From: Liolophura sinensis
Taxonomy: Eukaryota > Mollusca > Polyplacophora > Chitonida > Chitonidae
DNA length: 64,000 nucleotides
Reading direction: 5' to 3'
Assembly (NCBI RefSeq): GCF_032854445.1
Contig: NC_088300.1
Coordinates: forward strand, 68,360,984 to 68,424,983
The notes under the pieces were generated by a model. It was given only the letters and a program-made list of their open reading frames with translations, ran no database searches and was not told where the DNA came from. The translations under genes and the position numbers were made by a program. Positions 1 to 64,000 of the stretch are shown here, in pieces (within the stretch, counting starts at the first letter, position 1; the number at the start of each line of letters is the position of its first letter).

Positions 1-75
1 AACATACATCACCTGCTTAAGGGGAGATAGGATTTTATCAGTGTACTCTAACATGGCCTTTTCTCTTCACCCTAG

Positions 76-171
76 GCGAGAAACTTCATGAGGGACCAGA
101 TGAAGATAGGACACGATGTGTTTTTTTACCACAGCAACTGTAAAGAACCGGGCATAGCTGGAATATGCAAG
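76..171 (+). CDS. THYN1: THYN1 exon (first in window)
   Basis: This 96-bp phase-0 exon encodes 32 residues including FYHSNCKEPGIAG, the most conserved stretch of the EVE domain. The acceptor is cctag before 76 and the donor is gtatga at 172. Confidence 0.92.
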
Positions 172-3100
172 GTATGAGCAAGATTTGTGTGTGAGGTTTG
201 AGGACCAGGAGTCAGGGAGATGCTGTTAAAGTTTGTGGTACATATATGATAACACAGACACCTACACGGACAACATTATGACACATGCACTGTACACTGA
301 GGAACAAGAATTCGTCAGAAAGAGCATACCTTCAGTGTTTTCTTCCATTTTTTTCTTTTGTGTATAATCTTTGGAGATGTGCCTTTTTTTTTCATGTTTG
401 TTTATGAATTTGTTTGACGGTTACCAAGAGCTATATCAGGTGGACTAGTTGATAACTCAGTGGTGTTGGCATTGAGAAATATATATATAAAAAATGAATG
501 ATCTCTTAGGTCAGATGTTACTTCATGTGACACACTATTTATAGTGTCACAGAGACTTCAGAGTTGGAGTCAAAGTCCTTATCTCGCTTTGGTTGAAGGC
601 AAATGCCTGAATGAGTATGGCTTTACGCCACATTGGCAATATTTCAGTCATGTCGTGGTGACAACAATTTGAGAACAGGTGGCCGTTCAGGTTTTCGATA
701 TGGTAATGAGAACATCCAAATTTAGAGAAAAATGTTCAGACATGTTTAAAGAAGAACCAGAACAGTTAAAAATCAAAAACCACTTTCAGGCAAAGAATCC
801 CCTGTGACCATTGAGGTAATTGCCTGCATCCATTATAAACCCATTAGTAAATATCATCAACCATATGTGGGAATTGGAAACAGTTCTCACCAAAAATAGG
901 TTCAATATTCATTATTAACTTTGTGGTGACAATTCATTGGTAAACTGTTAAGGTAATAACTTTCAGTCCATCCTAGACTGGAGTTGTCTCATGCATATAG
1001 TGCATAGAAAGGCACCTCATTGGATTGATCAAGGTCCAAGAGCGATAACTGACCTGGACCGTTTATTCTGGGTTAATGGCTGGTCCACAAATGTCTCTTT
1101 CAGTGCATAGATTCTGATATATTGCGCAGTGTACAGCACAACTCAGCCTAAAAGTCAATTGCTTACTGTTTGTATCCAGCTTGGAAATACTGAATAATGC
1201 TCCACTAGGACTTGACAAACCCTCTACTGGGCTGTGTCAGAAACGTGCTAAGGTGCAAAGGATTGTGGTAGGAAGGTGTGAATATGGTTCTGTTTTGCAG
1301 ACATATCCTAGTTTGCAAGTGTAGGTGCAGTCTCCTTGTTTCAGCTATTTGAACATATACTCGCCATGAAAAGCGTAAAGTTTGTCTTGCAATGTGTAAC
1401 CTACATCTGCACAAACAAAATCAACTTCATTTAAGGAGTACATACATGTATGGGATTCAAGTCTCTGAATGGTTTCGATGGTCGCCGTACTAATTTTGAT
1501 ATACATTTATAGTATTCCACATAGAACCATGCAACAGATATTTTATCATAAACTGGCCAAATCTTTGCATAGATGTCACACACCAAAGCGACTTTCTTAT
1601 GAATAGCACGTGCAATAGCATGCGCTCACCGCCGAGGACATCGCCCTATCACAGGCAGACAGCAGTCTTGTGTGGCCGTGCCTCCACGTGATTTTTCACG
1701 CCCATGTCTTATCATTTGTCACGTTCGTATAACCTAGCCACAGCAATCAGTTTTTTTTAGTCTTGTCTGGAGTGTTGACGAAGTTTTCAAGATTAGCCTA
1801 CGTCAGTAATCCTCTATACAGACATGCTCAGTTACTGACCGAATTGTTACCCGGAAAGTTATACAGAAGAGGGATTTATACAGAAACAGTGAATTCAGCC
1901 CCAGCAGCCAGATTTGAGAGATTAATTTATTCCTATTGTTTATGATTGTCAAGACCATACAGTGTGTGTCAGTTAATAAAGTTTGACACTCGTGAGTATT
2001 ATTTACCTATTCCAATACAACATGCCTGTTCTTCTTCAATTTTGGCAAAGTGTCAGTGCTGGACACTAAGTCTGCCTGAGTTCTTCAAGGTCTATGCATG
2101 ACACTTTCGAATATTTTAATTAAGCCTGGGGTTAAGATAAGGATTATTCAAATTCACAAATAAAATTTGATATCTAAATTCATCTGGGTGTTGGTCCAAA
2201 TCGTGTATAAATTTAACACAGAGTCAGAATAGAAAATATTTAAGGGACTTTGTGCCTGCTAAGCCAGAAATTTGAATAATGTGTAAATTGGTGCAGATTG
2301 GAAAGTATTATTTCTTTTTCTGTGAGAAAAAACCTTTCGAATGAATAATTTTTTTGGCCTTCATGCATTTACTATATGGTTTTGTACAAATTACAAACCC
2401 TCCAGTGACATATAGATAAAATTTATCCTGCCCTGTATGTTTTTTTTTTTTTACTACATGTACTCCTGTACATGAAATTCCTATTGTAATACTGCATTGT
2501 TGTTGTACATTGTTGCTCACATGGCGTGTCAGCATCAAAGTCTCAATTTGGTCTGCTAAATCACTGAGTGGCAGATAATTTTTCACTGGCAAATTTCACT
2601 CCCACAACGAGGAAAACCTACAGAAGAAACGAAAGATATTTATCCCTCTTTTAATTTGTTATGGGAGGTGAAGAATGAGCTAATTTTAGCAGTCGCATTT
2701 ACATGTAGCCCGTCGCATTACAAATTTAGCGTAGACTCGTTGGTAAATCATTATTTAAAAGAACTATATTTTCTGTCGTCAACTTTCCAGAGCCAGCGCA
2801 TAGGCCTACCTAATTACTGACTCTGCAGGTAACTGTCTGTCTACAGGCCCTGTACAAACTCTCTACAAGACCACTAGGATCGCGCTAATCTCCTGCTTGG
2901 TTTTGACTTTTAGCCCGAGCTATGCTGTATTGGCATACAAGCTGGTACACAAGTATTATACTGATATTATATATTATAGTATTATACTGACAAGAAAATA
3001 CCAGGTGTTTTCAGCTTTATTTACATGGCCATTTCTATAATTATGATAGAGGTGAGATAGGGGAAAAGGGAAAACAAATTCAAAATTGTAGCATAGGTTA

Positions 3101-6100
3101 ACTCAGCTGAATCCCAGCACTGCATAGCTGTTCATTATCAGTGTTTTGAAGGTGACACTTTTGGTGACTGGTGAATGACATGAACCAGTGAGTCAGCATG
3201 GAATCAGTGCAAACTACAACATTATGAATATATGGGCAGTATTAGGTAGTACATAAAGTAGTATTTTCTGAATATATCTGAAAAGAAAGTACATGTAGTA
3301 TACCAAGACTTTGGTGAAGCCAGTGTAGGGTTAATGAGTTCAGTGTTATTTTAGTCTGGGAAAAGTGGTAGGATCTAATTTCACTTCCCCATTGGGGCCG
3401 AGATATGTAATTAACAGCATAGGACTGTGTCATGAAAAGTGGACTTTTGAACTGTGAGAGTACACGTCTTGCGATACACTAAAGATACACAGTCTAGGCC
3501 TCAAGGATCATTCTGATTGTTTCACCAAACTGAAATTAGTTAGTCGGGCACCCAGATCAAAAGTTTAATTACTGTAAAGGGTATCCACCCCCCACCACCC
3601 AAAAAAAAAACAACAAAAAAAAAACAAAACTAATTCATTGACTTTGTTATTTTCAATCAGTACAGGAATTATGTATGCAACTAGCTGGGCAGTCTTTGAA
3701 ATTATACTTGTATGCAACACCCTGCTAATAGTTCCTTGTGATTGAGTCTGTTGGGGTATCATTTGTTCCATTTCATGTATTATTAAATATTTCATTATTT
3801 TATCAATGGAAAGAAGCTGAATGTGTTTTAAAGTTAGAAATTCAGGTCTGAGTATTGATTTCTGACCTGGTCACTTGCATCCTAGTGAAAAAGAAGTAGA
3901 TATTATTTGTTTGGGATATTTGAGAAAGTCAGTGTTATATTGAGGAATGGCAAGCACTTGAGCTTTGAAGGCAGCTTTAAGACAGCACAACTGTAATGGT
4001 CCCTTAATTCAAGCCATTGAAGCTCAATTGAAAGGCCGTTATTTACCATGGGGAGTAAAATAAACCAGTATTACCCAGCAGGCATGTTAATTAGTGAGCT
4101 ATGCTGAGTGGAGTATTACCAAAATATATACAAGCTGGGCTCTTTGTCAGCAATCCTTTTGGTAGAGTTATGTGGACCATGCACAGTTTGACAGGAAAAC
4201 ACCAAGTTCTTGTGACTTCTGGGAAGATATTGGCAAGTGTGTGGGACAACTATTCGTGATGAGAAGCATCAGATTACACTGATTTAATAAAGAAAACCAA
4301 GAACACTGTAACTTATCTGCAATTACATAAATGCCAAAATAATTCGGAAGAAACCAGATGTGTGTATATGTTCTTGAAAAATCGTCCATGCTGTGGTGAG
4401 TACGTGCTTGCACATCAGTTGTCTATGATGACTAACTGCAGGAGGAACTGTTCATTCCCCTTTGTTAAAATCAATAGTGTTTCAACCATGAAAATGCTAA
4501 TTTACTATTCGGTATGATATTTACATTCACATCTTATTTTAAGGTCAGAAGTATAAGTGAATTTGTCTTTATTACAGATAGTCAAGGAGAGCTATGTAGA
4601 CCATACGCAGTTTGACAGGAAAGATCCTCACTATGACAGGTATGTTCCGTCTATAACAGAAATTTAGGCTGAACAGGTTTTCCAAGCCATCTCATATTTA
4701 GCATGGTAATGCAGTCAGGCAGCACTATATTGGGATGAGCCTGCAACTAGGAGATGCCATTGAGATGTATGACTGAAAAGTGAAATATTCTTGAGTACGG
4801 CATAAAACACCAATCAAATAAATACATTAATGAGGGCTAGTCTTGAACATCTAATTATCCTTTATGTTTTGCAGTTAAAAGGGACCTCCCGTTATGCTCT
4901 AGCTTTGTTGTGTGAGCATGTGTGCACATGCCCCGATATAAAATGCATGTACATTGTAGTCTGCATGCATCTCATGTTTTTTTGTAGATCTGCAAAACCG
5001 GACAACCCCCGCTGGTTTATGGTGGATGTTCAGTATGTGCGCATGCTGAAGAGGTTCATCCCATTATCTGAGCTCAAGCAATATCACCTGAGGCACAAGA
5101 CGGAGGGCGGGCCCCTGAAGGGTGTGGCACTGTTTACCAGGGCCAGACTCTCTGTACAGCCACTTACACAAGGTTTGTACATGTACCATCATCTGCCCAG
5201 TCCGTTAAGTATGGGCTTGTTCAGTATCAGATAAAGCCTCTGCGCCTTAAGCAAGCTGCTTGCTCTATATCTGAATACATTTCTTAGTTATCATCAGCAG
5301 TGATATGGCGTTAAACAACAATCAAATAAATATCATCAGTTTTTTGTCATCTGTTCTTATTTGGAAGGATATTTATTTTGGGGATTTTGTTGTCACATTC
5401 TAATAATGTAATAACAGTTTTTGTCATTTAAATATTATCAGAGCAAAAAAACCTCTCCGAACAGAAATGACTACTCCACTTGTGTGGCCAAGTGTCTGAT
5501 ATATTTTCATCACTGTCAGATGACAAAGAAGAAGTTGTTTCAGTGTTGAACGTTTTCCTGCCCAAAATTACAATTTAATTAAGTACCCTAAATGACCTAA
5601 AATTTAGCCAACAAAAGGGCATTTTCAGAGGCAAATAAATGTCGCAAAATATTATTTTTGGTGGTGAAACTTACCATTTTTGCAGTAGAATATCATCCCA
5701 TGCTCCAAGCAAACCTCAAAACACCTTTCTAAAATCAACAGAATTCTCAGAATCGGGAAAAATGGGCAAGGTAGTCATGGACGATTTTGGTCATTAAGGG
5801 TAGTTATATTGACAGGCTGGGGAAAGTCTCATTTGTGAAGTTTGTATTCAGTTCGAGAAACTTTGTCACCGTTGAAGGTGCCATTCTTTGCGTGTGTGTC
5901 GCTACGATAATTCGTCTGTAATTTTTTTGAATTTTTCACAAATCACACCCTGCTGTATGAGCTGTAGAATGAAAAATCATATGAAGTTTTATCAGAATTA
6001 CTGCATCATCACATACATCTTCATTTGATTTTTCACCAAATTTGTACAACAGATTGGTTAGTTTGTGAAAAATGCATTTATTTTGTTAAATTATGAAAGA

Positions 6101-6556
6101 CCTATTGTAACTGTCTACATGTATTGCTTATGGTGTGAGTGGCAAGTGTTTCCAATGTAGGCTGCACTACAGGTAAATACATGCTGACACATCAGTACAA
6201 CCGTTTTTGATATCATTACCTAAAGTGTAACTGCTACTAAAGTTGACCTGATCAGTCTGTGGCTTGTGTTTAGCACTTCTTACTGTTCATACACAAGGAT
6301 TTAAAGGCCAGAGGACAAATCTGTTGTCCACACCCCTCACATAGCTTCTGACAGACTAGTACTTGGCTGACTGGGTCACCGTTTAAGGCTCATTGTTTTA
6401 GCACAGCCTATTACCTTAACTTTGACCTTATGAGAGAGTGTGTAACTTCTCCCTCAGGAAAAACTCAACTGGTTTGCTAAAACTGTGGCAGGGTGGTAAC
6501 CCAGTTTCTTCTCCCAGAACCACAGGAGTTCTGTCCTGAGTGGTCGTGTGTGTATG

Positions 6557-6591
<35 letters not shown>

Positions 6592-6687
6592 TCTCATGAA
6601 CCATGGCACTAGTCATCTTACACAGTTGTCCTTCTTTCACTTTCAGAAGAGTGGGATTTTATACTATCGCTGGAGAATGAAAAGTAA
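76..6687 (+). CDS. THYN1: THYN1 (thymocyte nuclear protein 1, EVE domain), 3' four exons
   Basis: Four exons (76-171, 4578-4639, 4988-5172, 6647-6687) join in one frame with GT-AG introns to give 127 residues and a TAA stop. The gene is partial: the start codon and N-terminal exons lie before position 1. The product is recognised from runs that match animal THYN1 closely, including FYHSNCKEPGIAG, VDHTQFDRK, NPRWFMVDVQ, KRFIPLSELK and RLSVQPLTQ. These form the C-terminal part of the EVE domain, a PUA-like fold that accommodates modified bases in nucleic acid. THYN1 is a nuclear protein, reported to bind 5-hydroxymethylcytosine, with an unclear cell role. The ending EEWDFILSLENEK is the usual short tail, so the C-terminus is complete. 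The first intron holds a decayed copy of the second exon. No clear poly(A) signal lies close to the stop. Confidence 0.93.
595..672 (+). repeat. Degenerate SINE-like fragment
   Basis: The stretch around GGCTTTACGCCACATTGGC and the following CAATATTTCAGTCATGTCG resembles the conserved core shared by several molluscan SINE families. No tRNA-like head is visible. Confidence 0.4.
4166..4199 (+). pseudogene. Decayed duplicate of a THYN1 exon
   Basis: About 29 of 34 bases match the real exon at 4584-4620, and it would read SYVDHAQFDRK against SYVDHTQFDRK. The similarity fades on both sides. The presumed acceptor-side sequence carries an in-frame TAG, and the donor sequence is not preserved, so it is probably a dead partial exon duplication. 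Confidence 0.65.
4578..4639 (+). CDS. THYN1: THYN1 exon (second in window)
   Basis: This 62-bp exon encodes IVKESYVDHTQFDRKDPHYD and ends in phase 2 at gtatgt. The acceptor is tttattacag. A mutated duplicate lies about 410 bp upstream, at 4166-4199. Confidence 0.92.
4778..4826 (+). repeat. SINE family A, 3' fragment
   Basis: It contains AAGTGAAATATTCTTGAGTA followed by a CACCAATCAAATAAATA tail. It is only the 3' end of the element, in the short THYN1 intron. A similar tail remnant is at 5307-5332. Confidence 0.8.
4988..5172 (+). CDS. THYN1: THYN1 exon (third in window)
   Basis: This 185-bp exon encodes the central EVE-domain strands, with NPRWFMVDVQ and RFIPLSELK. It enters in phase 2 after ttttttgtag and leaves in phase 1 at gtttgt. 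Confidence 0.93.
6551..6592. repeat. (TA)n microsatellite
   Basis: About 20 TA units, interrupted by TG, in the last THYN1 intron about 55 bp before the final exon. Confidence 0.95.
6647..6687 (+). CDS. THYN1: THYN1 last coding exon
   Basis: The acceptor ctttcactttcag is followed by 13 codons (EEWDFILSLENEK) and TAA. The first Glu codon is split with the preceding exon, and the residues match the family C-terminus. Confidence 0.9.
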
Positions 6688-7354
6688 GGCATGTGGAGAA
6701 AGGCCACAGATCTGGTGTAATACCTTATTGTATTATAGCCCCACCCTAGGGAAATCTCAGATTCCAGGATCCTTGGCATCCTGGACTCCTGGAGAGACCT
6801 TAACTACTGCATTGAACTGACCAACACATGCTGAATGGACTGTTCTACTTTCCAACCCAGAGAATGTATAAATATAGAAGGCAAAGTGAAAGTGGACCAA
6901 GCACTAGAGTTGTCTGCTTACCTTAGCCTAAACTTAACCCAGATGAGAAAGTGCATCAGTGATAGATGCTGACCATGTGTGAGCTGATGCTGTACAGATG
7001 GGAGTTGGATGTGAGAACTGACACTAAAACAGTTGGCTCATTCTGTCACACTATTCATCAACTGGACACCTATTGTAAACCTCTTTACCACCACTATACT
7101 TTATCACTAGTGAACTGTTCCCCATCAGCAGCCCAATCCATTGCATGAGTTTTTAACTGAATGCGAGTACATGCACCCTACACCACGATAGAGAATATAT
7201 ACTCAAAATTATAACCTCCCAGAAGACGACTTGTATTTACCTGCATTTTCACACATGTGACTTTTAATTTCAACCATTGTGTGGTGTGCGTATCTTACCA
7301 GTGAAATTAGGGAAGTAAAGTTTTTGAAAGTTTTAATTTTGATTTTAATTTTTG

Positions 7355-7530
7355 AGTGAGTGATTGGGGTTTAACGTCGTACTTAACAATTTTTCAGTCA
7401 TATGACGCCGAGGGAATCCCTAGATGTGCCTCCTTGTTGCAGGACGGATTTCCACTGCTCTTTAATCTAGTGCTGCTTCACTGAGACGCCTTGCCTTACC
7501 AGTAGATCTCAAATGATAGTGGTGCTAATG
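7355..7530 (-). repeat. SINE family B, 3' part, diverged
   Basis: It starts (on +) with a GAGTGAGTGATTGGGGTTTA motif and includes CAGTCATATGAC and CAGTGCTGCTTCACTGAG-like sequence. It is a reverse-orientation relative of the copies at 23649 and 49784, clearly older. Confidence 0.75.
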
Positions 7531-8299
7531 GCCACAGAGATTTTACAGTTAATTAGTGCCCTCATTTTACTGTGGGCCAGATGTAATAGTAGGAATCTTC
7601 AGCATGACATTCCAGTGAGGCAGCATCAAGTGTGCATTATGACCATCTCCTGCAAGAATACATTGTCCTGGTAATACCAACTTGTTAAAAACAGCGTTGG
7701 ACTGAAATAAGCACACAGCTGGATAACTGTTTTTTTTTAACATGATTTTATAAAATGTGATAAGAAAATCGTTAGCTTTTTCCCTCTACTATTAAATATA
7801 ACTGTATACTTAAACTCTTGAGCTGTGTAAAAAGTTTGTGTTTGCCTCCGTGTGTGTAAACACAGCTGTGCTGTGAAATCTTTTTTCGTCACTGCAGTAT
7901 TTACGATAATTGATAAGATAGCTACATCCCAAACAATCTCCTGGGTGTGGAGGGCAGGCTAGTGTTCACACTCCCACACAGATCACTCGGAAAACCTATC
8001 TCACAACCACGGTAATAACACAACTATGTGGACGGTCAGAGATGGGCAAGCCTCAAACAAATGAGTCATGGTATTTCCTTGAAATTCTGCGGCAGTCCGT
8101 CTGCCCTGTAATCGATACTATATTGGCATGTTGTTATCAGTAAGTATACAGGTCTTTGCAACCTTTTTTTCTGAAGTCTAGGGACGTTTTAGGTACACTA
8201 AACCATGTTAAATCATGCAGTGACCATGCAGGCGATGAATAAACGGTTTTGATAGGAAAACTCACCTGAATTATAAGGAAACATTCTGATGAACATAGT

Positions 8300-8603
8300 C
8301 ACCTATATAATGGTCATCATGTGTTTAGAGTCTTTGCCAGTGCTGAAGTAGTATTCTAATCACCGATATCATGGTCATCGTCTGACTAGAATCTGCGGGT
8401 ACTTGTATGCTATTCTGTTCAGCGATATCATGGTCATCATGTGCCTATAGAATCGTTGCAGGTACTTGCACACTATTCTAATCACTGATATCTTGGTAAT
8501 TGTGTGCTTAGAATCTTTGCAGGTACTTGTATTCTATTCTATTCACCGATACCATGGTCATCATGTGGTTAGAATCTGCGAGGGTACTTGTGTACTATTC
8601 GCC
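8300..8603. repeat. Minisatellite, about 61-bp unit, 5 copies
   Basis: Five imperfect units each carry CACCGATATCATGGTCATC, then a TAGAATCTTTGCAGGTACTTG-like segment and CTATTCTAAT. The units differ by substitutions and short indels. Confidence 0.85.
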
Positions 8604-9550
8604 TCTGTTTACCTTTAATCTGTTCATTCTGAATTTGGTAAGATGGCGCCTGAATATGCTTGTACTTTGAACAGGAAAATAGGGCCAATAGCTGTAGCCG
8701 GAGCATTGAATGGATTTTTCTGGAAGATGGTTTGCCTTAGACTGATGGGACGGGAAGTTCGAATCCAACTCTTATGTACAAATTCGGTTGCCGTTTAATG
8801 GAAATTTGCCATGAAGTAATGACATCTCACCATAAACTTGATCGCCCTGTCGATGAGTAAAATGCACATATTCAAGAATACAGCGTGAATTAATAATAAT
8901 AATTATTAAAAATAAAATCATAAATCGAACGAAAAGAACAGAATATTGTGGCGAAGTATATATCATATATGGATAATCACAGAACCCCACAATGTTATAA
9001 GTGAAAAAAAGAAACATGGTTTGTTATAATATTGTTTTTTTTATTTTTTTTATGTCAAGACCGATTCTGAAACAAATCATTTTCCAAGGTACTGCGTTAA
9101 ATAAACAATGTATATCGGATGCTTTTTCAACGGATACTGAATGATGGTGACAAATGTTGGTGTCGGAAAGCTGATTAGAGTCACAGTTTCATGGTATGGT
9201 ACACGGCATGTATCACTTTGATTATTGTGATATCAGTTTTGCGTGGTTTAATCCATCCGGGATGAGCTTATGTTTCTCTTGGCGCCGATCTTGCATGTTT
9301 TCAAGTCTCATTCTCAGTCTTCCGACATCAAGCCGCTAATCTTTGCTCTGAGCTCAGCATCTAACATTCCTAGTTCAACAGTGTGATACACAGTAGTAAA
9401 TACCTCTAACGCTGGATCGTTAATGGTATTTTTGAACGAGCTGACACTCTATGAACTGTAATCCTTTAAATTGAACACCTTTTGAATGATATCATGTTAT
9501 TGCAACATAATACGATATAGACAACACAATAACCCGTTACACCCATAAAC

Positions 9551-9635
9551 AACCCGGGCAGAGCCCAGGTGAAGCCACGACCATCCTCGGGTAGCTTCAG
9601 ACCTTCCTACGTACGCCCAGAGAGAAAGCCAGTAG
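9551..9635 (-). repeat. SINE family A, internal fragment
   Basis: It contains CCCGGGCAGAGCCCAGGTGA, CACGACCATCC and ACCTTCCTACGTACG, which correspond to the middle of a reverse-oriented family-A element. Confidence 0.7.
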
Positions 9636-12600
9636 GAGTTTAATGGGTTACACCAAGCAAAGAGGAAGAAACAGTATTCTGTTACTTTAACAGATACTTG
9701 TAAAGTGATGCAACGCGTGTGCAAGGTGGGCATTTTATTTCCCACATTCTCCATCTAGCTCGCACCTATACCAGATGTATAATGCAAAGCATGTTTATCG
9801 GCAGTTTTCAGCATCATGCTAATTAACTCTTGACCTTATACTACAATCACTTTGTTTGCTAGCATGAATAATTCAACAACAGATTAGTTTTAATAATATA
9901 TATATAAACACGAAAAAATGCCAGATTCTTGATCGATCTTTTATATTAGTGTGGGTCCTTTGTAACATTGATCATCTGGACAAATATGTCCACATTATGT
10001 CAAAAAGTAGACTCGATGCAGGTCTGCGCATGTTCCAGAATAAATTGGTAAAGCATAACAGCAAGGTGGTATTTAGTTCCATTGTGTTGACACCTTTTAG
10101 TAGATACCAAGCGCGGATCTCAGTGAATGCATACACACATGTTGTTAATATGCCATAATTCAACCAAATGACGCTTATCTTTCATGATTGAAGTAGGCCT
10201 ACCCTTCGTAAAGGTGTCCACGGTCTGGACATATAAACCTTTGCCTAATATCTTATTATATGGGCCACTTGAAGAACAGTTATATACACTCTACATTGTC
10301 GCTATCAAAATAGTCTTAAGTACATGTGCCGGTTTAATTCACGTCCAAATCCCCAGTACTCCTTTCCTGTACATAGATGCCTACTTGAGATTTTCACGCT
10401 ATCAGCGATCTAGCTAGCCAACACACGGGCGAAATGTGTCCTGTCGCGTGGTGGCCACGTGCTGCTATAGCTGACTGATGGCCTTAGATTTGCGTCAGCG
10501 TCGTGGGGTGTCCTATAGATGTGGTGGGATTGTGGTCGTATAGAGTATATACGAGTAAATAACGAGAGAGTTCTCATTCCAGGGCTGTTCTGTAAACTTT
10601 TAGGTATATATAGTATGGCCCTAGCACTTATATCATGCAGGATATACACGATGCATACCATTAAAAAAAAAGTTGCGTAGAGTAATTATGGCGGCGAGGA
10701 AGACCGTAAGTTACATAACGGGACCATATGCAATCTGTGAATAAAACATTACCTTTATATATGTGTATATATACACACACACTGGCGTGATTTTATCTGG
10801 TTTATTTTTACATTTACATTGTTGCAAGGTGTAGCCGATTGTCTTCCCTGCACTTCCTACATCTGCGTTTTCCCGCCTTTTTGTACGATCGTGAGGTTCC
10901 GTCGATATAGCATCGGTTGATAGAATCATGCTTTCTGTATCACATTACCCAATCAACTCGTCGTAGACGAGCGTACAACTGACGAGGAGCGATCAAATCT
11001 CGGTGCATCTGTAGTGTTTTCTGAAGGCAGGTCTTCTTTACAAGATGCCGCCAACAGCTGTGCTGTGTAGTTGTGCGAACCGTTCGGCTTGTGTTATCAG
11101 TATAGTCCATTATTATAGCGTGTACAGAGAGTATGTCAGCTTTCCACCCTATTTGTTTAAGAGCCGTTACTCCATGATTTGAACAAACGTCCACAACCAG
11201 TTTTTCTGGCATGCGCCTGCGGTATCATTTAACAGGATTATCTTTATATCCAGTCCAACAATTCGTGCTCAAGGCGTTAAGTTGGACTGCAGTCAGCTTC
11301 AGGACATCACAACCGCGTGCCGGTATGACGCGCTTTGTCAAGTAAAAATAGGACGTACATGCTGGACCAATATAGCCGAAATTTTAGTCCACTCAAAATC
11401 GACATTTGTTAATTAAGATTCACAGCTGTTTATGTGGATTTTTAGTAATATACATCTCTATGTGCACTGTTTAAGTTTTTGAGTTTAGGGTTAGTTGATT
11501 CTAATTCTGTAAAGCCTCCATGGAATGTGAAATTAAACTTAACGCTTTCTGAAAAGATCCCTGCATTTACTTTAATTTTTTTTTACACATATGCTTATTA
11601 TTTATTAATAATGTAACCGTTTGTTTAAAAGGAAAATTTTGTTGTCTACCGCATGGAATTTATATACTACATGAATTGCAGATATATATGAAACGCTTAA
11701 CAATCTTCGTTAAAAATACATATTATTTCTCTGAGCAGCCCGCCTTCAGCGGCCTTCAGGAAAGAAATGTGTTTTTCTTTCATTTAATGTTCTATAGACG
11801 AGTATTCCTGAAAAAGACGATAAGTGTCGTTGGTATACCTTGTTCTGTGTGGTAAGTATACATATGCTTATATGCAACTTTTTCTCGATGTATGTAACAC
11901 GGTGAGGACACACGAGCACGAGGTTCAATCCCGGCCTTGGACGGGGAATTTGTAGATTCACTCTTCTGGTATTGTTCGTTGAGCATTGGTTGAAAATTGA
12001 CCTCAATCTTTTAAGTGAATAATTCACACCCATAGCATTAAACAAGTCTTAAACAAATACACAAACAAACAAGTAAATAGGTAAATAAATAGATAAATAA
12101 ATGAAATGCTTTGTGTGAATTTTAATAATCTGGCTATTTCTTATACATCAGTCATTGCAATAGGTTTATTTATATCATATTACGTATTTATGTAATAACT
12201 ACATAAATATGTAATCTCGCGAGATATGTTAGGTTAAGTAAATTACAAGCGAGAGACTTTGACAATGCTCCTTGATGTGACAGACGATGAGTCCTGTGTC
12301 GGGTACGCCTACGCACAGGCAGGGCGTTATAAATGACGCGTATACATTGTGTTGATAGAGGATGGTTATATATATAATGGACTGTTGTCTCAAAGCGTGA
12401 TGATTATTTATATAATGGACTGTTGTTTCAATGCGTGAGTAACGCGTTGAAAAATACATGTGGTTAGATGGCAGTATTTCCGGTCTTCAATACTGACTGT
12501 ACAGGTATTCTTAACACGGTGCATGGTATAGTCCTGTGTACCGTGGGAATTTTCTGTATAAAAAGTACTTAACTGTGCAAAAATTAACAGAATTTTATTC

Positions 12601-12714
12601 TTGTGTATTTTATATTACAGGCTCTTTTTGAAATACACTGTACGTATTTTTTTAGAATAATAGTAATATCCTATAGGCTTAGCTCCACAGTAAGCGATCC
12701 CGATTTCGACATTA

Positions 12715-12796
12715 CTCCCATCATAATGCTGGCCGCCATCATATAAGAGAATTATTCTTGAGTACGACGTAAAACACCAATCAAATCAATAAATGA
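12715..12796 (+). repeat. SINE family A, 3' fragment
   Basis: It has ATAATGCTGGCCGCC, then ATTCTTGAGTACGACGTAAA and a CACCAATCAAATCAATAAA tail. Confidence 0.8.
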
Positions 12797-12954
12797 ATAT
12801 TGTAGTAATGCATAAATGAAACACTATTTTCGTCAAAGTTAATCACATTTCTGAAAGTTTTATTCTGTGTTTGCGAGGACATATTCTCATACTGGATTCT
12901 TAGCAGCGGCAGGACTATACATGACTAAATTAATTGGTGACAGAAATTGACAAG

Positions 12955-12957
<3 letters not shown>

Positions 12958-12986
<29 letters not shown>
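12958..12986. repeat. (AT)n microsatellite
   Basis: About 14 AT units abutting the tail of the reverse family-A SINE that starts at 12991. Confidence 0.95.
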
Positions 12987-12990
<4 letters not shown>

Positions 12991-12992
<2 letters not shown>

Positions 12993-13200
12993 TTATTTAT
13001 TTATTTATTTGATTGGTGTTGATTGGCAGAGCCCGGGGGAAACTCACGACCATCTGCATGCTGCTGGCAGATCTTATAGTGTACGGCGGGTGAGGAAGCG
13101 GGCATGAGCAGGACATGAACTCACAACGACCGCACTGGTGGGGAGCTCCTGGATCATTACGCCTCGCTGGCGCGCTAACCACCTCGGCCACGGTGGCCCC
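12991..13200 (-). repeat. SINE family A, tRNA head present, internal deletion
   Basis: On the minus strand it begins GGGGCCACCGTGGCCGAGG, followed by GGTTAGCGCGCCAGCG (A-box-like) and GTGAGTTCATGTCC (B-box-like), and ends in an ATAAATAAATA tail. About 70 bp of the usual 3' body, including the ACGCCGTACTC region, is missing next to the tail. Confidence 0.85.
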
Positions 13201-14092
13201 ATGTGCATGTATAAGCGACGTTGTGATGTGATGAGTAATCATCCACGGCAATCTGGTAATCTTGTGTTGGGGGTGTATTTTTAACGTTGCATGTTGCATG
13301 GCGTCCGTTAATCTGCCCTAGTATTATCTTCTATTTTATATGCCATCTATATGCGAGATAAACAGTCTTCTTACGAACGCCCTATATGGTATTCAACGTC
13401 AGTCAAACCCTATTTTCTGTCTGGGTTCCGTAACGTTTTAAAATGACACGAGTATAGATGAAATGGTATATATACTTGGAGAAACTGCATCTGGTTTTAC
13501 CATAAATATTTTTTAATGAAAAAGACGAGGGTTCCCTAAAAAAAGCTTGTGTATATAATTCTATATAAGTGAAGTGTCATACAAACGTCACTGGGAATAC
13601 ATTTTACCTCTTTCCACTCCACTCCTAGTTGATTTTATCTTGAATATCCGTAAAACGATCTACTCCGTGTTTGTTTATGTATGGAATTCCTACTGGTCCC
13701 TAACTTGTGTGGAAAGCTATGTAACTTTCTCTGAAGTCATGCGAGCAAAGCGGAACGGTCCAACTTCCACCCAGTGCTCTAGCATTTTCGCTGAAATAGC
13801 ATGATTTCTCCATGAGACATCTTCCAGAGTGCGTCAGCGATTCCCGCGCTAATCGCCATGTATATCATCCCAGAGCTCAGTGTTTATACAGTGAGTCTAT
13901 TAGAAGAGTATCCATTCTCACGAGCCAGTCTAGAACTGTAAACGCCTTATCCTTACTCAACCATCCCAGACGCGGACGTAACAGAAGAACATGGATGTGA
14001 CACTTCATTACCAGAGCATTTCACACGCTCAGGCAGCTTCACAAAAATTGGCTAAGATTTATTTTATGAAATTCTGAAGAATATAAATAGCG

Positions 14093-14694
14093 TTATGTGG
14101 CGTGCCCATAAGGGGTGAGGCAAAAATATTTGTTAGCCAAGACATCGGAATTCCCGTTGGTGGACGTCCGTGTACAAGCCCCGACAAGCTCTGTCCGTCC
14201 GTTCAGCTCCACTGATTTCCTATTACACGTCTTTGAAGTTTTCACGATATCATTTATACTATGACAAAGTATTTTCATTTGTGTATCTGTAATTGAGCAA
14301 GTGACAGGTCTAAATAGTACACCGAAACCGTCCCTGACTCGGCTTTGTTGAAGGTTTCCAACGCAATTGCAATAGCCCGAGGCAGCTAAACGCAGACAAG
14401 TTAGGGGCAAACCGATACGGGCCACCTACACCGCTCCTGTCTGTATACAGAAAGGGTTAGTCAGAATTGAAAGTACCTACATATCAAGCCGGTTCGGCTC
14501 GTCATCCGCGCGTAACACAGTATCTGAAGACAGACAAGCCGAACTGACAAAAACACTGACAGGAGAAACCGTGCCGTTGAACATAACTGTGGCTCCCCTG
14601 GGCTCAAAGGTCGACATGCCCTTGATCTCGGCATCATGTACAGTACAGTTCTCTCCATCACAGTAGCGGGAGTAGGGGGTGGGGCATAAGGTAG
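14093..14694 (-). CDS. Possible two-exon gene fragment, function unknown
   Basis: Exon candidate 1 (14694-14481) has the acceptor ctctccttcag and the donor gtaggtac, with 70 open codons including YCDGENCTVHDAEIKG and STFEPRGATVMFNG. Exon candidate 2 (14309-14093) follows an acceptor actatttag. It keeps the same frame (a phase-2 split giving Ile), has 71 codons with six Cys, and ends at TAA after YFCLTPYGHAT. The composition (spaced Cys, Asn-x-Ser/Thr sites) looks extracellular. No earlier exon, signal peptide or known domain was found. It lies head-to-head with gene A, 1.4 kb from its start. It could be a real gene's end, a pseudogene or a chance frame. Confidence 0.3.
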
Positions 14695-15424
14695 CTGAAG
14701 GAGAGGGTAAATTTTCAGTACACCTATCGTTAATTACTCCATGGTGTATACTCATCATTTTGACAAGGGTTGTCATAGGCACACAGCACATACACACTAT
14801 TGCTTCAAAAAGGTTTTAGGCAGGAACTATTTAAAAAAGTCATATAACCACTTCTGAGTCCGTCTCGTGTTACGCTAAAGAATGTACAAAAAAGATCACG
14901 AAGTTATCGCAGCGTTGTCTGCCTGCATGGAGTAATACTGTGATGTTAGAAATACTTAGGTCTGCAAATTGCATGGAGGGTGCTTGGCGGCATGAAAAAC
15001 TCCACATGTAGCCATTTATCCGTAAACATTATGTTGTGGGGTGAAAAACTTAATAAGAAATTTTAGTCTAAACCAGTTATTCTTGTAAAAACTTGCAGCC
15101 TAAACGAAATGGTGACTTTTCTTGGGGACATTTTTATGATAAACGCTGCATTCACGAAACCTTTTCACTTCATCCAGGCGTATCTAATACAGACATCTAC
15201 GCGATTTGTCCAAAGAAAGTGGGAAAAAATTAATAGTTTTGTTGGCTGGATTTTTTAAGTTGATTGTTGTATACATATACATGTATGTACCCCTTTGAAT
15301 TTAAACTGCCTTTCCATCAATAATCAGAAGTGTTTTAAAGTGATGGGAAGATTTTTTCTTAAATATTAACTTTTTATACAGACACGCTCTATAGCTCTAT
15401 GTAACATGCATCATGCACTAATGT

Positions 15425-15555
15425 GATTGGTGTGAGTTCAAATCCAGCTGTTGTTGGCTTAGTCCCCGGTCGTACGTGGGAAAGCCTTTCAACAACCTGC
15501 GGATGGTCTTTGGATTCCTCCGAGCTCTGCACGATTTCCAACCATGTGCTCTTCA
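15425..15555 (+). repeat. SINE family A, middle part, diverged
   Basis: It has TGTGAGTTCAAATCCAGCTG, then CGTACGTGGGAAAG, CAACCTGCGGATGGTC and GCTCTGCACGATTTC, in family-A order. The tail is not recognisable. Confidence 0.7.
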
Positions 15556-15682
15556 ACACTTAATAATTGTTAATTAAAATAAACAGGGTGAGTTATTATT
15601 GTCTCTGACCCAATCTTGCATTATATGTTCCGGGACATTTCAAATTGCAGACACTTGATCTGGAGGGTGTCAGATGTCGGGA

Positions 15683-15683
<1 letters not shown>

Positions 15684-15732
<49 letters not shown>
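15684..15732. repeat. (TA)n microsatellite
   Basis: About 24 uninterrupted AT/TA units roughly 400 bp upstream of the gene A start codon. Confidence 0.95.
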
Positions 15733-15734
<2 letters not shown>

Positions 15735-16126
15735 ACGAGGGCATATAGCGACGATGGGTGACTATTTTCTTTCCAATCAGAGTGCCAGTAGGATAGTTCC
15801 GTTCCCATGGTCGATCTCACTCTCTCCTCCTCCAATTCTAAGCGAGGGTATTTTTAGTGACGTCCTATTGCTCATCCGTTCATTCACCCGTTAGACTGGT
15901 GCAGCTTCTCATCGACTCCGAGCCTCACTCCCACTCCGATACGCATAGGTGTATATGCAAAACAAAAAAGCCCACAAGCGCTTGTATACGAGGTAGACGT
16001 TGTGTGGCATTGTGGCACTGCCTTCTGCGTGTATAGAGTGTGTGGCAATACAGCTGTACGGTAGCGGCGTAACAAGTGGTGAGTTGTGCGAGACGCAGAG
16101 AGAGCGTGGAGTGTTAAACCGCCAGA

Positions 16127-16178
16127 ATGGAGGCCCGGCAGCCGGCGACGTGGATAATCTTTACACTGCTGATCAGCG
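16127..16178 (+). CDS. RGM: RGM-like gene A exon 1 (signal peptide)
   Basis: The start context is CAGAATGG. It encodes MEARQPATWIIFTLLIS and ends in phase 1 at gtatgt. The hydrophobic core 9-18 continues into exon 2. The phase matches exon 1 of gene B. Confidence 0.78.
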
Positions 16179-19100
16179 GTATGTACAATTTGTTAGTCCT
16201 GCTAATTGGTCCACATTTGTTACTGGTATTAGAGCAAATACGTTTTATTATGCTCCGGCACGAGGGCATACGCATGTGGCCGTTAGCCTGCAGAGGAAAG
16301 GTAAGACTTCAAACTTCTGTAAGTGTGCATGTATGTGTCTAATATACATGGGTTCGAGGCCTGTGCAGCTCTATATGACATATACATTATATATACATGA
16401 GCATATTTATATGTCTATACATGACTGAAAAGAAATGTGCATAAGTAAATTTTAACCTTATTATCCATGTACATTGCAATTAATATAAACTTGCACTTGC
16501 TGATCGGTGTTATAATGTACTTTTGTGCGGTATATACCTGTATAGCCTGTGTATATTCAGGTATTAGTACCTGTAAGCGTTATTATACAGTTATATACGG
16601 AACTCCTTGCGTGCTCATTCCGCTGTCCAACGCTATGGATTTAAGTATGTGTACTCTATAGACCAGGGTGTATAGCAGGCTGATTATAGTTAATTATCAG
16701 TCAGGTTAAGGGTGATAGATTCGGCTGTCAACACTTCAGAGGGAAAGAAAATCTTCCGAACTGAAGCATGTAATTATGTGGAGCGAGGACTGAGGATATG
16801 AAGTGGATTTCGCATCATTAGATACGACACACGGGAGTTACGTGAGCTCGTCAAACCGGACCGTATACTTACCGGTTCAGACTGCAAGCTGAGAGTCAAA
16901 TGTTTACTTAGACGGCCACGTGACACCGGCATAAGAACACACACATGTTTAGATTGTTAACGCCGAAATATTAACCGTTTCGACTAGACGACTTTTTTCT
17001 CTTAAAGTTTGACATGTTGACGTACGTCGTTTGAATTGATTCCCGTATAGGTGTTGTGAGTGTATATACATGTATATACATGTATGTACATATGTGTGTG
17101 TGTTTGTGTCAAGTAATTGATTTATCCTGTCGGCATATAGTCATCCGAGACTGAAATAATGAAAAGCAAATACATGAGGCATCAAAGCTACATCTCTCTC
17201 AGCAGAGTATACTGAGAATGATACCAAATACACCAAACACCTTACCACCAACACCCGTGTTATATTTAGTGGTGACTGCATGTCTTTTCTAGGCATATAC
17301 AATTAGTTAAATGTACATGTAGCTGCATTGTCTTATACCGGTACTGTTTGCAGCCTAGAATTTCAGATCCGTGCAAAAGTATAATGCCTTAAGAATTCAT
17401 ATATTGGACGTTAGCAGCAGTTACAGCATTTGAGAATTTGTCGATGTGACTAAATACTAGCGGGTACGATGTGAGAGGGAGGTTCAAGGCCGGGGGAGTG
17501 TAGAACAGGCTGGGGGCATGTGTAAAGTCGGCAGCGGTAGGCTTCATACCACACCGACAGCCACCCAACTTGTTTGGCCACAATTCATTATAAAACAGTA
17601 AAAAAAAAAAAAAAAACATCATTTTGAAAATAAAACAGTTGTTTACGACATTATGCCTGTGGTTAGATCACTAAAATATCGAGGCAATGAAGAGGGCGGA
17701 ATTATTTTGGGGTGAAATCAGTCTCTATAGGATTTTAAACTAATTATCCTGACCGAATTGTTCATCGTTTTTTCTACTGCATGTATGCTTGCCCCTTGCA
17801 GCGCAATGTGATTAATAGCTGTCAACTGTTGAGTGATATATGTTAATTCCATTCACTGAGTGGTCTGCCTCAGACTATGCTTTAAGAACACAGTGGATTG
17901 ACATGCCTGTATCACGGTAATGATATATGGTACTGCATTTCTTTAGTTTAAGCAACGGTGTCCGTCGCAGTGGTATCAGCCGAAATCGCTTATGCAAACA
18001 TGCGTTCTTACACGAATGTAATTTTAATGGATATACGACGTCGGGAGGCTTGAGATCATTCACGTGTCGGTCAGACTAAATACTTTACAAATGGTCCTCG
18101 TTGCTACCTCGCTCAGCGCTCAGCGCTCAGCGCTGAAATGTTTTAGAACAAGGAAACGTCGCTGTAATGTGACTGGGTCGGGTGTCATGTCTGGTGTCTT
18201 CGGCATGATATATTAGTGGCGGAAACACTTGGGCGGCATTGGCTCACGTTGGCGCATAAAGACACAGTATATGTACCGCACACCTAATGACTCCTCGTAG
18301 TCATATGACTGAAAAATTAAGTACCACGTTAAACCCCAAGTATTCATTTATTCATTCATTTCAATGAATATAAGGTGTGAAATAGTTCAGTGATATTTGC
18401 AGTAGTCATGCTAGCTGAATCCATTTGTATCATACCGCGGTTACCGTAACGAATTGGCTAGCAATGGAGGCTCCTTGATTCCTGATCGACAGAGCGGTTC
18501 ACAAGACTATGCCAGGTTAGAGCACTGTTGCGGTGGTTCAAAATCCAGTTATTGGCTGTGTTGATATACATCTGAAAGTTTGCCAGGCACCTAGTGCGAT
18601 GCGGTGATTTCCTGCGCCAATAAACCTGGCAGCACATTGGGAAACACTGTTAAATACATATTAAAATAAATAAATATTTGTGTACACTACGGGTGCTAAT
18701 GGAAAGGTTGCAAGGCATGCTCTTAGCTGTGTACTGATAATGCTCACCTAATTGCACATACAACGAATTGTCAGAAACTACTGCACTACTTCAAATTATT
18801 TGCGGTAACTTTCTGAGACATTGCCAGAAAGAAACCATAAACCAGGTACTTAGGGTAACTTTCTGAGACAAAGTCTGAAAGAAACCATAAACCAGGCACC
18901 TGCGGAAACTTTCTGAGATAAAGTCTGAAAAAAAAAAACACAAGCCAGGTACTTACGGTAATTTTCTGAGACAATTAAAACCCCGTGTAAGCCATTCGTT
19001 CTTCAGAATTCGTTGCTGTGAGCGTATTGTTGTTAGTCCACTCGCACCACGGATCATACCGGTATAAGGCTTACGAAGACAGTGAAGTTTTAGTCTATAT

Positions 19101-22100
19101 ACGTTACGGGTATTTGAGTTAGGATGCGATTTAGAAATCGTTTGGGAAAGCTTGAGGGAACTTTGACTGTCGGTATAATGTAGGGTAATGTTGCAGTGAA
19201 TGCATTTCCAGCCTCTACATCAATGATAACAAGTGATAACAAGCGTTGTTTTTTGTTTTGTTTTTTGTTGTTGCCCTCAGTTGATTGAGGTGATGGGGGT
19301 TCCGATATGATCCAGTAGCGCATGTAGGTCTAGCACTATAACAATACTTTAAGGCAGGTTAATAAGGCTTATTAAGCCACTGGTGTAGTCTGTCTAAACT
19401 ATATTGGCTCTCGCATCATTCCATCCCACCCAGCGGTCTCAGGGCTGTGAAAATACCCCCCTGACCGTAATACATTGTGATAATCATGTGTGGTATTTCC
19501 TATGTACCAGTTAGTATACACTGTTAACAATAGAATCCGACCTTGTTTCGGCCACAGACAGTGACCCTGATGTACAGGGTGGTCAGTACACCGTGGGCCC
19601 CATAAATACAGAACCATTGACCGCTGAGGGTTTCCGTAAATAACCACCCTTTCCCCCACCCCAGCCCGACCTCTCCTTCTATTCAAGGTCCTTGCTAATG
19701 TATACCTTTATGTACACACACTAGTCCTGGACTAGCCCTGTGTTTAACGTGAGGATAACTGCTTATGTCGTGTGTAGAATGTACATAAACCACAGCGGCA
19801 AACCACACTTAGTATATTTATACCTTTTCCCTACTACTCCAGAACATGCCTGTTGGGTATACGAAAAGAGTTTGTTAGGAGAGATGGGCACTGGCGTAAG
19901 GTTTAAGAGTCACTTTCACGAAGCTTAGTAAGGCGATTTTTTCTTTCTTAAATATACAGGAGATATTTATGTGCCGCGCGTGGCCTACTGTTGTACAATC
20001 AAGGCATAGAAAAAATTGGATTTAGCTGACCTATTGAGCTATTGAAAATATCATTGAACTCTATAACACGTTATTCGCCAATGCTACAAACATGCAAGGA
20101 CCGATGCTTACGCAACCTTTTAGTCTAATATCACAGCGATAGCTGCTATGGTATTTCCATAACGTAACGTCAAATAGAATCTGACCTCACTTACGGCAGA
20201 AATTCAGTGTAAGGAGTTTTGGTGAGAATTGCTCCAGGCCATTACATGTATGTAACCATGTTTCTTAGTTTACTGCCTAGCTGGATAGGCCCAAAGACTT
20301 GACATCTTCATATTGTTGGAATTCCTCATAGCTTCTTCCTCACAGACGAGAACTAAGTGGAAATACTTCAGAAAATCTGTTGATTCAGCAATCGTACAGA
20401 AAGGCTCTCTTGCCTCTGGACATTTCAAATGTCTAGCCCTTCAACTCAAAGTTGCAAAGTTAATATCGTATCCAGATTTGTTGTGGATTGTCCACTCTCC
20501 TCCTTTATACAGGCAACCGGACCGGTAATAGAGTAGGCCTAATAGTGCCATAATTTCTTGACTGTCAGTAATACGTGCGCCAACTTTTTGTAAAGTTGCT
20601 TTTCCTACCAGTGGGTAATATTCCTGTTGTGAAACTGTGAAGTGGTGATATAATGGACTAGTTATGGTCCTTTGCAGTTCCAAGTCTTTTATCCGTAAAG
20701 GTAAAAATGTTTATACTGTATCATATGACCAATCAAAGTGTTAGGCAACTCTGTTTGAATACATTTAGCCTTGCATCTGAAAATGTTCCACAGAGTTATT
20801 AAGAATAGACGAGTCATGAAGAAAACTGAGTAGCTTAACCTTTGTGAACTTAAGAAATTTCCGAAGGAAAGAAGTGTCATTTGTACTTCCGGAACACAGT
20901 CATACAAGTGATCGGTAAATAAATGACAACAAAAGTTGCCTAACAGGAGGGTGGAAATATGAATTTATGTTACCTTTATCAACAGTTTTCTATTTCCAGT
21001 TCGAAACTTGAAACTCCCCTATTCAGGTGACTAATTAATTTAGTTGTGCAGCACGAGAGGGTCAGCCTTGCTTGGTCTGATTGCAAACCTATATGCCTAG
21101 GATAGAAGGAACCTCATTCTAAAGCAGTGTACATCTTCATATATGACAGCTTCGTCTGGGTCATGCAAGCCTGAATAAGGGACACAGTAGTAGGCCTATC
21201 TCTAGTAGTTTTATACAAGTACAGGCTGCACAGAATTTTCACAAAAGGTAGTCAAATGTTAAATTCTTCGGATTGTGCCTGGCTAACCAAAAAGCTATAA
21301 CTTGTTAGTATGTTGCAACTATAATAGATCTGGCATGCGTGTAAATTCCGGCCCTGAAAGTGAATATTGAATACGGTTATGCATAGGCTGTATTGAGCCA
21401 GTATACGTGTACATGTTGTATCGAATTTGACACACATGGGTAAATTACCTGCGTTTATTATACAGTACCCTGAAGGTAGTCTTTTATTATTCACCAACAA
21501 TAATGATAAATGGTAGGGTTATCTGGCAGCTGCTGTTAAGCTATTATCCCAGTGACGTGTACTACACAGTGGTAGGCTGGAGGGCAATTGGCTATAGTGA
21601 TCAATTTTTATCATAGCCGTATAATATAATAACGTTATGTAATGAATAAGTCGCAAAGGTGAATTTTAAAAAGGACTGCTGGCTTACTTTGAAGGCACAT
21701 GACCCAGCGAAGTTTTCTATGCCTTGTCCATCTTATTATGGCGATCGCGTATGACCATCGCGTATTATGGATCGCTGTAAAACTATGATGGAAACTGACG
21801 TCTTAGTTATCCCTGATGTCAGGCACATGGCTCTACCGTGAAGAATACCAAGGTTTGTCCAGGTACAAATATGATGTCAGATAAATGAAGCCACTCGACC
21901 CATCTTGTTTGATGTCAGGAATTATATTTGCACTTCACAATAAAATTTGTATTTGGCATTGTTTGACCACACATTCCCATGGTTGCAAGACGTATTTAAC
22001 CACTTGTAATGACCTCTGAGGTCAATGCTATCTGTCCATCAGTGTTTTCCATGACTGTAATTTCCCCTGTCGGCAAAGAGTTCAGCGGCGAATCGACGGT

Positions 22101-25100
22101 GATTTCCATCCGATTTCTACCCGGCCCCGTCATCTTTCATTACTACAGTCATCGCGAAAATGAAATATTCTTAGGACATCCCGCCAGGAGTTGGAGTTGA
22201 ACACGCGACCTGAGTTATCTAGGACGAGGTTACTGCAGCGTAAGCGATGCTTTGGTGGAAGCTAGCTTTTTTTTTTATCCCTTTTTGCACATCCTGGGGC
22301 TTTTTTGGAAATGATGTTATAATTGTGGTTTTACATGTGTTAAATATATGCATGTATATCATAATCGATGAGAAAACAACCAAATTCATACATATAAACT
22401 ATACAAATATATATGGTGACTCAACTGCGTTCACGACTAAGCCTCAGCTTGTAATACACAATTACAATATACTGCGGTAAGCGGCATCCAGTACATTGCC
22501 ACATAATTGCTGACGCTTGTCGTAATTATAGGCGTTCAACATATTCACTTATCACCTGTATAGAACTGTATACGTGTGCGTGTATGTTGAGTGGGCGAAT
22601 ACCGATGGTGTATTTGTAATCGTTTGACCTCGTCCATAACCTCGATTCGCGAACATACCAGACAGTTCCTGTGAGTTTCACGTATTCACATTACACTAGA
22701 TAAACTAACCTCCCTGTTGGTATTTTTGGCCTGTTGGTCAGTGCGAAAGGCTGCGCGGTAAACTTGATATTTTGTGGGAGTGCAAGGTGGTGCCTATAGG
22801 TCAGTCAGACCATTCCTCACAAATGCTGGCAAGAACTCAACTGTGAAAGCGAAACCACTCTCATTATATTTGAAGATATATTTATAGCCCGATGTTAAAG
22901 CAGTAAAAGTGTAGAACTCAGACAACTGCTCCAGAGCCTGGTGAAAAACTTGACATAAAACCACCGCCGAATCTGGGCCGAATCATTTAACCTCAATGGC
23001 CCAGGAATATGTTAGAGGTGAGCCTGTGAGGTTCATGGTATGTGGTCATACGTTTGGAAAACCTTTTATCAGTGTGTGACTTCCAGTTAAATAATATAAC
23101 GGAGAATTAAAACGTCCTGACTTTGTTTATCAATTTATCCATAATTATCTGTTTCATAAGGAAGATGTGTACGACGATTACTTTTAGTTTAATTCAGTAC
23201 AGTATGTCAGGCATAATTAATGAAAAACAGAAAAAAGATTGATTATATATTTTGCACGTGCACTTAATCTTTAATTTATATGCAATAATTTTTTATCTGA
23301 TAATGTCGTAAAACGCAGTTGTGCAATGACCCGTTCAGCCGTCCGGTAAGTTCGTCAGCCATACGGCAATGTGCAGACAACGAACGTGTTACATTTGCTT
23401 CACCTGGGTAATTAGCTACTAGATTATCTCCCCTGGGCTACATATACGTTTGTATAATTATGCACCAGGACTGAATAAACAGTTGATGGGTATCAGACAA
23501 GTATTTGTGCACCAGTGCATTGGTTAAACACACACTCGTATATATATGACTAATATGGTCACCTCTGACCTCGTTCCCCGTCGTTATCATTAGTTGATGA
23601 AAACTGTAGCAACCATCATCACGTTCTTCTGGCCTCAAGCCTTAACCTGACCGGCCCGGATAGCACAGTTGGTAGAGCGTCCGCTTCGGGACCGGTAGAT
23701 CCAGGATCAATCCTTGATCGAGTCACACCTAAGACTTTAAAAGAGGAAGTTGTAACTTCCTCGCTTGGCGTTCAGCATGAAGGGGATAGTGCAACGACAG
23801 GTTGACCCGTATCAGTATAATGGCTCGGGCAGGGCGGCTTACTTGCCTTCGGTATGTCGTCTCAGTGAAGCAGCACTAAATAAAAGAGCGGTGGAAATCC
23901 GTCCTGCAACAAGGAGGCACATTACACGTACATGCACCCTAATGATTCCTTCGTCGTCATATGACTGAAAAATTGTTGAGTACGACGTTAAACCCCAAGC
24001 ACTCACTCACTCAAGCCTTAACCTTGATTGTCGTTGGTATACTTTTGTACTAGTCATCAGTGTGAAGGTTCGCAAGGTTAACTGATATGATAGGAAGACA
24101 AGGTGTCTGGGTCAGCCAGACCATTGCGAGGAACTAATTCTGAAAGTTAAACAAATTAAACTGCAAATTAAACCTTCTTGCGCTGGCCTACTACACATAT
24201 GCACGTGTGGGCCGATCCTTTGAATGCCGTTTCACCGCACATACACATAGGGCTACTTTGGACCATCCCAAGAAGATACATTATGTATGTGTAAATCCAT
24301 TCTTATGTTGTATAATTTAGACAAAAATAAAATCAGAATTCTCTTGCTCAGGGTAAAAGCCGCCCTTAAAATTCAATGTTATAATTATTTATATCAAAAG
24401 TGTTATTTAATAGAATAAAAATGCCGTGTCTAACGGATCATTAGATGATACAGCCATTTCCCCTAACAAACCATTCTAACAGAATTATTTGTGTACATAT
24501 TTAATACATTAAGCTGTCCAAACTATTGACTGAAGATACATTCATTATTCTAGGCACGTATACAATTCTAGGCACGGATACAACTTGAGAAGAATGTCAA
24601 TAATTTAAATATTATATCATTTTGTGTTCCCATGGTGGCATTCTCTTTATTGGTAAAGTTATGGCGGGAAGTCATGGATGGTGATATGATTTGTCACAAC
24701 AACTTCGTAAGCGACTGGTCGCATGAAAATAGGACATAATGTATTTTGTTTGATTTGTTACGTTCGACTAAAATCGCATAGCAAAGTTACGATCTGGTTG
24801 TTTGCTGCAAGTGTGCACTAAAACGTCGCGTGAGCAGAACTTAAACGTTGCATTATATGTACAGGTACTATATTGTGATATTGATGTCCACGTGATATTT
24901 TGATTTTATTTCATTTGATCGATGTTTTACGCTGTGCACAAAGATATTTCACCAACACGAAGGCGCCCAGCATTGTGGTGAGAGAAAGGCGGACAGAGCC
25001 TGGGGGAACCCACGACCAGTCCGCGAAATATGTTCGTTCAGGGCAGACTTGAACAAGTTTATTTGTCCTCCAGATGTATGACTTTCTCTTTCTGTGAGTG

Positions 25101-28100
25101 AAATGTAAAGATCACTCCTGCACAGATCTTTACGCTATCATTATATTTGAAGGCGGTGGCTTTTAGGAATACCTTGCCACGTCTGAATGTCCTGAACTGG
25201 GAAAGTTTATGATTAATGGGGACAAATCGCTGCTCCAAGTGTATATAGGTCTACCGTACATATAGAGGAATACGTTTGGAAGATCAACCTGACGTTACTG
25301 TCTTGGAGCAGACACTGAAAGTTCAAAATGTAGCCCAAAACCGGACTGTTAGATAGGATACCGGTAAATCTGGAATGTTTTACCGACAGTTAGTAGAACC
25401 TGGTCGTAACTAATTGGCACAAGTTTTCTCGACAGCTGAGGATGGATCGCCCACTATGTATTCACTATGCTGACTCGTCTATTCCTGCTGTACCCGATTT
25501 ATTGTTAGTCCGTATACCCAATTTACTGTTAGTCTGCTACACTCGTATACTGTGCTATGTGTATAATAATACAATAAATACAGGGGTTACCACTTATAAC
25601 CGCCGTTCGTTGTGAACATTACAAGGAACAGTATTGTTGCCACATGCTGGGGACACCCTGAAATGATGAGGCAGGTTATATGCTTTTAAAATGCACTCCA
25701 TGCTTACAAGATGATATTAAAGTGAAACACCATTCTTTGACATCACATGTTTGCTGTAGAGGGGTATGTACTCATGTTTTCATTTATTTAATGAATTTAA
25801 CGGTATATGAATTACTTAAAAAGCTGATACATTCAGGTGAATGGACAGAGGAAACAGGGTAGGTACGGCTGTAGAGCACACTGGAAACCACTGCGCCTTT
25901 GGCAAGGTGTCTATCAAATCCCCGGCGAACTTCAAGCCGTAGTGCGCACTTCGTCTCCAATTAGGAATGTATTGCTATGTACAATGCATGTGTGTTTACG
26001 ACTAGACGGAATTTCGTTACACTGATACAATTGTAACTGGCTTTTAAGATCTTAGTAAAGCTTATATTATAATTTCATTACAAGATTATAACCTGTACCA
26101 ACCCCAAGTATAGCCGATTAGTCTGTTGTGCATTAAAACGTGCGCAATATCCAAGTATATTGGCTTAAATCGTCTTTGGAGGGATGAAAGGCGTCGGTCG
26201 AATAGCTAAATTAAGGATTAGACCTTCATTAGTGGATGAGAGCCATCGTTACATATTGCTACAGCCCTAGGACAATGATGTCGCGTTTCGAATCTTGACC
26301 AGTTTGCGTTATTTCCCAGTTTCTTTCCTCCAAGAAACTTAGGTGCATGCAAGTAAAGCCTTGCGAAGGTTTTTTTTTAATATCAGATTAATTAAAATGG
26401 ACCGCCCATCAATATTTGCTTTATTTTTGCAGTCTGTGTAGCACAGATAGATGACTGCAATATGAAGACGGAGTTGTTCAGTCACAGAATACAGACGGAT
26501 ATCCGGGCGTGCTCCGAACAGTTCCACCAGAACTTACAGGCCTACTACCCCACGGCAGAGCAGTTCATGAAGGCTGTGGAGATACAACCTCCCCGATCCC
26601 TCTCAGCTCCAGTATCTCTGAAATACTCCTCCGTAGGAGACAGTATTTTCTTCTCCAATACATCCAACTGGGGAGAGATATGTCAGTGAGTATGTCTTGG
26701 CAGGCGACCAAATTCCTGGTCAGACAACCTGTTGTTAGATTTCGAATTAGATGTCGCAGTATAACAAGAAAACTTCCACGGCAAAGTGATTCATTATTCA
26801 TGTCAACCACATAGGCAATCAGTTATCCTGGAATATGAACAACCTTATACCGACTTCGCTAAGATGGCGACCCAAACATTTTGTATGGCCGTCTTTTTTT
26901 TCCAAATAAGGAGTTCCCGTAAACAATTACGTCATACACGCGCAGCGATTTCAAATTTGAAGAGTACGATCCTGCATTTGATTGGTCAGGAAAGATGGAA
27001 TGAAATGGATGATCTTTTTTTTTTCTATTAACCTTCTCTGATAGAAGCTAAAGTAATGTTTAATAATTTGAGGCCTGCAAATCAAGAGAAACGTGATTAC
27101 GTGTGACCATTTGCCAATTGCCGCTCTGGTTGTACACTCTGTTCTGCAATTTTTTAAAAATATTATGCTGTATATAGATTTCTTGGCTTGAATTTTCCAC
27201 CTCCAGAAAGGTGTGAAAAATCTCCCAAGATGTCATCCACAAGGCTATAGCAATATCAAGATCATATCCTCTACAGGCACATTGGTTATAAACAGCAATC
27301 AGTTTTAGTCAATAGAGCGTGATCTTTCATATCTTTACAGGCTATGGGTACAAGCTGCCGAATGCTTGGAACCCGCCGTCATGGACTGCGGTATCGCTTT
27401 GGCTTTCAAACTTCTTCAGGATCGCTTGTACGCCTTCCAGTTTAGTGACAAGTCTAAGCCCCAGTATCTGGCTCCGGAATACGCCTTCTCGGAGAGGACG
27501 TGCGAGAGTGGAAAAGTCAGGGCCGATCTACAAAAAGGTGTGTAACTCTGACGATGTGATGGATGTGGTTTCGCATATGTGTGAGTATGGATGCTTTGCA
27601 GTATAGGTGGGCGGGTGTGTGAGTACATGTAGACTATCGCTGGATGGTGAATATATGTGAATATACATATAACGATGTGTATGGATGATGAATGATTTGA
27701 GGGAAGATGTAAGGGCGAACACAAGTGGATGATAGATATATGTCTGTATTGGATGATTTGTGGTTGATGGATAACTGTGGAATGAGTGAATGTATAGCTA
27801 GATGGTGCATATACGTCAGTATACGGTATGGACCGGGGATGGTTTGGGGCATATGATCGGGTGTATGTTCGAACACTAGGGGAAAGACGTATGGATGGGT
27901 ATGGCTTGTAATATGTGTGACTACATGTAAATGGTGAGTGGATGGAGTCTAGAATTTGACAATACTTTGGTTTTGGTGTGTTGATAACGACCCATGCTGT
28001 TTGAGAAGGCTGCCCCATGCATGCCTTGTTAATATTCTTAACGATGTGTAGATGTCATGCATACTGCATTAAAGTTTGACATCGTTTCTTTTTGGATGGA

Positions 28101-31100
28101 ATACTTGTATTTCCATTTGATTACGCAACACCTGTTGCTATTGGATATATCAGTTGTGTGCAGTTGTTGTCGTAAACTCAAGAGAAAACCTCCGGTATCT
28201 ATGCTAACTGTCGCGTCACCGCTCACGTTCTCTCGGTTGACTGTGTGATATATATGGTGGCGACGGTGTCCCTGCAATGACGCAAAGACGTCACAAATCT
28301 AGCGGAGCTCAGAGAACTCTGCAGTTAGCCGTAACAGATACATTTCAAGGGTTATCTCCATGACTTAGACATTAATATGCTAGACGTTAATATGTCAGTT
28401 TCGGCCTGCTGTTCGAAAAAAGAGAACTTTATAGCTTTATAGTAGTTTAAAGTTAGTGCAAATGGGTAAAAAAAGAAAATCAGTGCAAACCTATTCATCC
28501 TTCCACTAACAGGTTTTCGCCTGTAATGTTACCCTAGTTGTATATTTTACGACTTTAATCACTTTCTCCATCCGTTTTGTACGCTAGGCGTCCCCTAAAT
28601 CTGGGGAGTAGGAATGCTAGGGGTATATCAGGTTTATAAACCTGCTGGCTGTCTATGTACCGGTGTGGTGAGAGCCGATGAATTTGGAATTCCCCGGAGT
28701 TATAAATAGACATGCATTCCTTACACATCATATACGTACACAGCGAGTGTTACTGTTGGAGCAGATTGCTTAACTGTATAAGGACGCGTACGTGTGCTAT
28801 AAATCAGGAATGTGGTTGCACAAGTACATATTATTGTTTTTTCTAACATAACTTTCAGCAGGTGATATATCTTCATCAGGCTTTGCTAAATCTAACCTAA
28901 GCTTTCAAGTATTGTTCTGGACTAAATATCATCTCCATTCTTTATCGACAACCATCAGTTAGGCCCACAGTCTATCGTATGTCGCCTTTCAGGGTTTTCC
29001 ATGGGCGTGTGGTATAAGGAGTTTTCTCTAGAAACCTGATCTTGGCCATTGAGGCGGCTCTTCTTGGATGTAGGCTGTGCATTATCGTCAGGGATTTTGA
29101 TTGATTGATTTATTTATTTGATTGGTGTTTTACGCCGTACTCAAGAATATTTAACTTATACGACGGCGGCCATCATTATGGAGGGAGGAAAGCGGGCTAC
29201 TACTGTTTGTCTTAGAAAGTGGTTAGGTTATCATATTACCCTTAGAGCGATAAGTCACCACAATCTAGCGGCATTGAGGGAACACGGAGAGGGAGTTTGT
29301 ATACGGTCGGCTAATTGTAATTCATACGTGACATCTGGGTGTTCATTCGCTAGGGGAAGGTGATACGTGACGCCAAGACAGTCTACATGACTTCAGTTGT
29401 CGCCTGTCTTTACGAATTGTGAAAGTTTCGTTTTGACGCTGCCTTTGTTAAAATTGTAGCAACTCCCATGCAGGAGTGTGAAGCTCATTTAATTTTCTTT
29501 GATCTGACAAAGAAAAAGAGGCAAGTGTCCTACTTTCTGGTACATATCCACATAACACTCAGTATCTCAAACTAATCTCACTGTGAGCAATATCAATCGA
29601 GGAGTAAAAATTTACGTTCGGATTCGTAAGGATATTGATCTGAACGTTGTTTAACGTAATACTCAAGACTTTTTCCCTTTCAACAGACGCCAGTATTTAT
29701 TTATTTTATTTATTTGATTGGTGTTTTACGCCATAGTCAAGAATATTTCACTTACACGACGGCGGCCAGCATTATGGTGGTTGGAAACCGGGCAGATCAC
29801 GGAGGAGTCTCACGACAATCCGCAGTTTGCTGGAAGATCTGACCACGTACGTAGGCGGCGGTAAGTTTCATGAATGGAAGAAACCGGATTGCCGGTGGTT
29901 TATCACTGACCACGAACAAATGAGAGTGGGGTAATGTGCAAACTGGATATACATAAACATTTCCCTTTGCAGTGATAATACAATAAGAATTCTTCCCCCA
30001 CCCCACGCTTCCCACACAACGTCCTCATTCAATCCGTGTTACTGATGGCTGTTGCAGACTTGGACAACCCTGAGCTGGACCTTTCTTGTCTGACTCATGA
30101 GCAGAGAATTCAATTCAAGCAATGTGTGAACCCGCTGATTGCCGAAGTGAAAGCCCACGAAATGAAGTCTATTTATTCCTCAGTTTCGGACAAGACTGTT
30201 TTGGATAGGTAAGTACATATCAAGATTGTGGTGAATAGCTTAGTGCCTAATTCCTGACAAAAATGTCATTGGACGGTTAGTACACATCATTGGCGACAAC
30301 ATTATCTGGAAGAGGTTAGTGCCTATTAAAGTCAGCATAGGTTAGTGCTTATAAAAGGCTTGAGAGGTTAATACATACATGTATCTGAGCTATTAATGTC
30401 AACAAGATTGTCCTCGAAAGTTCAGTGCCTATCAAAGCTGACAAGATTGTCCTCGAAAGTTCAGTGCCTATCAAAGCTGACAAGATTGTCTTGAAAGGTA
30501 AGTGCTTATCAAAGCTGACAAGATTGTCTTGAAAGGTAAGTGCCTATCAAAGCTGACAAGATTGTCTTGAAAGGTAAGTGCTTATCAAAGCTGACAAGAT
30601 TGTCTTGAAAGGTAAGTGCGTATCAAAGAGGACAAGATTGTCTTGAAAGGGTAAGTGCTTATCAAAGCTGACAAGATTGTCTTGAAAATGTTAGTGCTTA
30701 TCAAAGCTGACAAGATTTTCCTGGAAAAGTTAGTGACTGTCAAAGCTGGCAAGATTGTTTATGAAGTATATGTAGTACCTATAACAGAGGTGAAAAGATT
30801 GCCGTTGAAAGGTTAGTGCCTTTGAAAGCTGACAAGATTGTCCTAAAAAGATTAGTGCCTATCAAAGTTGACAAGATTTTCCTGGAAAATTTAGGGCCTA
30901 TATCAAGCTGACAAAATTGTCCTGGAAAGTTTAATGCCCGGGAAAGCTGACAAGTTTGTCCTGGAAAGAAAAGTGCCAGCCAAAGCCGACAGCCCTACAT
31001 TTTCTTTAATGATATTAGAGAAAGGACACAAATACCATGATATACCTTATTAACTCCATTCAGATTTCATATGCAACCACTGAATTCATTCTATGCCGAG

Positions 31101-34100
31101 TCACATGTGTCTACACATACACAGTGACGTAGCGATTTTTTGTCACTGCAGCAAACATTCGCAAAACTAATCTGTCATTGTCTATTGTTAAAATTGTTCA
31201 AATGCGCTCGAATCCTCTGATAATATTATACTTATCAAATGAAGTTCATGTAAAGGTCACCGTGTCATATTTCGATGTAAAAAGTCAATGAACTTTGGGT
31301 CGTGCAGTTTCTGATAAGCAAAGTTCACACACAGCTACACGTAAGTCCAGTTCTAAAATGTCCACTGTGAGAAGTAGTTTAGCTCTTAGTTCCATATGAC
31401 CGCCGTTCTACATGGGTTACGAGTTGTGACGAATTCTAATATATTTATGTATATATAGTTTAGATATACCAAGTTGTTATCAGCTGGGCTTTCAGTCTAA
31501 TAACATGGTTTTATCCAATCAACGGCCATGGAATTTTCATTTTAAGAATTCCACCTTGCTTTTTATTTAATGTGCAGATATTTTCTGTGTAATAGTCATT
31601 CAGTGAAACTAAGTAAAAATCGACTGCTTGATTTGAATATCTGATTTCAAGCCTTTACATGTAGTTTGGACTGGCGTTGTCTGACATGTCTCACTTCTGC
31701 GTGTGACCAAATTTATTTTATACAATCATGTTTTCCTTTGTATAAGGAATTATGTTGATTATTCCCCTATTCTCTACACTCCAAAAATTTATCTGTAAAT
31801 TTTAACATTAAGTCTGTTGTCTGAGTGATGCTAGAATGTGTTCAACTGTTGAAACAGATTATTCTGTTAAATATAACACACGCATTCTATTAATTCAACA
31901 TTAAGGCTCTGTGGGACTAACATGATATTATGTTGAATATAACACAGTATTATGGTATAATAACAGAATTCATTCACTCAGGATCACTCGGAACAACAGG
32001 CTTCCTGTTAAGATTAACAGGTCAATTTTTCGAGTGTATCAGACATTCTCTCAGTCTGCCATATGCAGTCCTCAGTCTCATTTTGGGTTTGATCAGGTTG
32101 AGTTACTGTTTCAAAGTTTCCCAGACGCATGACGAAACATAACCATTAGAACAAAATACTTTGAAAGTTTATTACCATTATGTTATCATTCACTCGCCAT
32201 GGCAGATATTTCGAAAACAGAGATAACTCGAAACGCCTGGCTTTCTGACACGAGTAATCAGTGTTATAGCCAATGAATGCTCCACACAAAGCATTAGCCT
32301 TGGCCAAAACTACAAGTTTCTACTGGTTGAAGTGGAGATGTATCTTCATTATTAATCATAACATACAGAGATGATGTGAACCGATCACAATATATAAAAT
32401 TAAAGAAATTTACGGGGAAGCCTACCTCGTCGTCTATGAAACACACTCTGGTCATTCCGATCTGTCTTCGTTAGATATCACTACGTCAATGTATTAACGC
32501 AGGTCTTCATTTGGAGGGAGGGTAATATGTCACCTGTCTGTTTTTCAGCATGAGTGGATCCGTCCTACGCTGTATACGGAACATGCTGGACATGAGCACA
32601 TGTAACACAGTCAGCCAGAAGATTTGGGCACACATAGGGATTGTAAATCTGCCCGCCTTCTTCGTCAACCCACCTGACGTTGAACTACCATCTAGTTACG
32701 TAAGTTGTCACTGTTACATACTAACGTCCTCTACAAGGTCTTGCTTTTTAATATCTCACTCTCCAAAGGCAAAGGTGTACTGTTTTGTACACACGTGACT
32801 GTGTAGGTCGCGATGTAAACGGGTGTGTGTACCAGATGTAGGCTACATGTTTGCGTACACTTGTAAAGTGTAGATACACAAAGATGATGTATGCAATGTA
32901 CTCATTTGTACGCCTGTGTACATCTGTTGGAATTTAATATATAAATTCTCATTCTGAACTTTTGTGCCTTTGTTGTTGTCATGCTATACAACCGTGTTAT
33001 ATTGCCTTCGTGGGTTGTGTATATGTTTTGAAATTGTTTCCGTATGTATGTATCTATGTATGTATGTATGTATGTATGTATGTATGTATGTATGTATCCA
33101 TTTTATAACCACGATGAGTAATATGTAGGCCCTCCCTATATAATCTGCGTTTTTTTCAACCCTTCATGTTCTATGATCTACTTTGTTCATATTGTGATAT
33201 GTATGTATTTGTTTGTAGACGCATACATGTATATGTATGTCTGCTTGCAAATCCAAAAGCAAATGTGTACACAAAAACATATAAATGTATCTATAATAAA
33301 CAAGATATTGTACTTAGTAGACATGTGCAAGGAGTTAGTTTCAGGATCTTTGCTGAAAACAAGAATCATGCTTACGGAAAGTGGGATAGATATGATAACG
33401 GTTGTAATGAGATTGGGATAACGGAACATCTTGTGCAAACCTGCAGGGGATACTGTGTGATATGCATACAACCTGATATCCGTTTAATATGAGAAATTCC
33501 GGTTGTATAGAAGAAAGTAGGTTTTTACAAATATCCCTCATCATACTGTTGAATGCTTTTTTTTACAATGCGAACCAAATTAGAACTTTGCATGGACAGC
33601 TTAAAATAGGCACTACTTTGATTTTCATTCCCCACAATAGAAATTAGGGACAGTGACAGTAGAAGAAGTAATTCTGATAACAATCTGTTTAATGTATACC
33701 AACTCACACTACCTTTTATGGCCCATTAGCTTTACAATCCCTTTAGTTTGACGTGGCGGTTCCCTCCGCCAATGAGTGTCAAACTTTTATAACTCCAGAG
33801 TTCGGACTAGCACTTTGGCGCACGGATTTAGTTTCAGTTTCGCAAAAAGTTTAAAGAATAGTATTTGTCATTAATAATTTGCTTTTTGTCTTTGTAGGAT
33901 TTTTCCGAGCCAGCCCGATGCACTGTAGGAGCGTATGGAGACCCTCATTTCCGGCTGTGCTCGAAATCTAAATTACTCACGTGCTCGTTGCCAGGGCAAC
34001 ACATCTTTCTTTCCAATCACTTTGTAGAGATCCGGGCAACCAACAGTAAAATTCCAACATCTGGTATGGTCCGACCGGAAGCCACGGCCATAACAAGGGT

Positions 34101-37100
34101 AAGCAGAAATCTGAATGAAAAACTTGATTTGAATAATTACTCTATGAAGCGAGGATTACAATTTCTGGTGGAATTAATAAATTATATTAAAATCTCTTTT
34201 AGTATTAAGTATTTGAGCTTCATATGTCCTTTAGTGATTTATATACTGAGTTGAAATGTTTTTTGTTTTTGCAATAAGTGTGGAATGAATCTTGTTTCTT
34301 GTTTTCGTCAGATTCAAATTACGTTTAAATCTGTGAAGACTTCAGAATCAGTCGGAATGTACATAGCTGAAAGTGGTAACCTGCCTGAAACATTCAACGG
34401 ATTTTCCCCCAACAAGATTGGACACGGTAACTATAGCGCTATATCCCTGAAAAACAATATTCCACAATAATAGCTTGATTATTTGAAACGTTCTTGATTT
34501 TTGGAAATTTGACATTGGATTTTGTTTTATCGGTTAACAGACTGAACTATGATTTTGATTGTTCGCTTACCATTTAGCAGCCCAAAGTGATATATAATGA
34601 GACAAAACTGTAATGTAACGTTGCCAACAAATTAAGCGTACAGAAGTTTTTACTTACGTAGGAAATGGTTTAGCCTCAGATTCACAGTAAGGCTTGCGAC
34701 TGTCCTAGGTTATTGGCTTCCAAATATACAGGTTTGAACTGCCACTTGAGGTGAATGTTAACATAACCCAGTATTTACCATGTGTTTATAGTTTTTAAAA
34801 TAACTTAAGTTTAAATTATTATCCAAATACTTGCACTTCGATATTCCTGTTATAGAATGGCCTCCCTGGCCAATGCGATCGCTGTTAGTTCAAGTCCAGC
34901 TGAGGCTGACTTCCTCTCTGGCCGTACATGGGAAGGTCTAGCAGCACCTGCGGATGGTCGTGGGATACCCCCGGGCTCTGCCCGATTTCCTCCCACCATA
35001 ATGCTTATCCTTCGCATAAGTGAAATATATTTGAGTACGGCGTAAAGCACCAGTCGAGTAAATAAATATAGAATTAGAAGCGGTTCCCTAAAGTTTTCAA
35101 AGTTGATTGCAATTTTCATGAAAACACACTTACATCTTTGTAAACCGTGTTCCATAAACTGTCAAATAAATGATCTATACTTTAGTAACAGAAATCAAAC
35201 CCGATAGATCGAAGAAGTATTTTAGCCGCGATAAGCAGCTTTATAAGTAGCTCTCTCTGTGATCGCTTGGTCAAGTTTTTCGCACTATGCATTTATAACA
35301 CGCAAAAACGTGTCGTGTACTTAACAAGGGGGCTGGGTGCAAGACGACATGAACTCTTTGTCGATAAGTTGTCACAGCAATTGCGAATTTGTGCTTGTTT
35401 TCTTTCTGCATGTGTGGGATTTATATCTCGTATGGGGAGTTCATACGATTTCACGTGTATCTTCTACAAAGTCAGACATATCTTGCTGTTGACTCACAGG
35501 TGACGATGCTGTTACGCTATCAGCCATGGGCAACAAAAGGACTTTCATTCAAGCTGGAACTGGCACAATCATAATTATCCGGAAGTGGGGAGACTTCTTC
35601 CATTTTACCTTGAGAATGTCGGAAAAAGTCATCAACGACTCTTACGGCGTGCTATTGACCGGATGTACTATGTTACAGAAGATAAACACCAGTAAGTGTA
35701 GTGTGAAGTCTGACACAACATGATTTCTGTTTATTTATTTACGTATTTACTTTTTGACTTTTTATTTATTTACCTGATTGCAGTTCAAACCCATTCTCAA
35801 TAAGAATTGATTACTTACTTGATGTGGGTCAGAATTATAGGAGGCAGGAACTGTAGTGCCCATGATAAACCATCCACCTTTGGCAAGTTAATGACCAGCA
35901 GCAGCAAATGTAGATGACCTTTTTTCCTGTCGCAAAAGTAAATCGTATTAAAGTTATGTTGCCTCCTGGACTTTGTTATATTTTGTGGAAATGAAGAAGG
36001 TATTGTTGATTAAATCGCCGTGTTGAGATTAAATCACGAATCGTGTAGTAATACATATGATGTTTTTTCTTGGCGAGCTTATTGTGCAATAAGTTGTGCT
36101 TGAATTGGAATGATGTGTGTTTTTCCTTCAAGAGAGGTCTCCCTTGCATATTCTTGTCATTGTTCAGTACCGATATCATCAAGTTGTAAATACCGTGCCC
36201 ATTAAGGACACACATCTTGACTAGTCACAACATCTCCCTCGCCCAGTCACTTCTTTGGTCGACACATGAACTAAACTCAAAAGCAACCACTAAAGATACC
36301 AACTCCAAGCCTGAAGGGATGAACAGATGACCGCTGGTAAATAGTGAGACTGCACCAATGAGTTAATATTTCTTGGCTTTTAGCAGATAACCAGCATCCA
36401 CTTACACGTGTTTTTTGTTTCAGATGGTTGGATACAGAACCATCGCTCTCGTATGAAGCGTGATGTGAACGTGGACCACTGTATAGACCAGTGTAATCCA
36501 GTGGCAACCGAGTTTGGTCTTCAGAAAGCATGCGCCTTTGACTGTGGGGTAACAGGCAACGCTATGGTAAACTTGTTAGAAACAGGCTTAATACACACCA
36601 TTTTTATCCAATAAATGAAGTGTAAACTTCAGAAAAAGTCAGCATTAAGTAGGATACATGATAATTTTTTGAATGATATATGCTATATGAAATCATACGT
36701 GATTATGAATTTCTTGGATGAAGTCTTTTTTCTTCTTTTTATGTAGTTATCCACACGATTCACTGTATATATTTTGATTTATTGTTCAGCCTATTTTTGT
36801 CATGAGTTGTTTCATTGCTTGGCCCATTTCATGCCATAATGGTTTTTTAATTTACATTTTTTTCTCTCTTCCTTTACTTACATATGGTGATGTAACTTGC
36901 TCTGTTACTTGACTGAATTTTTATATCTTGTCCCTGTAGTTTGTCAACATGTCCATGGACGCGTGGAAGGATATGGTTGCTGTTGGGACGCGAGACGATT
37001 ATTTACGGAAACAGGCGATCAAGAGTTGGATAAGAGAACGAGGCGGGTCATCCAGTGCTTGCTTTCATTCCTCTTGTTTTTTCTTAGTTGTACTTTTCTC

Positions 37101-37128
37101 AATAATTACTGTCCTCTTGAGTCGATAG
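16127..37128 (+). CDS. RGM: RGM-like gene A (repulsive guidance molecule family, GPI-anchored)
   Basis: Ten exons (16127-16178, 26433-26685, 27341-27537, 30058-30208, 32549-32699, 33898-34098, 34312-34426, 35500-35691, 36424-36566, 36940-37128) give 548 codons including TAG. Residues 1-21 are a signal peptide (cut after VCVA). C101-x8-C110-x7-C118 matches the N-terminal helical motif of vertebrate RGMs. Residues 122-268 are an extra Cys-bearing segment. GDPH (282-285) is the family autocleavage motif at the start of a partial vWF-D domain. MYIAESGNLPETF and GTIIIIRKWGDFFHFTLRM follow in the family order. RMKR (447-450) is a convertase site. N-M-S near 488 matches a conserved N-glycosylation site. 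The hydrophobic 531-545 with a tiny tail suggests GPI anchoring. In vertebrates RGMs are BMP co-receptors and bind neogenin; the role here is inferred. At 547 residues it is about 100 longer than human RGMA. Confidence 0.9.
18112..18136. repeat. CAGCGCT tandem repeat
   Basis: Three to four perfect copies of the 7-mer CAGCGCT. Confidence 0.9.
18286..18346 (+). repeat. SINE family B, 3' fragment
   Basis: It contains AATGACTCCTCGTAGTCATA, TGACTGAAAAATTAAGTAC and GTTAAACCCCAAG, the 3' end of family B. Confidence 0.8.
18795..18975. repeat. Minisatellite, about 60-bp unit, 3 copies
   Basis: Three units plus a partial, each with AACTTTCTGAGACAAAGTCT and GAAACCATAAACCAGG. One unit has an expanded A-run. 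Confidence 0.85.
23649..24010 (+). mobile_element. SINE family B, full length with target-site duplication
   Basis: The tRNA-like head GGCCCGGATAGCACAGTTGG, followed by TAGAGCGTCCGC (A box), leads to a GGATCAATCC-like B box, a body and a GACGTTAAACCCCAAGCACTC end. A perfect 14-bp duplication TCAAGCCTTAACCT flanks it (23635-23648 and 24011-24024), showing TPRT-style insertion of about 362 bp. The small open frame inside is repeat sequence, not a gene. Confidence 0.92.
24905..25055 (-). repeat. SINE family A, diverged
   Basis: It has GATCGATGTTTTACGCTGTG, GGCGCCCAGCATTGTGG and CAGAGCCTGGGGGAACCCAC in reverse family-A order, with more substitutions than other copies. Confidence 0.8.
26433..26685 (+). 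CDS. RGM: RGM-like gene A exon 2
   Basis: The acceptor is tttatttttgcag. It starts with the end of the signal peptide (VCVA), then QIDDCNMKTELF. It closes with NTSNWGEIC, which aligns with NTTASWGDIC of gene B, so an N-glycosylation site and the first motif Cys are shared. The donor is gtgagt in phase 2. Confidence 0.9.
27341..27537 (+). CDS. RGM: RGM-like gene A exon 3
   Basis: It completes the C-x8-C-x7-C motif (AAECLEPAVMDC) and continues with an amphipathic stretch ending ADLQK. The acceptor is atctttacag and the donor gtgtgt, phase 1. Confidence 0.9.
27600..27990. repeat. Degenerate GGATG/TATG-rich low-complexity tract
   Basis: Irregular repeats of GGATG, GTGTATGGATG and GAATATATGTG-like words. 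The tract produces long antisense open frames rich in Ser, His, Pro and Tyr that have no gene support. Confidence 0.6.
29104..29200 (-). repeat. SINE family A, 3' half
   Basis: It has TTTATTTGATTGGTGTTTTA, CGCCGTACTCAAGAATATTT and ACGGCGGCCATCATTATGG in reverse orientation. Confidence 0.88.
29693..29852 (-). repeat. SINE family A, 3' two thirds
   Basis: A reverse copy running from the TTTATTTATTTTA tail through GTGTTTTACGCCATAGTCAA to GATCTGACCACGTACG. It ends about 205 bp before exon 4 of gene A. Confidence 0.88.
30058..30208 (+). CDS. RGM: RGM-like gene A exon 4
   Basis: It encodes part of the extra segment, with CLTHEQRIQFKQC. The final bases GACAAGACTGTTTTGGATAG plus the donor gtaagt resemble the unit of the tandem array in the following intron. 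Confidence 0.9.
30189..30995 (+). repeat. Minisatellite (38-bp unit) containing splice-donor-like words
   Basis: The core 30438-30700 repeats AAAGCTGACAAGATTGTCTT then GAAAGGTAAGTGCTTATC with an exact 38-bp period, decaying on both sides to about 16-18 units in all. GGTAAGTGC occurs intact at 30497, 30535, 30573, 30611 and 30650. The unit resembles the exon 4/intron 4 junction that begins at 30189. Confidence 0.88.
32549..32699 (+). CDS. RGM: RGM-like gene A exon 5
   Basis: It encodes VLRCIRNMLDMSTC and then a Pro-rich linker, VNPPDVELPSSY. The acceptor is ctgtttttcag and the donor gtaagt, phase 0. Confidence 0.9.
33042..33098. repeat. (GTAT)n microsatellite
   Basis: About 13 GTAT units with one GTATC variant, in gene A intron 5. 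Confidence 0.95.
33898..34098 (+). CDS. RGM: RGM-like gene A exon 6 (GDPH, vWF-D start)
   Basis: It encodes CTVGAYGDPHFRLC, LLTCSLPGQ and NHFVEIRATNSKIP. The GDPH, the following Cys and the VEIRATN strand align with RGM proteins. It is 67 codons in phase 0 on both sides. Confidence 0.93.
34312..34426 (+). CDS. RGM: RGM-like gene A exon 7
   Basis: It encodes IQITFKSV and MYIAESGNLPETF, aligning with the second part of the RGM vWF-D-like region. Its 115-bp length equals gene B exon 7. Confidence 0.92.
34859..35066 (+). mobile_element. SINE family A with short target-site duplication
   Basis: It runs from TGGCCTCCCTGGCCAATGC through TTAGTTCAAGTCCAGC (B box) and CCTGCGGATGGTCGTGGGA to ACGGCGTAAAGCACCAGTCG. 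TATAGAAT at 34851-34858 recurs at 35067-35074, a probable duplication. The tRNA-like head is partly deleted. Confidence 0.85.
35500..35691 (+). CDS. RGM: RGM-like gene A exon 8
   Basis: It encodes the strands GTIIIIRKWGDFFHFTLRM and GVLLTGC, which match the RGM pattern of strand, aromatic, FAxRMP-like and CLRGCP-like segments. The donor is gtaagt. Confidence 0.92.
36424..36566 (+). CDS. RGM: RGM-like gene A exon 9 (convertase site, Cys region)
   Basis: It has RSRMKRDV, a furin-type R-x-K-R site, then four Cys in HCIDQC and KACAFDC. KACAFD aligns with the conserved C-V-F-D of RGMs. It is 143 bp, as in gene B. Confidence 0.92.
36940..37128 (+). CDS. RGM: RGM-like gene A exon 10 (GPI-signal tail)
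   Basis: It starts with FVNMSMDAWKD (a conserved N-glycosylation position). It ends with a small-residue stretch RGGSSSA as possible omega region and CFFLVVLFSIITVLLSR before TAG. Confidence 0.88.
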   Translation, partial: FVNMSMDAWKDMVAVGTRDDYLRKQAIKSWIRERGGSSSACFHSSCFFLVVLFSIITVLLSR

Positions 37129-37254
37129 CGTCCACTTAATGTGTAAAACCTAATGTGTATATATTTGATTACAGTCAGACTGTCGGCAGTTTATTTAATG
37201 TACATATATTGAAAAAAAGTTATTCACATAGACACAGTGTCATTAAACGGAGAG

Positions 37255-37483
37255 TTGGTTAGCGCGCTAGCACAGCGTAATGATTTAGAAGCCTCTCACC
37301 AATACAGTCGCTGTGAGTTCAAGTCCAGCTCATGCTGGCTTCCTCTCCGGCCGTAAGTGGGAAGGTCTGTCAGCATCCTGCGGATGGTTGTGGGTTTCCC
37401 CCACCATAATGCTGACCGCCGTGGTATAAGTGAAATATTCTTGAGTACGGCGTAAAACTCTAAGCAAATCAAAAAATAAATAA
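37255..37483 (+). mobile_element. SINE family A with 12-bp target-site duplication
   Basis: It has GTTGGTTAGCGCGCTAGC (A box), GTGAGTTCAAGTCCAGC (B box), the body, and a variant 3' end GTAAAACTCTAAGCAAATC. ATTAAACGGAGA flanks it at 37243-37254 and 37484-37495, so this is the original insertion site. The 5' GGGGCCACCGTGG head is absent. Its 3' flank reappears in the element at 43681-44009. Confidence 0.9.
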
Positions 37484-39839
37484 ATTAAACGGAGATCTTG
37501 CAGCTGCTACAGATGTTGATTCGTCGATGACCAGATCTGAAAGAAAGCCTACTCCCTTTTCGTCCATTGTTCGAATTTTCGTTTTTAAGTCAATTATCTG
37601 CTCATGTGTTTATTGGATGGATTGACCATTCGGATTGGTACTGATTTGATTTCATCAAGTGAAGAGAGGTCATCGTGATAACTTGAATTAGTTGGTACTT
37701 CAGATTTCGTTAGCAACAAGTCAGTATGTATGGAGCGGCTACTTGATCTGACTAATGGCATTGAGCTTAAACTTATAGCATTAAATGTGATTGTGATGTC
37801 AGGACGATGTGATTACAGCTGACGAGCCATCATCTCACAATGTCAAGGCCTTTGGCGACACGTGCGTATTCATGAGGCAGATAGTTCATGAATAATAATA
37901 CCTCTTCCAACCAATAGAATTTAGACTATAGGTTGATATAGCCTATAAGTGGATGTGACACAAGGTTGTATATAAACAGTATGACTGCAACAAAGCCAGT
38001 GGTTAAGTAGTGGGAAATAACTTTTCTCTCTCATAAAGGAAATTTTTGTCAAAAGCTGACCGTGTCACTAGAGGGTTTTAAGTCAGGATTACAACTGTTG
38101 TGCCCTTTACTTTGGGACAAAATGGAGCAGAAATGAAAAAGTTGTCTTTCTTAAGTCCGAAACCTATGTTGAAAAAGTCCTACAGACCTGTTTGTAATGT
38201 AAAAGTAATTTATTTTGCCTGCATTTATAACTCGCTAAACGTCGCAAAGGCTATACCGGGGATATTTCGCAAGAAATCGATCAGCCCAAATGAAATAGAA
38301 TTTTTTCTCTTATTTTAAAATAGCCCAAATAATTAACTTTCATAAAATGTCATCCGTGCTCGTGTTACCGTTCAAAATTAGCAATAACTTTCTAAAATTT
38401 ATAATGCGGATCGCATTGTAACTTTTTCAATTTTAGAATGATTTTAATACTATAAATAGTAGGCCTATAGGTACGAAACTGATGCTTACTAAAAGGGAAT
38501 AATTTAAGCCATAATTCTGGTTAAATAAAGAGAATTTGAATTGACTACCGATTATGGATTTTGTTGCACCAAATCTCCGGTATAACCTCTTAACCATTGT
38601 GTCAATTGGTATACCCTAGGCTTTTAGAAAACCACCTGTAGCGTCATTGAGCGCTAAATGTATGGAGAGGTTTGAACTAGGGGAGGTAAGCCAGTCTGGA
38701 TTGGACTCGGCAGCTATAAGAAGCCACACGAACGTTTGTATGCAGTGATGACATATATAAAGACATTCCCTATACGGTGTTAAGGTTATGTGTTGGAGGA
38801 GCGAACTGTGGTATAAAGTAAATTATATTTATATACAAAACTGCTAATTATTCAAATTTAGTTCCTTTGGAGTGCTTTGTTACAATATCTTGGTGCTGAT
38901 GTCCTTGTTGTCTAAAGGTTATGTTTTGTCTTCACGATCAGTTTTGCGTATTTGTAACATGGTACATGTTTGTAACATATTGTTAGGTTGAACGTCACTA
39001 ATGTGTGAAAACTTAAGTGGGACAAGAATTTGTTTTGTCTGTGTAACAATAAATTTGTAGCCAGCTGTTGACACCCATGTCCCTGTCATTTCAAGGTCTG
39101 CATTTGGGACTTGTACAGAAGATTATCTCTTTTTTTTTTTGGCCAAATGCATGACAATGCTGAAATACACTCAGCATACTGTTAAAAGGAGTGTGAAAAT
39201 AAAAAGAAAACTTTGTGCGTGTGCTTAACTCGATATTTCCTAATATATATAATCGCTATACCTACTTGTAAAGTCAGTGCATTGTTTTGGTTCATTGTGC
39301 ATTTTTTTTTTCAAATTCTGCTTATAAATACAGATGTACAAAGATAGTGATTTTAAGACAAAGATGAATCCAGCTTAAAACCTCGTTGTTTGTTTAGTCC
39401 TTAAATTTGTGATTGTAGAGACTGAACAAAAGGATTTCATTTGCTCCTGTACAGTTTTTTCATCCGACATTTCATTCCATGACACAGGGGTTATAACTTC
39501 ATCATACATGTTTTTATAGTTTATCCTTGCTGTTCTGGAAGAATGTCGTTCACTGAAATGAGTTGTTCGTCTTTATCACGGGACGATCTTGCGCATCGAG
39601 ATTTTTGTTTCGTCCGATGAAATTCGTTAGCAACATCAAACGAAGATTTATAAATAAAGATACATGATGCTATGAAGCTTTGTCCTGTTAAAAGCAATGA
39701 AATGGCAGCTCATTAGTGTCTTAAATGTTATTATTTTATTCGTATGTAATTTGCTCATTGCCCACCTAAATGTGTTAAAGTGTTGCTTGTGACATTATAT
39801 TATGTTTTTAAATTTATGATAACATATGCTTACAAATAT

Positions 39840-40370
39840 TTCATGATACCGTGCATACAAACATCCATGATACAGTACATCAGCAAATATCCATGATACC
39901 TTGTCATCAATCACGATGCCGTATTCACACACCTTCATGGTACGGTAAGTCTACATACATCCGTGGTACCGTATGTTCACCAACGTGCATAATATCATAT
40001 ATGTTTACAAACGTTTATGGTATTGTATGTTTACAGAAGTTCATGTCCACGGATGTTCACAAACGTTTATGGTAACGTTTCTTTTCAAAGAATCATGGAA
40101 CCTAATGTTTACAATAGTCTGTGTGGTTACAAACTTCAGAGTACCACATGTTTTTGAAAACGTTCATGGTACTGTTATATTGACAAACGATCATGTTGCC
40201 ATGTGTTTACAAACATTTATGGTACCTTTTGTTTTTACTCTTAAGAATAACCGTATGTTACCAGACTCAATGGTACCTTATATTTATAAACGTCGCAGCT
40301 ACGTATGTTTACAAACTTCGTGGTATCATTACAAATAATCATTGTGTCGTGTGTTTACAAACATAGGTCC
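39840..40370. repeat. Degenerate tandem repeat, about 31-bp unit
   Basis: About 16 diverged units around GTTTACAAACGTTCATGGTA and CCGTAT. The units are strongly diverged at the left end and clearest at 39990-40340. Confidence 0.8.
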
Positions 40371-41477
40371 ATATATTTTTTGTGTAAAGAATTTTCTGTC
40401 CCTTTAGTTAGCACGTTTGTGTAAAATAACATGTTACACAGCTGAAGGGTAAAATTGTGTATTTTTCATTTATTTTTTGAACTCTGTTATCTTTAACCAA
40501 GACCCCTTGTCTGTATTCGGTACCGTTTGATTTGTTCGTTTCAACTTGACCCAGAGTACTGTACATTAGACCTACTGAATGACATTTGTATGATCTCTGT
40601 AATATGTGTATTCAATGGAGTATTTTATTGATTACATTGAATGTGTATCTATTCTTGTATTTATAGAATTGTCCCTCGAGTGAAATTTAATGTATTTAAT
40701 TCTGTATTATTATCTGTGTATTTCCTGCCATATTTTTTGTGTATCGTCTCCACACGCTGTGACATTCTTTTGGGGTACTGGGTTATTTTGATGCCAGCCT
40801 ATTCTGAGTTTAAACACTAAAGCTGTGGCAAGGTTTAACCATAATATTCCTCAATTTTTATGCGTAAGGTCCTTTTCTGAAAATGTTGTGACGATATGAA
40901 ATATTGTTGCCATCTGAAATTTGCATGCTTGATCCCCACAATTTGAACATCTAAACTTCTCTTTATCTTCAGGTATTAAACTTACTGATCCCATACTAGT
41001 TTATTCAGAGTCAAACCATTAACGAATACGCACTAAAATCAATTATTTTATTATGATTGAAAATTCTGAACCTTCTGCATCCCTTTCCACTCAATTGTAG
41101 AACGTTTGTCAGAAACCAACTACACGTATTCCAATTTTTTGAAAGAGTACCCTTCCAACTGTTGCATGCACGTGCTTTATCCTTCCATGAAAACAGTTTA
41201 CCTATGACATTTCAACTTTCCGTGCGGAAGGAATATCCCAGATATGTATACTCACTTGTTCCTTCATTGACAACGCATTCCATTGCCCAGTTCGTGAGCT
41301 TGGGGTATTAAGCTCAACCGTATGGTATGTCAGTACATGTTACTTTTATTTTCAATAAAAATGAGAATAAAACAAAAAGGGGAGCTTTCTTCTTCTGCTT
41401 GTGGTAAGTCCAATCGTTTCATCCAAGTAGTGCATCAGCAGATGTCGAGAGAATTTAGGTTATGGCTTTAAGAGTTA

Positions 41478-41562
41478 GGGGGCCACCGTGGCTGAGGAGG
41501 GTTTGCAGGAGCCTCACACTAATCCCGTCGCTGTGACTTCAAATCCAGCTCATGCTGGCATT
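41478..41562 (+). repeat. SINE family A, 5' (tRNA-like) fragment
   Basis: It has GGGGGCCACCGTGGCTGAGG, CAGGAGCCTCACACTAATC and GTGACTTCAAATCCAGC, then stops matching, so only the head and B box are left. Confidence 0.8.
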
Positions 41563-43680
41563 CGAGATCACGCGCCTTTGTACGTGATCCTACGATACTG
41601 AGACGAGGATCGTGTATAGATGGGCGCCATCAGCGCAGTGATTTACCCCCAAATTTGGGGATTGATCTTAGAGGAGTATCAGATACTGAATAAGTATTTT
41701 CAGATTTCTTGTGTCTAAATTTCTACCAATGATATAAAAATCAAGCATCTGCCTCTATCTGAATTAATCAAAAAATAAAATAAAAATGAACTATTTACGC
41801 ACCTATTAGCTAATGAATATTAAATTATTATTCAACATAGCGGCGTCCACGAAAGACGGTATGAAAAGAGAGTTCGAAGAAGTAATCGCGTATGCCAAGC
41901 CAAGCGGTTGCGTTTCTGTAGAGTTGAAAGCAAAGCAGGTCACCGCTCTTCGTGCGACATGTAAGAAAAAAGATGACAATGCAGTCTAGTTGACTGGGTA
42001 TGGTGAAAGTCTTGTATATCAGCTTATGCCTTGGGTCATACAGCGTCGAGAACACAGTGAGGAACTCACGATAATTATTGTTGTATCTTCTCTAAATTCT
42101 GTTATGCAAAATCAAGTCGTAAGAGTGTACAATATACTTAAGTCACAATGATTCAGCTTGAGCACACACAGAGATCATAATAATACCGACGAACGCCTGT
42201 AAATAACACACTGCTCAACAGTTCGGTACGTTCACCATCACGTGCAATTGTTTACATGGCACACACCCCCTTTAGTTTTCAATAAGCGACAATGTTAACG
42301 TTTAGCGCTGTAGCTCAGTCCCAACATCCATGACCAGTAAGCTTTGGTGCATACCTGGCCCAGCCTGTGAGAAAGAAGCCATAAAAGTCTTGACATAGGT
42401 TGACCGTCAAAATCTGGACCTTTCTATGCCTGCAGCTGGGAGGGGTGACTAGCAACGCCAAGGGGACGTCACTCGCAGCCTCATCACCACCTGTCTCCTT
42501 GTGTCCTCTCGCCCAGAATTTCAAACTTTCAAAATTATAAATATGATCCAAATTGAGGTTTCATACATTTGTTAGCTGAAAAGAAGAAATTCTAGCGCAA
42601 AAATATTTATTAAACCTGTGTTATATCATGATTTATGACATTATTAAACAAAAACTATAAATACCAAAAAGTGGTCCCAAATACCCACCGTACAACGGTT
42701 ATTTTCAACTGTCTTTTTCTCCTAAAGGAAAGATCGGAAAAATATTGAAGACCACATTTAGGAATAACTTTTTGCTCTCTTCCATCTGAACTTTATGTCA
42801 TTTTTTGTGTTTTCTCTACCTTTCACGTATCCTATAGCAAGACTAGGCTTCAGAAGCAAAATGTGCACGTCTTGGTTGTAAAAGCAGCACCCGGATATTT
42901 AAAATTTTTGTTACCCTGAAAATGTTAAATACTTAACCGAGTATGTAAACATGCAAATCTTCACCGAATTTGTAGACAGTTATCCTAAAAGATTAACTTT
43001 TTAGCGGGTCGTTACAAGAATATGAACGTCAAAGTTTTGTGACGTCTTGTTAGAGATTGGTTTTGCCAGATCGGTATTGCGAGGGCCTGTAGCCCAATTT
43101 ATCAAAAAAACCTGTGTACCTTTCTCTCCAAGGAAAGCTTTTAATTTGTACAACGAATAGACGAAGAGTATAGCTGGACGACCCCAATTTTTATTTGATA
43201 TTTATCGTTCTGACGATGACTTTTCATTCAGTTGAGAAAATTTGGTGCGTTTGGAGAAAAGTTTCTTTAATATCTTTTTTTTGTTTTCCCTTTCAATGAT
43301 GAGTTTTAAATCAGTTTAAGCAAATCGAGTGTTTGAAGTGAAGCAAATTTTTTATGTCTCATATACTGTATATAGTTGTTATAAATACAAATTTCGCCCA
43401 TATGAAGGCATTTTAAAATGCTAATTAAACATAAAAGTATTCTGACGACTCCCATTTTTCTTACCATAGTATTTGTTCTCACGATGAATGCTATCACCTT
43501 CTCACCATTTCTAAAACTATAATTAAACTTGAAAATCAGTGATACACATACTCAACACGTTAAAGATGTATGGTAGGGCATGGAAGACCATATATCCATT
43601 ATCTAGATTGTAACTGTTTTGACCGAGAGTTTGTCATATTTTTTATAAACATCTGCAACCCTTTCATTCTTGTCAGATAA

Positions 43681-44009
43681 TTTATTTATTTATTTATTTG
43701 ATTGGTGTTTTACGCCGTACTCAAGAATATTTCACTTATACGACGGCGACCAGCATTGTGGTGGGTGGAAACCGGGCAGAGCCTGGTCATCGACGAATCA
43801 ACATCTGTAGCAGCTGCAAGATCTCCGTTTAATTTATTTATTTTTTGATTTGCTTAGAGTTTTACGCCGTACTCAAGAATATTTCACTTATACCACGGCG
43901 GTCAGCATTATGGTGGGGGAAACCCAAGACCATTCGCAGGCTGCTGGAAGACCTTCCCACGTACGGCCGGAGAGGAAGCCAGCATGAGCTGGACTTGAAC
44001 TCACAGCGA
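43681..44009 (-). mobile_element. Chimeric SINE family A insertion
   Basis: In sense orientation (reading down from 44009) it is: a SINE body beginning at GTCGCTGTGAGTTCAAG, the variant 3' end CTCTAAGCAAATC, then about 47 bp of non-SINE sequence starting AAACGGAGATCTTGCAGCTG. It then jumps into the middle of a second SINE (GCTCTGCCCGGTTTCC) that runs to an AAATAAATAAATAA tail. A 12-bp duplication CTTGTCAGATAA flanks the whole unit (43669-43680 and 44010-44021), so it appears to be one insertion. Confidence 0.85.
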
Positions 44010-44589
44010 CTTGTCAGATAAAGCCGCAGGTAATTTTAGAGGTAACCAATGGTCATACGGAAAGACATGTGGGTAGGGCAACCTGTAGATTTCGGTTAGA
44101 CTCCTCAGTTCAGAATATACATTCATGTGCTATATCCGTATGTACAAATCCCGGACGGTGCACTTGGTTACCCTTAATGGCATGAAGCTATATATAACTG
44201 GGTAGTGCCGGTTTAACGATAAAAATACGTGCATTGGTGCATGTCAGGAGTGTTTGAAAGAAACGGATATAGACTTGGGTGACAATTAGGGGAATAACAG
44301 AAACTATATCGTAAATGTTGGAACATTCTGGTGACATTGTAAGAGAGCGTTTTCAAGTGGGCGTAAACTCAGTTTAACATATGATAAGTGATAAATATAA
44401 AACAGTACTATTTAACGTACGGTAAGATTTCATTAATTAAATCTCTTCATTTTATAACTGATCAAAATGTATGCAGCAAGACAAGCAAGAAAGCCATATG
44501 AAAACACGTGGCTTGAATAATGTATTATGCAAATCGATTGTGTTTGGAGAATGGCGAATGGGGAAAGAGACGGTCACTAATTGTTCATA

Positions 44590-45415
44590 AAAGAGGACTA
44601 GGTACCCTCATTCATTGTCCCACAAGCAGGAATTGGGATTTTCACCATCCGTCCGTAAAACAAGAATTGAGACCCTCACAGGCCTTTCCTTTCACAAGAA
44701 TGGGAACTATGTTGGTTGTGCGTTTAACAGGAATGGAGACCTTCATTGTTTGTCCTATTAGCAGAAACTGGGTCCCTCACATGTCTTTCCTTTAACCATA
44801 TCCCCTACAGTGCGTGCGTTACCATCTACCTTCTCTTTACATAACTGCCACCAATTGCAAATTTAGTCCAGAAATCTTGAACAACGCCAAGGTCACTAGG
44901 GAACAGTGATGAGGCAGGAAGTGATGTCCGAAAACGCAAAAACTAGGTCTCAGGCGTTGTTTGTCATAATGCTTGCACACATAATAATGTACACATACAT
45001 TCTCTTTATCTAAGTAAAGTATGCACAACATAATTCTAACCAATACCTGAAACAATTTTATAGCTGAATGCTGATAAAATAGTTCCGCGCGAGAACAACG
45101 GTGACGAGGCTAAGCCTAAACAAGCCGAATATACAAATTTGTTTAGTGGCGGCAGTGAGGTAAAGTGAGCGTAGAGAGCGGCACATGCGGAGTATGTCCT
45201 GTAACGGGAATGGGAGCATATACAGATAAGACCTTTAAGAGGAATGGGTACCATCACTAGTCGTCAATGGAAACCCAAATCGGTTATTCCTTTAAACGGA
45301 ATGACGACTCTCAATGGTCGCTCCTTTAACATAAATGAGAACCGTCGATCATTGGTCGTCCCTATAATGGGAATGGATACCCTCACTGGTTATGGGAAGA
45401 TGGACCGATACTGGT
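44590..45415. repeat. Degenerate tandem repeat in two blocks
   Basis: Blocks 44590-44800 and 45200-45415 share words such as CCTTTAACAGGAATGGAGAC, CCCTCATTGG and TCGTCC at roughly 45-bp spacing. The 400 bp between them do not carry the unit. Confidence 0.6.
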
Positions 45416-46061
45416 TATCAATAACAATAAGAATATAAATACATACAAATACAAATGTAATAAATCACCCAATGTAATACAACATTTAAAAAGACAGTAT
45501 AAGCCGTAAATGTTTAGTTTTATTATCCATATGATAGTAAAAGAATACTGTTTAAGTTAATCAAACTTTTCTGTACCATATATACCCTTTGCGTACCAGC
45601 TGGATCTACTCTATTTTCACGTCTAAGTGCAGAAAGTCTTTTCTTTTCAAGATTCTGCCAGGTCATTGACCAGCTGGTTCAGTCACGCAGGCTGGTCGTG
45701 TTATTGTGCGAAATGTAAACACGTTTAAAGGCCCGGTCAATCGGTCCGAACGACAGAGGCAACGAGAGGGTCGCGACACGGACTTGCCCGCAGTGAATAC
45801 CATCGACACACCGCCATTGGTGGAAATGTAGTATAAACGATACAAAAAAAAAAAAAAAGAAACATTAAAAAGGGAGCGTCCTTTCAACCACATAGTCAAC
45901 AGTCAGGCATGATCCAGTTACGAATATGAAACAAAGCGCGCGTGACCTATATTGGGAGGTGGTGATCTCAAAGCGGATATGTACAGACTGCTACGCACAC
46001 GCTCATCGGCGGGGTCAAAACCCTACAGGTGTGGCGTCTTTCGCAACGGGAGAAATAAGGC

Positions 46062-46092
46062 TATATAGCACAGGGAAAGTTCTGGACTGAGT
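46062..46092 (+). promoter_or_regulatory. Putative TATA box and start region of gene B
   Basis: CTATATAG at 46061-46068 lies about 95 bp before the gene B ATG. A start near 46092 would leave a leader of about 70 bp. This rests on position and consensus only. Confidence 0.4.
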
Positions 46093-46160
46093 CAGACTGC
46101 GACAGCATCACCCGATTGAGTAAAAGTAGCTGATACAAGCTATAGAAGGATTACTGTAAG

Positions 46161-46218
46161 ATGATGCATATAATGCGCTTTATCTTTGGGATTACACTTA
46201 CGTTACTTTTGGCACATG
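46161..46218 (+). CDS. RGM: RGM-like gene B exon 1 (signal peptide)
   Basis: It encodes MMHIMRFIFGITLTLLLAH and ends in phase 1 at gtgagt. Met2 or Met5 could also start translation; the first ATG gives the longest leader. Confidence 0.85.
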
Positions 46219-49200
46219 GTGAGTTTTTTCTCTACTGTTTTGCTTACCTTCTCTTGGTGTTCTAAAGTTCTATGATTTGTCCATTTTTACATCATCATTG
46301 AGTTTCAGAGAGATTCCAAGTTTCACATGAAATGTCCGTACGGGAAACGGTATACATGGAAGACACCTTAATATGCTATCCCTAATAAGTCTATTTTTCC
46401 CTTTTCAACGGAAGTTAAACTCTAAACGTGTTAACTTTGAATTTTAATCCTGGGATAAATCCTAGAAGTAAACAAACCAAAAGCAAGCTGGAAACATCTT
46501 TTTTCAAGAGAGGTTTTCACAGATAATCGGTGTCAATGTTAATTATGTTTTGTTGGTGATCACTTTTGTTGGTGACCGGTGATATAAAAAAAGTAAAACA
46601 CCAACCAATCAAAGGAGTCGAATTGAAAATATGTATTATCGTAGATACAGGTACTTGACTCGTAATATTAAAATCTGTTTATGATGAAAACTTTAACGGA
46701 TGCAGTGTTGGTGCATGTATTTTATCATCCGGCCGTCACCACAAATTATAACTACTGGCTTAGTGTTTAGGCCAGATACAGTCTTGTCATACAGGGTCAA
46801 TAAACCATGAAAGGGTGTGGAGTCGTATAGGGTGTCGTTGTAAGGTGTGGCCATTGCACGAGACTGCACATGAAAGGTATTTATATCATCCTATTGGACG
46901 CACACCCTATCGTGGCCTGTCTGAAGTCATGTGGAAAAGGACTTTAAACCTAACATACAAATGCGGCACGCAATTGAGAGATTCCGCGAACTCGCAGAAC
47001 CACTGTAATAGACTGTAACAGCTGGACACCATCGCAAATAATAATGTCAACATTAAACCCCAGCGACATTAAACCCCAAACAAATAAACAAGTAAGCAAA
47101 CAAAAATGGTGCCCAATTTATAGATTTCACGAAATGGAAAAGATCACCATTTTGATATTGTTTAAATACTGTTGAAAGCGACATTTAAACCCTAAACAAA
47201 GAAACAAATAAAAAATCAGTTAAATATGTGGTGCGCAATTTAGAGATTCTGCAAATTTGGTGAGAAAATCCTGTAATAAAGACAGACAAGTAATAATAGC
47301 CCTAAATCCAAGTAACAATTAAGTAAACGAAGATATGTTGCGGGCAGTTTGGGGGGGGGGGGGGCATTTTACCGTAAATTAACTGTTCCTAAGTAGTATT
47401 GGGAATATATATATATATATATATATATGAGCAAAAATATGAGAGAGACTAGACCAGTTATGGCTTGGTTACACATTCCCCACCATACCGGCAGCTATAA
47501 CGCATGCAGCAGGGCTATGTGTGATATGACTGGATAAATAGCCAGCATAGAATGGATACAAACACAGGTGTTTACAATATTTATTAAATATATGTATACA
47601 CGCAGCTGTGGGTAAATATGCTCAAATTGTACATCGGGCAAAGTAAGGCCGGAACGTCCGCCGGACATCGGTTGGCCTCCAAGCAAGGTTCACATCACCT
47701 TCACCCACCTCTTCCGTCTCACAACCCTCGGGACATCATGGGACGACCATGGGGAGCTCTTGGGCACAGTGACCTGTTAACTCGTGCGCTAACCTGTACC
47801 TCAGAAATGCTATAGGCGCCTCCGTGGTCGAGTGAGTTAGCACGCCAGAGCGGCGCACTGACCCATGAGTCGCTCAACAATGCGGTCGCTGTGTATTCAA
47901 GTCCAGCTCATGATGGCTTTCCCGCGGGCTCTGCACGGTTTCTTCCCACTATAATGCTGGCCGCCGTCGTATAAGTGAAATATTCATGAGTACGGCGTAA
48001 ACCACCAATCAAATAAATAAATAAACAATTCAAACATGTTATCTCCCTTGTGAAAATGGGGGGAAAATGCTTACTGACTAAAGTCGTAGTATGAATGTAT
48101 TAATGTGCGTGTAACATGGAAAGGTGTTTGGTCAGATACATTCGACTATAAGCTAGGTATAATGCAGGGGCAAAGTCTTTTACCGATACTTTGTTAAGTG
48201 AAAACTGCCCAACTCTTGAAACCATGGACATTTACATGTTCCTGTTGATGCATGCAGGTGACAGTTCTTCCAGGATAATCAGCTGAGCAGTTGCAAGCTA
48301 TGTTGAACGGGTTATATGGTTATTGCAAACAATGGGAACTAAATATTAACGTAAATAACACTAAAGTGGTGATATTCCGACACGACTGGCAATGTACACG
48401 TGATCAGTTATATGTAGGTAATGAGGTTGTTGAAGTTGTGGATGATTTTGTATACTTAGGTATATGTTTTACATATAATGAAAAATTTTCAGAATGTCAA
48501 CACGTCTGGTTGCACTGGGTAAACGAGTCATGTTTGGTCTTAAAAGCATAATTTCGATTTTGGATTTTAGTTGGTCAACAAACCTGGAATTATTCAATAC
48601 ATGTATTGGAGTTATTGTAAACTATGGTTATGGTTATCTTAATTGTTTGTAAATGGGATCTTGGAGTTAGTAATAAATCGCCTAATATTATGGTAAACTT
48701 TGAACTTGGTCGAAACTCGCTTACATTAACAAGAAAACTTATGATTATGAAGTACTGGGTGGAGTTATTAGACTCTTATAATTGCATTTTACAAAACCTG
48801 TATAAGAACATGTACTCTTCTTGCAACGAATCTCGTAGTAAGTGTTACTGGCTAAATAACATTAAGCATGTGTTATTTAAATGTGGAATGAATGAATATT
48901 GGGACAACCAATTTGTCGCAAGTGTGCCACATTTTTTTTTACCACTGTAGGCCCAACTGCCAAATTTTGATAGATCAATTCTATAAGAATCACGTTCTAA
49001 AATGGAAGACATGTCAAAATGTTTTCTTTACCCACACTTGGTTGATAGCTTTACGCTCCAGTTAAATTTGTTCTTTTTAAATATTTAAAATATATATCAG
49101 CATCTCGTATTTCGGCACATAGACATATCATACACGAGGGTAGGTATTTCAATGCAACCTGTTGTGTAAAAAGTGTGAGCCTCATGTTATCGAAGATGAA

Positions 49201-52200
49201 TTTCACTTAATCCTTATTTGTCCTACATATATGAACCTTAGAAAAAGTTGAATCAACCCGTATTACTAGTGCAAACCATCCGTCTTTAAGTTAGTACAGC
49301 TTTTAACCAGTAATAATGTATCTGTATTATTAAAATTGGGGAAATATTTATTTGCTGCAGGTAAATTCAGAAAAATTGTTACCTCCTCCAGCATCTGACT
49401 GTCATATTATCTCATTTGTGTGGTGTTTTTTGTTAAAGTCGAACTACTGCCTTTCTGCTATTGTGTTAATACATCTGCTACTTAATCATCCAATGAGCTG
49501 CACGTTTACGGAAAGAAATAAACACCAGCATAAAAATAAAGTAACGCTTCCCAGGCATCTGTATCAGTTTGTTTTCTTTTTTTAACTGTGTAAGCTACAG
49601 TTCACACAGTGCGTTACCTCAAGCTATGTCATCAATATTACGAGAGAGAAATGACTGTTATTGATATGCATATGAGCTTTGTCGAACGATAATGAGTTTT
49701 CCAAAAACAAAAACTTCTTCTACTCGTTGTCCCGGTTGACACGCTCTCAAACAACATGAGGTAATTGGCTTTTTACCCATGGTAGAGCGTCCGCTTCGGG
49801 ACCGGTAGATCCAGGATCAATCCTTGATCGAGTCACACCTAAGACTTTAAAAGAGGAAGTTGTAACTTCCTCGCTTGGCGTTCAGCATGAAGGGGATAGT
49901 GCAACGACTGGTTGACCCGTATCAGTATAATGGCTCTGGCGGGGCGGCTTACTTGCCTTCGGTAAGTTGTCTCAGTGAAGCAGCACTAAATAAAAGAGCG
50001 GTGGAAATCCGTCCTGCAACAAGGAGGCACATTATACGTACATGCACCCTAATGATTCCTTCGTCGTCATATGACTGAAAAATTGTTGAGTACGACGTTA
50101 AACCCCAAGCACTCGCACTCACTTTTACCCATGGTTCACACGCTGCAACGAACGCGTATATGTATATAGTGGCCTACATTCACTCCGCATAAGGTCTTAC
50201 AACTCGTTGATGGTTGTGTGCGTGTATGACGTTCTCCAAAACATTTTACACCTTCCATATATACAGCTGTATATAATATTTTAACGATAGTTCAAAAATA
50301 CCTTTACGGATCCGTACTATATCGTGCATGTCCATATCAACATCTACGAAATTTGTTTATTTATTTATTTATTTATTTGTTTGTTTACACCTCTTGATTG
50401 TTACTTAGTGCCACACTCATGATTTGCTTTCATATATACGATGTCTGTCAGTTTTATGGATGGATGCAACCGGAGAGCTAGGCATAAACCATTACTGACG
50501 AACTTCCTTACCTGTGACGTACAGATATGCACACCATATTTCTGTGAGGCAACATTAGACTGCACAAACGATTACACCAGCGTCATCAACCTTAACTGAT
50601 TATGGTCACCTATGCATATGATCAGCAGTGAAAGCGAGGACATCGGTGAATTAAAAAGTAATTAGGGGCGCATAACGTTAACCACACAGTTTCTTCCGGT
50701 AATAAATTCAAAGAAATATCACTGAATGCGGTTTGGGGCAGGGATATAGGAGGGGTAGCCGAAGTGGACATAGTGCTTATAATCCATGTTTTTTTTAAAA
50801 ATTCAGTAAGATGAAAGCTAACTTCTAAAACATCTCTCTATGATCAGGAGTCCGAAGTCAAAACGTAGAGACAAGCTTTACAACGAGTTGTGGGAACAGT
50901 TCATTGTTGACGAACGCCTGGCGCTATGGGGGTTTGTGTCAAGCAATCCTTAGTTCCTGGTATAGGGACACAATCACACCGTTTTACTATTACCGTGGAC
51001 CGGAAACACCTTTGGAGTACCAAAACACGACCGCATCTTGGGGCGACATTTGTAGGTGAGTCATGCAATCATTACACAACAGAGGGCTGGACATGTTAGA
51101 TGAACATATTGTTAGAAGATTGTAATGTAAATAACAATTACAGAAGAAAAAAAATAAAATGGAATTGCGGCAGCCACGTCCACGGAAAGCTGTATCAGAA
51201 ACTTTCTTTGCCAGCTTAGTTTTAGATATGATAGGTTGAGCCTCACCGGGATTATAGTGTATAGGTACTTAACACAGGGATATGCGTTCTTTAAAATGAT
51301 CGCGAAATTCCATTTGATTGCTGGAGGCAGGTTTTTAGTCAATGTCACGTGGTTATATGACTACAGTACCTTTCATTGTCTGGCGGTAGTTTAACAAACG
51401 TGTATTCTTAAGGATAATGTATGTTTTTTGTAATTCTCGTTTTAATTATCATTCTGCACGTACCGCACTCAGCCAGAACTAAATGGGTCATCTTTAAAGC
51501 GATTTGTCTCGCTGTTACTATATCTACCGCATAAAAACACGTAGTTTGCACTAAGAAAAGCTATCTAGCAAAGTGTAAACAACCGCAAATAGCAAGAGAA
51601 AAAAATCCACCACACGAAATCTTTGATTGCCTGTTTGAGAACAAAATCAGTAAGTAGAAGAGAATTAAGGTTGGTACTGATGTGGGGATAGGGCTGGGTC
51701 CTGCAATTGAATGACAAATTGTATCTTTGCTACAGGACTATTTGTGCATACAAGGTCATTATTTAGCCGACGTTAGCAGGCATTCATGTTTTTACCACAT
51801 GGTGTCTTCTGTGAGGGTGTTGTATTATTAGCTTTTGGTTGTCTGTGAGGATGTTAGACGTGTTGTATTATAGGTCATTGGTTGTCTGTGAGGATGTTAG
51901 ACGTGTTGTATTATAGGTCATTGGTTGTCTGTGAGGATGTTAGACGTGTTGTATTATAGGTCATTGGTTGTCTTAAAGGATGCTAGATATGTTGTGTTAT
52001 TTGCTACTGGTTGTTTTTGAGGATGTTAGATGTGTTATTGCATATTGGTTGTATGTGCAGATATTAGACATGTTGTGTTATCGTTGGTTGGTTGTGAGGA
52101 TGCTAGGTATGTTGTGTTATTTGCTATTGGTTGTCAGCGAGGAAGCTAGATGTGTTATTGGCTATTGTTTGTCTTTGAGTAAGTAAGGCGTGCTGTGTTA

Positions 52201-55200
52201 TCGTTCATTGGTTGTTTGGGAGGATTTGAGGCGAATTATTTTATTGGTCATTAGTTATTTGGCGAGGGTTGTTGTGTTGCACATCTTTTGGCTTGAAAAT
52301 TCAAATAAGGCCAAATCAAATGCTTTACGAAGTCAGATATTTTCTTGTTTGGTCCTCTTATAGAATGTTCATATCATGCTACACCCAGCCCTTGGATTTT
52401 TGTCTGTGAAAACCTGATGAATTTATCTACAAATACGTTACTCATGAATTCCAGCGTGACGGAATCACATTTGCAAAGGTGTCGCGGTTCTTTGATATGC
52501 GCTACAACGTTACCGCACACTGATCAGAACAGAAACTTACTGTTTTTAACAACGACAGTGAAATTCCCAACATTTTATTGAGAAACCAGTGTCATATACC
52601 GGATTTTTTTTATAGGCCGGAGTTCTGAAATCTCCGTGACGGAATCACATGACTTGGAAGTGCATTCTGTACCACTAGTACATTTCACCCAAAATGTGCG
52701 AGCTGTGACCAGGAATCATGCAAACAAAGTATTATTTGCAGGCGCCAATGAACTGCCGAGGTATTAGAAGCTTTTTTGTATAGAAAACAGACCAAACAAG
52801 AAAAAAAAAACTGAGTATACCGCTGTGACGGAATCACAAAATTATCGTGACGGAATCACGAGTACGATTTTATCATAACTATGGGAATAAAATTAGTTTG
52901 GACAATATCGCGATTAGCTAAGTAACACAAATTGTGGTCGAAGAGAAGCAAATGACGATTTCCCCACTTCACATTCAGGATGGTCGGCTTTGAATAGTTG
53001 GAATGCTTCTGAGATCGTCATACTCATATGTCGCTTTTGCTGCTTCACTTTGAATCCGTTGTCGTCTCTGACAATGATGACGTCAGCTTTACCTGGGGTC
53101 ATTCTCGAAATGGAATCGCTTTGATAATATTCTGATACAGTAGCTTTAGTTCTGACATCTATTCCCGTGCTTCGAGGTGTTGTAAACTTCACTGATAAAT
53201 ACCGTGAAGCCAGGCCTTTAATCACTGCCAGTCGTTTATGTGGACTGATGGGGAGTGACCTTTCGACTTTACGTTTTGCCTTGCCAAACGTTTGGGGACA
53301 GCTGTAAGGTGTGCCTGAACCTGACGGTGTCTCTGTACTAGTCACAGTGGTGTCCATATTCCTTTCCCTCCATGCTCGGGTATTCAGCATTGTTTTATTT
53401 CGCAGAGTTTCCAACTCAGCAGTTGTCATCCGTGCCTGCTTCCGTAGCCTGTCATTCTCTTGGTACAATTCCAATGCTTCAGCATCACTTTTCAATCGGT
53501 TTCTTCTATCCCTCTGTCGTTCTGCGGCTGATTTAGGCATGCTGCAATATAACAAGATTGAGCTTTGAACAGATACATAATTGTTGTTATAGTTTGTTTG
53601 TATTAATCAAACAGGCCTATTTTTTAACCTCAGATTTGTTCAATGTGTACTTTTGTCATCATATATGCTAAACGGAGCTTTTTAAAATTGCACAACAATA
53701 CCGTATTTATATTCTAATTAAGTCCTTCGCATTGTAAAGCGAAAGTGACGGAATCACATATTGGTAGTGATTCCGTCACACGGTTTTCGTGATTCCGTCA
53801 CGGTTATGTGGGATTTGTATTTGTCGTTAAACTCTCGATTTTTTATGTAAAAGACCCTTAACACCGACTTGCCTTTGTATTTTAATCCTCCCTTTAGTAA
53901 GACTACTGCATGAACTGCAATATTTAAAAAGTAGCACTTTTCGTGACGGAATCACCAAAATCGTACGAATAAACAAGGATATTCACGTAAACTTTTGGCT
54001 AGCTAAGTTGCTTTTTGAACGAATGTTTGACAAAAAAACTGGCTGTGTTTTATAAAGTGTGAATTTATCTACAAAATGAGCCATAAATTAGGGCTGAAAA
54101 CTCTTACCTTGCTGAAGATGGGTCCAGATTAGCGACTGTAAAATCTCACCATGCGTACGCCGGCCTCGTGACAAAGGCCTACAATTTCCGGTTGAAGTTT
54201 TCAGCACGCGAAAGACAAATACCTCATGCATATTCAAAAGCTACAGTCAATTTCAGGACTTTAGGTAGTGCTCTGTTTGGATTTACTACAAGAGTTCCAA
54301 AAATGTTATTTTGAAATTTGGCTTCAGTGGCTCATTTTACGTGGAATTCATGTACTGCTGTTTGTATAGGTGGGGTAGAGGCGTGGGAGAATGTTACCAA
54401 AACCTGCTTCCGCAATGTCAGGCCGGTATAGGTCTTGAACTTCTCAACAACCCGAAGTTGGGATCTTTGGAGAGGTTTCAATGTGAAAGAAATAGAGACA
54501 TTTCGTCGCTGTCGGCTTTCTACCGCAGAACGTGCCAAGGGACAACCGTTAAACCTGATATTCAACGAAGTGAGTATTTTTTCAACCTTCCATAACCTAA
54601 CTTTCTTTTATTTTACCAATTTTTACCAGAAGAATTTGGAAATGAAACAACATATAATTAGATTAAACCTTGGGGACCAGCCATCTTGCATGAAACCTGT
54701 TTTTAATGAAAATCACGATTTATTTCATGTCAACCGACTAGATTGTACTGGGGTTGTGTGATAGGGTGGGATACTGTTTCTACACGCAAGGATACAAAGT
54801 TGCAAGACCAGTACAACAATATTTGTAAGAAAACTTATGATAAAACACTTGTATAGTTTCTGTCTATCATTTTTTCATTTCATTTATTTTATCAAAACAT
54901 GTATACAGAAGAAACAAAACGAGTTTTGCCGTTTCTAGACTCTACCACTAGAGGTTAAAAAGTTTTAACGAGTACTGAAATCAAAGAGTATTCTTTGGTG
55001 GGGACAGAAACCGCATAATATTAGAGCATAATAACCTACAACAGGAACAATTGTCTTTATCTACCGGAGGTATTTAATACAGATTCTAAATAGTTTGATA
55101 TCATGTAGTAATGAGATAATAACATATATAGGCCTGTATGAAAGAGATTATATAAAACCAATCAGTACTATTTTTAGTGGCAGACTTAACATAACTACAC

Positions 55201-58200
55201 CGTTTCTTTTTTAACCACTGGTCTTCTCTCCCTGCATGGGCTGAGTATTGTGTTCATCAAGAAAGATAAATTATGTTTTTTAGGAATAAACGACGCTAAC
55301 TTTGATAAAAACACGACATGTCTGAACGAAACACATCACACAGAGTTGTTCATGTGCCAAAATTCTCTCAATGAAGAAATCCGCTTTGACTCCGAACGAC
55401 TATACCAGGAGTCAGCTGCTCTCAGGACGTCCATCAACAGGTAAGACACTCTTTAGCAGGATCAATATGGATATAAACCGTCTTAAACTTCTAGACATCA
55501 TAGTCTTCAAACAGTAGTGCATATTTTATTGGTGAAAGCGGAGTACCTGACGTAAACCACCGACCTCTGACAAGTTACTGACGAACTTTCACGTGTCGTC
55601 ACAAAGAGGCTGGGCTGTTGATATACACACCAGTATGTTTCATCGCTCATATGACCTAGCGGGCTTCAACCCCTAGGCTGAGGATAAACATCTCATTATA
55701 AATATACAGTGAAAAGGCATATACGTCTTTTTCCTTTCTTTGGTGTGCGTTTGTTGTGAATTACTAAATTATTTAAGTAGCTGTACTGCCTGATCTAGAT
55801 AATGTGACAAACTCATCAGATACTATTTATTTATTTATTTATTTACGTGATTGATGTTTTACGCCGTACTCAAGAATATTTCACTTATACGACGGCCGCC
55901 AGCATTATGGTGGGCGTAAACCGGGGGAAACCCACGACCATCCAGTAACCACAGGTTACTGGCAGACCAGGTACTATTATTATTTAATGTATATCAACAC
56001 TACAAGGTGAGATGATTGTAAAGTGTGAACATATATCCTCACGCTATCCTCACGGTTTTTTTCTTACTTTATCACACTCTGTTTAAGTATCAGCATCGGT
56101 CAGGAAATCAGTCATCCAACAGCTAATCTACAATTTGCCACCCATCAATAACAATTTGTTTCCTTGATTTTTAAGACTTTTTCACTTATACGATGGCAGT
56201 TCGAGGAACTGGGAGTTCCAAGGGTAAACCATGGATCTTTGGCGATTTACTTTACCACATGAAACGTACGGACATGCCCACCATATCGGTGGAAGTCAAG
56301 TGGTCCTCAACGAAAGTTAGAAAGCTAAAAGGTGCCAAAAGCGTCGTCGACCGCTCATTGGCACAAAAAAATGATGAAGGCCCCCACAAGCAGTGACAAT
56401 AGGAGAATCTCAGGCCAAGGCCGGTCTTGAACCTGCACCGCGTGTCCTAGCGATTGAATGGTGTGCTCCATTAACTACTGGACCACGCTTCCCGTCCCAC
56501 TAATAACTGACGGCTCCGTTCAATCTGTTTTTTTAGGTTTGCTACTGCTGCCGTCAACTGCATGTTCAGTGCCATTAACCGCTCCCCGTGTAACCAAGCA
56601 ACGAAGAACGTGATGTATCACGTTGCTAAGTTACAACTGCCCAGTTTTATCGACGAAACGGAATTGGATCTGGATGAAACAACCACAGCCGTACGTACAC
56701 AACCAAGTCACTGATCTGACGGAATTCGGATAGATCTAATACCGCTAGCTATACTGACTTGTCGGTAACTAGAACTGAAGAAAGACAAATACGCCTCTCT
56801 GCGTCTGTTTGATGACCTCTGAACATTTGCTTAGAGAAGTCAAATCTCAGTTCCCATCAGAATGGGTGAAAAAACTAACCAAAATCACACTTTAAACAAG
56901 AACTAAAGTGGTCAAACAAATGTCGCCCTGAAATTTGTTATTTCCTAAGGCTCCAAAATCACGAAGCTGTCTTAAATTGTGAGACTTCAACTTCCAAACA
57001 GTTCACTGAGCTAAAATTGTGATTTACCTTCGGTCTTTGTATTTTAATGTTTATACGATTGTCTAATTGTTAATATTAACAAACTGGGAAATTAGCTATG
57101 TTGAAATCTAAGCTCTTGGAAGTAAGTATTTAGGCTGTATGGTTGACTGAGAATTAAATGTAAAATGTGGTAAGTAAAGAGCTAACTTACAGTTACGATT
57201 TCCATACGACTACTTTACGGATCAACCATTTTGTATGTATTTGCTTACAGGACTTTTCTTCTATTATCCGCTGTACTGTCGGAGTTTACGGCGATCCCCA
57301 TTTAAAAATGTGCGAGGGCGAGGGCTTAGTTACGTGTTCTGCAGTGGGGCAGCAAACCTACCTCAAAAACGATTGGTTCACAGTGGCGGGAAGTAACGTC
57401 AGAGTTGGAGTCCGGTCCACCAATCCACCTATTACATCTATGAGATCGGTACGTTCAAGGTCATGGGCAATTCAATGCAACCCTATTGCTCTAGGGTAAA
57501 TGACTGAAAACTAAAGGCTCTGTGTTAACTTCCTTCTCCTTCAAAATAAATGGTATAATATTTTCTTCCACCAATAATTCAGAGTTTTTAACATGAAATT
57601 CGACGCAGGTCCAAATTATTGGGGTAAAAGAGGCTTTTTATAATAAGTATATAGAGGAATTAGGCGTATGCTGCAAGCCTGGGAATGATTTTAAGTTGAT
57701 GAGTAACATGTCTGGTCAATGTTCCAGCTATATACGTATATCATTTTGGACATGTCAAGATACTTTTCGGTCTAGTGTATTATCCATGTTCACAGGCTTG
57801 TATCCAAGATTCTGAGGAACGCCACAAACCAGCTTGGTTCGATAAATTTAAAAAAAAAACAATATTTATGGAGAAATAACGTATAATATGGTATCTTATT
57901 TTATATTGTTTTTGTACGCTTTGAATGTTGTGACGATGATAAATGCCGCATTTGCGTTCTTGTAACATTTTGGTAATTTTCCAGGTCAAAATCACTTTTC
58001 ATTCTCTGGACACTGGCAACGCTGTGGCAATGTACACTGCATCTAACGCCACATTACCCACGGTGTTTGACAACACAAACGAGACGACTCTGGGTCAAGG
58101 TAAAGACAACTTTCACCGACATGTAACCATCAGGTTAATTTGAAAGTACAAATACGGATGATCTTTCTTGTAAGTTGAGACGATTTCAGTTAAATGTAGT

Positions 58201-60469
58201 ATAAATACTGCCATTTTTCGGATGATCGATGACACAAAGTTATAGTTCCAGAAGGTCAGACCGGGTCATTATAGCATCTCGTTCTAGCCTTATGAGGGTC
58301 CCAGAAGGTCAGGCTAACGATGTCATCTCCTTATGAGCCATACCAAAGACTCACTATGTCATCCCATTTTGAATCATACAAAATTCCCAAAAGGTCAGAC
58401 TCATTGTAACGTCGCCGTATAAGAATCTTAGAAGATCACAAACTCTTGACCTTTCAGCGCTTTGAATATTGATATATTAGAATCGCCACAGTAGAGTTTG
58501 TCAGTAAATTTGGAATGTTGCTCTTTAGGGAATGACAAAGTGACGTTGAGACTGAACAATTACCGTCAGGTGATGTTTGTCCAAGAGTCCACCGGTATGG
58601 TCCTCAACCTACGACAGTGGTCTGGTAATTATTTCTTCACGTTGAGGGTGGCCCAGAATGTCATCAAGAAGTCCCACGGTTTACTGGCTAGTGGTTGTCC
58701 AAAAACGCAGATAATAAGCAGATGTAAGTATTAGCAACCGTTTCAAATGTTTATTCCCGTGATTGTTGCGCCTTTTTACCTCCCTTCCCCTATCCCTCTC
58801 CAGTGCCCACCCCAATAAAAGAACCACTCATGGTTATACTCACGTGTATATGTGTTTACATGTACGTGCATATAAATGGGTCTGACAGCAGCCTGCGGAG
58901 GGTCGTGGGATTTCCCAGGGCTCTGCTCGGTTTCTTGCCACCATAATGCTGGCCGCCGTCGTATAAGTCAAATATTCTTGAGCACAGCGTAAAACATCAA
59001 ACAAACAAACAAACAGACAAACAAGCACATAAATACTCTTCCGTTATATCGCTTTGATTTTGTATATTGTAAGCACGTTTTTTGTAATATTTCGGTGAGA
59101 AAATTGCATTGTATGCACAATAATGGTGTTGTTACAATGATGTTGAGAATATTCGATCTTCTTTAAACTATCCCGTGGGGTCTGGGCGCAAGATAGCATT
59201 GTTTTTTTGGGGGGAAGTCGCAGCTATTGTGAATTTGTGCTTTTCTCTAAATATTCCAATAGGTTCATTTAGTTTTGTTTTATAACTGTTACTAGCTTCC
59301 CTGTTCGGGCGTCCGGCGGCCTTAAGACGGAAGCGAGCCACTGTTGCTCAGTGTGAGACTGAGTGTAACGATGCCGTGACTGATCCCTACTTACGGGAGA
59401 CCTGCAAGTTTGACTGTTATGCATTGGACAGCGTTGAGGTAAGTTTAGTAGGGCTTATATTATGTTGTCAACCGCTAATTGGGTAACTAACTCAAGTTAT
59501 GATATGGTAATACTTGTAAAACATAAATCTTTTTTTTTCTTACAAAAGACTGGACTGTGATTTTGAAAACATTGGTGTCTACACTCATTGTCCATGTGGG
59601 TATTGTATTTAACTTGTATCAAAAACCTTTGATTGAATCCTTTAATGGTACGCTGCATACATGTGGGGATTCCACCTTGCTTGGCGTTGCACCGAAATAA
59701 CAAACAGAAACTAACAAATAATTACACTTAATTTCCAAATTATGCCAGGGGCCATAATTTTATGCCAATGTCTAATAATGCATAGGTGTGTCCAATACTG
59801 ATTTTGACTATGACCTATAGCGACTCTCCATAACTGTACTGTCGAACGTATTTGGATGAAACAAGTAATGTCAGTGACTGTGCCCAATGTACTCAGCGGT
59901 TGCGCCCAGTGCACTCAGCGGTAGTGCCCAATGCACTCAGTGGTTGTGCTCAGTACTTTTCCTGGCTTTATCCAAATACTTTCACTGACTTTGAGCAAAA
60001 CTGGTATTTCTGTATACCATTACCGATCAAATTTTATTTTTATTTTATATTTAGTATTTGTAAACATCTTCTTGTTTTCTAGTTAATGTTTAACGTCGTT
60101 GTCAGTAATTGTTTACTTACATGATGGTGGTTAGGTTTATTTGTTAAAGAAAACTCCTCGAACAAGGATGACACCCATTAGCCTGTAAGGAGTGCTTTGG
60201 GTCGTTTCTCTGTTTACACTACTAATTGGAATGAACATAACCTTGCTTTCCTTTCCCAGGCTGGTACGAACATGACTGCGTCCGCTGAAGAGGACATCAG
60301 GATAGTACTTGAGATGGATGAGGAGATCATCGCTAAGGCCATCACTCCCAAACCCACAACGCCAGCGCCCACAACGAAGAACCCTAACTCTGCACCACAG
60401 AATCATTTGTCTGTTTGGACGTCCATTTTAGGACTTGTGGTCGTTACAATTTTTGGAGCAACAAACTAA
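46161..60469 (+). CDS. RGM: RGM-like gene B (repulsive guidance molecule family, GPI-anchored)
   Basis: Ten exons (46161-46218, 50848-51055, 54370-54569, 55284-55440, 56537-56690, 57251-57448, 57985-58099, 58529-58723, 59296-59438, 60260-60469) give 546 codons including TAA. Residues 1-20 are a signal peptide. C88-x8-C97-x7-C105 is the RGM N-terminal motif. Residues 110-259 are the extra Cys-bearing segment. GDPH is at 273-276, followed by the partial vWF-D region (VKITFHSLDTG, MYTASNATLPTVF, NYFFTLRVAQNV). RRKR (439-442) is a convertase site; CKFDC and GTNMTAS match the RGM C-terminal region. A TP-rich stalk (KPTTPAPTTK, 507-516) precedes the hydrophobic end (526-542), which suggests GPI anchoring. 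Intron phases are identical to gene A, so it is a tandem paralogue. It has more Asn-x-Ser/Thr sites than A. BMP/neogenin binding is inferred from the family. Confidence 0.9.
47351..47364 (+). repeat. Poly-G tract of 14
   Basis: An uninterrupted run of 14 G in AT-rich surroundings, 40 bp before an (AT)n run at 47405-47429. Confidence 0.9.
47815..48026 (+). repeat. SINE family A with tRNA head, internally deleted
   Basis: It has GGCGCCTCCGTGGTCGAGTG, GTTAGCACGCCAGAGCG (A box), a B-box-like TATTCAAGTCC, and an ATCAAATAAATAAATAAAC tail. The segment around CCTCTCCGGCCGTACGTGGG is missing. Confidence 0.88.
48090..49260 (+). pseudogene. Decayed LINE (non-LTR retrotransposon) ORF2 fragment
   Basis: Broken frames spell the end of a reverse transcriptase: a GVxQGxSLxP-like segment near 48155, the catalytic YADD box changed to HAGD (near 48250), then YCKQWELNINVNNTKVVIF and DDFVYLGICF (48291-48551). 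The C-terminal part follows (VNFELGRNSLTLTRKLMIM, 48624-48950), and a CKKCEPHVIEDEFHLILICP knuckle near 49170-49235. Frameshifts and stops make it inactive. The 5' end with the endonuclease is missing. Confidence 0.85.
49784..50122 (+). mobile_element. SINE family B, young copy, 5'-truncated
   Basis: It is nearly identical to 23665-24010, starting within the tRNA-like head at GGTAGAGCGTCCGCTTCGGG. TTTTACCCATGGT at 49771-49783 recurs at 50123-50135, a 13-bp target-site duplication. Confidence 0.92.
50848..51055 (+). CDS. RGM: RGM-like gene B exon 2
   Basis: It begins GVRSQNVETSF just after the signal peptide and ends YQNTTASWGDIC, equivalent to NTSNWGEIC of gene A. The acceptor (tctctatgatcag) is weak in pyrimidines. 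The donor is gtgagt, phase 2. Confidence 0.87.
51817..52275. repeat. Minisatellite with exact 43-bp period
   Basis: Units start at 51817, 51860, 51903 and 51946 with GTGTTGTATTATAGGTCATT, GGTTGTCTGTGAGGATGTTA and GAC. From about 51970 the copies diverge and the spacing varies, giving about 10-11 copies. Confidence 0.92.
52456..53955. repeat. Eight copies of 13-mer GTGACGGAATCAC
   Basis: Exact copies are at 52456, 52636, 52825, 52847, 53745 and 53943 on + and at 53767 and 53789 on - (as GTGATTCCGTCAC). The word is an imperfect palindrome (GTGA...TCAC). Four copies lie on each side of the minus-strand coding region. No copy was noticed elsewhere in the window. Confidence 0.95.
52914..53540 (-). 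CDS. Transposon-type protein, truncated, in gene B intron 2
   Basis: A 208-residue open frame starts MPKSAAERQRDRRNRLK at 53540, directly after a splice acceptor (ttatattgcag, coding exon from 53541). The N-terminus is a basic, helix-forming stretch rich in Arg, Lys and Glu, possibly DNA-binding or coiled-coil. The C-terminal third (KRHMSMTISEAFQLFKADHP, then SFASLRPQFVLLS) resembles a repetitive metazoan family, found in many copies in mollusc, cnidarian and fish genomes, that usually continues into a C-x-C...H-x-N motif. Here TAA ends it just before that point, so it looks truncated or non-autonomous. It is antisense to gene B. Alternative: a domesticated short protein. The superfamily is not certain. 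Confidence 0.7.
   Translation of the reverse strand: MPKSAAERQRDRRNRLKSDAEALELYQENDRLRKQARMTTAELETLRNKTMLNTRAWRERNMDTTVTSTETPSGSGTPYSCPQTFGKAKRKVERSLPISPHKRLAVIKGLASRYLSVKFTTPRSTGIDVRTKATVSEYYQSDSISRMTPGKADVIIVRDDNGFKVKQQKRHMSMTISEAFQLFKADHPECEVGKSSFASLRPQFVLLS
54108..54140 (-). other. Putative non-coding first exon (donor side) of the minus-strand element gene
   Basis: On the minus strand, CCATCTTCAGCAAG is followed by GTAAGAG, a strong donor at 54107-54106. It could splice to the acceptor before 53541, removing an intron (54107-53542) that holds four of the 13-mers. The 5' limit is not defined. Confidence 0.5.
54370..54569 (+). CDS. RGM: RGM-like gene B exon 3
   Basis: It completes the C-x8-C-x7-C motif (GECYQNLLPQC) and continues through LERFQCERNRD to GTTVKPDIQR. 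It lies just 3' of the intronic transposon gene. Confidence 0.9.
55284..55440 (+). CDS. RGM: RGM-like gene B exon 4
   Basis: It encodes KNTTCLNETHHTELFMC and a following helix-like stretch, aligning with CLTHEQRIQFKQC of gene A and adding two N-glycosylation sites. The donor is gtaaga. Confidence 0.9.
55824..55968 (-). repeat. SINE family A, 3' half
   Basis: A reverse copy with the TATTTATTTATTTATTTA tail, GATTGATGTTTTACGCCGTA, GGCCGCCAGCATTATGGTGG and a GGGGGAAACCCACGACCATC segment. Confidence 0.9.
56390..56500 (-). repeat. tRNA-like SINE fragment of another family
   Basis: On the minus strand it reads GGGACGGGAAGCGTGGTCCA, an A-box-like AGTAGTTAATGGAGCAC and a B-box-like GGTTCAAGACC. It is too diverged in the stem regions to be a working tRNA gene. 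Confidence 0.55.
56537..56690 (+). CDS. RGM: RGM-like gene B exon 5
   Basis: It encodes AVNCMFSAINRSPC, aligned with VLRCIRNMLDMSTC in gene A, and a linker with LPSFIDETELDLDE. The donor is gtacgt, phase 0. Confidence 0.9.
57251..57448 (+). CDS. RGM: RGM-like gene B exon 6 (GDPH, vWF-D start)
   Basis: It encodes CTVGVYGDPHLKMC, LVTCSAVGQ and NDWFTVAGSNVRV. GDPH and flanking Cys are kept. The acceptor is ttgcttacag and the donor gtacgt. Confidence 0.93.
57985..58099 (+). CDS. RGM: RGM-like gene B exon 7
   Basis: It is 115 bp, encoding VKITFHSLDTG and MYTASNATLPTVFDN, aligned with gene A exon 7. It adds NAT and NET glycosylation sites. Confidence 0.92.
58240..58450. repeat. Degenerate tandem repeat, about 55-bp unit
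   Basis: About four copies of a unit with CCCAGAAGGTCAGACTCA, GATGTCATC and CCTTATGAG. It ends about 80 bp before gene B exon 8. Confidence 0.65.
58529..58723 (+). CDS. RGM: RGM-like gene B exon 8
   Basis: It encodes the strands MVLNLRQWSGNYFFTLRV and GLLASGCP. It is one codon longer than gene A exon 8. Confidence 0.92.
58881..59025 (+). repeat. SINE family A, 3' part
   Basis: It has GCAGCCTGCGGAGGGTCGTG, CCACCATAATGCTGGCCGCC and GTCAAATATTCTTGAGCACA, and a CAAACAAACAAACAGAC tail replacing the usual AAATA tail. Confidence 0.88.
59296..59438 (+). CDS. RGM: RGM-like gene B exon 9 (convertase site, Cys region)
   Basis: It encodes PAALRRKRATVAQC with a furin-type RRKR, then CETEC and ETCKFDC. 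It is 143 bp, identical in length to gene A exon 9. Confidence 0.92.
59876..59953. repeat. Short tandem repeat, 22-24-bp unit
   Basis: Three to four copies of GCCCAATGCACTCAGCGGTT and a short spacer, in gene B intron 9. Confidence 0.85.
60260..60469 (+). CDS. RGM: RGM-like gene B exon 10 (stalk and GPI-signal tail)
   Basis: It encodes AGTNMTASAEED, a Thr/Pro-rich stalk and the hydrophobic end LSVWTSILGLVVVTIFG, followed by ATN and TAA. A possible omega site is in NPNSAP. Confidence 0.9.
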   Translation, partial: AGTNMTASAEEDIRIVLEMDEEIIAKAITPKPTTPAPTTKNPNSAPQNHLSVWTSILGLVVVTIFGATN

Positions 60470-61415
60470 ATAATCAGTAAAGAGTAAAAGAAAAACGTTT
60501 GAAATATCTATTTTATCTTACCGTTTACCGTGAGATTTATTTCCCGTGAGACACGACATCAATTGTGGCTCTTAAAGTCACTGTAATCTTTAAGCAGAAG
60601 CATCTGCGCCTGTTAATGATCCACATCTCGTGGCAAACCGAAAAATATTTCTATTCCGAAAAATAGAATTTCCCCTCTACAACACAAACTTGACCGAAAC
60701 GTCACGAATATATAAAAAATTTTTGCTCATGAAGGCTTCATTTCCCGGAAGACTGACCGAGACTGATGGTGCATGGTTGCTCAAGTTGGAGAAGGTTTAT
60801 AAGGGAGACAACTTTTACATTTATTCTTGCCCCACGACCACTTGGTCTTGAACCACTGGAGCAAATCGCGAATTGTTAAAAAACTGGCAATGCTGTCATA
60901 TACCGGTATGTAAAGCACACTGAAGTGTTAACCTTCGTAGGTATAAAAAAGAATATCTTTAAGAAGTTGTCAGCTTATGGAATAGCAAATCGCTGTGAGA
61001 TTACACTATTAACTACAAGATTTTGAGTCTCGCTCTTTCTCGCGTGTTCATAATTCTCCCATGTTCTTTCTAGACCCATCGATTCATTCAACCGAAATGA
61101 TGCCTCATGGCTGATAATGAACGGTTGTTATATTTTTCATCTTCTTCCACATTCTGGTATTTCTTAGTTGCTCAACTATTGAAGAGTTCAATATATGTAT
61201 GTCGATACCACCCTGTGTATTTCAAGTTATAGATGTATATCGTTTTGTGTATGAATTTAGCATTTTAATCCATTAACTTTCGTATTTTTGTGTATTGTGA
61301 AAGTTAAATATCGCCATTCCATTCACATAAATTTGTAAGTAATTTCATTGAATATTACATTTATCCTCTTTGCTGTACATGTTTTGTACAATAAAATGAC
61401 TGAAATGAGGACTTC
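60470..61415 (+). other. Putative 3' UTR and poly(A) signal of gene B
   Basis: AATAAA at 61390-61395 is followed by a T/GT-rich stretch (TTCTTTTTAATTTT, then GTGTCTTCATTG). It is the best poly(A) signal after the TAA. The short open frames within are not considered coding. Confidence 0.6.
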
Positions 61416-62504
61416 TTTTTAATTTTAAGAGCGTGTCTTCATTGTTTTTTTTTTTAATATTTTTATCAGACTTACCTGCTTTTGTAAGGAAGACGTATAA
61501 GGTTGCATTAACGTAATGTACACTTGACAATAGGATGCGACAGGGGATTCCATATAGTAGAGCCGTCTGATGGGTTTTGTCTTGGTATTGACCAGTCAGG
61601 TCAGAGGTTCAAGTCTCCCTCAGTTAATCTCGACTAAGGGTCTATCGGGCGCTTTTGTGGGGTTTTCTTTGAACTCTGCCCACAATGAGTAATACTTGCA
61701 ACACCACTCAGATACATGCGCATGCCTTAGCCCCGTGGAGCACTCCAACAGGCCACAGAAAGCGGTCCAAATCGCAGTAACAACCACACATATCGTTTTC
61801 TTCTGTATCGCTTACGTGTCTTTCAGCATCTCAGCATCTTTCAGCATTCGCAACACGGTTTATAAAAGATAAGACTTCTTGAAATAATGCTCCAAGGTTA
61901 GGATGTGAGAGGGGTCACAATGACCACATAAAGGCCAGAATAATCCAGGGTGATACACACGACTCTCCTACAGGCAAAGTAATTTAATTAAATTTGGGTC
62001 AAGGTTCTTGAACTGTCCTCACTGCCTTGGGGCTACACCTTTACAACATCAACGGAATCTTAGTCGCCTCACTATAGGCATTTCATTGGAAGCTTCCACT
62101 ATTACAACTTTGTGCTTCCAGTACTACAACTACATCAATCCAGTAACATGGTAGGGTTAACTGGGTGATAACAATGAGTCTCCGAGCACATATCTTCTTG
62201 TTGTAAATCGATGTTTTGTAATCATGTAACCATGACATGTCTGACTTGCATACTTAAGACGGGCACGCTGTTTGGTAGGCTACATGTATCAACAGCTCCT
62301 CGGTTTTGCACATCCCTGGTCAAAATGTACTACAATTATTTCAACTGACCTCAAACTGTCCCCCAAAGATGCCAGAGTCAACTCCGAAAAGATGAAGCTC
62401 TTGATGACCTCTGGTATTGCGAGACTGTGATGCCTAAAGCTGGTCGACAACTCTTCTATATAAGGCCGTTTTAAGTGCTCTTCCTTAATGATCACTTCAG
62501 TAGC

Positions 62505-62672
62505 CTTACGTGGGAAGGTCTGCCAGCAACCTGCGGATGGTCCTCGGTTTCCCCCGGATTCTTCTCGGTTGCCTCACACCATAATGCTGGTCGCCGTCGA
62601 ACAAGTGGAATATTCTTGAGTACTGCGTAAAACACTATAAAAATAAATACATAAATAAATAAATAAATAAAG
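62505..62672 (+). repeat. SINE family A, 3' two thirds
   Basis: It has TTACGTGGGAAGGTCTGCCA, GCAACCTGCGGATGGTCC, CACACCATAATGCTGGTCGC and a long (AAAT)n tail. Confidence 0.9.
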
Positions 62673-63040
62673 TAAATCTTCTGTCAGGATGGTATACATA
62701 ATGAGCTCGCTCTGAGATTGGAAATTTGTGCGTCAGTCACAGATGGGAAAGCTCGTCATTAATTTGCCACAGGACAATGGTTTATTCCAAGTACACATGT
62801 TTTCGCCAGTCATTAAAATGACCATGAGGAAATCGGACAGAGCTCGGTGGAAACCCACCACCATACTGACTTGAACATAAAGAACATCTTAAGTGAAACG
62901 TAAGCTAAATACGATAGATGCGCCTCATACTTAGACAACCACCAACAGAGATCGGAAGAGTGAACTGTAGAAAGATAGATGTGGATTAACAACGAAGAAA
63001 ACCCCAAAATGAATTATATACGTACACTACAACAACTAGT

Positions 63041-63108
63041 CCCCGTGTTATAAGTGAAATATTCTTGAGTACACTGTAAGTGCTAATGAAATAAATAAAT
63101 AAATAAAC
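63041..63108 (+). repeat. SINE family A, 3' end
   Basis: It has GTTATAAGTGAAATATTCTT and GAGTACACTGTAAG, then an (AAAT)n tail. Confidence 0.85.
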
Positions 63109-64000
63109 TTATAGTTATTCTTCCGCCCGAGAAAAAATCTGGGAAAAAACATCTGAGTAAGGGTCAAGTGCAAGGATTTTAAAGATGCTAAATCGTTATT
63201 TGTTGCCTGGAATTATTTTTAAATTGTCCATTCCGATGAACTCTACATGACGTCAATGGTCACATTCTGTTCTAGCAGGCCTACTGTAAATAGAATCCGA
63301 GGAAACATTTTACTTTGTCTAAAAATGAATATGTATAATGGTCGTTCATCTAGTATTTGACCTCATATTGTTGTTTCCGTTGTCTTTAAGACCAGCTGAC
63401 GATCAGCAGCCACACTCACTCGCCGAGACTCAGGGTCACTTGAATTCGATGTGTGCTGTGCATGTATTTTTTATTAAATAAAAAAACACGTATGAAGATA
63501 ACAGCCACAACAAGCACTTCACCAGCTAAACTAAAAGTAACATGTATACTTATATAATGTTGTTAGGGGCTGTTTTCAGAGCTAGTAACAAAGCTCTCAG
63601 CTGACGATGAATCCATGGCGGGAGATACTACTCCATTCCTTTGCGATGTGTGAAAGCGATGGTCTTCTCAGTCTATATATGTCTTGTAGATTATATAATA
63701 CAGCAATATATAATGTCTTCAAAATATGGGAAATAATCTTAGTTTTCGTCTATGATGCGTTCAGCTTAGCTGTTACGAGCGCTTTTTTTTTTTACAAAAA
63801 CCGCAGGACCGACCGCTCCGTCCGTAATGGCAAAATTACGTTTCCCTGAAGACCAGAATGATACTTGAATTGTCAAATTCCATTCAAAATTTATACATAT
63901 ATATGTTTGGAGTCATCCACCATCTATATCGTTAACGATGTTAGGAAGATGCAGTTTTTACATCATAGGTGTCTTAAATTTTTTAACCCTCTTCACATGT

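Follow-up and report, generated by a model that had tools for sequence, protein, structure and literature searches.

The window (the whole 64-kb stretch of Liolophura sinensis DNA that was analysed) contains, next to a predicted exon of an RGM-like gene, a mobile element that carries eight exact copies of the 13-mer GTGACGGAATCAC. The element is a recently moved, internally deleted copy of a DNA transposon of the terminal inverted repeat (TIR) type, flanked by target-site duplications (TSDs), and contains a truncated open reading frame (ORF) on the minus strand. The features at the locus are as follows:

52439..52442, strand not applicable: TSD TACT, left copy
52443..54352, minus strand (strand of the gene): whole non-autonomous, internally deleted element of 1,910 bp, delimited by homology breakpoints shared with other copies, TIRs and TSD
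52443..52453, plus strand: left TIR, CATGAATTCCA, from end comparison across copies
52456..52468, plus strand: site 1, GTGACGGAATCAC
52636..52648, plus strand: site 2, GTGACGGAATCAC
52825..52837, plus strand: site 3, GTGACGGAATCAC
52847..52859, plus strand: site 4, GTGACGGAATCAC, 22 bp from site 3
52898..52916, strand not applicable: internal-deletion junction (approximate), with about 1.6 kb of the long copy L005 missing
52914..53540, minus strand: truncated ORF of the transposase (208 aa, counted from the exon 2 ATG), from translation and comparison with L005
53542..54107, minus strand: intron predicted for the element's gene, apparently within its 5' UTR, holding sites 5 to 8; splice signals read from sequence
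53745..53757, plus strand: site 5, GTGACGGAATCAC
53767..53779, minus strand: site 6, GTGACGGAATCAC, 22 bp from site 5
53789..53801, minus strand: site 7, GTGACGGAATCAC, 22 bp from site 6
53943..53955, plus strand: site 8, GTGACGGAATCAC
54342..54352, minus strand: right TIR, reading TGGAATTCATG on the plus strand, from end comparison across copies
54353..54356, strand not applicable: TSD TACT, right copy
54370..54569, plus strand: predicted RGM-like host exon, ends read from sequence; the tandem paralog is 69% identical in amino acids

A pattern scan of the 64-kb window recovered, within 52456-53955, all eight exact 13-mers that the initial annotation had reported, and the site coordinates agree with its description of four copies on either side of the coding region. 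Sites 5 to 8 fall in 53542-54107, and thus within the predicted intron of the element's gene, as had also been claimed. The mixed orientation described for the cluster holds for the right side (+ - - +), whereas the left-hand sites all point the same way (+ + + +). No exact match to GTGACGGAATCAC occurred in 100 dinucleotide shuffles of the window, and when up to two mismatches were allowed, a single additional place resembling it was found in the window, at 18216.

Across the genome (609 Mb), GTGACGGAATCAC is present in 140 exact copies, compared with 13 for a reversed-word control, and most of the 100 genome places listed are in clusters of seven or eight. Twelve loci containing 13-mers formed a first sample and were aligned to the window. 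Nine are 96-99% identical to it over the sharply bounded interval 52443-54352 and have unrelated flanks; the remaining three (L007, L008, and L010) are diverged relatives. A genome search with the left end yielded at least 14 near-identical copies (95-100%), plus several weak relatives. The 14 copies, all of which were read and which include that in the window, account for 109 of the exact sites, and six diverged relatives contain a further 16 (seven in L007; two each in L008, L010, L018, and L025; and one in L020). The 15 exact 13-mers left outside the fetched family members and relatives correspond to the background given by the reversed control. Therefore, the expectation that the 13-mer accompanies the gene family is borne out by the genome scan (125 of 140 sites), and the family-independent scatter that would have spoken against it is not apparent in the genome-wide count.

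Comparison of the 14 copies defines the ends of the element. An 11-bp TIR pattern (with one position open) is present at both ends of 13 copies, and in L014 the left end departs from it at one position. Perfect 4-bp TSDs surround 12 copies (TACT, CCAT, TATA in three cases, AAAG, TGTG, ATCT, TTTT, AATT, CTAT, and ATAT); L004 and L012 have no perfect TSD and show three to four matching bases displaced by one. There are three size classes: 3,537 bp (L005 only), approximately 2.8 kb (five copies), and approximately 1.9 kb (eight copies, including that in the window). The mean difference among the 1.9-kb copies is only 0.5%, which points to recent movement of the short copies. Both 13-mer clusters are found in every copy regardless of size class, with eight exact sites in 11 copies and seven in three. 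All 13 shorter copies have thus retained them, such that a repeated word at both ends is kept in deletion derivatives.

An exact 16-bp direct repeat, TGAATTTATCTACAAA, has one copy at 52418-52433, in host DNA 9 bp outside the element's left end, and one at 54060-54075, near the right end. It was considered as a long target duplication and rejected, as the latter copy lies within the element, whose breakpoints and TIRs are at 52443 and 54352. The full-length copy L005 is itself apparently inserted in another transposase gene, which is piggyBac-like by eye (L005 ~583-1606 and 5143-5560).

On the host side, the tandem paralog of the RGM-like gene (L036, G000:C6:68433200-68434100), outside the window, has the same intron end, uninterrupted and with no insertion, and the joined host flanks of the element align to it across the insertion point. 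An RGM_C match further downstream scored 24.7 bits, just under the 27-bit cut-off. Because only 17 bp separate the right end of the element from the predicted exon start (54370), the insertion has probably displaced the normal branch-point region of this exon. The same position, inside the host gene and so near a predicted exon, is what could favour the array as a new enhancer of the RGM-like gene, as had been suggested. However, an identical array is found at unrelated insertion places, and the suggestion is left without support; we consider it extremely unlikely. Two other repeats were observed in this neighbourhood: a degenerate 43-bp minisatellite (51778-52261) just to the left of the transposon, and a dispersed repeat of SINE-type or similar appearance (approximately 55825-55943), which has 80-94% identity in seven of the 12 other loci compared (L004-L010).

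The minus-strand gene proposed in the initial annotation exists as an ORF and is not an intact gene. Judging from the comparison with L005, it represents what is left of a longer transposase, namely 208 aa of the N-terminal part. Its start codon is just within exon 2, and the ORF stops at the deletion junction. It comprises a basic helical N-terminal stretch and a stretch that is HTH-like by eye, and lacks both a Cys-rich part and a catalytic-like domain. Past the part shared with the window, the L005 protein has the Cys-rich part, (S/T)DGPxxQ, HGKGPND, and a PHD-like end, and its frame is shifted mid-way; as L005 is the sole full-length family copy found, an intact source copy was not seen among the fetched copies. 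Conserved blocks across the relatives are DFAENY, (S/T)DGPxxQ, and HGKGxxDGxG, with a candidate D, D, D triad. Sequence searches with the transposase against Pfam, NCBIfam, and PDB gave nothing convincing (weak GCN4, E 0.38; weak PHD, E 0.08-0.7), and no known DNA-binding domain was recognised using Pfam, PDB, and a single-sequence model. The model of the window ORF has a mean pLDDT of 46, with only the first helices usable, and a fold search with it returned no match at E <= 0.001. The distant transposases of L026, L028, L031, and L032 end in GxxYxGxxx...W...DDV, which by eye resembles a Tudor-like reader, and it is possible that chromatin-reader tails have been swapped between lineages (Tudor-like versus the weak PHD-like finger of L005).

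The truncated ORF may contribute to the spread of the short copies. Eight of the 14 copies are short and share the ORF end or ORF length, and the ORF is open in seven of these eight (automatic alignment of the coding sequence is unreliable between size classes; the ORF scan matched no start in L004 and L011, so the counts cover the eight short copies only). Such copies could have spread with a protein of 208-211 aa that keeps a putative site-binding part, lacks the catalytic part, and dampens transposition, which would add to recognition of the sites by a transposase; there is a precedent in the truncated 66 kDa P protein, which is described as binding P DNA and repressing (PMC7776569). However, the changes among the eight short copies (three silent, four replacement, and one stop, plus a 9-letter gap) do not indicate selection on the short ORF, and open frames are expected anyway because the copies are only about 0.5% apart. 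A repressor role is possible but unlikely.

The 13-mers could be functionless repeats that hitch-hike with the element. Among the 14 young copies, nearly everything is conserved, site or not, as hitch-hiking would have it, and the advantage of the sites is modest, with mutations only about half as frequent as at other positions outside the coding part (4 of 1453 mutated cells versus 99 of 16443). More diverged relatives are informative here. The transposase of L007 has 56% protein identity to the window family, and yet its eight sites are identical at 103 of 104 letters, in unchanged order and orientation. The spacers between them (window family/L007) are 167/167, 176/174, 9/9, 9/9, 9/7, and 141/143 bp, and the long spacers are not clearly above shuffled sequence (the score was reached by 26, 13, and 190 of 200 shuffles). 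L007 thus appears to have kept words and distances, with no clear resemblance in the long spacers. Similarly, L010 (48% aa identity) and L018 (approximately 46-57%) each have six recognisable sites that match at 11-13 of 13 letters and are similarly arranged. Spacers in L010 are not fully saturated, since two of the three long ones resemble their counterparts more closely than most shuffled sequences do (score reached by 6 and 3 of 200 shuffles). The order + + + + / + - - + represents a subterminal architecture that has been conserved. Together with the consistent replacement of the word in other lineages that keep the layout, described below, the L007 comparison makes mere hitch-hiking scarcely credible.

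The sister lineage B (L017, with an open frame of 649 aa, and L020) has 36% protein identity to the window family (lineage A), and GTGACGGAATCAC is absent near the gene in both loci. Instead, TGTCACGGGAGTCAC occurs seven times in L020, five times exactly, in a frame like that of lineage A, and L017 has three, on a single side of the gene. Ten more distant loci were taken on the basis of a protein match and a long open frame; with several near-copies among them, they represent six lineages. A blind detector, which reports 10-mers in at least four non-tandem places, found arrays in seven of the ten (L026, L027, L028, L030, L031, L032, and L035), and gave a hit in one of seven element-free pieces of the window. 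The words have GTNACG in common, a core drawn from the same data, and with this as an anchor L033 and L034 also show arrays; L029 has none by either the blind detector or the anchor. Groups of at least three like sites are present in 15 of 16 loci (exactly three in three of them), compared with at most two in 100 shuffles per locus (three for L028) and at most one in element-free window pieces. Each of the seven lineages beyond A has its own word of 13-15 bp, mostly GTNACG plus a lineage-specific tail:

Lineage A: GTGACGGAATCAC
Lineage B: GTCACGGGAGTCAC
Lineage C: RTAACGGTAAAGACA
Lineage D: GTAACGGAGTGGAA
Lineage E: GTAACGTTGTTGACA
Lineage F: GTAACGAACATTTCA
Lineage G: GTTACGGNAATGACA
Lineage H (L041): GTAACACCACTGACA, nine sites

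These comparisons cover one genome, with loci selected by protein match and open frame. In a tree of the N-terminal half, for which L029 was chosen as outgroup and only three of 13 inner branches have firm support, lineage B (starred) and, with weaker support (92/94), lineages C-G split from the lineage A rows. A TIR with a 4-bp duplication was not found at L007, L018, L022, L026, L029, L031, L034, L037, and L038, and at L017, L019, L021, and L023 the result was chance-like or none.

A later test set consisted of six loci, with the prediction fixed beforehand and a strict rule of at least four sites in a GTNACG group. The prediction held in two of the six (L037 and L038), both of lineage D, which had already been seen. 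L041 has a clear array, with GTAACA as its core, that was picked up by the blind detector; L040 has only three to four weak sites; and no array was found in L039 and L042 with the detectors used. L029 and L039 are one clade (88% protein identity), and L029 has the HGKG block and no detectable array. The missing arrays of L029, L039, and L042 may reflect a different word that the detectors overlooked.

The change of word between lineages also bears on who reads the sites. A host transcription or chromatin protein could bind them, in which case they would be promoter or enhancer parts of the transposon and not transposase sites. Four sites are within the predicted 5' UTR intron, the arrays of lineage C (L026) and of L017 were found on a single side of the gene, the promoter side, and the GTNACG core, being common to most lineages, could in principle be the core of a host-factor site. 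However, a host factor would favour one word, and the word varies with the transposase lineage within one host; additionally, lineages A, B (L020), D, E, F, G, and H have sites on both sides of the gene. Binding by a host factor is thus, in our assessment, very unlikely.

The distances between sites recur across lineages. Fifty spacings of less than 600 bp, taken from one element per lineage (A-G), form three classes, which were read from the same data and, as the lineages share ancestry, are not independent draws: 25 spacings are 13-25 bp, 18 are 154-196 bp, and seven are 331-383 bp, with none of the 50 between the classes. Spacings above 600 bp were left out, namely those that span the gene and, in lineage D, three adjoining two doubtful matches in the coding region. 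Lineage H (L041), examined later, has spacings of 192, 168, 25, 20, 18, 20, and 341 bp, and all seven under 600 bp fit. In the test set, two of three spacings fit in L040 (33 bp is outside) and six of seven in L038 (37 bp is outside; one site was probably passed over by the rule). Between the element end and the site nearest to it, measured for lineages A, B, D, E, F, and H only, the distances are 13, 14, 180, 180, 187, 197, 357, 386, 388, and 397 bp, with 372 and 189 bp obtained by subtraction for lineage H. Eight lineages enter the spacing comparison, some just approximately 24-29% identical in the transposase, and the spacing frame appears to have outlasted the sequence between the sites. 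It is conceivable, although quite unlikely, that the distances themselves are the conserved information: a nucleosome-repeat-sized ruler, with sites separated either by some two helical turns or by one or two steps of approximately 155-195 bp, by which the linker DNA of a short phased array would be read at each end while the words changed per lineage.

Target duplications are 8 bp in hAT transposons and differ in length from 4 bp in hAT Buster elements, and the target of piggyBat is TTAA. The 4-bp duplications here set the present family apart from Ac-like hAT elements, and no hAT domain was found in the transposase. In maize Ac/Ds (hAT), AAACGG subterminal repeats are described as binding the transposase cooperatively; like the present family, Ac/Ds has several short repeats in both ends, and its internally deleted Ds derivatives move in trans (PMC3260210). 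The Ac/Ds hexamers are within approximately 200 bp of each end, whereas here sites of 13-15 bp extend over several hundred bp at fixed steps. Subterminal repeats that differ by family, and are used to tell hAT transposons apart, are described for hAT families including Buster (PMC4298943), and family-specific words as such are therefore already known. The Buster repeat is a tandem TGGGTCGCG, in contrast to the dispersed words, common core, and conserved spacing frame found here. In Hermes, N-terminal BED domains bind short subterminal repeats, two of which form a quasi-palindrome, and approximately 220 bp per end are needed in cells (PMC10368747); no BED zinc finger was found in the present transposase. 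The Hermes authors also regard auxiliary transposases bound further inside the ends as unlikely to matter (PMC10368747), which is a reason for caution regarding the outer-to-inner array. Galileo has several sites for an N-terminal THAP domain in long TIRs (PMC3688188), and for the P element, transposase sites in the interior, copies with internal deletions, and a truncated repressor are described (PMC7776569). However, the present transposase has no match to the THAP domain of these elements, and P duplications are 8 bp (PMC7776569) rather than 4 bp.

Sola elements, as described, have a DDD transposase, 4-bp target duplications, and TIRs from 11 bp (PMC10741241); compared by description only, the present family shares the 4-bp TSD, and its short TIR and DDD-like blocks agree, although we do not place it in Sola on this basis. 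Sola2 duplications are AT-rich (AWWT) (PMC3627910), whereas those of this family are varied (TACT, CCAT, AAAG, TGTG, and others), and no description of subterminal arrays of this kind in Sola was found in the openly accessible literature. Kolobok has a TTAA target duplication, with duplications of 3-5 bp in the KolobokP lineage (PMC9587614). The varied 4-bp targets of the present family depart from TTAA, which occurs in the one lineage F copy with a TIR match. The C/DxxH motif of Kolobok, hAT, P, and MuDR was not seen by eye between (S/T)DGP and HGKGxxD, a result that depends on the true last acidic residue. Kolobok and hAT do not fit this family. In piggyBat, which unlike this family is a piggyBac-type element, a subterminal transposase site is reported to restrict rather than help activity (PMC11707139), and by analogy the present sites could be inhibitory.

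Overall, the eight 13-mers most likely serve a cut-and-paste DNA transposon family as subterminal recognition sites, and the window contains a recently moved, internally deleted copy of this family. Recognition by a transposase is suggested because the words are at both ends, are kept by the 13 shorter copies, and change with the transposase lineage in one host. The proposal that the 13-mers are sites for the element's own transposase is consistent with this pattern (conservation in L007, lineage-specific words, and layout), and the transposase would then be the binder and the sites would be required for mobility. In the mechanism that we envisage, a longer copy would provide the transposase in trans, and the N-terminal part of this protein would bind the sites on both flanks as a multimer. 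With steps of 22 bp, or approximately two helical turns, protomers would come to sit on the same face of the DNA, and the outlying sites at approximately 155-190 bp would carry the array out to the ends. The multimer would then pair both ends, and the catalytic domain would cut at the TIRs and insert the element with a 4-bp duplication. Since four sites are in the predicted 5' UTR intron, autoregulation is possible, and binding in this 5' region may also repress the element's gene.

The cluster in the window is thus explained as mobile DNA, and caution is called for before it is taken for a host enhancer or an intact gene. The recurrence of steps of 155-195 bp raises the specific question of how such transposases assemble on chromatin; if the ruler were true, the transposase complex would assemble on chromatin at each transposon end. 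Additionally, one genome holds at least eight transposase lineages that are related to one another and differ in their word within a conserved frame, a ready-made series in which the recognition code of a transposase group with no credible Pfam or PDB match becomes directly testable.
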